From: Verrucomicrobiota bacterium
Lineage (GTDB): Bacteria > Verrucomicrobiota > Verrucomicrobiia > Limisphaerales > JACQFS01
Direction: 5' to 3'
Length of the DNA: 41,868 nt
NCBI GenBank assembly: GCA_016199935.1
Contig: JACQFS010000221.1
Coordinates: 1 to 41,868 of the forward strand
The notes beneath the pieces are model-generated. The model had not been told where the DNA came from. It ran no database searches and saw only the letters and a list, made by a program, of their open reading frames with translations. The position numbers and the translations under genes are program-made. Positions 1-41,868 of the stretch are shown here, piece after piece. Every line of letters starts with the position of its first letter. The stretch's first letter is position 1.

Positions 1-71
1 ATGCGCTTGTTCATGGGTTCAAGGGAGCCTGCGAATTTGATTCAAGCGCGTTGCGACCATGAACCGAAGCG

Positions 72-139
72 CCTCCTCTCCCGCCCTGCGGACACCCTCT
101 CCTCCACTCGGAGTGGAGGAGAGGGACGGGGAGAGGAGG
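72..139. repeat. Nested palindromic (REP-like) element downstream of the RraA gene
   Basis: An inner perfect inverted repeat has arms 95-109 and 111-125 (15 bp each) around a single central G at 110. It sits inside an outer pair, 72-83 and 127-139, that differs by one extra G. The element ends 7 bp from the stop codon of the reverse-strand aldolase gene. It could act as a transcription terminator or be a dispersed palindromic repeat. No T-tract follows it on the reverse strand, so the repeat reading is preferred. Confidence 0.6.
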
Positions 140-145
140 TGTGTG

Positions 146-826
146 TCACAAGATGCCATATTTCCGAAACGCCTCGCCCATCGGCATCCCGTTGGCGAGT
201 TCACGACGGACAATGTTTTCGCCGGAGACTTTTTCCTGCGCGAGCCGAAGCGTTTCCGTCGCGACCTCGGACGGGATGATGACCACGCCGTCCTCGTCGC
301 CGAGCAAAAGGTCGCCGCGTTTCGCCTTCACGCCGCCGATGGTTATCGGTTGGCCGATCTCGACGATGTCCGCGCGGCCCTTGCTGTCGGCGGGATGAAA
401 GCCGATGCCGAAGACGGGAAAGTTCAGCTCCTTGATTTTCCACACGTCGCGCGTGCAGGCGGTCATCACCACGCCGCGGACGCCTTTGAACTGGCACGCG
501 GTCGTGAGCAGTTCGCCCCAGAAGCCGCACGAGCGATCATCGCCCGCGTCCACGAGCAACACGTCGCCGCGCGCCATTGCCTCGACGGCGGCGATCTCCA
601 GCTTGTAAGGCTCGGCCGGCGCCTGATGCACCGTCTGCGCGCGCGCGGGAAAAATGCGGCCGGCCACACGGAGCGCGGGCGTCAATGGCCGGACGTGCGG
701 CGGCAACGATTGGTTCGGATAACCGAGCGCGTCGAGCACGTCGGCGACGACGGCGGAGTAAAGCGTGGCGAGCGTGTCGAGTTGGGCGTCGCTTCCGGCG
801 GTTGGTGCGGGTGTGGAGGATTTCAT
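146..826 (-). CDS. RraA-family protein (HMG/CHA-type aldolase-like)
   Basis: 226 residues. The RraA fold covers class II 4-hydroxy-4-methyl-2-oxoglutarate/oxaloacetate aldolases, related sugar-acid lyases and the RNase E regulator RraA. A family-typical GELL segment lies at residues 104-107. The conserved Arg-Asp pair of the metal/pyruvate site is at R126-D127 (TACTRDV), and the C-terminal GDEDGVVIIP motif of the family is present. A longer reading from 913 is possible, but homology starts after the methionine at 826 and the extra 29 residues are low-complexity. No Shine-Dalgarno motif precedes 826. The gene is divergent from the amidohydrolase at 932, so they probably share a control region. 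In this setting a role in cleaving a keto-sugar acid is more likely than RNase regulation, but the substrate is unknown. Confidence 0.85.
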   Translation of the reverse strand: MKSSTPAPTAGSDAQLDTLATLYSAVVADVLDALGYPNQSLPPHVRPLTPALRVAGRIFPARAQTVHQAPAEPYKLEIAAVEAMARGDVLLVDAGDDRSCGFWGELLTTACQFKGVRGVVMTACTRDVWKIKELNFPVFGIGFHPADSKGRADIVEIGQPITIGGVKAKRGDLLLGDEDGVVIIPSEVATETLRLAQEKVSGENIVRRELANGMPMGEAFRKYGIL

Positions 827-931
827 GGTTGAACGCGGCGCATCGTAAACGCGGGGCCGGATTCGTCGAGCGCGGAAGTTTCCGCTCGCCAACCCGCGCG
901 CTGCCCGAAACACTTCCGTCGTTCACCAGCC

Positions 932-1909
932 ATGATTATTGATGTTCACAACCACGTCGGCGCCGACCTGATGTTTTATCTGCACGGCGATTTTCCTTAT
1001 GCGCAGCATCTCGTCACGATGACGAGCGAAGGCCGCGCGCTGGGCGTGAACAAGTGGGTCGTCTTCCCGTTCGTCGTGCCCATCGTCTTCAAGATCGAGG
1101 CGCTCAAGCGGGGGGAGATTGTTTTCGACGGCACGGGTCTGGAGAAAGTCCCCTACGCCTTCGAGAACCGCCGCCTCCTGCGCGAGATCAACGAGCTTTT
1201 TCCTGACGAGGGCAAAGACTGCCTGCCGCTCGTGATGCTCGACCCGATGCGCGAGCAGGCGGCGCAGATCAAGGAACTCCGCAAGCTGCGAAGCGAATAC
1301 AAATTCCACGGGCTGAAGTTGCAGACCACGATCATCCAGTCGTTCATCAAGACGCTGGCCAACGAGGGCCGCGGCTTCGTCGAGCTTGCCGCCGAGTGGG
1401 ACATTCCGTTTCTGATTCATTCGAGCGTCGGTGAGCAGGATCCGTGGGCGCAGGCGAGTGACATCCTCGATGTGGCCGAGAAATTTCCGAACGTCCGCTT
1501 CTGCCTCGCGCACTCGTGCCGTTACGACAAGGAATGTCTCGACCGCGTGAATGCGCTGCCAAACACCTGGTTCGACTGCTCGGCGCATTGCATCCATTGC
1601 GACGGCGCGGTGGCCGACATGCCTTACATCGCCCCGCGCACCCGCCGTTTCGACTCCGACTACACAAATCCCGCGCGCGTCATCGGCGACCTCGCGGCGG
1701 CGTATCCGAAGAAGTTCATGTGGGGCAGCGACTCGCCGTTCTACAGCTACGTGGCGATGCTCGGCGAGAAACGCCTCGCGCTCATCAGCACCTACGCGAA
1801 GGAAGTCGCCGCGCTTAAGGGGAACAAGTCCGAGGTCGTGGACCGCATCGCCAATCGGAACATCCGCGCGTGGTTGAAACTCAAAGATGAAAGCATTCTC
1901 AACGGATAG
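932..1909 (+). CDS. Amidohydrolase-2 family metal-dependent hydrolase (TIM barrel)
   Basis: 325 residues, typical length for the COG2159-type amidohydrolases that act as decarboxylases or lactonases on small ring acids and sugar lactones. Visible metal/catalytic residues are the first-strand HxH pair (DVHNH, H6 and H8), H163 (LIHSS), H194 (LAHSC) and D267 in WGSDSPF, all in the expected order. The predicted protein is cytosolic, with no signal peptide. The ATG at 932 follows a CC dinucleotide and has no Shine-Dalgarno motif. It lies upstream of the SDR at 2135, separated by a repeat element. Together with the nearby lactonase and dehydrogenases it could open a sugar lactone, as in fuconate-type pathways; this is an inference from context only. 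Confidence 0.85.
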   Translation: MIIDVHNHVGADLMFYLHGDFPYAQHLVTMTSEGRALGVNKWVVFPFVVPIVFKIEALKRGEIVFDGTGLEKVPYAFENRRLLREINELFPDEGKDCLPLVMLDPMREQAAQIKELRKLRSEYKFHGLKLQTTIIQSFIKTLANEGRGFVELAAEWDIPFLIHSSVGEQDPWAQASDILDVAEKFPNVRFCLAHSCRYDKECLDRVNALPNTWFDCSAHCIHCDGAVADMPYIAPRTRRFDSDYTNPARVIGDLAAAYPKKFMWGSDSPFYSYVAMLGEKRLALISTYAKEVAALKGNKSEVVDRIANRNIRAWLKLKDESILNG

Positions 1910-1942
1910 CGGGCGGACTGGCGCGCGGCGAACTCCCTGCGC

Positions 1943-2096
1943 CCTCTCATTAACACATGGCTTTAGCCAGGTGAACGCCACGCACCAAACATCTCCAGCC
2001 GCTTTAGCGGCTTCTCCTCGTTCGCGAAAACCGCTGAAGCGGTTGGCACCGGGTGCGCCCTGCAACACCCGGCTGAAGCCGGGTGCTAATGAGAGG
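1943..2096. repeat. Compound palindromic repeat (MITE/REP-like), about 154 bp
   Basis: Terminal inverted repeats 1943-1973 and 2066-2096 match at 26 of 31 positions and share the outer 10-mer CCTCTCATTA. Inside are two small perfect hairpins, 1997-2012 (7-bp stem, loop TT) and 2029-2044 (7-bp stem, loop GA). The right terminal arm itself folds as a 9-bp perfect hairpin (2066-2085). It fills most of the gap between the amidohydrolase and SDR genes and contains no credible gene. The architecture resembles REP/BIME-type elements mobilised by REP-associated transposases, but no such transposase gene lies in the window. Confidence 0.75.
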
Positions 2097-2134
2097 AGAA
2101 AGGACGATTCAACGGCCGGGCGTTTGGCTGGATC

Positions 2135-2893
2135 ATGAACTCCTTTTCCCTCACCAATCACGCCGCGCTCGTCACCGGTTCCTCTCAGGGCATCGGCTTC
2201 GCCGCCGCGAACGCGTTGCGCGAGGCGGGCGCCAAGCTGGTCTTCCACGGATTGCAGGCACGGCCGGAAAATATTCCGACGGACTCGGGCTACGTGCAGG
2301 CGGACTTGATGCAACACAAGGCACCCACGCAACTCGTGGCCGACGCTTTCAAGTCGCAGCCGAACCTCGACACGCTTGTGTGCAACGCCGGCAGTTTCTT
2401 CGACACGCCGTTTCTGGAAATGACCCGCGAGCGTTGGGACAAAACGCTGCAACTCAACCTCAGCGCGACTTACTTCATCGTGCAGGAGTTTGCGAAGCGG
2501 CTCGTGGCGGCGAAACGTGGCGGCTCCATTTGCATCACGACCTCGACGAACGGCCTCCAAGCCGAAGCCGACTCGACGGCCTACGACACCTCGAAGGGCG
2601 CGCTTGTGATGCTCATCCGTTCGCTTGCGGTGTCGCTCGGCGACCACGACATCCGCGTCAACGGCATCGCGCCCGGCCTCATCAAGACGCCGCTCACGTC
2701 GGTCTGGATGGAGACGCGCGCGGACGATTTGCTGGCGCACTACAAGAAGAAAATTCTCCTCGGCCGCATCGGCGCGCCGGAGGATTGCGCGGGCGCGGTG
2801 GTGTTTCTCTGCTCACCCGCCGCGAGCTACATCACCGGCGAAATCCTCACGATTGATGGCGGCCTGACGGTTCAGCAAGTTGGGAAGGTGTGA
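2135..2893 (+). CDS. Short-chain dehydrogenase/reductase (classical SDR)
   Basis: 252 residues, standard for classical SDRs. The NAD(P)-binding TGSSQGIG motif is at residues 14-21 and an NAG motif follows beta-4. The catalytic triad residues are S137 (TTSTNG), Y150 and K154 (YDTSK), followed by the PG-x-IKTP segment and a C-terminal DGG. It probably oxidises or reduces a sugar, polyol or keto-acid in the cytosol; the exact substrate cannot be assigned. It resembles gluconate 5-dehydrogenase-like SDRs in motif layout. The ATG at 2135 is the only start that keeps the beta-1 strand at the normal distance, and no Shine-Dalgarno motif is visible. It is convergent with the secreted protein at 2932, 38 bp apart. 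Confidence 0.88.
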   Translation: MNSFSLTNHAALVTGSSQGIGFAAANALREAGAKLVFHGLQARPENIPTDSGYVQADLMQHKAPTQLVADAFKSQPNLDTLVCNAGSFFDTPFLEMTRERWDKTLQLNLSATYFIVQEFAKRLVAAKRGGSICITTSTNGLQAEADSTAYDTSKGALVMLIRSLAVSLGDHDIRVNGIAPGLIKTPLTSVWMETRADDLLAHYKKKILLGRIGAPEDCAGAVVFLCSPAASYITGEILTIDGGLTVQQVGKV

Positions 2894-2931
2894 GGAGAAC
2901 GAGTCCGCCGGTGTCCCAGTCGCGGTTTCTG

Positions 2932-3957
2932 CTAACGGCCCGCCGGCACAACTCGTCCGATGATCGCGCCGCCACCGATGCTCACGTAACACGCACCCCG
3001 CTTCAGTTGCTGAATCTGACCGTTGGAAAGTTTGACTTCCCCGACGAAAACCGACGCCGGCATCACTCTGGCCTCAATCGTGTTGGGATCGACGTAGCGC
3101 GGGCAGAAGAAACGAACGTCAATCCGCGGGTGAGCCAGATCGGCAATGGGCTTAGCCCGGGAGTGTGGAGCAGACGGGCCACGCAGGTCGGCGGATTGGT
3201 AAGAACCGACTACGCGAAATTCGTATCGGAGTGTGTCGCCGCGAATTTCAATTCGACCGATGTTGAAGTCCGCGTTGAACCCCGCTGGCGTGCAATCGAA
3301 ATCCGGAAAGACGACCGCGAATTTTTCCGACACGCTATCAAGTCCGGTGTCGCCCGCTCGGATGGGAGTCTCAGGCCTCGTTTCGTAAGCCCATTCCATC
3401 ACTACGGGCGCAAACTCGAACGCGGAGTTGTTCAGCGTTGCATCCGACCGCGGCAGGCGGACGCGAATCCAACCGTAGTGCAAGCCGTCTGCGGCGTAAA
3501 AGCGCACACCAAGATAACCGACACCCACCGTGCCAAGGCGGGAAAGCCCCCAATTGCTCGGTTGGACCTGACTTAAAAAATAAGTGGCCAGTGGCACGCC
3601 ATTGCGTGGATCACTCCACAATGCAGGCGGCGGCGCATTGCTCCCGATCCATTCACCAAAAAGTTGGATTGTGGCCGGCGCGCCGAAAAAAATACTGCCC
3701 AGGATTTGATTGGTTCCGTTGCCATCCATCGAGAACGGCCAGACGCAAGCACTGACGGGGATATCAGTGGTGCAGATCGGTGAGCCGCCAGAAAAATGGA
3801 AGTCGGTGGCTCCGTCCTGATTGATGTCGAATGCCCGGCTGAAGTTGAGCGCCGGAACTTGAAAAGCTGGCCCGTCGAAATATGTGATCGAACTTTGTCC
3901 ACACGCCACGGAAACCGTCGCCATCAGTATTGCCAGGTTCAGGATGTTGCGTTGCAT
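2932..3957 (-). CDS. Secreted hypothetical protein with a dockerin/EF-hand-like calcium motif
   Basis: 341 residues. Residues 1-20 form a clear signal peptide with cleavage near SVACG-Q. A short Asp/Asn-rich loop, FDINQDGATDF (about residues 43-53), resembles an EF-hand/dockerin or FG-GAP calcium loop. A middle section with HYGWIRVRL followed by WAYETRPETPIRAGD is a pattern I associate with exported proteins of Verrucomicrobia and Planctomycetes. The usual C-terminal PEP-CTERM anchor is absent. The last ~100 residues have no recognisable domain. The gene is visibly richer in A/T than its neighbours, possibly through transfer. A weak purine run (AAAGG) lies 8 bases before the start. It is divergent from the symporter gene. 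Function unknown. Confidence 0.7.
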   Translation of the reverse strand: MQRNILNLAILMATVSVACGQSSITYFDGPAFQVPALNFSRAFDINQDGATDFHFSGGSPICTTDIPVSACVWPFSMDGNGTNQILGSIFFGAPATIQLFGEWIGSNAPPPALWSDPRNGVPLATYFLSQVQPSNWGLSRLGTVGVGYLGVRFYAADGLHYGWIRVRLPRSDATLNNSAFEFAPVVMEWAYETRPETPIRAGDTGLDSVSEKFAVVFPDFDCTPAGFNADFNIGRIEIRGDTLRYEFRVVGSYQSADLRGPSAPHSRAKPIADLAHPRIDVRFFCPRYVDPNTIEARVMPASVFVGEVKLSNGQIQQLKRGACYVSIGGGAIIGRVVPAGR

Positions 3958-4115
3958 TTCAATTGCCTTTGTATTCGTGCGTTGGTCGGCGAAGTATGGA
4001 CAAGAACTGGCCTTCTGACCTCCCTGACTAAACCAGAACCACTGTTCTTGGGCAATCGCATTCTCCTCTTTGGTGTCGCCGAAATCCGTGAGTGCTGGCA
4101 GCCTCGCGCCGTCGC

Positions 4116-5726
4116 ATGAACTTCTCCTGGCCCATCGACGGCACCATCGTCGGCGTTTACCTGCTGGCCACGATGGTGGCGGGCCTGCTCGTCCGCAAAT
4201 ACGTCAGCCGCGTCGAGGACTTCCTCGTGGCCGGGCGCGAGATGAACGTCTATCTCGGCATCGCGTCGCTCGCGGCCACGGAGTTCGGCATCATCACGTG
4301 CATGTATACGGCGCAGGCCGGCTTCACCAATGGCTTCGCCGGCGCGCTGCCCGGACTCTGCTCGGCGGCGGCGATGTTCCTCGTCGGCCTCACCGGCTTC
4401 TGCGTGAAACCGCTGCGCGACTCGGGCGCGATGACGCTGCCGGAGTTGTTCGAGAAACGCTTCGGCAAATTCATCCGCTGGCTCGCGGGCGTGGTCATCG
4501 TGTTCGGCGGGCTGCTGAACATGGGCGTGTTCCTCAAAATCGGAGGCGACTTCCTCTGCCTCGTCTGCGGCTTCGACATCAAATGGCTCGCCATGATGAT
4601 GACCGTGCTGCTTGTGATGGTCGCGGTTTACACCATCCTCGGCGGCATGCTCTCCGTGCTCGTGACGGACTTCCTGCAATTCGTCGTGATGAGCATCGGC
4701 CTGCTCGTCGTGACCGTGATGATTCTGCAACAGGTCGGCTGGGAAAAACTCGTCGCGACGGTCGAGCAACACCACGGCGCGGGCGGCTTCAATCCGCTCG
4801 CAAATCCGAACCTCGGCTGGTCGTTCATCATCATGCAAATCCTCGGCAACACCGCCGCGGTGCTCACGTGGCAGACAACCATCGCGCGCCTGCTCGCTGC
4901 CAAGGACACCGACACGGGCCGCAAGGTTTACACGCGCACGAGTTTTTTCTTCGTGTGCCGCTGGCTCATCCCCGGCCTGTGGGGCATCGCCGCGCTCGCG
5001 GTGATTGGCTGGCAGCCGTTGAAACAACTCACCGCGAACGAACTGGCGAAAGTCCCGCCCGCGATTCAGGAAAAAATCTCCGCATCCAAACCCGGCGCGC
5101 CGCTCGCGCAACTTTCCGAAGCCGAAGCCGCATCGCTCGCCCCCGCCGTCGCAAACAAACTCAACGACGCCTCGCTCCACGCGATGCCGAAATTTCTCAG
5201 CACGTTCATCCCCGTCGGCCTGATGGGCCTGCTTATCGCGGCGATGCTCGCGGCCGACATGTCCACCGATTCGAGCTACATGCTCAGTTGGGGCAGCGTC
5301 ATCTACAACGACATCCTCGGGCCGTTTCGCCGCCGCGCGTGGACCGACCGCCGCGCGATTCTCTGGAACCGTTGCATCGTCGCGCTCATCGGCGTGTATC
5401 TGCTCGTGTTCGGCCTGCTCTACAGCATCGAGGGCAACGTCTGGTCGTATCTGCTGCTCACCGGCTCGATTTATCTGTCGAGCATGTCGGTGCTGCTCAT
5501 CGCGTGCTGCTACTGGAAGCGCGCGAACAACTGGGGCGCACTCGGCGCCATCATCCTCGGCGCCGCCGTGCCCATCGCGCATCTCTCGATGGAAAAAATC
5601 CCGGCCACCGCGAAATTCGCCGCATCCCTCGGCAAGGACGCCGCGGGCATCGGCGCATTCGTGGCGGCGGCGCTCGGGATGATTGCCGGCTCGCTGCTGA
5701 AACCGCGCGCGGAGACCAAACCATGA
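4116..5726 (+). CDS. Sodium:solute symporter (SSS family)
   Basis: 536 residues with about thirteen hydrophobic segments. It imports a solute with sodium across the inner membrane; the SSS family includes sugar, sialic-acid, proline and carboxylate transporters. Family features seen are an N-terminal helix, then DFLVAGREMN and the following AATEFG segment. A conserved helix ends in GGMLSVLVTDFLQF, and the AADMSTDSSYMLSWGS stretch matches the conserved TM8-region sodium-site signature. A longer start (GTG at 4092) exists, but the ATG at 4116 is preferred because the extra residues are arginine-rich and precede the first helix. Its stop overlaps the start of a 61-residue membrane peptide (ATGA). 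Substrate unknown; the genes around it suggest a sugar or sugar acid. Confidence 0.9.
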   Translation: MNFSWPIDGTIVGVYLLATMVAGLLVRKYVSRVEDFLVAGREMNVYLGIASLAATEFGIITCMYTAQAGFTNGFAGALPGLCSAAAMFLVGLTGFCVKPLRDSGAMTLPELFEKRFGKFIRWLAGVVIVFGGLLNMGVFLKIGGDFLCLVCGFDIKWLAMMMTVLLVMVAVYTILGGMLSVLVTDFLQFVVMSIGLLVVTVMILQQVGWEKLVATVEQHHGAGGFNPLANPNLGWSFIIMQILGNTAAVLTWQTTIARLLAAKDTDTGRKVYTRTSFFFVCRWLIPGLWGIAALAVIGWQPLKQLTANELAKVPPAIQEKISASKPGAPLAQLSEAEAASLAPAVANKLNDASLHAMPKFLSTFIPVGLMGLLIAAMLAADMSTDSSYMLSWGSVIYNDILGPFRRRAWTDRRAILWNRCIVALIGVYLLVFGLLYSIEGNVWSYLLLTGSIYLSSMSVLLIACCYWKRANNWGALGAIILGAAVPIAHLSMEKIPATAKFAASLGKDAAGIGAFVAAALGMIAGSLLKPRAETKP

Positions 5727-5908
5727 CTCACGGACACAGCTTTTGGTTCTGGCTCGTTTGGGCGTGTGTCATCTGGTATTCGACCATCACAATCTACGTC
5801 AGCGTGAAAGGCGCGTTCGACATCAAGCAGATGCTGCGCGACTTGAAGGAACGCGGTGAGAAACAGGACGGCGGCGAAGCGGACAAAACTCCGCCGCAAT
5901 CGAAATGA
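5723..5908 (+). CDS. Small single-span membrane protein, probable symporter accessory subunit
   Basis: 61 residues. An aromatic-rich transmembrane helix occupies about residues 7-28 (FWFWLVWACVIWYS...). A charged, Lys/Glu/Asp-rich cytosolic tail follows, with IKQMLRDLKERGEK predicted helical. The ATG at 5723 overlaps the symporter stop (ATGA), and its own stop overlaps the next start (ATG at 5905), so the three genes appear translationally coupled. Small partners coupled to SSS and NSS transporters are known (for example DUF4212-type and 'symporter small accessory' proteins); this one fits that pattern by size, topology and coupling. Its sequence is not a clear match to the two-helix DUF4212 type. 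The role in stability or targeting of the transporter is inferred. Confidence 0.75.
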   Translation: MTHGHSFWFWLVWACVIWYSTITIYVSVKGAFDIKQMLRDLKERGEKQDGGEADKTPPQSK

Positions 5909-6867
5909 AAACCGTCGCCATCTTCGGAGCCAGCGGGAAACTCGGTCGCCACGCCTTGCCCGTGCTCGCGCGCCGCGGTCTCGCCGTGCATGCACTCGTG
6001 CATCGCACGCCCGTCGCCGATAAGAACGTCACCTCCATTTCCGGCAGCATCACCGACGCGCAGGCCATGGACGAAACCGTGCGCGGCGCGGACATCGTCG
6101 TGCAGCTCGCCACCACCAAGGAGGACGCGGACACATTCTTCGATGTGAGCATCCGCGGCACGTTCAACATCCTCGAAGCCTGCCGGCGCCACGGTGTGAA
6201 GCAGTTCATCCTCTTCGGCGGCGACGCGGCGCTCGGCATCTGGTTTTATCCGCAGCCCGTGCCGATTGACGAGGGCCACGCGCGCACGGCGTATCCCGGC
6301 TACTACGCGTTCTCGAAGGTCATGGAGGAAACGATGGCCGAGCAATACGCCATCCAATACGGGGTGCCCGTCACCGTGCTGCGCTCGTCGTGGGTGTTCG
6401 AGCGCGACGATTTGCTCAACCACTTCTCGCTGCTCCGCAACGTGAACCCCGCCGAGCCGGGCCACGGCTTCGGCGAAGTCGGCGACGACGTGCTCGCGCT
6501 CGTGCGCGCGAAACAGGAACGCGTCCCCATCCTCACCGACGCGCGCGGCACGCCGCTGCGCCGGCACATCGTCCACGTGGACGACGTGATGCAGGCGTTC
6601 GACCGGATGCTCGGCAACCCGACCGCGCTCGGGCAGACCTTCAACATCGCCGGGCCGGCGGCGTTCGATTACCGCGTCGCTGCGGAGTATCTGTCGAAAA
6701 AGCTCGGCGTGCCGACGGTGGAGATTCGCCAGCCGAAATATCACCCGTTCGAAATCAACATCACCCGCGCGCGCACCGTGCTCGGTTACGCGCCGGAGAA
6801 TGATTTTTTCCGCATGGCCGACCGCGCCATCGCAGCGAGACAGGACATGGAAAGGCAGAAAGATTAG
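5905..6867 (+). CDS. NAD(P)-dependent epimerase/dehydratase (extended SDR)
   Basis: 320 residues. The N-terminal Rossmann motif FGASGKLG (residues 7-14) fits the GxxGxxG of extended SDRs. The active-site YxxxK lies in the segment YYAFSK near residue 135. The C-terminal substrate region carries the RHIVHVDDV motif and the AGPAAFDY segment common in nucleotide-sugar or sugar-lactone epimerases/dehydrogenases. Translational coupling to the symporter and small membrane protein implies action on the imported compound, for example oxidation or epimerisation of a sugar, but the exact reaction is open. The stop codon lies within the left arm of an inverted repeat (6854-6921). Confidence 0.85.
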   Translation: MKTVAIFGASGKLGRHALPVLARRGLAVHALVHRTPVADKNVTSISGSITDAQAMDETVRGADIVVQLATTKEDADTFFDVSIRGTFNILEACRRHGVKQFILFGGDAALGIWFYPQPVPIDEGHARTAYPGYYAFSKVMEETMAEQYAIQYGVPVTVLRSSWVFERDDLLNHFSLLRNVNPAEPGHGFGEVGDDVLALVRAKQERVPILTDARGTPLRRHIVHVDDVMQAFDRMLGNPTALGQTFNIAGPAAFDYRVAAEYLSKKLGVPTVEIRQPKYHPFEINITRARTVLGYAPENDFFRMADRAIAARQDMERQKD

Positions 6868-6921
6868 GGCAGGAACATGAAGAGGATTCGGTTTTCATTT
6901 TTCTGCCCTGATCTTTCTGCC
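6854..6921. repeat. 19-bp inverted repeat overlapping the epimerase stop codon
   Basis: Arms 6854-6872 and 6903-6921 match at 18 of 19 positions around a 30-base loop; the left arm includes the TAG stop of the preceding gene. The right arm contains two direct copies of TTCTGCC. It could form a transcript-end hairpin between this operon and the VOC gene at 6939, or be a dispersed intergenic repeat. No poly-T tail follows, so a classic terminator is not supported. Confidence 0.55.
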
Positions 6922-6938
6922 ATGTCTGCTGATGCCTT

Positions 6939-7277
6939 ATGAAAGAATTCCATCACATCGGTCTGCCGACGGACGAGAGCCATCCCGGCGAATACTACGT
7001 GGAAGACACCAAGGTCTGGGTGACCGACCCGCGCAAGCACCCGTATCGCGTCGAGTATCTGCGCTTCGAGCAGGACAGCCCGGTGAAGGGCCCCGTGCGC
7101 GACCTGCCGCACGTTGCCTACCGCGTGGACGACCTCGACGCGGCGTTGCGCGGCGAGAACGTGCTCATCGAACCGTTCAACCCGTCGCCGAACTTCGCCG
7201 TCGCCTTCGTGATGAAGGACGGCGCGGTGATTGAGTTCATGAAGTTCGAGAAAGACAGTGATTTGCCTTGGAAATAG
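6939..7277 (+). CDS. VOC-superfamily protein (glyoxalase/dioxygenase-like fold)
   Basis: 112 residues, the size of a single VOC unit. Candidate metal ligands are H6 (FHHIGLP), H58 (LPHVAYRVDD) and E99 (VIEFMKF), which lie at the positions expected for vicinal-oxygen-chelate enzymes. The DLDAAL helix and a C-terminal EFMKFE strand complete the fold. The family includes isomerases, lyases and epimerases. With an extended SDR upstream and an SDR downstream, a role in sugar or keto-acid isomerisation is plausible but unproven. The start follows no Shine-Dalgarno motif. The next gene (nuclease) begins 67 bp downstream. Confidence 0.75.
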   Translation: MKEFHHIGLPTDESHPGEYYVEDTKVWVTDPRKHPYRVEYLRFEQDSPVKGPVRDLPHVAYRVDDLDAALRGENVLIEPFNPSPNFAVAFVMKDGAVIEFMKFEKDSDLPWK

Positions 7278-7344
7278 CGGCGCCGAACCTTGCGGGCGAT
7301 AAAGCCTCCAAAACCGATTTCAGCCTGACTGAGAACACAAGAAT

Positions 7345-8265
7345 ATGAGCGCGCGAATTCAAGCATCATCCGTCTATTTCATCAAATTGGGCAGGAGCGG
7401 TGGGTGGGAGGATGAGTGTCTCAGAAACAACACACTGAGACTTGGCTTTTCCGACGCCGACCACAAAAGCTGCCTGAATGGAAGATGGGAGCAGATCCAA
7501 CGCTTTTACCTTCGGCAAGGGAAGACGAAGGGAAAGGCTACTGAAACCAAAAACCAGCTCAGAGTTTTTTACGAAAGTGGTCCGAAAATTTTGTGGATCA
7601 CATTTTCCGCAAATCGACTTTGGTGGTGTTTCTCCGGAGGAAGGGTCAAAAGACTGAGAGACGGAAGTAAGCTTCGACGTGTCTTGGGCAGGTGGCGAAA
7701 TCACGACACCGGCGGGCGACCACTCGATTACGAAACGTTGAGTGGAAAACTGCTGCGGGTTCAGCGATTCCAAGGGACGATCTGCCGAGTTGATCCTGCG
7801 CTGGTGTTGAGACGAATAAACGCCGAAGTTCCGCCCGAAGTGACAAAGGCGAAAGAGATCGCAATGCGACTACAAAAGACTGTTGCCAGTCTGATCAAAA
7901 ACCTCCATTGGAAGGATTTTGAATTGCTGGTGGACTTGATCTTCGCGCGAGCGGGTTGGCAGCGCATAGGCGCGCTCGGCAAAACTCAGAAAACGATCGA
8001 TATCGAGCTTGTTTCCCCCGTTCTCGGTGAGAAGGCTGTGGTTCAAGTGAAATCCCAATCTTCGAAAAGGGAACTCGATAGATATTGGGCGGAGTTTAGT
8101 CGGATGAAAGATTTCTCTCGGCTCTTCTACGTTGTCCATTCTTCGAATGACGCATTCCGCGGTGTCACTCGGCACCGACGGTTGAGACTCTTGCTTGTGG
8201 ATGACGTTGCTGAACTTGCGATCCATTCGGGACTTGTCGACTGGGTTCTTAAAAAATGCTCATGA
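7345..8265 (+). CDS. Probable type IV-like restriction nuclease: PUA/EVE-like N-terminus plus Mrr-like PD-(D/E)XK domain
   Basis: 306 residues. The C-terminal part (about 185-280) has the hallmarks of an Mrr_cat-type nuclease. These are a helix with E193 (LHWKDFELLVDLIF), then D219 in TIDIEL, then a QxK in VVQVKSQ (Q234, K236), followed by a helix and a beta-strand. The N-terminal 150 residues begin YFIKLGRSGGWEDECLRNN and have the aromatic-rich layout of PUA/EVE-like modified-base readers (WEQIQRFY, FYESGPKILWITF). That assignment is by pattern only. The product would cleave DNA carrying foreign modifications. The gene uses many more A/T-ending codons than its neighbours and interrupts a metabolic gene series, which suggests transfer. 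Its stop overlaps the next SDR start. No methyltransferase or helicase partner is nearby. Confidence 0.7.
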   Translation: MSARIQASSVYFIKLGRSGGWEDECLRNNTLRLGFSDADHKSCLNGRWEQIQRFYLRQGKTKGKATETKNQLRVFYESGPKILWITFSANRLWWCFSGGRVKRLRDGSKLRRVLGRWRNHDTGGRPLDYETLSGKLLRVQRFQGTICRVDPALVLRRINAEVPPEVTKAKEIAMRLQKTVASLIKNLHWKDFELLVDLIFARAGWQRIGALGKTQKTIDIELVSPVLGEKAVVQVKSQSSKRELDRYWAEFSRMKDFSRLFYVVHSSNDAFRGVTRHRRLRLLLVDDVAELAIHSGLVDWVLKKCS

Positions 8266-9038
8266 GCACCTCCCTCCAAGACAAAGTCCTCCTCGTCACC
8301 GGCGGCACGTCGGGCATCGGCGAGGCGTGCAGCCGGCATTTCGCGGTGCTCGGCGCGCGCGTGGTCATCTCTTCGAACCAGGACGACCGCGGCGCGGCGC
8401 TCGAAAAGGAATTGCGCGCGGCGGGCCGCGACGTGCGCTTCGTGTTCGCCGACGTGTCGCGCGAGGACAGCGTGCAGGCGATGGTCGCGCGCACGGTGGA
8501 GCTTTACGGGCGCATTGACGGCGTGCATTGCAACGCGGGCGTCTGGGGCAAGGGCAAGGTCACCGAGTTCAACGACGCCGCGTGGGAAAAAATCATGGGC
8601 GCGAATGTGAAGAGCGTGTTCTGGACGGCGAAGCACGTCGTGCCCGTGATGGAGCGGCAGGGCAAGGGCGTGCTGCTCATCACGACTTCGGTGGCGGCGT
8701 TCATCGGCTTCCCGGCGCACGCGCTCTACTGCGCGTCGAAGGCCGCGCTCGAATCCATGATCCGCTGCCTCGCCACCGACCACGCCGGCAAGGTGCGCGT
8801 CGTCGGCATCTGCCCCGGCACGATTGACACGCCGATGCTCGCGGCGAGTTGCGAGGGCTGGGACAAACCGGTCACCGAACTCTATGCCGAGGTCGCGCGC
8901 CGCATCCCCGTGCGCCGGCTCGGTCAGCCGCAGGACATCGCGCAAACGGCGGCGTTCCTCTTGAGCGACGAGGCGGGCTACATCAACGCGACCTCCATCG
9001 TGCTCGACGGCGGGACAATGGCGCTGCCGCCGTGGTAG
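8262..9038 (+). CDS. Short-chain dehydrogenase/reductase (classical SDR)
   Basis: 258 residues from the ATG at 8262, which overlaps the nuclease stop as ATGA; an ATG two codons upstream (8256) would also work. TGGTSGIG binds the cofactor, HCNAG follows beta-4, and the catalytic residues are S143 (TTSVAAF), Y156 and K160 (YCASK). PGTIDTPM and the C-terminal DGGTMALPPW complete a typical SDR. The pattern is close to sugar or sugar-acid dehydrogenases such as fucose- or gluconate-type SDRs, but the substrate cannot be fixed. Upstream of the foreign-looking nuclease, the same strand carries VOC and epimerase genes, so the SDR may once have belonged directly to that series. Confidence 0.87.
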   Translation: MSTSLQDKVLLVTGGTSGIGEACSRHFAVLGARVVISSNQDDRGAALEKELRAAGRDVRFVFADVSREDSVQAMVARTVELYGRIDGVHCNAGVWGKGKVTEFNDAAWEKIMGANVKSVFWTAKHVVPVMERQGKGVLLITTSVAAFIGFPAHALYCASKAALESMIRCLATDHAGKVRVVGICPGTIDTPMLAASCEGWDKPVTELYAEVARRIPVRRLGQPQDIAQTAAFLLSDEAGYINATSIVLDGGTMALPPW

Positions 9039-9048
9039 TCCGAAGAGT

Positions 9049-9076
9049 ATTCAGTAATCAGTGTTCAGTATTCAGT
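9049..9076. repeat. Four tandem heptamers (consensus ATTCAGT)
   Basis: Four contiguous 7-bp units: ATTCAGT (9049-9055), AATCAGT (9056-9062), GTTCAGT (9063-9069) and ATTCAGT (9070-9076). They lie in the 61-bp gap between the SDR and the GH63-like gene, just upstream of the latter's start. The 7-bp unit matches in length another intergenic array in this window (17,916). No function can be read from it. Confidence 0.7.
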
Positions 9077-9099
9077 CGGAGCTGTGGGCGAATCGTGAA

Positions 9100-10404
9100 A
9101 TGAGAATCGGTTCAAAAATCTTTCTGATGTCGGTGGTCGCGATTCTGGCGACAGCCTCGCCAGATGCGCGAGCCGCGACCAAAGAGGGCACCGCACTGCG
9201 CGACTCGTTGGTTCGTGAAGCAGCGCAGCCGGGCAAGCCCGCGTGGCTGCCGATGTTGCTCTATCTCGCGGAGCTTCACGGCCGGAGTGTTTTTCCGCCG
9301 ATGGATTATTTCCCGCATCCCTTCGAGTCCATCGGACCCGGCTATCAGGGCGGCAAGGTTTTCGGGCACATTGATCTCACGCACATCCGCCTCGACACCG
9401 TGCGCGCGCTGCCGGAACACGCGCGCAACCAGATTCGCAACGAGCTCGCGGGCCAGCAGCCGGACGGCTTGATCCCCGGCGTGATCACGTTCGACAAGGC
9501 CGGCAAAGCCGCGTGGAAACCGGGCAAAGGTTTTCCGGCAATCTGGGTGGTCTCGGTGGACGCTTACGTCGAAGTGACTGCGGACACGGGCTTCCTCAAA
9601 GAGTGCCTCGATGCGTTGCGCAAGCAGATCGGCTGGTTCGAAAAGAACCGCGCGGCGCCGGGCGGTGGGTTCTACTACCTCGACGTGATTCAAAAAACTT
9701 GGGAGAGCGGCATGGACGAGGGCATCCGCTACGATCAACGCCCGCCCGCCGCGGCCGCGAGCGTGGACGCCACGTCGCACGTCTTTATGCTCTACGAACA
9801 CGCCGCACGCTGGAGTCGGAAACTCGGACAACCGCACAGCGCCTGGGAGGACAAGGCGAAGGCGTTGCAGCAATTCATCCAAACCAAACTGTGGGACGCG
9901 CAGAGCGGCTTCTTCTACGACAGTTGGATTGTCCGCGAACCCGGTCGGCGGCATCTGGCCTTCGAGGGAATGTGGCCGGTGGTAACGGGCGCAGCCAGCG
10001 ACGCTCAGGCGAAGCGCGTCATCGAACATCTGCTGAACCCGAAGGAGTTTTTCTCGCCGCATCCGATTTCGACCGTGGCGTTGAACGATCCGAAGTTTGA
10101 ACTGCGCATGTGGCGCGGGCCGGTGTGGAACTGCATGACCTACTGGGCCGCGCGCGGCTGCCTGCGCTACGGGCAAAACGACGCCGCGCGGAAACTTCTC
10201 GAAGCGGCGCTCGATTCGACCGCGGTCCAGTTCAAGCGGACGGGGACGATCTGGGAATTTTACCACCCGCAATTGGGCGACCAGAAATCACTTTACCGCA
10301 AACCGAAGGGCCGGCACATACCGTGTGAGGATTACCTTGGCCACAATCCGCTGTTCGCGATGGCCGATCTGTGGCGGAAATGCGGCGGAGCCACGGCCAA
10401 GTAA
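9100..10404 (+). CDS. Exported GH63/MGH1-like (alpha/alpha)6-barrel glycoside hydrolase
   Basis: 434 residues from the ATG at 9100; residues 1-26 are a signal peptide (cleavage near ARA-ATK). An upstream start at 9061 only adds repeat-derived residues. Family features are the segment ESGMDEGIRYD with candidate acid D206, RGPVWNCMTYWAARG, and near the end GTIWEFYHP with candidate base E386, followed by LGHNPLFAMADLWRK. This pattern belongs to GH63 glucosidases, GH37-like trehalases and mannosylglycerate hydrolase-like enzymes. It probably removes alpha-linked glucose or mannose units in the periplasm. It is followed on the same strand by the rhodanese gene after 144 bp holding a small palindrome. 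Confidence 0.82.
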   Translation: MRIGSKIFLMSVVAILATASPDARAATKEGTALRDSLVREAAQPGKPAWLPMLLYLAELHGRSVFPPMDYFPHPFESIGPGYQGGKVFGHIDLTHIRLDTVRALPEHARNQIRNELAGQQPDGLIPGVITFDKAGKAAWKPGKGFPAIWVVSVDAYVEVTADTGFLKECLDALRKQIGWFEKNRAAPGGGFYYLDVIQKTWESGMDEGIRYDQRPPAAAASVDATSHVFMLYEHAARWSRKLGQPHSAWEDKAKALQQFIQTKLWDAQSGFFYDSWIVREPGRRHLAFEGMWPVVTGAASDAQAKRVIEHLLNPKEFFSPHPISTVALNDPKFELRMWRGPVWNCMTYWAARGCLRYGQNDAARKLLEAALDSTAVQFKRTGTIWEFYHPQLGDQKSLYRKPKGRHIPCEDYLGHNPLFAMADLWRKCGGATAK

Positions 10405-10410
10405 GGTCAT

Positions 10411-10483
10411 GTTGAGAGAGGGCGTTTTCGAATTCAGCCGCGGAGCGGCGCAGGAAGGCGGCCCTCAGCGTGGGCCTCTCACG
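10411..10483. repeat. Weak inverted-repeat element between GH63-like and rhodanese genes
   Basis: The ends carry TGAGAG (left) and CTCTCA (right) in inverted orientation. In the middle is a short perfect hairpin, 10437-10449 (GCCGC, GGA, GCGGC). The layout echoes the stronger compound palindrome at 1943-2096, but the arms are short and imperfect. It may be a decayed dispersed repeat; no gene is present here. Confidence 0.35.
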
Positions 10484-10548
10484 AATCTTTTACAAATTCC
10501 GAACTTCCCGCTGACACATTGCCCGGCGGCTTGCGCCAGGGTGCGGGC

Positions 10549-11058
10549 ATGAAATTGATACTCGTTTCCCTTGTCGTCCTTGCCCCGATGCTTCGCGCCG
10601 CGGACAAGATTCCCAATCCACTCATTGACTACGCCCGCTTCCGGCAGATCACGCGGGAGGTCGCGCCCATCCGCGAGCAGCACCGCCTCACGGAGGAACA
10701 ATTCGCCGCGATGTCCGCCGAACGCGGCACCGTGGTGCTCGATGCCCGGAGCGCGGACAAATACGTGCTGCGTCACATCTGCGGAGCCGTGAGCCTGCCC
10801 TTCGCAGATTTCACCGCCGAGTCGCTGGCGAAAGTCATCCCGTCGAAATCCACGCGGGTGCTGATTTACTGCAACAACAACTTTCAAGGCGCGCCCATCG
10901 CGTTTGCGTCGAAGTCGCCGGCGGCCTCGCTCAACATCTCCACCTACATCTCGCTGGCGACTTACGGTTACACGAACATCTACGAACTGGGGCCGTTGCT
11001 CGACGTGACCACCACGAAGCTGACCTTCGAGGGCACTGAGGTGAAACCTGAGAAGTAG
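10549..11058 (+). CDS. Exported single-domain rhodanese-like protein
   Basis: 169 residues from the ATG at 10549; the upstream start at 10519 gives no signal peptide in frame. Residues 1-18 are a signal peptide (cleavage after LRA). A rhodanese domain occupies about 55-150, with VVLDARSADKYVLRHICGA typical of the first half and C108 in LIYCNNNFQG as the active-site persulfide cysteine. Rhodaneses transfer sulfane sulfur; periplasmic single-domain forms may take part in sulfur trafficking or redox repair. The active-site loop is Asn-rich rather than the usual positively charged type, so catalytic activity is uncertain. Convergent with the oxidoreductase at 11075, only 16 bp apart. Confidence 0.8.
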   Translation: MKLILVSLVVLAPMLRAADKIPNPLIDYARFRQITREVAPIREQHRLTEEQFAAMSAERGTVVLDARSADKYVLRHICGAVSLPFADFTAESLAKVIPSKSTRVLIYCNNNFQGAPIAFASKSPAASLNISTYISLATYGYTNIYELGPLLDVTTTKLTFEGTEVKPEK

Positions 11059-11074
11059 CGAGGTTGACCGTGGC

Positions 11075-12076
11075 TCAGGAAATTTTCACGAGTTGCCCCG
11101 TCGCCGCCGACTGCTCGGCCGCAAGACAGGCGCGGACGGCTTCGCGGGATTCCTCGGCGGTGATGACGGTGGGCTTGGTGCCCTTGGCGACGCAGTTGGC
11201 GAAGTAGGCGAGTTCCTCGCGTAGCGCGCCGCTCAGTTTGCCGTGGATGGTCGGCCAGTAGGTCGTGTCGGGGCAGCGCGCGCCGTCCTTGTCCACGATC
11301 ATCAGGTTCGGGTGCGTGTCGTGGATCGAGACCGAGCCTTCGGTGCCGACGACTTCGAGGCGTTCATCAATTTGGAAGGGCGTGGTGTTCGGCAGGCACC
11401 AGACGGATTCGAGGATGCACGACGCGCCGCTCTCCAGCCGATACATGACCTGGCCGAGATCGGGATGCGCGTGGTTGCGGAACTTCACCGTCTGTGCGTA
11501 GGCCGACACCGCGCGCGAACCGCTGAACCAGAACATCAGGTCCGTGTCATGCACGCCGTCGCCGATGATGGGGCCGATCTTGTCGAGCACTGAGGCGCCG
11601 ACCCACGCGGGGAGGTTGCGGCGCGAATACATGGAAATGATTTTGCCGATCTTGCCCGCGGCGATTTCCTGCTTGGCGGCGGCGTAGCGCGGATTGAATC
11701 GGCAGATGTGGCCGACCATGAAGAAACCCTTGGCCGCCTTGGCCGCGTTCACGATCGCGTCGCAGTCGGCCAGCGTGGAGGCCATCGGCTTTTCGAGGAA
11801 GACGTGCTTGCCCGCCTTGAGCGCGGCGAGAGTCGGCGCAGCGTGCCGGTCCCACATGGTGGTGATGCTCACGGCTTCCAACTCGGGATCGGCGAGCATC
11901 GCGTGGAAGTCGGTGAAGGTTTTCTTCGCGCCGAATTTCTTCGCGACTTCGCCGAGCCGCTCGGCATTCCGCGTGCAGAGCGAATGGATTTCCACGTTCG
12001 GAATCGCCGCGAGCGCTTCGCAATGCTTTTCACCGAACCAGCCGAGGCCGAGGACGCCGTAGTTTATTTTTTTCAT
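11075..12076 (-). CDS. Gfo/Idh/MocA-family NAD(P)-dependent oxidoreductase
   Basis: 333 residues. The N-terminal Rossmann domain starts YGVLGLGWFG, and the family's EKP motif is at E95-K96-P97 (K96 contacts cofactor and substrate). The C-terminal alpha/beta domain carries GDGVHDTD, with H176 and D179 matching the catalytic His and its partner. Such enzymes oxidise inositols, sugars and sugar acids. There is no Tat or other signal, so it is cytosolic. It is divergent from the SMP-30-type lactonase gene across 59 bp, a natural pairing in which a dehydrogenase makes a lactone and the lactonase opens it. Neither promoter is obvious. Confidence 0.88.
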   Translation of the reverse strand: MKKINYGVLGLGWFGEKHCEALAAIPNVEIHSLCTRNAERLGEVAKKFGAKKTFTDFHAMLADPELEAVSITTMWDRHAAPTLAALKAGKHVFLEKPMASTLADCDAIVNAAKAAKGFFMVGHICRFNPRYAAAKQEIAAGKIGKIISMYSRRNLPAWVGASVLDKIGPIIGDGVHDTDLMFWFSGSRAVSAYAQTVKFRNHAHPDLGQVMYRLESGASCILESVWCLPNTTPFQIDERLEVVGTEGSVSIHDTHPNLMIVDKDGARCPDTTYWPTIHGKLSGALREELAYFANCVAKGTKPTVITAEESREAVRACLAAEQSAATGQLVKIS

Positions 12077-12135
12077 GAGGGGAACTGGCGCAGAGCATTG
12101 CCCCGCGCTACTTTTGCGGCAAGACCGAACCCGCC

Positions 12136-12990
12136 ATGACCGCCGCGCCGACCATGCTGATCAATCTCCACTGCGAGCTGGGGGAGAACCCGCTTTGGAA
12201 CCCGGACGACGGCTGCCTGTATTGGGAGGACATCACGGGCGGAAAAATCCACCGCTACGAACTCGCCAGGGGAAAGCACACGCAGCTCTACAGCGGCGAA
12301 CGCGTCGGCGGCTTCACGTTTCAATCCACCGGCGACCTGCTGCTCTTCCGCGTGAACGACCTCGCGCTCCTCAAACCCGACGGGCGCGTCGCCGTGCTGC
12401 GGCCGTTTTCGGACCACGGCATGGAGCGGTTCAACGACGTCATCGCCGCGCCCGACGGTTGCGTGATCGCGGGCACGATTGGGAAAACAGAAACGAGCGG
12501 CGGCGTGTTCCGGTTCGACCATCGCGGCCAGGCAAAACTGCTGTGGCGCGGCACGGGCTGCTCCAACGGCATGGGTTTCTCGCCGGACCAGCGGACGTTT
12601 TACTGGACGTGCTCGACCACGCGCCGCCTGTGCGCGTTCGACTACGACCGCCTGACGGGCACCTTCAGCCACGAGCGCGTGCTGTATCGCGCGACCAAGG
12701 ACGAGGGCATCCCCGACGGACTCGCGGTGGACGCGGAGGGCGAGTTGTGGTCGGCGCGCTGGGACGGCTTCGCGCTCGTGCATCACGCGCCGGACGGAAA
12801 GGTGCTGGAGAAAATCTCCTTCCCCGTCGCGAAGGTCAGCTCGGTGTGCTTCGGCGGCGCGGAACTGGACCAGATGTTCCTGACCACGGCGGGCGGTTCC
12901 GCCGGGAGCGACACGCTCGATGGCGCCGTGTTCCAACTCGCAACCGGGCGGCGCGGGCAGCGGGAGTTCAAGTCGCTGATTGGCGTATGA
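12136..12990 (+). CDS. SMP-30/gluconolactonase-type lactonase
   Basis: 284 residues, six-bladed propeller family. The divalent-metal residues are all visible: E17 (LGENPLW), N144 (CSNGMGFS) and D194 (PDGLAVD), with N100 (RFNDV) as the substrate-side Asn. These match E18, N154, D204 and N103 of regucalcin in order and spacing. It would hydrolyse an aldonolactone to the acid in the cytosol; no signal peptide is seen. It sits divergent to the Gfo/Idh/MocA oxidoreductase, supporting an oxidise-then-hydrolyse sugar pathway. The start follows CCGCC and has no Shine-Dalgarno motif. Confidence 0.9.
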   Translation: MTAAPTMLINLHCELGENPLWNPDDGCLYWEDITGGKIHRYELARGKHTQLYSGERVGGFTFQSTGDLLLFRVNDLALLKPDGRVAVLRPFSDHGMERFNDVIAAPDGCVIAGTIGKTETSGGVFRFDHRGQAKLLWRGTGCSNGMGFSPDQRTFYWTCSTTRRLCAFDYDRLTGTFSHERVLYRATKDEGIPDGLAVDAEGELWSARWDGFALVHHAPDGKVLEKISFPVAKVSSVCFGGAELDQMFLTTAGGSAGSDTLDGAVFQLATGRRGQREFKSLIGV

Positions 12991-12992
12991 GA

Positions 12993-13074
12993 GTTGGGGG
13001 CGGTGATGCGCCGCGTAATGAATGTTGGCGCAACCGCCTCCGCGTGATAGAGACGCGGTCAGTCACCGCCCAAC
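12993..13074 (+). other. Structured three-way-junction element, 13 bp before the next start
   Basis: Closing stem: 12993-13006 pairs with 13063-13074 (12 base pairs with a 2-nt GG bulge). Inside are two independent hairpins: 13007-13012 with 13027-13032 (TGCGCC/GGCGCA), and 13040-13045 with 13053-13058 (CCGCGT/ACGCGG). All stems are perfectly complementary apart from the bulge. It starts 3 bp after the lactonase stop and ends 12 bases before the ATG at 13087, so it would lie in the 5' leader of the glycosidase mRNA. It could be a cis-regulatory RNA, a terminator for the lactonase gene or a dispersed palindromic repeat. I do not recognise it as a known riboswitch. Confidence 0.5.
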
Positions 13075-13086
13075 AAAACTCCAGCC

Positions 13087-15141
13087 ATGAAATGGCTTCT
13101 CCTCATTCTGCTCGTTGCGGCCGGCGGTGATGGCGCGGCCCTGACCGCGCAAAAGCTTCCGCCTCAGACGCCCTCGACTGTGGGCCCGAGCGACGACTTC
13201 GATGCCCTGCTGGAACGGCTGCGGCAGGAAAGCCCCGGCGAATACGCGAAGGTCCGGCAGCTCGCGGAGCGCGACCGCGCTTCGGCGCTGCGCTTCTTGC
13301 GGCAACGCTTTGGCGGAACGTCCGCCCCGATTTCCGCCAAGCCCGGTCCGGACAAGCCGCCGGCCAAGTCGCCGGCGACTGCGGACAGTCTCAAGCCACC
13401 CGCCGCCGCGCCGCCGCTGCCGGCGCGCCACGATCGCTTCGAGAAAATTGAAACCATCAACGTCGGCGAGTTCACCGTCGAGCTGTGCCGCCGTGACGAT
13501 GGCGCGTTCGGGCTTGGGGAAATCCGGCGCGGCCCGCTGCGGTTGCGGCGCACGGATTTTCTGGTGACGTGGCGGGTGGACGGCAAGTTCCCGCGCTTCG
13601 AGCGGCGCGAGGGATTGGCCGTGCGGCTGCGCGACCCGGTGGCGAGCGTGACGTTCGCGCCCGAGCGGCGCGCGAGCGCGGGCACGGGCTTCACCGGTTT
13701 CAGCATCCGTTTCCAAACTTCCGCCGGGCCGGTGGTCGAGACCGCGTCGTGGGAACTCGGCGGCGACACGCGCGGGCTGGATTACATTGACGGCTACCGC
13801 GGCTGGCACGCGCCGCCGTCGTGGACGCGTGCCGCCGCGGTGCCGGAGACGAATCCGAAACTGCTGCCGTCGCTGCTGCACGGCACGGGTTTTCAGTTCG
13901 AGCACGGGCGCGACGGCGCGCTGCTGCATTTTCACACCACGCCCGGCGACCGCCTGCGCAACGCCTCACGCGGCGCGGCGCTGGAGTTCGAGACCACGCA
14001 CGACGGCGCGCCCGACCTCAAACGCTTCGTCTTCGTCACGGCCGGCGGCAGCCGCACGGACCTGTGGACGCGCGCCTTCGAGGTTGCGCACGCGGAAATG
14101 CGCGGGGCGCTCGGGGTGCCGGAACCCACGCGCGAGATTTGGGTGCGCTGGCCGCCGTTCAGCCGGAAGGGATTTCGCGAGACCGCCGTCGAGTGCGCCG
14201 GGATTTCCGCGCGCGAGGGTTTCAGCGGCGTCTGCCTCGATGTCATCTGGGACAACGCCGACTTCCACGGCGGTAAGAAAAACATGAACGTGCGCGACTA
14301 CGCCATCTGCCCCGGCTACGGCGGCGAGGCGGGCCTGCACGCGTTGATGGACGAGTGCCGCCGGCGCGGGCTGCGCGTCAATGCGTGGACGCCCGCGGGC
14401 CATCTCTGGAGCGCGTCGCCGGTGTGGCCGGCGCATCCGGACTGGCTATTGAAAAATGCGCGCGGCGAAAATTTCGCGAACCCCAGCGGCAATCCGCACG
14501 GCGCGCTCGACTCCGGCTTCCGCGACTACTACCGCGAACGCGTCGTGGGCGCGGTGAAACAGTTCGGCTTCGACGGCCTCTGGCTCGACACGCACCTCGG
14601 CTACGCGCAGCAATGGCACCGGCCGCAGCACGGCGCGCAGCTCGCGTCGCTGTATCTCGATTTCATCCGCGCCGGCGCGCGGCAACTGCTCGTCGAGGGC
14701 GACGCCGCGGCGCTCGGCGCCTACAGCGTCTTCCTGACCGACGACCATGCGCGCGGCTGGAAGAATTTCGCCGAGCCGGAACTCTTCCTTGGCGCGAGCA
14801 TCCAGGCGGGCTTCAGCGAGCCGCGTTTCTATCGCGAACATTTCCGGCGCTTTGCCGCCGCGGGCGCGCCGTGGGTGGTGGACTGGGATTTTCTCCACAG
14901 CCCGAAGCTGGCGGGGCCGGAGTTCGACGCCGCGCGCCGCGAGGCGTTGCAGGTCGTGCAGGATTACGCGCGCGTGAAGGACCGCATGGCGCACCGTTTT
15001 GCCCACGCCGACGGCAGCGGCTACACGTGGACCAACGACCGCGACGCGGCCCGGGTGGTGTGGTTGTTGGCGGACGCGCCGCTGCCCGATGGCCGTCGCG
15101 GCGAGGCGGGCAAGGTTTACCTGGTGGAGGCCGGCCGGTGA
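13087..15141 (+). CDS. Exported TIM-barrel glycoside hydrolase, clan-D (GH36/GH31)-like
   Basis: 684 residues. A signal peptide covers about residues 1-18. A helical stretch (about 35-80) and a Pro/Ala-rich linker follow. A beta-sandwich-like middle region runs to about 345, then a TIM barrel from about 350 to 640. The barrel shows GLRVNAWTPAGHLW and FDGLWLDTHLGY, where D501 sits at the nucleophile position of GH36/GH31-type alpha-glycosidases (pattern DG-x-W-x-D). C-terminal YTWTNDRDAARVVWLL looks like the start of a closing beta domain, and the protein ends soon after, shorter than usual. Substrate unknown; an alpha-galactosidase- or alpha-glucosidase-like activity is the best guess. A structured element occupies its leader (12993-13074). 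Confidence 0.68.
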   Translation: MKWLLLILLVAAGGDGAALTAQKLPPQTPSTVGPSDDFDALLERLRQESPGEYAKVRQLAERDRASALRFLRQRFGGTSAPISAKPGPDKPPAKSPATADSLKPPAAAPPLPARHDRFEKIETINVGEFTVELCRRDDGAFGLGEIRRGPLRLRRTDFLVTWRVDGKFPRFERREGLAVRLRDPVASVTFAPERRASAGTGFTGFSIRFQTSAGPVVETASWELGGDTRGLDYIDGYRGWHAPPSWTRAAAVPETNPKLLPSLLHGTGFQFEHGRDGALLHFHTTPGDRLRNASRGAALEFETTHDGAPDLKRFVFVTAGGSRTDLWTRAFEVAHAEMRGALGVPEPTREIWVRWPPFSRKGFRETAVECAGISAREGFSGVCLDVIWDNADFHGGKKNMNVRDYAICPGYGGEAGLHALMDECRRRGLRVNAWTPAGHLWSASPVWPAHPDWLLKNARGENFANPSGNPHGALDSGFRDYYRERVVGAVKQFGFDGLWLDTHLGYAQQWHRPQHGAQLASLYLDFIRAGARQLLVEGDAAALGAYSVFLTDDHARGWKNFAEPELFLGASIQAGFSEPRFYREHFRRFAAAGAPWVVDWDFLHSPKLAGPEFDAARREALQVVQDYARVKDRMAHRFAHADGSGYTWTNDRDAARVVWLLADAPLPDGRRGEAGKVYLVEAGR

Positions 15142-15256
15142 GGGGCGTTCGCGGGCCGGCATTTCCTTTGATGGATTCGCCCGGGTCGTCCGTCTGAAAA
15201 ATTCCTCGCGCCGGGTTGCTTCGGTCGCGGGAATCGTTTTGAATCCTTTCCATCCT

Positions 15257-17881
15257 ATGAACTTGTTGAAGACCGTCTCCTCCGCGCTCGTGTTGAGTTT
15301 CCTTGCCTCGTCGCTGCTCGCCGCGGATGCGAAAAAAAAGAAGGGCGATGGCAAACCCAAGCGCTCCGATCCCGCCGGCGCGGCGATCAATGAGAACAAG
15401 GCCACGCCCGTCGAGCGCATCAAGGTGGCGAAAGATTTCAAAGTCGAGCTGCTCTACTCCGTGCCCGCGGCGGAGCAGGGTTCGTGGGTGAATCTTTGCA
15501 CGGATGGCAAGGGCCGCATCATCGCGAGCGATCAATACGGGAGCCTCTACCGTTTCGTCGCGCCCGCGCCGGGGCAGCCGCTTGATCCGAAGAGCATCGA
15601 GAAAATTCCCGCGGCCATCCGCGCGGCCAACGGTCTGCTGTGGTTCAACAACTCGCTCTACGTGGCGGTGAATGATTACGCGAACGAAATTCCCAGCGGC
15701 ATGTATCGCATCAGCTCATCGAAAGGCGACGACACGCTCGACAAGGTGGAGTTGCTCCGCGCGATGGAAGCGCGCGGCGATCACGGCGTTCACGCGCTCC
15801 TGCCCGCGCCGGACGGGAAGAATTTGTTCCTCATCACCGGCAACGGCACGAAGCGCACGGCGTTCAGTTCGTCGCGCGTGCCGACGGTGTGGGGCGAGGA
15901 CCACTTGTTGCCGCGGATGCCGGACGGCCGCGGCTTCATGCGCGACGTGCTCGGGCCGGGCGGGATCATTTACCGGATGTCGCCGGACGGGAAAAATTTT
16001 GAAATTCACGCGGTCGGCTTCCGCAACATCTTCGACGGCGCGGTCAATCACGACGGCGAACTGTTCACCTACGACGCCGACATGGAATACGATTTCAACA
16101 CCTCGTGGTATCGCCCCACGCGCATCTGCCTTGCGACGAGCGGCGCGGAGTTCGGCTGGCGCAACGGCGCGGGCAAACGTCCCGAATGGTATCCCGACAG
16201 CCTCGGCCCGGTGCTGAACATCGGCCCCGGCTCGCCCACGGGGATGACCTTCGGCTACGGCGCGAAATTCCCGGCAAAGTATCAGGAGGCGCTGTTCGCG
16301 CTCGACTGGAGCTGGGGCAAACTTTACGCCGTGCATCTCAGGCCGGAAGGTTCGGGCTACACCGCGACGAAGGAAGAATTTCTCTACGGCGCGCCGCTGC
16401 CGTTGACCGATGCGATCATCAACCCCAAGGACGGCGCGATGTATTTCGCCATCGGCGGGCGCAAAGTGCAGTCGGGCCTGTATCGCGTGACCTACACGGG
16501 CACGGAGTCCACCGCGCCCGCGCAGCCGAAGACGGACAGCACCGCGCTGAAAGCCCGCACGCTCCGGCATCAGCTCGAAGCCCTTCACGGGCACGCGGAC
16601 GCGAAGGCCGTCGGCACGGCGTGGCGTTACCTCGGCGACCCGGATCGTTTCATCCGCTGGGCCGCGCGCACGGCGATCGAGTGGCAGCCCGTGGCGACGT
16701 GGGCTGACCAGGCGTTGAAGGAAAAGGACGCCGCGATGCAGTTGGAGGCGCTGCTCGCGCTCGCGCGCGTGACGGGCATCGACCCGCAGCACCGCAAGCC
16801 GACCGACGCGCCCGTGGACCGCGCGATGGGCGCGAAAATTCTCGGCGCGCTGGAGAAGTTGAACTGGAAGAAGCTGACCAACGAGCAGCGCATCGCGCTC
16901 GTGCGGACTTACGAGATTTGCTTCGTCCGCTTCGGCCAGCCCGACACGGCGGACCGCACGCGCATCCTCGCGCAACTCGACGAGCATTTCCCCACGGAGG
17001 CGTTCCCGCTGAACTGGGTGCTGTGCGAGACGCTCTCCTTTTTGCAATCGCCGACGCTCGCCGCGAAGGGCATGGCCGCGATCAAGAACGCGCCCGGCCA
17101 GGAGGAGCAGATGGAATACGCGCGTTCGCTGCGCACGTTGAAGGCCGGCTGGACGACGGCGCTGCGCACCGAGCAGTTCCACTGGTTCCTCAAGGCCTCG
17201 AACTACCGCGGCGGCGCGAGCTTCGAGAAATTCATCGAGTTCATCCGCACGGATGCCGAGGCCAGTTTGAGCGACGCGGAAAAAATCGCGCTCAAGGACG
17301 TGCTCGCGCAGAAGCCCGTGAAGAAATCGCCGCTCGAAGCGCTCGCCGAGGCGCTCGCCGGCCGCACCATGGTGAAGGAATGGACGCTCGACGAACTCGC
17401 GTCCGCCGCGGAGAAGGGCGGCCTCAAGAACCGCAGTTTCGCCAACGGTCGGAAAATGTTCGGCGCGGTCGGCTGCTTCGCGTGCCATCGTTTCAGCAAC
17501 GAGGGCGGCATGACCGGCCCCGATCTCTCGACGGCGGGCGCGCGCTATTCGCCGCGCGATTTCCTCGACCAGATCATTTTCCCGAGCAAGGTCATCAATG
17601 AGCAGTTCGTCCCCGTGGTGCTCACGAAGCTCGACGGCACCACCGTCACCGGCATCATCGTGAACCTCAACAACGACACCGTGCAGGTGAACACCGACCT
17701 CACCGACCCGAACCAGCGCGAAGGCGTGGACCGCAAACAGGTGAAGAGCATCGAGACCTCGAAAGTCTCGCCGATGCCCGAGGGCCTGCTGAACATGTTG
17801 CAGAAGGAAGAAGTCTTGGACCTCGTCGCCTACGTGCTGAGCGGCGGCGACGCGAAGAACGCGATGTTCAGCAAGAAGTAG
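15257..17881 (+). CDS. Exported PVC-type beta-propeller protein with C-terminal haem-binding (cytochrome c) domain
   Basis: 874 residues from the ATG at 15257; an open frame extends upstream to 14999 but only this start gives a signal peptide (residues 1-22, LLAADAK). Residues 60-420 form a sugar-dehydrogenase-like (PQQ/GSDH) propeller with repeated PDGK segments. A HEAT-like helical region follows (about 430-700), then a cytochrome c domain with the haem motif C740-F-A-C743-H744 and a candidate distal ligand M840 (VSPMPEGLL). It ends LVAYVLSGGD as in the Planctomycetes/Verrucomicrobia 'putative heme-binding domain' family. It likely oxidises a substrate in the periplasm and passes electrons on. 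Whether the propeller binds PQQ is unknown. Confidence 0.85.
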   Translation: MNLLKTVSSALVLSFLASSLLAADAKKKKGDGKPKRSDPAGAAINENKATPVERIKVAKDFKVELLYSVPAAEQGSWVNLCTDGKGRIIASDQYGSLYRFVAPAPGQPLDPKSIEKIPAAIRAANGLLWFNNSLYVAVNDYANEIPSGMYRISSSKGDDTLDKVELLRAMEARGDHGVHALLPAPDGKNLFLITGNGTKRTAFSSSRVPTVWGEDHLLPRMPDGRGFMRDVLGPGGIIYRMSPDGKNFEIHAVGFRNIFDGAVNHDGELFTYDADMEYDFNTSWYRPTRICLATSGAEFGWRNGAGKRPEWYPDSLGPVLNIGPGSPTGMTFGYGAKFPAKYQEALFALDWSWGKLYAVHLRPEGSGYTATKEEFLYGAPLPLTDAIINPKDGAMYFAIGGRKVQSGLYRVTYTGTESTAPAQPKTDSTALKARTLRHQLEALHGHADAKAVGTAWRYLGDPDRFIRWAARTAIEWQPVATWADQALKEKDAAMQLEALLALARVTGIDPQHRKPTDAPVDRAMGAKILGALEKLNWKKLTNEQRIALVRTYEICFVRFGQPDTADRTRILAQLDEHFPTEAFPLNWVLCETLSFLQSPTLAAKGMAAIKNAPGQEEQMEYARSLRTLKAGWTTALRTEQFHWFLKASNYRGGASFEKFIEFIRTDAEASLSDAEKIALKDVLAQKPVKKSPLEALAEALAGRTMVKEWTLDELASAAEKGGLKNRSFANGRKMFGAVGCFACHRFSNEGGMTGPDLSTAGARYSPRDFLDQIIFPSKVINEQFVPVVLTKLDGTTVTGIIVNLNNDTVQVNTDLTDPNQREGVDRKQVKSIETSKVSPMPEGLLNMLQKEEVLDLVAYVLSGGDAKNAMFSKK

Positions 17882-17915
17882 TAGTCGAGGTGACGAGACT
17901 CTGACTTCTCGGTTG

Positions 17916-17950
17916 GAAATCCGAAATCCGAAGCTCGAAATCCGAAACAA
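17916..17950. repeat. Tandem heptamers (GAAATCC-type)
   Basis: Contiguous 7-bp units: GAAATCC (17916), GAAATCC (17923), GAAGCTC (17930), GAAATCC (17937), GAAACAA (17944). They lie between convergent genes, directly before the strong hairpin at 17970. Arrays of this GAAATCC type are, to my knowledge, common between genes in PVC bacteria. Confidence 0.65.
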
Positions 17951-17969
17951 ATTCAAAGTCCAAAAACCG

Positions 17970-18004
17970 AATGACCGAAACGGGCGGCGCCTGTTTCGGT
18001 CATT
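17970..18004. terminator. Bidirectional terminator hairpin between convergent genes
   Basis: A perfect 12-bp stem (17970-17981 with 17993-18004) surrounds an 11-base GC-rich loop. On the plus strand it is followed by TCGCTTTT, and on the minus strand by a run of five T. It sits between the cytochrome gene (ends 17881) and the reverse TPR gene, and overlaps the latter's TGA stop at 18000-18002. Confidence 0.65.
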
Positions 18005-19046
18005 TCGCTTTTGGAACGTCCCGCAACTTCAGCTTCACGCTCGCCACGTCGCGCAGGAAACGTCCGGCCTTGGTTTCCGCGAGCGCACTTCGCATTTGCT
18101 CGTCGGATTTTTCCGGCTCGCCCCGCGCCTCGAAGAACAGGCCGGAGTAAAAGTGCGCGAGGAAGAGCCGTTCGTCGCGCTCCGCCGGCGCGGTGCCGTC
18201 CGTGCGCGCGGCGGTGAGCACCTGCTCCACGGTTCCGGTGCCGGCGAGGAGCGCGAGGATTTCCGTCAGCGGCACGCGCGGCGCGCTTTTGCCGCTTGGC
18301 CGGAGCATCTCCGTCCGCGCCGCTGCGACGCCGCGCGCCCGCGCGACGGAAAGGAAATGCCACGCGGCGATCTCCGCGTTGTCCGGTTCCACGGCGAACT
18401 GCGCGGCAAACTGCCGGGCCGCCTCCTCGAACCGGCCCGCCATGTGGAGCGCGACGCCCCGCTGCCAGAGCCGCGGCGCGAACTTCGCGTCCAGCCCGAT
18501 TACCGCGTCAAAATCCGCGATCGCCTCCGCGACGCGGCCCATGCGGAAATTGATCTGCCCGCGCCGGAGCTGCACCGCCGCCGAGCGAGGCATGAGGTTG
18601 CTCAGGCTCGCCTAGTCGCTCAGCGCGAGGTTGAACTGGCCCGCGTTCTCGTGCGTCTGCGCGAGTTGCGCGACTCCCAACGCTTCACGGACGGCGGGCG
18701 AGACCGGCGGCGGCAAGGAACCCGGTGCGAGCGAACCTCCGCGCGGGATCACGGAACCCCCGCCCAGGATCGTCTGCGCGTCCGCGCCCAGAGGGACGTT
18801 ATGAGAGGTGAGGATCATCCAACCAGAACCGCCTAGCAGGTAGTAGTCCGGGAGTCTCGTGCTTCCAGGAATGCCCGGCCCGACGAGAATCAGCAGTCCT
18901 GGCTCCGGCTGAATTGGGCTGATGGGTGGTTCAATGACCTGTGCCTCTGCCGCAACGGAGCAAGACAGCGCCATGAACCCAAACACGATGAACTGGCCTT
19001 TCGACGTTCGGCGAATGAAGGAGAATTGCTTTGCCGCCCAATCCAT
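18000..19046 (-). pseudogene. Exported TPR protein split by an in-frame amber codon
   Basis: One reading frame runs from the ATG at 19046 to the TGA at 18000-18002, but is cut by TAG at 18612-18614. The first part (144 residues) has a signal peptide (h-region FIVFGFMALSCSVAAEA), a Pro/Gly-rich segment, and the first half of a TPR ending HENAGQFNLALSD. After the stop, the same frame continues ASLSNLMPRSAAVQLRRGQ and at least two more TPRs (MGRVAEAIADFDAVI, AGRFEEAARQFAAQF). The stop falls inside a repeat where TPRs often have an aromatic or Gln residue, a one-base change. It may be a recent pseudogene, a sequencing error, or readthrough. The downstream part alone could start at 18593 (197 residues) but would lack export. 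Function of the intact protein unknown. Confidence 0.7.
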
Positions 19047-19138
19047 GTTCGCAAGCCTACACCACCGTGGACGTGCGGCGAATGCTTTCCGCCGCTTTAT
19101 CGCCGCGATTGACGGCCCGGCTACGGGGGACGCCTGCC

Positions 19139-19990
19139 CTACTTTTTCAAATGCTTGTCGAAGAAGCCGAGCACGAGCGGACGCAGGTCGCGCTGCTTCG
19201 GCTGAAGATGAAACGTGTGCGGCGCGCCGGGGATGATGACGAGTTCGTGTTCCACGCCCGCCTTCTTCAGCGCGGCGGCGAAAAGTTCCGACTGCTCCAC
19301 CGGCACCGTCGTGTCCGCCGTGCCGTGCAGGATGAGAATCGGCGGATCACTTTTGTCCGCCCACGTGGTCGGCGAGGAGACGCGATACAATTCGGGATCC
19401 TGCGTGTGCGACTTGCGCCACGCGGCGATGTCTTTCCAGTTCACAAGATCGGCGGGGCCGTAGAGGTCCACGGCGCATTGCACGCGGCTGGAGAATTCGC
19501 CGTAAGGCCCGGGCGGATCGAGCTTCGCCTCGGGACCGGCCACCGCGACCATCGCCGCGAGGTGCCCGCCCGCCGAGCCGCCGATCACGCCGATGCGGTC
19601 GGGGTTGATCTCGAGCCGCGCCGCGTTCGCGCGCAACCAGCGCACGGCCGTCTTGCAGTCGTGCAGATTTTGCGGCCAGACGATGTTGGTGCCGTTGGTT
19701 TGCGCGAGCACGTAGTTGATGCTCATGCCGACGTAACCGTTGATCGCGAGGTTGGTGCCGATGTTGATTTCGCGCGCCGCGCCCTTGTCGCCGCCGGTCC
19801 AGCCGCCGCCGTGAATGATGAGCACCGCGGGGCGTCGCGCGCTGGCGGGCGTGCTCGTCGGGAGATAAAGGTCGGCCTTCTCCTTCCGCTCCGGATCAAG
19901 GTAGGCGACATCCTTCTCGATGCGGAAGAGTTCAGCGGCGTGGACAAATGACGGAAGCGCCAAGGCAATGAGGAGCGCGACGGGTTTCAT
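19139..19990 (-). CDS. Exported alpha/beta-hydrolase esterase
   Basis: 283 residues; residues 1-18 are a signal peptide (SFVHA-AE). HGGG oxyanion-hole motif at 60-63, nucleophile S139 in GGSAGG, acid D226 (HGTADTTVP) and H258 (APHTFHL) complete the triad in the usual order. This matches the acetyl-xylan-esterase/feruloyl-esterase-like and hormone-sensitive-lipase-like enzymes frequent in polysaccharide-degrading bacteria. It would remove acyl groups from glycans in the periplasm. It is divergent from the Tat-exported propeller protein at 20099, and a symmetric inverted repeat (20001-20069) occupies the gap. Confidence 0.87.
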   Translation of the reverse strand: MKPVALLIALALPSFVHAAELFRIEKDVAYLDPERKEKADLYLPTSTPASARRPAVLIIHGGGWTGGDKGAAREINIGTNLAINGYVGMSINYVLAQTNGTNIVWPQNLHDCKTAVRWLRANAARLEINPDRIGVIGGSAGGHLAAMVAVAGPEAKLDPPGPYGEFSSRVQCAVDLYGPADLVNWKDIAAWRKSHTQDPELYRVSSPTTWADKSDPPILILHGTADTTVPVEQSELFAAALKKAGVEHELVIIPGAPHTFHLQPKQRDLRPLVLGFFDKHLKK

Positions 19991-20000
19991 GTGGCGGAGG

Positions 20001-20069
20001 CTAACGACCCGCCGCCGTCGCGCAAGTTCGGCGGACGATGAATTTGCCGCGACGGCCCTGAGTCGTTAG
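20001..20069. promoter_or_regulatory. Symmetric two-part inverted repeat in a divergent intergenic region
   Basis: Outer arms CTAACGAC (20001-20008) and GTCGTTAG (20062-20069) are perfect. After exactly 5 unpaired bases on each side, inner arms GCCGTCGCG (20014-20022) and CGCGACGGC (20048-20056) are also perfect. The centre is 25 bases. It lies between the divergent esterase (start 19990) and propeller gene (start 20099), so it could be an operator for both or a dispersed palindrome. Symmetric spacing makes chance less likely. Confidence 0.45.
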
Positions 20070-20098
20070 ACAGTCCTCGTCACCCAGAACATTCCGCC

Positions 20099-21682
20099 AT
20101 GAACTCCGCGCTGCCACGCCGCCAGTTTCTCCAACAAACCCTCACGCTCGCGGCGGCGCTCCCGCTGGTGGGGCGACACGCAATCGCGGCCGGAAAAAAT
20201 TCTCCGCTCGTCCTCGGGACACGGCGCGAACTGTTCGTGGATGATTTCCTCATCGAGCGGCTCGCGGGCGGCGCGCAGTTGCGGTTGCATCATCCGGAGC
20301 CGCGTGAGATCGCGCTGACCCACGATGCGCCGTGGGAGGGCAGTGGCAGCGGCTACCACAGCATCTTCAAGGACGGGAATCTTTACCGGATGTATTACAA
20401 GGCGTGGCAGCTCGACGTCTCGGCGAAGGGCGTGAAGACCGATGCGCATCCGCTCTTCTGCTGCTACGCCGAGAGCGACGACGGCATCCGCTGGCGCAAA
20501 CCGGAGCTGGGCCTGCACGAGTTCAAAGGCTCGAAGGCGAACAACATCGTTATCACCAGCGGCAAACTCGGCGCGCTCAACGTGGACGCGGGCGCGCCCG
20601 CGTTCTTCAAGGACGAAAACCCCGCCGCCGCGCCGGACGCGCGCTACAAGGCCTTCGTGCGCTCGTCGAATCCGAACGGATTGATTCCGTTCAAGTCGCC
20701 GGACGGCATCCATTGGTCGCCGATGAGCGACGCGCCGGTGCTCACGAAGCTCGGCGCATTTGATTCGCAGAACCTCGCCTTCTGGGACGGCGAGCGCGGC
20801 GAGTATCGCGCCTACTGGCGCATCTTCACGGCGGGCGTGACGACCGAGAAAGAGTGGAAGCCCGGCGGCTACCGCGCCATCCGCACCGCGACCTCGAAGG
20901 ATTTTCTGAAATGGAATCCGCACGCCGACTTGAAGTATGTGGATTCGCCCGCCGAGGAACTCTACACGAACCAGGTGAAGCCGTATCACCGCGCGCCGCA
21001 TCTGCTGCTTGGATTCCCGACGCGCTACCTCGACCGCGGCTGGAGTGATTCGATGAAGGCGCTGCCGGAGCCGGAGCATCGCGAGTGGCGCGCGGGCGCG
21101 AACAAACGCTATGGCACCTCCATCACCGAAGGGTTGTTCATGGCGAGCCGCGACGGCGTGAACTTCAAGCGGTGGAACGAAGCCTTTCTCCGCCCCGGCA
21201 TCGAGCGCGAGGGCACGTGGAATTACGGCCAGCAATATCTCGCGTGGCATCTCGTCGAGACGAAGTCCGCGCTCGAAGGCGCACCGGACGAACTCTCGCT
21301 CTACGCCACCGAGAGTTACTGGACGGGCAACAGCAGCGCGCTCCGCCGTTACACATTGCGGATGGACGGCTTCGTGTCGGTCAGCGCGCCGATGAGCGGC
21401 GGCGAACTGGTCACGAAGCCGCTAACATTCATCGGCGGCAAACTCACGCTCAACTTCGCCACCTCCGCCGCGGGCGCGGTGCAGGTGGAAATTCAGGACG
21501 GGTCAGGCAAGGCGCTGCCGGGCTTCGCGCTCGACGATTGCCCGCCGGTCTTCGGTGATGCGCTGGAACGGCCGGTCACGTGGAAGGGCGGGGGAAACGT
21601 AAGTTCACTCGCGGGCAAGCCGGTGCGGCTCCATTTCGTGCTTAAGGACGCGGACCTTTACGCGCTGCGGTTCGTGGCGTGA
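20099..21682 (+). CDS. Tat-exported five-bladed beta-propeller protein (GH32/GH43-like)
   Basis: 527 residues. The N-terminus MNSALPRRQFLQQ carries a twin-arginine motif (R7-R8) before a hydrophobic stretch ending AIAAG. RRELFVDDFLIE follows, an opening I associate with Planctomycetes/Verrucomicrobia exported propeller proteins. Blade-like units recur: YRMYYKAW, CYAESDDGIRWRKPEL, PFKSPDGIHWSPM, TATSKDFLKWNPH, MASRDGVNFKRWNEAF. The C-terminal ~120 residues form a beta-sandwich. The layout is that of GH32/GH43 clan proteins, but I cannot identify the three catalytic acids with certainty, so the activity is open. It is followed by the sialidase-like gene 66 bp downstream. Confidence 0.72.
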   Translation: MNSALPRRQFLQQTLTLAAALPLVGRHAIAAGKNSPLVLGTRRELFVDDFLIERLAGGAQLRLHHPEPREIALTHDAPWEGSGSGYHSIFKDGNLYRMYYKAWQLDVSAKGVKTDAHPLFCCYAESDDGIRWRKPELGLHEFKGSKANNIVITSGKLGALNVDAGAPAFFKDENPAAAPDARYKAFVRSSNPNGLIPFKSPDGIHWSPMSDAPVLTKLGAFDSQNLAFWDGERGEYRAYWRIFTAGVTTEKEWKPGGYRAIRTATSKDFLKWNPHADLKYVDSPAEELYTNQVKPYHRAPHLLLGFPTRYLDRGWSDSMKALPEPEHREWRAGANKRYGTSITEGLFMASRDGVNFKRWNEAFLRPGIEREGTWNYGQQYLAWHLVETKSALEGAPDELSLYATESYWTGNSSALRRYTLRMDGFVSVSAPMSGGELVTKPLTFIGGKLTLNFATSAAGAVQVEIQDGSGKALPGFALDDCPPVFGDALERPVTWKGGGNVSSLAGKPVRLHFVLKDADLYALRFVA

Positions 21683-21748
21683 ACGCAGGGATTGACGCCG
21701 CTGTCCAAACCAGCAGTCTTGCGCCGTGCGTGTCCGCCAAGCCGTGCC

Positions 21749-22939
21749 ATGAAACCGAATCCGTCCGCTGAACTTTCCCGCCGCCGCTTTCTCCAAACCT
21801 CCGCGCTGGCCTCGGCTGGCGCGCTGCTTCACAGCCGTGCTCGTGCCGAGGAGGCGCCGATGATGAAGGTCACGGAGACGAAGGTCATCAGCCTCGACCC
21901 GCAATATTATCACGGCTGGCCGACGCTGGCGCGGCGCAAGAACGGCCAGTTCGTGGTGACTTACTCCGGCGGACGCGAGGACCACGTGTGTCCGTTCGGG
22001 CGCGTCGAGATGATCGTCTCGAATGACAACGGCGCGACGTGGGGCTTCCCGCGCGTGTTGCTCGACGGTGACATTGACGACCGCGACTCCGGCGTGCTGG
22101 AGACTTCGCGCGGCACACTGCTCGTCACCACGTTCACCTCGCTGGCCTACGAAAAAGTTTTGCAGACGGCGGAGAAAAAAAAGGCGGACGAGCCCGGCGC
22201 ATGGCCGGCTGAGCGGCTCAAGCTCTGGCGCGCCGCGCACAACCGCCTCACCGCCGAGCAGCGCAACGCGCAACTCGGCCAGTGGATGATCCGCTCGACC
22301 GACGGCGGCATCACGTGGTCGCCGCGTTACTCGAGTGTCGTCAACAGCCCGCACGGGCCGATCGAGCTGGCCGACGGCCGGCTCATTTACGCCGGCAAGG
22401 AACTCTGGACCGGCGAGCGTCGCGTGGGCGTGTGCGAGTCCATCGACGACGGCCGTTCGTGGCGCTGGCTCGCGACGATTACGCCGCGCGTCAACGACGA
22501 CCCGGCGAACTACCACGAGTTGCACGCGGTCGAGACGAACGGCGGGCGCATCATCGTTCACGTCCGCAATCACAACAAAGCGAACGTGGGCGAGACGCTC
22601 CAGAGCGAATCCACCGACGGCGGGAAAACGTGGAGCGTGCCGCAGGCCATCGGCGTGTGGGGTTTGCCGTCGCACCTGCTCCGGCTGCGCAGCGGAAATC
22701 TGCTGATGACCTACGGCCACCGGCGCAAGCCGTTCGGCAACCAGGCGCGCTTGAGCAAGGACAGCGGCCGCACATGGTCCGAACCGATGACGATTTCGGG
22801 CGACGGCCTCGGCGTTGACCTCGGCTACCCGAGCACGGCGGAGCTGGACGACGGATCGTTCATCACGGTGTGGTATGAGCGGATGAAGGACTCGCCGCGC
22901 GCGGTGCTGCGGGCGGCGAAGTGGGTGATGGAGGTCTGA
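21749..22939 (+). CDS. Tat-exported sialidase/neuraminidase-like protein (BNR propeller)
   Basis: 396 residues from the ATG at 21749 (a GTG-type reading from 21692 adds 19 unrelated residues and buries the signal). SRRRFLQ (S10-Q16) is a Tat motif, with cleavage near RARA-EE. At least five Asp-boxes (S-x-D-x-G-x-[TS]-W) lie at about residues 91, 183, 231, 288 and 336, typical of six-bladed sialidases. Other propeller cues are GPIELADGRLIYAG, HLLRLRSGNLLMTYG and STAELDDGSFITVWYE. The classical sialidase Arg triad is not obvious, so 'exo-sialidase' is a family name, not a proven activity. Probably cleaves or binds glycans outside the cytoplasm. Confidence 0.83.
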   Translation: MKPNPSAELSRRRFLQTSALASAGALLHSRARAEEAPMMKVTETKVISLDPQYYHGWPTLARRKNGQFVVTYSGGREDHVCPFGRVEMIVSNDNGATWGFPRVLLDGDIDDRDSGVLETSRGTLLVTTFTSLAYEKVLQTAEKKKADEPGAWPAERLKLWRAAHNRLTAEQRNAQLGQWMIRSTDGGITWSPRYSSVVNSPHGPIELADGRLIYAGKELWTGERRVGVCESIDDGRSWRWLATITPRVNDDPANYHELHAVETNGGRIIVHVRNHNKANVGETLQSESTDGGKTWSVPQAIGVWGLPSHLLRLRSGNLLMTYGHRRKPFGNQARLSKDSGRTWSEPMTISGDGLGVDLGYPSTAELDDGSFITVWYERMKDSPRAVLRAAKWVMEV

Positions 22940-22946
22940 AGCCGCC

Positions 22947-23597
22947 TCACGCCAGGAGTCGCTCGATCTCCGCGTAAGTGCCGACGACGTGGTCGGCGTG
23001 CCGGAGCTTCTCGGACGGGAGCGAATTCGTGATCGCGATCACGGTCATGCCCGCGGCCTTGGCGGCGGTGACGCCGAACGCCGAGTCCTCGATCACGACG
23101 CACGCCGCGGGCGGCACGCCGAGGAGTTCGGCGGCGCGGAGGAAAATGTCCGGCGCCGGTTTGCCGCGCGCGACATCCGAACTGCTCACGACGATGGGAA
23201 AATGCTGGCGCAGGTTTTTCATCGCGAGCACGGCGTCAATCACCGGGTGCAGCGAGCCGGACGCGACGGCGAGTTTGAATTTCGCCGCGAGCTTCGCGAT
23301 CAGTTCGGGGAGCGTCGCGAAGATCGGCTCGTCGCGCTTGAGGATTTCGAGGAAATGGTTCTGCCGCCATTCGAGGAGCTCCTCGAATGTGTGCGCCCGG
23401 TGCTGATGCTTCGCGATGAAATCGCGCCACACGGTTGCGTCGCTCGTGCCGTAGTAGTCGGGAAAGTGGATGCCGTGCGTCGCGCCGTAGCCGATGGCCT
23501 GAAAGATTTCCTGGAACGCGCGCTCGTGCCGCGGCTCGCTGTCCACGATCACGCCGTCCATGTCGAAGATGATCGCTCGGGGTTGGAGGCTTTTCAT
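22947..23597 (-). CDS. HAD-family hydrolase (beta-phosphoglucomutase-like)
   Basis: 216 residues. Motif I FDMDGVIVDSE holds the nucleophile D12 and acid D14. Motif II is S113 (VASGS), motif III K146 (RGKPAPD), and motif IV E170-D171 (IEDSAFGV). The cap inserted after motif I (about 20-90) is the C1 type. Such enzymes act on phosphosugars, as phosphatases or mutases; the residue after motif I's second Asp (GVIVDSE) fits the beta-phosphoglucomutase-like group. Its start lies at the edge of an ACGCAAAG repeat array (23598 on), which separates it from the VOC gene. Confidence 0.86.
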   Translation of the reverse strand: MKSLQPRAIIFDMDGVIVDSEPRHERAFQEIFQAIGYGATHGIHFPDYYGTSDATVWRDFIAKHQHRAHTFEELLEWRQNHFLEILKRDEPIFATLPELIAKLAAKFKLAVASGSLHPVIDAVLAMKNLRQHFPIVVSSSDVARGKPAPDIFLRAAELLGVPPAACVVIEDSAFGVTAAKAAGMTVIAITNSLPSEKLRHADHVVGTYAEIERLLA

Positions 23598-23701
23598 TTA
23601 ACGCAAAGACGCAAAGACGCAAAGACGCAAAGACGCAAAGGCGCAAAGACGCGGGAGCAGAAATGTTATTGCGCCTTAGCGCCTTTGCGTCTTTGCGTTA
23701 A
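23598..23701. repeat. ACGCAAAG tandem array flanked by a 19-bp perfect inverted repeat
   Basis: Six 8-bp units run from 23601 to 23648, five identical and one with A to G. The start TTAACGCAAAGACGCAAAG (23598-23616) reappears inverted, perfectly, at 23683-23701. The right arm encodes the last seven residues and stop of the VOC protein at 23676. Similar AACGCAAAG repeats occur in diverse bacterial genomes; here the array has no spacers and is not a CRISPR. Confidence 0.8.
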
Positions 23702-24089
23702 AAACCGAATCGTCCGGCCGCTCGACGAGGTGGAGCAGGTTCCCCTCGGCGTCGGAAAAGAAGAGCACGCTGCCTCCGCCGCCGGCGGGCTTCACCGGCT
23801 CGGTGAACTTCACGCCGCGCCTTTCCAACTCCACGCGCGTCGCCGCGATCGAGTCCACGCGCAGCGCGAGGTGACGGAAACCGCCGAGGCCGTTGTCCGC
23901 CGTCTCGGCGCGGCGGGCGGTGGCGGAATAAATCTCGAGCATCACGCCGCCGGGCAGCGCGACGAAGTAGGCAGGCGGATTCTCGAACACGACGCGCGCG
24001 CCGAGCGTGGCGACATACCATTCCTTGAGCGCGGCGGGGTGTTGCGCCGGGAGACCGAGATGTTCGAGGGCAAATTCAAGTTCGCTCAT
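23676..24089 (-). CDS. VOC-superfamily protein (glyoxalase/bleomycin-resistance fold)
   Basis: 137 residues from the ATG at 24089 (a GTG at 24095 adds two residues). Candidate metal ligands are H10 (EHLGLPA), E52 (MLEIYSA), H73 (FRHLALRV) and E123 (LLHLVER), matching the paired beta-alpha-beta-beta-beta units of VOC proteins. The DPEGN-like SDAEGNLLHL segment near the end is typical. The last residues NAKTQRR are translated from the neighbouring ACGCAAAG repeat, so the natural C-terminus probably ended a few residues earlier. Function unassigned: isomerase, dioxygenase or resistance protein are all possible. Confidence 0.8.
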   Translation of the reverse strand: MSELEFALEHLGLPAQHPAALKEWYVATLGARVVFENPPAYFVALPGGVMLEIYSATARRAETADNGLGGFRHLALRVDSIAATRVELERRGVKFTEPVKPAGGGGSVLFFSDAEGNLLHLVERPDDSVFNAKTQRR

Positions 24090-24107
24090 GGGCACGGAGG
24101 GTAAACT

Positions 24108-24527
24108 TCAGGCGCGGCTTCCGCCCAGTTCCATTATTCGTCCGAACTGCTCCTCCGTCACCGGCGTGACCGAGAGGCGCGATTGTTTGAGCAACGGCAT
24201 TTCGCGCAGCAGTCGGTCGGCCTTGAGCTGGTCGAGCGTCACCGGCCGGGCGAGTGGCTTGACCGGCGCGAGACCCACACACGACCAGTCGCCTTCCTTC
24301 GCGGTCGGGTCGGCGTAGGCTTCGCGGGCAACCTGCGCGAGCCCGACGACCTGTTTGTCGGTGACGGAGTGGTAGAAGAGGACGGGGTCGCCCCGGCGCA
24401 TGGCGCGAAGGTTATTGCGCGCCTGAAAGTTGCGGACGCCCGTCCAGGCGGCACCGCCGTCCTTCACGAAGGCGGTCCACGCATAGGCCGCGGGTTCGGA
24501 TTTCACGAGCCAGAAATGTTTCGCCAT
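24108..24527 (-). CDS. EVE-domain protein
   Basis: 139 residues, one complete EVE (PUA-like) domain. FWLVKSEP at the start, AWTGVRNFQARNNLRAM, GDPVLFYHSVTDKQVVGLAQV and WSCVGLAPVKPL are the family's conserved segments. EVE proteins bind modified bases (for example 5-methylcytosine-type DNA) or RNA, and in bacteria stand-alone forms are widespread but poorly understood. It lies 18 bp upstream, on the same strand, of the VOC gene's start and may be co-transcribed with it. It is not adjacent to the nuclease at 7345, so no link to defence is claimed. Confidence 0.9.
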   Translation of the reverse strand: MAKHFWLVKSEPAAYAWTAFVKDGGAAWTGVRNFQARNNLRAMRRGDPVLFYHSVTDKQVVGLAQVAREAYADPTAKEGDWSCVGLAPVKPLARPVTLDQLKADRLLREMPLLKQSRLSVTPVTEEQFGRIMELGGSRA

Positions 24528-24861
24528 GGGCGCAGGCTAGCGCGAAACCGCGGCGGAGCGCGAAAATAATTCGCGCCGCCGGTCAGGGGTAAACCGCTCG
24601 GTTCGGGAAACTTCTTGCCTCTGCACGCGCTTTTTGACAGAAACGAGCCACCAAATTACACACGGTCGACCATTTGCGCTCCCGGCGTCGGGGGCGGGTC
24701 GTCCTTGTAAAAACCCAAGTGCCAGAAATGTTTTCGATGCAAGCGTTGAGCAGCATCCGCCGCCGGCTTCCCCACCAGGCGTGCGAGCGGGGCGGGCGCC
24801 TGCCCTTGAATTTTTCCACCGTTGCCGCGGTTGACCGTCTGACCGCTAACTGAACCCACCC
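24528..24861. other. Intergenic region (334 bp) before the giant protease gene
   Basis: No credible gene. A reverse frame at 24656-24859 (67 codons) has no start context or recognisable product. The region must hold promoters for the divergent EVE and giant genes; one weak sigma-70-like candidate is listed separately. No clear hairpin or repeat was seen. Confidence 0.6.
24634..24662 (+). promoter_or_regulatory. Candidate sigma-70-type promoter for the giant protease gene
   Basis: A perfect -35 TTGACA at 24634-24639 is followed 17 bp later by TACACA at 24657-24662, which matches only part of TATAAT. It points toward the start at 24862, about 200 bp away. The -10 is poor, so this is tentative. 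Confidence 0.25.
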
Positions 24862-27800
24862 ATGTTCAAATCGCGCTGGTTTTTCCTCGGATCACTCCTC
24901 GTTGCCGGCCTGCTCGCGGTGGTGTTCCTGCGGCCCCGGTCGGCGCCGCGGCCCGAGGTGGTGGTCGCGCCCGTGGCGGTCCCAGTTGCTCAACCCGTCG
25001 TGGCGGCGGCTGAAGCGGTGCTGAGCGTGGCGCCGAAGACGGTTTTGGAAAAATTCAGCGACTGGTCCGCACGCTACGTGGCGGCCCGGCCGGAGGATCG
25101 CGCGGGTCTCGTCGCCGAGGGACTGAAACTGGCGCAAGAGCGGCGCGGGGAGATGCTCAAGCTGATCAAGAACGATCCCCAGACCGCGCTTGAACAGGCC
25201 GTGCCTTACGGCGTGCGCAAGCGATTGCCCGAGGAGGTCAAGGCCGAGTTGGAGCAACCCGTCAGCGGGCACGGCTCCTACGAGGTGATCATTTTCCGGC
25301 CCTTGCCCGGTCATGAGGGCGAGCAGCCGCCGACCGAACGCAAGGTGAAGATCAAAGGCCAGAAATTCGACGCCTACGTGTATGGCTGGCGTTCGCAACT
25401 GATGTCGAAGCAGGATATCGCGATGCACGGCGTCGGGATCGGCAGCGCCCTTGCGATGAGTTCGGACGCGGCCCGGACGGTTTCGCCGGAAGAGGCGGCG
25501 GACCTCGTCGCGGCCGGAAAGGCGAAAGTGGATCCCGTCTGCAGTGTGAGCGGGCAACCGTCCGTGACGGCGGGGCTGCCGGTGCTGCTGGACTTGGGGA
25601 CGGGACAATTCCAGACGGTTTGCGGCGAGCACCCCGGCGCGGTGAACGACAGTGTTCGCTTCGCACTGCAATTGGAGAACACCTCGAAAGCTTCGGCGGC
25701 GCGCCGACTGGCGGTGATGAACCACCTCAAGGTGCTCTCGCCCTCGCAACTGGGGATGTCGGTGCAGGCCTTCGGCGGCGGTGGCGGAGGCAGCACCAAC
25801 CCGCCGGTGATCCCGCCCGGTCTGCTCGGCCAACGCCGGCTGTTGCTCATCCCGGTGCAGTATCTCGACGAGGCGGCCCCGCCGTTCACCCAGCAGGCGA
25901 TTCAGACGGCCGGCCAGGCGGTGCATAATTTTTACAACCGGGCCTCCTTTGGTTACGAGCAGGTGGTGGCCACGGTCACGCCCACCGTGGTGTTGCCCTA
26001 TCGCGAGTGGGTTTATGACGAGGGCTATCTCGGTTCGGGTTACTTGAGCATCGTCAATGACGCGGTCGTCCAGGCGAATTTGCTCGGCTACGACGAATCC
26101 GCCTTCGACTACTATTACGTGATCGCAACCTCGATCCCTTCGGCCAACTACGGCGGCATTTCCTACCACCTCTCCTTCGGCACGGGGTCGTTGAATCACG
26201 AGATCGGCCACAACACCGGTCTGGGTCATGCACACTTTTTCGACAATGGCCGGCCGCCCGGACCGACCCAGCCCAACCCCGCGCTGCCGATCGATCCGGA
26301 CAGCAGCAGCACGGCGAACAACAGTGTGGGCCACGCCGACATCAACGCGCCGTATATCGCCGGCATTGGCGGGGCGGTGGGCGGCGGGTCGGGATCGATC
26401 CTCGACTACGGTGATCCGTGGGATACGATGGGCAGCGGTGGTTCCGATTTCGGCGCGCCCAGCAAGGCGAACATCGGCTGGTTGCCGCCGCAGTTCATCC
26501 GCACCATCACCACGGGCGAGACCAATCGCATTTACGCCTTCGACGGCGGCTCCGTGACCAACGGGCGTCTCTACGCCCTGCGCACCCGCCGCAACCAGAC
26601 GTGGGGCGACTTCTGGATTTCGCATCGCCACGCCATCGCCAACAATCCTTATCTCCTCAACGGCGTCATTCTCCAGGACGGTTCGCCCACGTTGTTTGAC
26701 ACCACCGGCGGCACGCCCGACGGCCGGAACGACTCGGCCATTGTCGTCGGCCGGACCTTCTCCGACCCCGAGGCGCGCGTTCACATCACCCCGATCGCCA
26801 ACGCCGGCACGGGGGCTGACGCGTGGGTGGATGTCGTGGTCCAGCGCGGGGATTTTCCCGGCAACAATGCCCCCGTGATCGCCTCGCTGCTGGCGAGTGC
26901 CGTCAGCGTTGCGCAGGGAACGCCGGTCACCTTTACCGCCACCGCGAGTGATGCGGATGGCGATGCGCTCGCGTATTACTTCACGTTCGGCGACGATTCG
27001 TTCGGCACCAACTCGGCGACCAACGTCCACACCTTCGCGACGAACGGACAATATGTCGTGCGCTGTGAGGTCTCCGACATGAAAGGCGGACTCGCGAGCG
27101 CGAACCTGCTCGTGACGGTCGGCAGTCCCGGCAGCTTCGCCATCAGCGGTCGGGTGACCGATCCCAACGGCCTGCCCGTGCAGGGCGTGCGCATCCACAA
27201 CGGCGTGGCCCCGCCGGGCGACAGCGGCACCGGCACGCCGATCAACGCCGGCGGTTACAGCTACGGCTACACCGACAGCGACGGTTACTACATCGTCCCC
27301 GACCTCGGCGCCGGCACCTACACAATGGGGGCGTTTCTCTATCGCAACCGCACCTTGCCGTTGAATTTCAACGGCCTCGTGACCGTGAACAGCGCGAACG
27401 TCACCGACGTGAACTTCACCGCCACCCCGATCCAGCGCGTGACGGTGGACGTGGTGACCAACGCCATCGAGGGCGGCGCGCCGGGCGTCTTCCGCGTCAG
27501 CCGCGACGGCCCGACCACCAACGACCTCCGCGTGAAGGTCGCGCTCTCGACGCCCGACGGCGCTGGCTTCACGCCCGCGGCCCTGGCCAATATCATCATC
27601 CCGACCGGCTCGGCGTTCACGAACATCAACATCACCGGCCTGAACAATGCCGTGGGCGACGGCGGGCGCCACGTGCGTCTCACGCTCTCGCTCGTGACCA
27701 ACTACATCGTCATCTCCTCCTTCCTGACCAACAGCCAGTTCGTCCTGCGCACCAACAACATCCTCTCGCCCGGCTGGGAAATTCTGCCGCGCCTCTCCGA

Positions 27801-30800
27801 CAACGCCGACGTCTGGTATCAGACCTACCCGAATTACGTCATCGACAACGCCGAGGCCACCATGCTGGTCGTGGACGACGACCCGCCCGGCACCCCGACC
27901 GTCTCCGTCACCGCCGGCAACACCGGCGTCGTCGAAGGCAGTTCCGACGTCGCCAACTTCGTCTTCCGCCGCACCTCCGCGCCGCTGACCAACGACCTCA
28001 TCGTCAACTTCAGCCTCACCGGCACCGCCAGCAACGGCGCGGACTACGTCACCGTTCCCGGCACCGTCATCCTCCCCGCCGGCCAGAGCGTCGTCGCCGT
28101 CCCCATCGTCCCCATCAACAACTACTTCGTCGATGGCGACCGCACCGTCGTCGCCACCGTGCAGGCCGGGGCCGGCTACAATGCCTCCGCCTCCACCGCC
28201 ACCGTCACCATCGTGGACGACGACCTCACCAGCATCGGCGTTTACGCCTCCGACCCGTTCGCGGGCCGCGGCGGCGGCAACAACGGCACCTTCACCTTCA
28301 CCCGCCACGGCGACCTCACCCGACCCGTGCTGGTGAATTATCTGGCCTCCGGCACGGCCGTGGCCAACTCGGACTACACGACGCTTTCCGGCTCGGTGAA
28401 CATTCCCGCCGGCGCGATCTCGGCGACCGTCACGGTGGTGCCCACGGCGCTCCCGAGTTCGCCCGGACCCAAGACCGTCGTCGTCACCATCTCCGACAGC
28501 CCGTCCTACAACACCCACGGCCAGGGCCGCGCCACCGTGAAAATTTCCGACGTGGTGCCCACCGTCACCGTCGCCAACTCGGGCAACGCGGCGGAAGGCG
28601 GCGGCAACGGCGGCTTCAACATCACCAGCACCGGCTCGACCGCCAACCCGCTCACCGTCTTCTTCAACCTCGGCGGCTACGCCAATCCGAACACGGACTA
28701 CAGCGGCATCGGGACGAACGTCGTCATCCCCGCCGGCTCCGCCACGGTGAACATCCCCATCGTGGCGAACGACGACAACTTCCGCGAGTTCACCGCCACC
28801 GGCCAGAACAACGCGCGCCTGAACGAACACGAGTTCGTGCAGCTCGCCCTGATCGAGAGCGACACCTACGACATCGGCGGTTCCGGCACCGCGAGCGTCA
28901 CCATCACCGACAACGATGGCGCGGCCTTTCCCGGCGTCTCCTTCATCACGCAGACCACCACCGTCCGCGAGGATGCCGGCACGATCTCGATCCCGGTGCG
29001 CATCGGCGGCAACCCGACCAACAACGCGCTGCTGCCCGTCGTCGTCACCTACGCGGTCACCGGCGGCACGGCGGTGCGCACCGTGAACTACGACTACGCC
29101 TTCCCCAACCCCGACACCCTCCTGTTCATCAGCAACCGGGTCGTCACCGGCGGCTTCGAGGACCTCACCCAGCAGATTCAATTCCTCGACCTCGACATCT
29201 TCGACGACGGCGTCATCACCGGCGACCGCACCATCATCCTCAACCTCGGCTACTACACCAACTTCATCACCAACATCGTCGTCGGCGTCAGCACGAACAT
29301 CATCCCGTATCCGACCAACTTCGTGCTGGGCGACTACCGCACGCACACCATCATCATCAAGGACACGGACTCGGCCGTGGTGGACATTGCGGCGCTCACG
29401 ACGCTGGCCTACGAACAGGGCCAGGTGCCCGGCGTGTTCCGGCTCACGCGCACCGGCACGACGAACGCCTCGCTCAAGGTCAACCTGCTGGTCAGCGGCA
29501 CGGCGGTCAACGGCATTGACTACACCAACATCGCGTCGTCCGTGACCTTTGCGCCCGGGGCGAAAACCGTGGACATCCTGGTCACGCCGTTTGATGACGT
29601 GGAGCAGGAGCCGGCCGAGACGGTGGTGCTCACGATCGCGGAGTCGCCCGGCATGACCATCGGCACCAACTCCGCGACGGTGGTGATCGTGGACAACGAC
29701 GGCACCGTGCAATTCACGTTCGCCACTTACGAGGTGAACGAGGCGGCGACCAATGCGGTGATCGACGTGCTGCGCACCGGCGCGACCAACCTGCTCTCGA
29801 AGGTGGACTACGTTTTCAACGACGGCACCGCGAGCAACGGCCTCGACTATCTCGGCACCAACGGCACGCTCACTTTCAATCCCGGCGAGGTGGTCAAGCA
29901 GATCATCGTCCCCATCGTGAACGACCTGATCGTGGAGCCGACGGAGACGTTCTCGATCACGCTGACCAACGCCACCGGCGGCGTGCCGCTGGGCGGGCAG
30001 TTCCTCGCGACGGTCAGCATCGTGGATGACGACATCGCGTTTGTCTTCAAGTCGCCGACCTTCTCGGCCTACGAGGATGGGACCAATGCGGTGATCACCG
30101 TCTATCGTCTCGGCGTGACGAATGCGGCGGTGAGCGTGGACTTCAGCACGGCGGACGGCACGGCCAGCAACCTCCTGGACTACACCGGGCAGACGAACAC
30201 GCTGACGTTCAACCCCGGCGTGACCAACCTCACCGTGCTCATCCCGGTGATTGATGACGTGCTGATGGAGGGTGACGAGACGGTGAACCTCGCGCTGGCG
30301 AATCCCAGCCCCGGCGCGACCATCGGTGCGATCTCCAACGCGGTGCTCACCATCGTGGACGACGAGGCTTATGTGGAGTTCAGTTCCACGACGTATTCCG
30401 TGCTCGAATACGCGGGGCAGGCGGCCCTGCAGATTCGCCGCGTCGGCGGCACGGAGCATCCGATCAACGTCTCCTATTACACGACGGACGGGACGGCTTC
30501 CAACGGGCTCGACTACGTGGCCGTGGCCAACACCATCACCCTCGCCGGCGACAGCTACGTGCTTCTGACCAACGGCAGCGGCCAGACGGTGTTCGTGCGC
30601 GGTGAAACGAACCGGACGATTTTCATCCCGATCCTCGACGACACGCTGGGCGAAGGGAATGAGACGTTCCTCGTGACGGTGGGCTCCGTGGCCGGCGTGA
30701 GCAACGTGGTGATGTATACCAACACCTTCTTCAGCGACAGTTCCGAATTCCGCTTCCCGATCGCCACGCTCAAGTCCCAGGGCACGCTCGTGATCAACTA

Positions 30801-33800
30801 TGATTTCTTCGTGCAGCCGGACGTGCTCCGGGTTTATTACGCCGGCGGGTTGATTTTTGATTCCGGTTCGGTGGCCAACTCGGGAACCTTCACCGTGCCC
30901 TTCGGGCCCGGCCTCACCAACGGGGTCGAAATCGTGATGAACGAGGGTGGCAACCCGGTGCCCAACGCGTCGTGGACCTACACGGTGGCGGTGGTCACCG
31001 CCAGCACCACCGTCGCGGGGCCGAACTCGAACGCGGTCGTCACGATCATTGACGACGAACAGCCGGGCTACGTGGACTACCAGTTCAACACCGGCGCGGG
31101 CGCGAATGCCCCGGTGCTCTCGGCGTCGCTCGACTTCGCGCAGAACAAGGTCGTCATCGGCGGCGCGTTCACCACGGTTGACAGCAACGTGCTCCGGCAC
31201 GTCGCGCGCCTCACGCCGCTCGGGGCGGTGGACCAAAGTTTCAACCCGGGCGCGGGCGCGAACAGCAACGTCAACTCCGTCTTCGTCCAGCCGGACGGCA
31301 AGGTGTTGGTCGGCGGCGAGTTCACGACGATGGACGGTTCGAACCGCGTGCGCGTCGCGCGGCTCGGCGCCGACGGCAACGTGGACCCCGGCTTCACGCC
31401 GGGCGTGGGCCCGAACAATTCCGTGCGCGCCGTGGCGGTGCAGGCCGACGGGCTGGTGCTGATCGGCGGCGATTTCACGGCCGTCGCGGGCAACACCAAC
31501 TTCCACCACTTGGCGCGACTGCTGACCAACGGCGTGCTCGACACCAACTTCGTCACGTCGGTGAGCAACACGGTCCTCGCCATCGTGCCGCTGACCAACG
31601 GCTCGATCCTCGTCGGCGGCGCGTTCACGAATGTCGGCGCCACGCTGCGGCCCGGCCTGGCGCAATTCCTGACCAATGGCACGCCGGACGGTTCGTTCGA
31701 TCCCGGCGCGGACGCCGACGGGCCCGTGCGCGCGCTCGCCGTGCAGCCGGACGGCCGGATCGTGGTCGGCGGTTCATTCACCCTCTTCAACGGCAACCTC
31801 ACGAACCGGCTCGTCCGCCTCACCGCGGGCGGCGCGGTTGATCCCGGCTTCAACACCGGCTCCGGCGCGGATGGCGACGTGAACGCCGTGGCGCTCGACC
31901 CGACCGGGAAGATTTTCATCGGCGGCGCGTTCTCGAATTTCAATGGCTCGCCCCTCGCGCATTACGCGCGCCTGCGCGCGGCCGGCGCGGTGGACATCGT
32001 GTTCAACGCCGGCTCCGGCGCCGACGCGGTCGTCAACACCGCCGTCATCCAGACCAACTCCGGCATCATCATCGGCGGCGCGTTCACCAACGTGAACAAC
32101 GTCCCGCGCCCCGGCGTCGCCCGCATCCACGGCGACGAGAAATCCGTCATCGCCGAGGTCGAGCTCGACTTCGCGAGCTACACCATTTTGGAAAACGCCG
32201 GCCCGTTGAACGTCACCCTCACGCGCCGCGTGAACACCAACCTCGCCTTCGCCATCGGCGTCGTCACCACGGATGGCACGGCGACCAACGGCACGGATTT
32301 CACGGGCGGGCTCTATGTCGTGAACTTCGCCGCGGGCCAGACCAACGCGAACTTCAACCTCCCCATCCTCGACAACCTCGCCGTGGACGGCGACCGCACG
32401 TTCTTCCTCTCGCTCACCAACGCGCCGAACAACGTCGCGTTCCCCGGCGTGAGCAACGCCACGGTCACGATCATCAACGACGATTCCTACGTGCAGTTCA
32501 GCGCGGCCACCAATTCGGTGATTGAGGGTTTCACAGCGTCCGTCGTCGTCACGCGCATCGGCCGGCTCGCGCTGCCCGCCACCGTGGTGCTCCAGACCGG
32601 CGGCGGCACGGCGACCTCCGGCTTCGATTACTCGGGCGTGACGAACACGGTGAGCTTCGCGCCGGGCGAGACGGCGCAGACGAATTTCATCCAGACTTAC
32701 AACGACACGATCCTCGTCGGGCCGCTCAAGACCGTGGGCCTCACGCTGGTGAACCCGACGAATGTGCTGGTCGGCACGCCCGGCGCGCAGACGTTGACGA
32801 TTGTGGACAACCCGAGCGCGATCTCGTTTGCGGCCACAAATTTTTCCGGCCTGGAGGGCTTCAGCATCCCGGTGGTGATCCAGCGCACGGGGTTCACGAA
32901 CTTCGCGGTGTCGTGCCTGTTCGTGACGGGCGGCGGCACGGCGGCGAGCGGGGCGGATTACACGGGCGTGACGAATGCGGTGAGCTTCGCGCCGGGCGAG
33001 ACGCTCGTGACGAATTTCATCCAGACCTATAATGACACCATCCTCGTCGGCGCGTTGAAGACGGTGGGGCTGACGTTGCTGAACCCGACGAACATCGCGC
33101 TGGGCCCGCCGTCGGTGGCGACGCTGACGATTCAGGACAACCCGAGCGCGATCAGTTTCACGGCCACGAATTTCTCCGGGAACGAGGGGACGAACATCGC
33201 GGTGGTGATCACGCGCACGGGGTTCACGAATTTCGCGGTGGCGTGCTCGTTCGCGACCGGGGGCGGCACGGCGGTGTCGGGCACGGATTATCTCGGGCTG
33301 ACCAACGTGCTGCTGTTCGCGCCGGGCGAGACGCTCGCGACGAATTTCATCCAGACGTTCAATGGTTACACTTTCGCCACGCAGACGAAGACGGTGGGGC
33401 TGACGCTGGGGAATCCGACGAACATTGCGCTCGGGCCGCCGGCGGTCGCGACGTTGCTGATCCTGGATGACCCGAGCGCGGTGACGTTCAGCTCGCCGAC
33501 GAATTCCGTGGTGGAGGGGACGAACGCGGTGATCACCGTCACGCGCGGCGGGCAGACGAATCTCGCGGTGTCGGTCTGGTTCCGGACCACGGGCGGGACG
33601 GCGACGGCGGGCGTGGATTACACGGGCCAGACGAACCTGCTGCTCTTCGCGCCGGGTGTGACGACGCAGACGGTGCTGATCCCGACGGTGGAGGATTTCA
33701 CGCCGGAGCCGGGCGGCGAGACGGTGGGGTTGCAACTTTTTGGGGCGACGAACATTGCGATCGGGCCGTTCGCGAACGCCACGCTCACGATCAATGATTT

Positions 33801-35100
33801 CGCGCCGTTCCCCGGGGCGATTGACCGGGATTTTGATTCGAGCATCGGCGCGAATGATCTGGTGCGGTCGGTGGCGGTGGAGCCGAACGGGCACATCCTG
33901 ATCGGCGGCGGGTTCACGAAGTGGAACAACTCGAACCGGCTGCATGTGGCGCGGGTGCTGACGAACGGGGCGCTCGACACGACGTTCGCGCCCGGCTACG
34001 GCGCGGACGCGGTGGTGTCGGCGATCGCGGTGCTGCCGACGGCGCGGATCATGATCGGGGTGGCGTTCACGAACGTGAACAGCAATGTGTTCAATCACCT
34101 CGCGCGGCTGGGGACGAACGGGCTGCCGGACTTCACGTTCAATCCGCCGGGGAGTTTGGATGCGGCGCTGAACGCCATCGCGGTGCAGACGAACGGGCAG
34201 ATGATTTTGGGCGGGGGTTTTCACACGCCGCTGAGCGGGGTGATGAGGCTGACGACGAACGCGACGGTGGACCCGGCGTTCCTGATCGGCACGGGCGCGA
34301 ATGGGCCGGTGCACGCGCTGGCGGTGGATGTGGCGGGGCGCACGTATCTCGGCGGCGGCTTCACGAGCGTGAACGGCTTCCCGGCCGCGCGCGTGGCGCG
34401 CCTGCTGCCCAACGGGGCGGTGGATACGAATTTTGTGCCGGCGGCGATCACGAATGGGGTGGTCTTCGCGCTCGCGGTGGAGCCGGACGGGCGGTTGTTC
34501 ATCGGCGGGGAGTTCACGTCCGTGGGCGGCACGAACCGGGGGCGGGTGGCGCGGCTGAATGGGAACGGGTCGCTGGACCTGACGTTCAATCCGGGGACGG
34601 GTGCGGGCGGGGCGGTGTATGCGCTGGCGTTGCAGCCGAACGGGCGGGTGGTGGTGGCGGGCGATTTCACGAATTTCAACGGCACGACCGTGGGCCGGAT
34701 CGCGCGGGTGGAGGAGGATGGCTCGCTCGACGTGTCGTTCAGCGCGGGGCACTCGGGCGCGGACGCGCCGGTGTATGCGCTGGCGGTGACGTTTGGCGGC
34801 GGGCTGGTGTTGGGCGGCGACTTTACGACGGTGAACGACGCGCCGCGGCACGGGGTGGCGCTGCTGTATGGTGATCCGCCGGTGCAGTTGGTCTCGGGCA
34901 GCGTGGTGAGCAACGGGTTTTTCGTGACGCTCGGCACGTTGCCGGGGGGGACGTATGCGATAGATTACAGCGACACGTTCTTCGGGCCGTGGACGCCGCT
35001 GGTGACGAATTTTGCGTTGGGCACGAGCCTGACGTTCACGGACACGAATGCGCCGGCGTTCCCGACGCGCGCCTACCGGGCGCGGCTGCTGGTGCCGTGA
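24862..35100 (+). CDS. Giant exported metzincin protease with PKD, Calx-beta and delta-60-repeat domains
   Basis: 3,412 residues. N-terminal membrane segment (about 5-25) as signal or anchor; propeptide-like region to ~310 with C227 and C254. A zinc-protease domain spans about 320-655, with the metzincin motif HEIGHNTGLGH (H446, E447, H450, H456) and Met-turn M523 (DTMGSGG), closest to the gametolysin/M11-like group. Then come a PKD domain (669-753), a carboxypeptidase-regulatory-like domain (757-855) and nine Calx-beta domains (857-2067). The ninth Calx-beta is interrupted by a ~95-residue module at 1955-2048. Seven delta-60 repeats (2068-2427), five Calx-beta (2428-2982), seven more delta-60 repeats (2983-3335) and a ~75-residue C-terminal beta domain follow. 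No sortase, PEP-CTERM or T9SS signal is seen. Calx-beta domains bind calcium and often build adhesins; a surface protease-adhesin is the likely role. Confidence 0.85.
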   Translation: MFKSRWFFLGSLLVAGLLAVVFLRPRSAPRPEVVVAPVAVPVAQPVVAAAEAVLSVAPKTVLEKFSDWSARYVAARPEDRAGLVAEGLKLAQERRGEMLKLIKNDPQTALEQAVPYGVRKRLPEEVKAELEQPVSGHGSYEVIIFRPLPGHEGEQPPTERKVKIKGQKFDAYVYGWRSQLMSKQDIAMHGVGIGSALAMSSDAARTVSPEEAADLVAAGKAKVDPVCSVSGQPSVTAGLPVLLDLGTGQFQTVCGEHPGAVNDSVRFALQLENTSKASAARRLAVMNHLKVLSPSQLGMSVQAFGGGGGGSTNPPVIPPGLLGQRRLLLIPVQYLDEAAPPFTQQAIQTAGQAVHNFYNRASFGYEQVVATVTPTVVLPYREWVYDEGYLGSGYLSIVNDAVVQANLLGYDESAFDYYYVIATSIPSANYGGISYHLSFGTGSLNHEIGHNTGLGHAHFFDNGRPPGPTQPNPALPIDPDSSSTANNSVGHADINAPYIAGIGGAVGGGSGSILDYGDPWDTMGSGGSDFGAPSKANIGWLPPQFIRTITTGETNRIYAFDGGSVTNGRLYALRTRRNQTWGDFWISHRHAIANNPYLLNGVILQDGSPTLFDTTGGTPDGRNDSAIVVGRTFSDPEARVHITPIANAGTGADAWVDVVVQRGDFPGNNAPVIASLLASAVSVAQGTPVTFTATASDADGDALAYYFTFGDDSFGTNSATNVHTFATNGQYVVRCEVSDMKGGLASANLLVTVGSPGSFAISGRVTDPNGLPVQGVRIHNGVAPPGDSGTGTPINAGGYSYGYTDSDGYYIVPDLGAGTYTMGAFLYRNRTLPLNFNGLVTVNSANVTDVNFTATPIQRVTVDVVTNAIEGGAPGVFRVSRDGPTTNDLRVKVALSTPDGAGFTPAALANIIIPTGSAFTNINITGLNNAVGDGGRHVRLTLSLVTNYIVISSFLTNSQFVLRTNNILSPGWEILPRLSDNADVWYQTYPNYVIDNAEATMLVVDDDPPGTPTVSVTAGNTGVVEGSSDVANFVFRRTSAPLTNDLIVNFSLTGTASNGADYVTVPGTVILPAGQSVVAVPIVPINNYFVDGDRTVVATVQAGAGYNASASTATVTIVDDDLTSIGVYASDPFAGRGGGNNGTFTFTRHGDLTRPVLVNYLASGTAVANSDYTTLSGSVNIPAGAISATVTVVPTALPSSPGPKTVVVTISDSPSYNTHGQGRATVKISDVVPTVTVANSGNAAEGGGNGGFNITSTGSTANPLTVFFNLGGYANPNTDYSGIGTNVVIPAGSATVNIPIVANDDNFREFTATGQNNARLNEHEFVQLALIESDTYDIGGSGTASVTITDNDGAAFPGVSFITQTTTVREDAGTISIPVRIGGNPTNNALLPVVVTYAVTGGTAVRTVNYDYAFPNPDTLLFISNRVVTGGFEDLTQQIQFLDLDIFDDGVITGDRTIILNLGYYTNFITNIVVGVSTNIIPYPTNFVLGDYRTHTIIIKDTDSAVVDIAALTTLAYEQGQVPGVFRLTRTGTTNASLKVNLLVSGTAVNGIDYTNIASSVTFAPGAKTVDILVTPFDDVEQEPAETVVLTIAESPGMTIGTNSATVVIVDNDGTVQFTFATYEVNEAATNAVIDVLRTGATNLLSKVDYVFNDGTASNGLDYLGTNGTLTFNPGEVVKQIIVPIVNDLIVEPTETFSITLTNATGGVPLGGQFLATVSIVDDDIAFVFKSPTFSAYEDGTNAVITVYRLGVTNAAVSVDFSTADGTASNLLDYTGQTNTLTFNPGVTNLTVLIPVIDDVLMEGDETVNLALANPSPGATIGAISNAVLTIVDDEAYVEFSSTTYSVLEYAGQAALQIRRVGGTEHPINVSYYTTDGTASNGLDYVAVANTITLAGDSYVLLTNGSGQTVFVRGETNRTIFIPILDDTLGEGNETFLVTVGSVAGVSNVVMYTNTFFSDSSEFRFPIATLKSQGTLVINYDFFVQPDVLRVYYAGGLIFDSGSVANSGTFTVPFGPGLTNGVEIVMNEGGNPVPNASWTYTVAVVTASTTVAGPNSNAVVTIIDDEQPGYVDYQFNTGAGANAPVLSASLDFAQNKVVIGGAFTTVDSNVLRHVARLTPLGAVDQSFNPGAGANSNVNSVFVQPDGKVLVGGEFTTMDGSNRVRVARLGADGNVDPGFTPGVGPNNSVRAVAVQADGLVLIGGDFTAVAGNTNFHHLARLLTNGVLDTNFVTSVSNTVLAIVPLTNGSILVGGAFTNVGATLRPGLAQFLTNGTPDGSFDPGADADGPVRALAVQPDGRIVVGGSFTLFNGNLTNRLVRLTAGGAVDPGFNTGSGADGDVNAVALDPTGKIFIGGAFSNFNGSPLAHYARLRAAGAVDIVFNAGSGADAVVNTAVIQTNSGIIIGGAFTNVNNVPRPGVARIHGDEKSVIAEVELDFASYTILENAGPLNVTLTRRVNTNLAFAIGVVTTDGTATNGTDFTGGLYVVNFAAGQTNANFNLPILDNLAVDGDRTFFLSLTNAPNNVAFPGVSNATVTIINDDSYVQFSAATNSVIEGFTASVVVTRIGRLALPATVVLQTGGGTATSGFDYSGVTNTVSFAPGETAQTNFIQTYNDTILVGPLKTVGLTLVNPTNVLVGTPGAQTLTIVDNPSAISFAATNFSGLEGFSIPVVIQRTGFTNFAVSCLFVTGGGTAASGADYTGVTNAVSFAPGETLVTNFIQTYNDTILVGALKTVGLTLLNPTNIALGPPSVATLTIQDNPSAISFTATNFSGNEGTNIAVVITRTGFTNFAVACSFATGGGTAVSGTDYLGLTNVLLFAPGETLATNFIQTFNGYTFATQTKTVGLTLGNPTNIALGPPAVATLLILDDPSAVTFSSPTNSVVEGTNAVITVTRGGQTNLAVSVWFRTTGGTATAGVDYTGQTNLLLFAPGVTTQTVLIPTVEDFTPEPGGETVGLQLFGATNIAIGPFANATLTINDFAPFPGAIDRDFDSSIGANDLVRSVAVEPNGHILIGGGFTKWNNSNRLHVARVLTNGALDTTFAPGYGADAVVSAIAVLPTARIMIGVAFTNVNSNVFNHLARLGTNGLPDFTFNPPGSLDAALNAIAVQTNGQMILGGGFHTPLSGVMRLTTNATVDPAFLIGTGANGPVHALAVDVAGRTYLGGGFTSVNGFPAARVARLLPNGAVDTNFVPAAITNGVVFALAVEPDGRLFIGGEFTSVGGTNRGRVARLNGNGSLDLTFNPGTGAGGAVYALALQPNGRVVVAGDFTNFNGTTVGRIARVEEDGSLDVSFSAGHSGADAPVYALAVTFGGGLVLGGDFTTVNDAPRHGVALLYGDPPVQLVSGSVVSNGFFVTLGTLPGGTYAIDYSDTFFGPWTPLVTNFALGTSLTFTDTNAPAFPTRAYRARLLVP
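32485..33474 (+). repeat. Three 330-bp tandem Calx-beta units inside the giant gene
   Basis: Units begin at 32485, 32815 and 33145, each exactly 330 bp (110 codons); a fourth, 33475 on, is more diverged. The marker CCCGAGCGCG recurs at 32811, 33141 and 33471. The second and third units share long identical stretches, such as the region encoding RTGFTNFAV, which points to recent duplication within the gene. Other Calx-beta units are far more diverged. Confidence 0.75.
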
Positions 35101-35119
35101 GCATGATTTGAATTTGAAA

Positions 35120-35163
35120 GACCGTCGCCCGGTGGAAATGAGTTGGAATCCGCCGGGCGGTTC
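35120..35163 (+). terminator. Stem-loop between the two giant genes
   Basis: 35120-35135 can pair with 35150-35163 with one or two bulges around a 14-base loop, the core being CGCCCGG with CCGGGCG. A short TTCGGTTTGATT follows. It may end transcription of the first giant gene; the T-tract is weak. Confidence 0.35.
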
Positions 35164-35190
35164 GGTTTGATTGCGCAACGAACTAATTTT

Positions 35191-38100
35191 ATGCAGTTAA
35201 GGCAAACCCTGATTCGTTTTCTCCAGGCTGGCGGCGGTGCGGTCCGCTGGCGGGCGCTCGCGGCGGTGTGCGCGCTCGCGGCGCTGGCCGTCCCGGTGCG
35301 GGCGCAGTCCAACGCGTTCAGTTTTTCCTCCGGCGTCTATGTCGTCGCGGAAAACACGCCCGGCTTCGCCACCATCACCGTCCTTTACGGCGGCGGCGCG
35401 ACCAATGCGGTGAGCGTGGACTACGCCACCGGCGGCGGCACGGCGACGAACAACGTCCATTACACCGGCCTCACGAACACGCTCGTTTTCGCCGTGGGTG
35501 ACACCTCGAACATTTTCACCATTCCGATCTTCGACGACGCGGTGAGCAACGGCGCGCGGACGGTGGGACTGACGCTGGCGAACCCGCAGGGCGGCGCGAT
35601 TCTCGGCGCGCCGGTGGCGGCCACGCTGCTGATCACGGATGACGAATCGCCGACGAATCTGCCGCCGGCGAACAACCAGTTCACGAATGCCGCGATCCTC
35701 ACCGGACTGTTCGGGACGTTTGCCAATACCAACACGTTTGCGAACAAGGAAACGGGCGAGCCGAACCACGCGGGCAACGCGGGCGGCGCCTCGGTGTGGT
35801 TCCGCTGGTCCGCGCCGGCGAGCGGCCCGGTGACCTTCAGCACGGTGGGGAGCGGGTTCAACACGTTGCTGGCGGCCTACACCGGGGTCGCGGTGAGCGG
35901 CCTGACGCCGATTGCGTCGGACGACGACTCGGGCGGCGGCGGCACGAGCACGCTGACGTTCACGGCCGTGGCGGGGCAGGTGTATTATATAGCGGTGGAT
36001 GGTTCCGGCGGCGCGCAGGGCAGCTACATCCTGAGCTGGGGCAACGCCGGCTCGGCGGGCACATTTGGTTTCACCACGGGAAATTTTCTGATGAGTGAAC
36101 GGGACGGTGGTGCGCCCACCTCGCTGACGGTCAGTCAAACCTACACGGGCGGTCGCATCACCATCACCCGTTACAGCGGCATGGCGGGCAAGGTGCGCGT
36201 GTTCTACCGGGTCAGTGACGGCACCGCGCGGCGGGCGCCCGGCGACTGGACGCTGACCGGCGGCGGGGTCGAGTCGGCCACGAGCATGACCAACTCGGCG
36301 GTGTTCTTCGACGGGCAGACGGCGGCGAGTTTCTTCATCGTGCCCACGCTTCGCACCAACAACGACAATATCCCCACGACGGTGAACCTGGCGATCACCG
36401 GCATCCAGTTCGAGCCGGGCGAGTCGAGTGCCGTCATTCCGGGGAGCATCGATCCCGTGGCGGGCACGAGCGTGGCGCGCATTCTGGACGGCCAGCAGGG
36501 CGTGTCGCTCCAGCGGCTGCGCTGGCGCACCATTGAAACGATCGGCACGGCCGTCGTCCGGGTGCTGCGGGGGAATCTTCCCTTCTCTGACGGGCTCGGA
36601 ACCATCGTGACCGTGGATATGCTTAACAACGGAACGCCCAACGCGCCTGGCCCGGCCAGTTCCGCGACGCTCGACGCCAGTTCTGACCACGCCCAGTCGA
36701 ATCTGGATTTCACCCCGTCCGTTACCACGATCACCTGGGTCGCCGGGCAAACTTCTGCCGACATTTCCATCCCCATTCTCGACGACGCGTTGGTGGAGTT
36801 TGACGAGGATCTCGCCATTACGCTGCGTCCGGAACCGGGCAACGGCGCGCCGCAGAGCGACACGACCGACGGGACGCTGACGATCGAGTTTCCGAACAAC
36901 ACCGCGGCCAACGTCGTGACCAACAAGCATCCCGCCGGCTCGGTGGATCCGGGTTGGAACCGCGACTACTTCCTCGGCAGCAATCCGCCGGACAATTCCG
37001 CGCCGGGCGCCAACGGCCGCGTGTTCGCGGTGGCGGTGCAGTCCGATCTCAAGACGGTCATCGGCGGCGAGTTCACCAGCGTCAACACCTCGCCGCGCAA
37101 CCGCATCGCGCGCATGAACAGCGACGGCTCGCTCGACGCCAACTTTAATGTCGGCACCGGCGCCAACGGCGCGGTCAACGGCCTCGCCGTTTCGACCAAT
37201 GGTCAGGTCATCATCGGTGGTGCGTTCTCCTCCTACTCGGGCACGCTCCGCGGTGGCGTGGCGCGCCTGAGCACCAATGCGGTGCTGGATCCCAGTTTCA
37301 ACCCAGGGGCCGGCGCGACCGGCGGCCCGGTGCGCGCGGTGGCGCTCTACACGAACGGGGTGAATGAGGGCAAGGTGATCGTGGTGGGTGATTTCACCAG
37401 CTTCGCCGGCGTGAATGCCCGCCGTCTGGTCCGGCTCAACGCCGATGGCTCGGTGGACCCGCTGTTCAGCGCGGGTCTCGGTCCCAACGGCACCGGACCC
37501 AACGGCGCGGTCAATGCCGTGCTGTTGCAGTCCAATGGCAAGCTGGTCATCGGCGGAGATTTCACCAGCATCAACAGCGTGAGCCGCAACCGCGTCGCGC
37601 GGCTCAATGCGGACGGCACGCTCGACGCGACGTTCAATCCCGGCGCGGGCGCGGACAACTCGGTGTTCGCGCTCGGGTTGGATCGCTCGGGCGTTTCGCT
37701 CACGGTGGACCGCACCGCCTCCGGCGGGCCGGAGGAGGACCGGTTCACCATTGATACCGGCGCGACCAGCGGCACCATCACGATCAACTACGAGTTCTAT
37801 CTCATCCCGGACTCGATCCACGTTTACTACGGCGGTGCGCTCATCTTCGACACCGGGGTGACCAACGGGGCGGGAACGATCAACGTCCCCTACGGGCCCG
37901 GTGCCTCGACCACGGTGGACATCGTGGTCAACGAGGGCGGCAGTCCTGATCCCGGCACGCAGTGGGACTACAGCGCCACGATCACCCCGAATGGCGGCGT
38001 GCAGCGCTATCTCGTGGGTGGGGCGTTCACGACGATGGATTTCCAGTCGCGCAACCGGCTCGCGCGGCTGAATCCGGACGGCTCGCTCGACACGACCTAC

Positions 38101-41100
38101 GATCCGGGCTTCGGCGCGGACGACACGATTTATTCCATCGCCCCCGCGACCAACGGTCCGGCCTACATCGGCGGACTGTTCGCCAGTTACAACGGCACGC
38201 GTCGCATCGGGCTGGCCCGCGTGGCGACCGACGGCACGCTGGACACCGGGTTCATGGACGCGGCCTACAACCAGTTTGCCGGCATCCCCACCGGCTTCAG
38301 CCCGTTCGGGCAGCCGAAGAATTCCGTGCGCGCGCTCGCGGTTCATCGCGACGGCGGCGTGATGATCGGCGGCTCGTTCCATCAGGTCGGCGGCGGCGGC
38401 CGCAACCAGGTCGCGAGCGGTCCGAACAGTCCGTGGGGTCCGAATGTCAGCACGCCCGTCGAGATCACGCGCGACGACCTGCGCAACCGTTACAACATCG
38501 CGCGCATCATCGGCGGGACGACGGCCGGGCCGGGCAACATCGGCTTCACCACGTCCGACTACACCGCGGATGAAAATGGCGGCGCGCGCTTCATCACCGT
38601 CGCCCGCAGCAACGGCTCGCTGGGCGGCGCGGGTGCGTTGTTCGCCACGGGCGACCGGCCGGCCGGCCCGGGCGCGGCTTCTTCGACCACGGATTACGTT
38701 CCGTTCGCCGGCACGTTGAACTGGCCGCGGGACGTGGTGATTCCCGCCTCCTCCGCCTACACCGGCGTCAACAACACCACCGGCACCGGGCAGGACGACG
38801 TCTCGGTCACGATCCTCCCCGACAACCTCGTCGAGGGCGAGGAGCGGCTGAACCTCACGCTCGACCTGCCGCAATCCACGTTCTTCTCGCTCGGCGGCCA
38901 GTTTATTCCCACCGGCGTCGCGCTGGGCCGCTCGCGCGCCACGCTCACCATCGAGGACGACACTCCGGAGCCGACGTATGTGACCTTCGCGACGAACAGC
39001 TTCATCGTGGACGAGGGCGCCGGCGTGGCGACCATCTCGGTCCTGCGCTCGGGCAACACCGGCAATTCGGTGACGCTCAATTTCCTGACGCTGGACGGCT
39101 CGGCGCTGAACAACTCGGACTACACCTCGGTCTTCGGCCCGCTGACCTTCTCGTCCGGTGAGACCAACCGGACGTTCAATGTGCCGATCACCGACGACAC
39201 GTTCGCGGAACTCGATGAGACGATCATCCTGCAGTTGACGAACCTCGTGGGGGCCGTGTTCCTGCCCGGCGGCAACGCGGCGATCCTCACCATCCACGAC
39301 AACGACTTCGCCAACGGCCAGCTCCGCTTCAGCCAGACGAACTTCAACGCCGTCGAGAACTCCGGCCTCGCGCAGGTGGTCGTGCAACGCACCGGCGGCA
39401 ACGTGGGCGCCATCACCGCGCAGGTGGTCACGAGCAATCTCACCGCGCTCGCGGGCGCCGACTACACGGGCGTCACGAACACCCTCTCGTGGGCCAACGG
39501 CGACACCTCGCAGCGCGTGATCAACATTCCCCTCCTGCCGGACGGCCTCGTCGAGGGCCCGGAATTTTTCACCGCGAACATCATCAACGCCCAGGTCGTC
39601 GCCAACGGCAACCCGGTCTCCGTCGCGGTCCCCACGGCGACGGTGACGATCCTCGATTCCGACGCCTACGGCTCGCTGCACTTCGCGGCGGCCAACTTCA
39701 CGGTGAGCGAAAACGGCGGCAAGGCGATCATCACCGTCACGCGCACCGGCGGCAGCTCCGGCACCGTGTCGGTGAATTACAACACCGCCGACGGCACGGC
39801 GTTCGGCGGGGTGAACTACACGCCGGTCATCGGCACGCTCACCCTCGGCCCCGGCGTCACCAGCACGAACTTCACGGTGCCGGTCACCGATGACTTCGTG
39901 CAGAACGCCAACCGCACCGTGTTCCTGAACCTGAACACGTTCGTCAATGCCACGCCGGCCGCGCCGACGGCGGCGATCCTGACGATCGTGGACGACGAGT
40001 CCGTGAATGAACCCGCCGGCTCGGTGGACACCACCTACAACGCGGCGGCGGGCGCGAACGATTTCATCTACTCGCTCGCATTGCAGCCGGACGGGCAGCT
40101 CGTCATCGGCGGCGACTTCACGGTGTTCAACAACTTCGGCCGCCGCCGGCTCGCGCGCCTCGACGCCAACGGCAACCTCGACCCCGTGTTCCTGCCGCCC
40201 GGCGGCGCGAACGACTCGGTGCGCTCGATCACCGTGCAGCCGGACGGCCGCCTGATCGTCGGCGGTTTCTTCACCAACGTCGCCGCCACGACCCGCAATC
40301 ACCTTTCCCGGCTGAACACGGACGGCACCACGGACTCGAGCTTCGATCCCGGAGCCGGCGCGGACGGTCCGGTGTTCGCCACCGCGTTGCACGGGGATCC
40401 GGCCAACGCCGGGCGCATCATCGTCGGCGGCAACTTCGCCGCGTTCAACGGCAACCCGCACCCGTTCCTCGCGCGGCTGCTGACGAATGGCGTGGTGGAC
40501 GAATCGTTCAATCCGGGTGTCGGCCCGGACGGCACGGTTTACGCCGCCGCCGTGCAGCCGGACGGCAAGGTGCTCATCGCGGGCGATTTCCGGAACGTCG
40601 CCGGCCAGCCCGCGCAGGGTCTGGCGCGGCTCAATCCGAACGGCGCGCTCGACGCCGCCTTCGTCGGAAACCTCGGCACGGGCTTCACCGGCTCGGTTCG
40701 CGCGCTCGCGTTGCAAAGCGACGGCCGCATCCTCGTGGGCGGTCTGTTCACCAATTTCAACGGGGCGGTGGTCGGGCGGCTGGTCCGGCTGCAGGCGAAC
40801 GGGACGGTGGATGCCGGGTTTGCGCCGAACAACAGCTTCGCCGCCGGAGGCGACGGTTCGGTGCTCGGCCTGGCGCTCCAGCCGGACGGCAAGCTCATCG
40901 TGGTGGGAGATTTCTCGAAGTTCAGCAGCGTGACCCGCAATCGCATCACGCGGTTGAAGGAGGACGGCACGGTGGACCCGACGATCAACTTCGGTCTGGG
41001 CGCGAACAACTTTGTGGCGGCCGGCGTGGTGCAGATCACCGATGGGCGGATCATTGTCGCCGGCGGGTTCACCGCCTTCGACGGCCTCGCGCGCAATCAT

Positions 41101-41868
41101 CTCGCCCGACTCTACGGCGGGGTGCTCGACGGTCCCGGCCGGATGGAATTTTCCTCCGCCACCTACGTCGTGGCCGAGGCGGGCACGAACGCGACCATCA
41201 CCGTTCGTCGCACCGGCGGCACCACGGGCGACGTGACGGTCACGGCGTTCACTAGCGACGGGACGGCCACGGCGGGGCTGGATTATGGCGCTTACAGCAA
41301 CACGCTGGCGTTCGTCACCGGCGAAGTGGTGCAGACGTTTGTGGTGGGGATCACGAATGACAGCCTGGTGGAGGGCGACGAGTTTTTGAATCTGACGCTG
41401 GCGACGAATGCGTTGAGCGGGGTGACACTGGGGAACCAGCCGGTGGCGACGCTGACGATCATTGATGACGACAGTTTCGTGGCGTTCTCGGCGGCCGCCT
41501 ACAGCGTGAACGAGGGGGTCAACAGCGGCGTGGTGCCGATCACCGTGGTGCGCACGGGTGGGACGAACGGCACGTTCACCGTGCAGGTGGTCACGAGCAA
41601 CCTCACGGCGACGGCGGGCGCCGATTACATTGGCCTGACCAACACGTTGACGTTCCTGCCGGGCGAATTGTCGAAGACGGTGACGACGGCGCCCGCCGCG
41701 GCGAGCACGGGCCCCTGCTGGCCTCCCCCGGCGGCGAGGCAAAGCGTCGGTGTTCCCGTGAGTGGTGGAAACCATTCCATCGGCACAGGCTTCGTCGGCG
41801 TCAGCAGGAGCTCGAACTGGCCGGTTCGTGCCCGCGCAATCACGTCTTTGCCGACGGGGAGCGTCCAC
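35191..41868 (+). CDS. Second giant exported Calx-beta/delta-60 protein, 3' end cut by the window edge
   Basis: The frame is open from the ATG at 35191 to the last base (2,226 codons, no stop). Signal peptide about 1-38 (VPVRA-Q). Then: Calx-beta (about 41-155); a PPC-like beta domain (about 160-285, with [17 protein letters not shown] and [14 protein letters not shown]); two diverged Calx-beta-like domains (to ~575). Seven delta-60 repeats follow (585-1070), split after the fourth by a ~95-residue module (about 838-935) homologous to one in the first giant. Then four Calx-beta (1115-1600), seven delta-60 repeats (1605-1980), and one and a half Calx-beta. From codon 2,165 (about 41,685) the sequence no longer resembles Calx-beta; see the methyltransferase fragment. 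Likely a secreted or surface calcium-binding adhesin-like protein. Only 90 bp separate it from the first giant gene. Confidence 0.8.
41661..41868 (-). CDS. 5' part of a class I SAM-dependent methyltransferase (fragment)
   Basis: Reading from the right edge, the reverse strand gives about 66 residues: [17 protein letters not shown], then [17 protein letters not shown], then [19 protein letters not shown] and VVTVFDNSP. The last two blocks are motif I (the SAM-binding glycine-rich loop) and the acidic strand-2 end of a Rossmann-type methyltransferase, and the TPTKPVP-x-x-WFPPL block is characteristic of one bacterial subgroup. After DNSP the homology stops where the giant gene's sequence begins. 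The fragment has no start in the window (begins beyond the edge) and no plausible end, so it is broken at the junction. Confidence 0.75.

Follow-up and report, generated by a model that had tools for sequence, protein, structure and literature searches.

A single gene in the 41,868-nucleotide stretch of Verrucomicrobiota DNA analysed here (the window) encodes a real bacterial protein of 3,412 residues that joins a metzincin protease to calcium-binding-type domain arrays and two probable propellers, and we tentatively favour the view that it is a membrane-tethered secreted zymogen with an extracellular array, belonging to an M11/M6-like metzincin family that is common in Verrucomicrobiota. The gene (24862-35100, on the forward strand like every feature below) starts with ATG and has zero internal stops, confirming the single uninterrupted 3,412-codon frame described in the initial annotation. 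Two antisense open reading frames, of 2,257 and 2,223 residues, were read as shadows of coding frames. The Pfam matches of the protein are far beyond chance, with Calx-beta at E 3.5e-132 (11 stretches) and DUF5122/delta-60 at E 8.8e-101 (12 stretches). The PKD domain (26863-27099, residues 668-746; E 1.3e-11) and the carboxypeptidase-regulatory-like domain (27142-27420, residues 761-853; CarboxypepD_reg E 5.8e-4, under the curated cut-off) that had been named before were both found by Pfam. Iterative HMM analysis of the window protein gave 16 Calx-beta segments and exactly 7 + 7 delta-60 repeats. Since two Calx-beta domains (residues 1359-1505 and 1838-2066) look as if they are interrupted by insertions, we count 14 of them, nine before the first delta-60 block (27439-31059, residues 860-2066) and five after it (32158-33798, residues 2433-2979), the end motif of the second array decaying from DDD/DND to DNP. 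These numbers bear out the earlier estimate of about 14 Calx-beta domains and two delta-60 blocks. DUF5122 is by its Pfam name a beta-propeller repeat, and the seven repeats in each block (31144-32136, residues 2095-2425; 33886-34875, residues 3009-3338) would fit a closed seven-bladed propeller.

Both elements of the metzincin signature claimed for the catalytic domain and its C-terminal subdomain (25825-26853, residues 322-664) are present: the zinc-binding motif HEIGHNTGLGH (26197-26229, residues 446-456) and a Met-turn region, WDTMGSGG, with M523 (26419-26439). The zinc-binding His and catalytic Glu are invariant among 86 aligned relatives, and the Met-turn Met is found in 52 of 53 alignment rows. 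In three relatives (L048, L051 and L059) the Gly of HExxHxxGxxH is replaced by Ser or Ala with every zinc ligand retained. That the protein is a structural adhesin whose protease is no longer active is very hard to credit: one relative (L212) keeps the domain with the zinc motif lost, but in the window protein and the rest of the aligned relatives all zinc ligands and the catalytic Glu are retained, and most have the Met-turn.

Used alone, the window protease had no significant match to a Pfam peptidase family (best Reprolysin_3, E 0.05), no PDB match and no relative among the genome contigs searched, whereas an alignment of three paralogues recovered relatives where the window domain by itself had failed; a protein search of plasmid records gave one weak match. 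At E <= 0.01, TIGR03296 matched 41 of 42 diverse relatives, Peptidase_M11 (PF05548) matched 30 (best 1.5e-14) and Pfam Peptidase_M6 (PF05547) matched one, and L043 scored above the curated M11 cut-off. The window domain matched neither TIGR03296 nor Peptidase_M11, and its family assignment is made because its relatives match them. For M66 (PF10462), the window domain gave E 6.6 and the paralogues stayed under the cut-off. Structural support came from two AlphaFold models and Foldseek. The model of the catalytic domain (pLDDT 82) had as its best Foldseek match immune inhibitor A2 (E 2.6e-5), which is also the best PDB profile match of the family (4yu5); profragilysin, PAPP-A, venom enzymes and ADAMTS were weaker matches (E 0.008 and above). 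The fold match and the relatives' M11 and TIGR03296 matches uphold a metzincin fold, and profiles and models together support a predicted metzincin lying between peptidase families M11 and M6, with immune inhibitor A2 as the closest solved fold. The loop from the third His to the Met-turn (26239-26397, residues 460-512) exceeds that of most relatives by about 40 residues. It is longer also in the orthologues L207-L209 and is an insertion specific to this subgroup.

The catalytic domain is preceded by a prodomain (25039-25527, residues 60-222) that is kept family-wide, is conserved in a 43-member alignment and stands before metzincins in nearly all open reading frames examined. The exception, L150 in genome G363, has it before a C25/gingipain-type peptidase (E 1.3e-50) followed by a Calx-beta domain. 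In L212 the family-model match starts only at the catalytic domain, so that the prodomain is missing along with HExxH. In 30 of 53 members the stretch linking prodomain to enzyme contains a Cys...Cys-x2-3-His (CCH) module, which in the window protein is the YHS/TRASH-like C227...C254-x2-H257 (25531-25641, residues 224-260). C227, which in a cysteine-switch zymogen would bind the catalytic zinc, is conserved in 31 of the 53 aligned sequences. Compared by hhalign with YHS (PF04945), using a set chosen by a cysteine-pattern filter, the module reached 92.3% and a score of 31.5, against a maximum of 18.1 in 300 permuted controls. The YHS/TRASH pattern C-x(19-22)-C-x3-C itself is absent from the module, its final Cys being His, and the likeness is by profile only; AlphaFold confidence is low to moderate for the second half. 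A CDGSH iron-sulphur reading of the letters CDGSH in some relatives was dropped, as the CxC part is absent.

The protein begins with a hydrophobic segment (24877-24933, residues 6-24) that is followed by RPRSAPRP, is without an AxA site and is probably a signal anchor. We assigned N-termini to classes with a hydropathy and motif heuristic. By this heuristic, of the 64 N-termini that could be read in prodomain-bearing members, 47 show a hydrophobic segment and then charge, 6 have the hydrophobic segment alone, 6 are lipobox-like, 3 are AxA-like and 2 are weak. Among members with the CCH module, a hydrophobic N-terminal segment without AxA or lipobox was present in 37 of 41 and a lipobox-like one in 3; L207, one of the orthologues, may have an AFA site. 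Most prodomain-bearing members therefore look membrane-tethered beside the protease: since the anchor at their start mostly appears uncleaved, the array would point away from the membrane. The protease is thus probably membrane-proximal and the array distal, the reverse of a warhead on a stalk. The surface tether proposed in the initial annotation is in this way supported, if indirectly, by the CCH-module members, with the tether probably lying at the protease end and not at the distal tip of the stalk. The same N-termini bear on a less probable but serious alternative, an ordinary secreted protease that loses its signal peptide by cleavage and is released to break down dead or foreign protein as food, its tail only binding polymeric substrate. 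Prodomain-less relatives do have classical signal peptides (AxA in 17 of 26 by the heuristic), tails are exchangeable within the family, and activity on gelatin is reported for the metzincin cytophagalysin, which has 8 Ig-like domains (PMC11674741); however, the AxA site that cleavage would call for is rare in members that bear the prodomain.

The source genome holds two paralogues (L008 on contig C251 and L009 on C188) that have the prodomain and the catalytic, PKD and regulatory-like domains in common with the window protein but differ in their tails, which carry cadherin/LamG and Calx plus DUF1349, respectively. A search with the three-paralogue alignment detected members in 46 of 388 genomes from the phylum and at 60 named loci, of which many belong to Verrucomicrobiota and Planctomycetota; 14 of 20 genomes comprising the source genome and others of the same order have the family. 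At least 4 Calx-beta domains occur in about 30 relatives. Collinear orthologues were found in three genomes of the same order: L207 (36% identity over 2,656 columns), L208 (35% over 2,721) and L209 (32% over 2,675). Each of these has a single delta-60 block, of 7, 7 and 6-7 repeats, respectively, and nothing in them corresponds to the window protein's second block. Because in all three collinear orthologues a delta-60 block follows the first Calx array, we regard the architecture as a trait of the subgroup. The initial view of the fusion as unusual thus finds no support in its strong form, since protease-Calx fusions recur across the phylum. An AU test of whether the Calx fusion arose once gave p 0.084, with the window protein on a long branch of the tree. 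It is quite improbable that the protein is an effector directed at host or prey, as had been suggested. Host proteins are the targets of some metzincins, among them fragilysin, which also appears in the list of weaker matches by structure; yet many of the named relatives were assembled from environmental sources (such as groundwater, lake and soil), and nothing was found linking the gene to hosts or predation.

Directly following is a second giant Calx-beta/delta-60 gene (35191-41868, ATG at 35191), open at the contig end, whose product has a classical-looking signal peptide (VRAQS) and no protease. Its last residues (41690-41868) cease to look Calx-beta-like, a possible frameshift or assembly error. 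Homologues of this giant adjoin the protease gene in two other genomes, immediately downstream of it in G399 (about 30 bp away) and immediately upstream in G388 (about 140 bp), so that the pairing is found in three genomes. The G388 neighbours are L212 and L221, a 4,444-residue Calx/delta-60 frame. It is conceivable, although unlikely, that the enzyme processes matrix proteins, trimming or shedding the neighbouring giant or its own tail. The recurrent adjacency and the scarcity of delta-60 and Calx open reading frames in the source genome speak for such a role, but the flanks read in G402 and G400, two of the four collinear genomes, showed no such neighbour beside the orthologues, and the adjacent relative in G388 is without HExxH. 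The C-terminal domain of the window protein (about 34879-35097, also given as 34873-35097; residues 3340-3412) is common to other open reading frames of the genome. The last 75 residues of the protein match 32 places there at E <= 1, the window included, and at nine other loci read (L198-L206) eight matches lay at most 5 residues from the end of the frame, the ninth frame ending in a similar motif. The domain matched no Pfam or NCBIfam family at cut-off; ending in FYR-like residues and recurring at the ends of reading frames, it could be a sorting signal.

Sequence or models show the domain order, a metzincin fold with its signature, a conserved prodomain and CCH module, orthology and gene neighbourhood. 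For the function of the protein we prefer, tentatively, the tethered zymogen: the N-terminal hydrophobic segment would hold it in the membrane; the prodomain and YHS-like Cys-Cys-His module, between anchor and enzyme, would keep the protease latent; and the PKD, Calx-beta and propeller domains would, judging by their types, make up an extended array outside the cell, with surface, matrix or partner proteins as its ligands. With prodomain and anchor both N-terminal to the catalytic domain, one cut before that domain would both activate the enzyme and free it together with the array. The adjacent giant would be a likely partner within that matrix. In its full form, a new zymogen design in which an anchored metzincin is held by a YHS-like metal-binding latch and one cut frees a 300-kDa array working with the co-encoded giant, the proposal is doubtful. 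Verrucomicrobiota harbour a large group of putatively anchored pro-metzincins that are joined to arrays of the adhesin type and, going by the papers searched, appear not to have been described; were latch and release true, proteolysis and matrix adhesion would be linked in one molecule and the YHS-like module would have a testable role in an extracellular protease.

Among known systems, M11 peptidases (gametolysin; PF05548) have HExxHxxGxxH and the Met-turn in common with the family, whereas the window protein adds the prodomain, CCH module and giant tail, and its own domain has no M11 match. The M6/immune inhibitor A group (TIGR03296; PDB 4yu5) is matched by nearly all relatives and supplies the best fold match, but its tail is different and Pfam Peptidase_M6 is matched by a single relative. 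The CCH module aligns with the YHS domain (PF04945) and differs from it in having His for the last Cys and in its place inside a protease precursor. Cytophagalysin is comparable as a bacterial metzincin that has a prosegment and several Ig-like domains in a row, but it is pappalysin-type, of 137 kDa and has a signal peptide, and its abstract names no Calx-beta domain or propeller (PMC11674741). BapP of Pseudoalteromonas tunicata, one of the Calx-beta adhesins and a large extracellular protein required for calcium-dependent biofilm, resembles the window protein, as predicted from sequence, in combining Calx-beta-type repeats with a propeller (PMC12153261).
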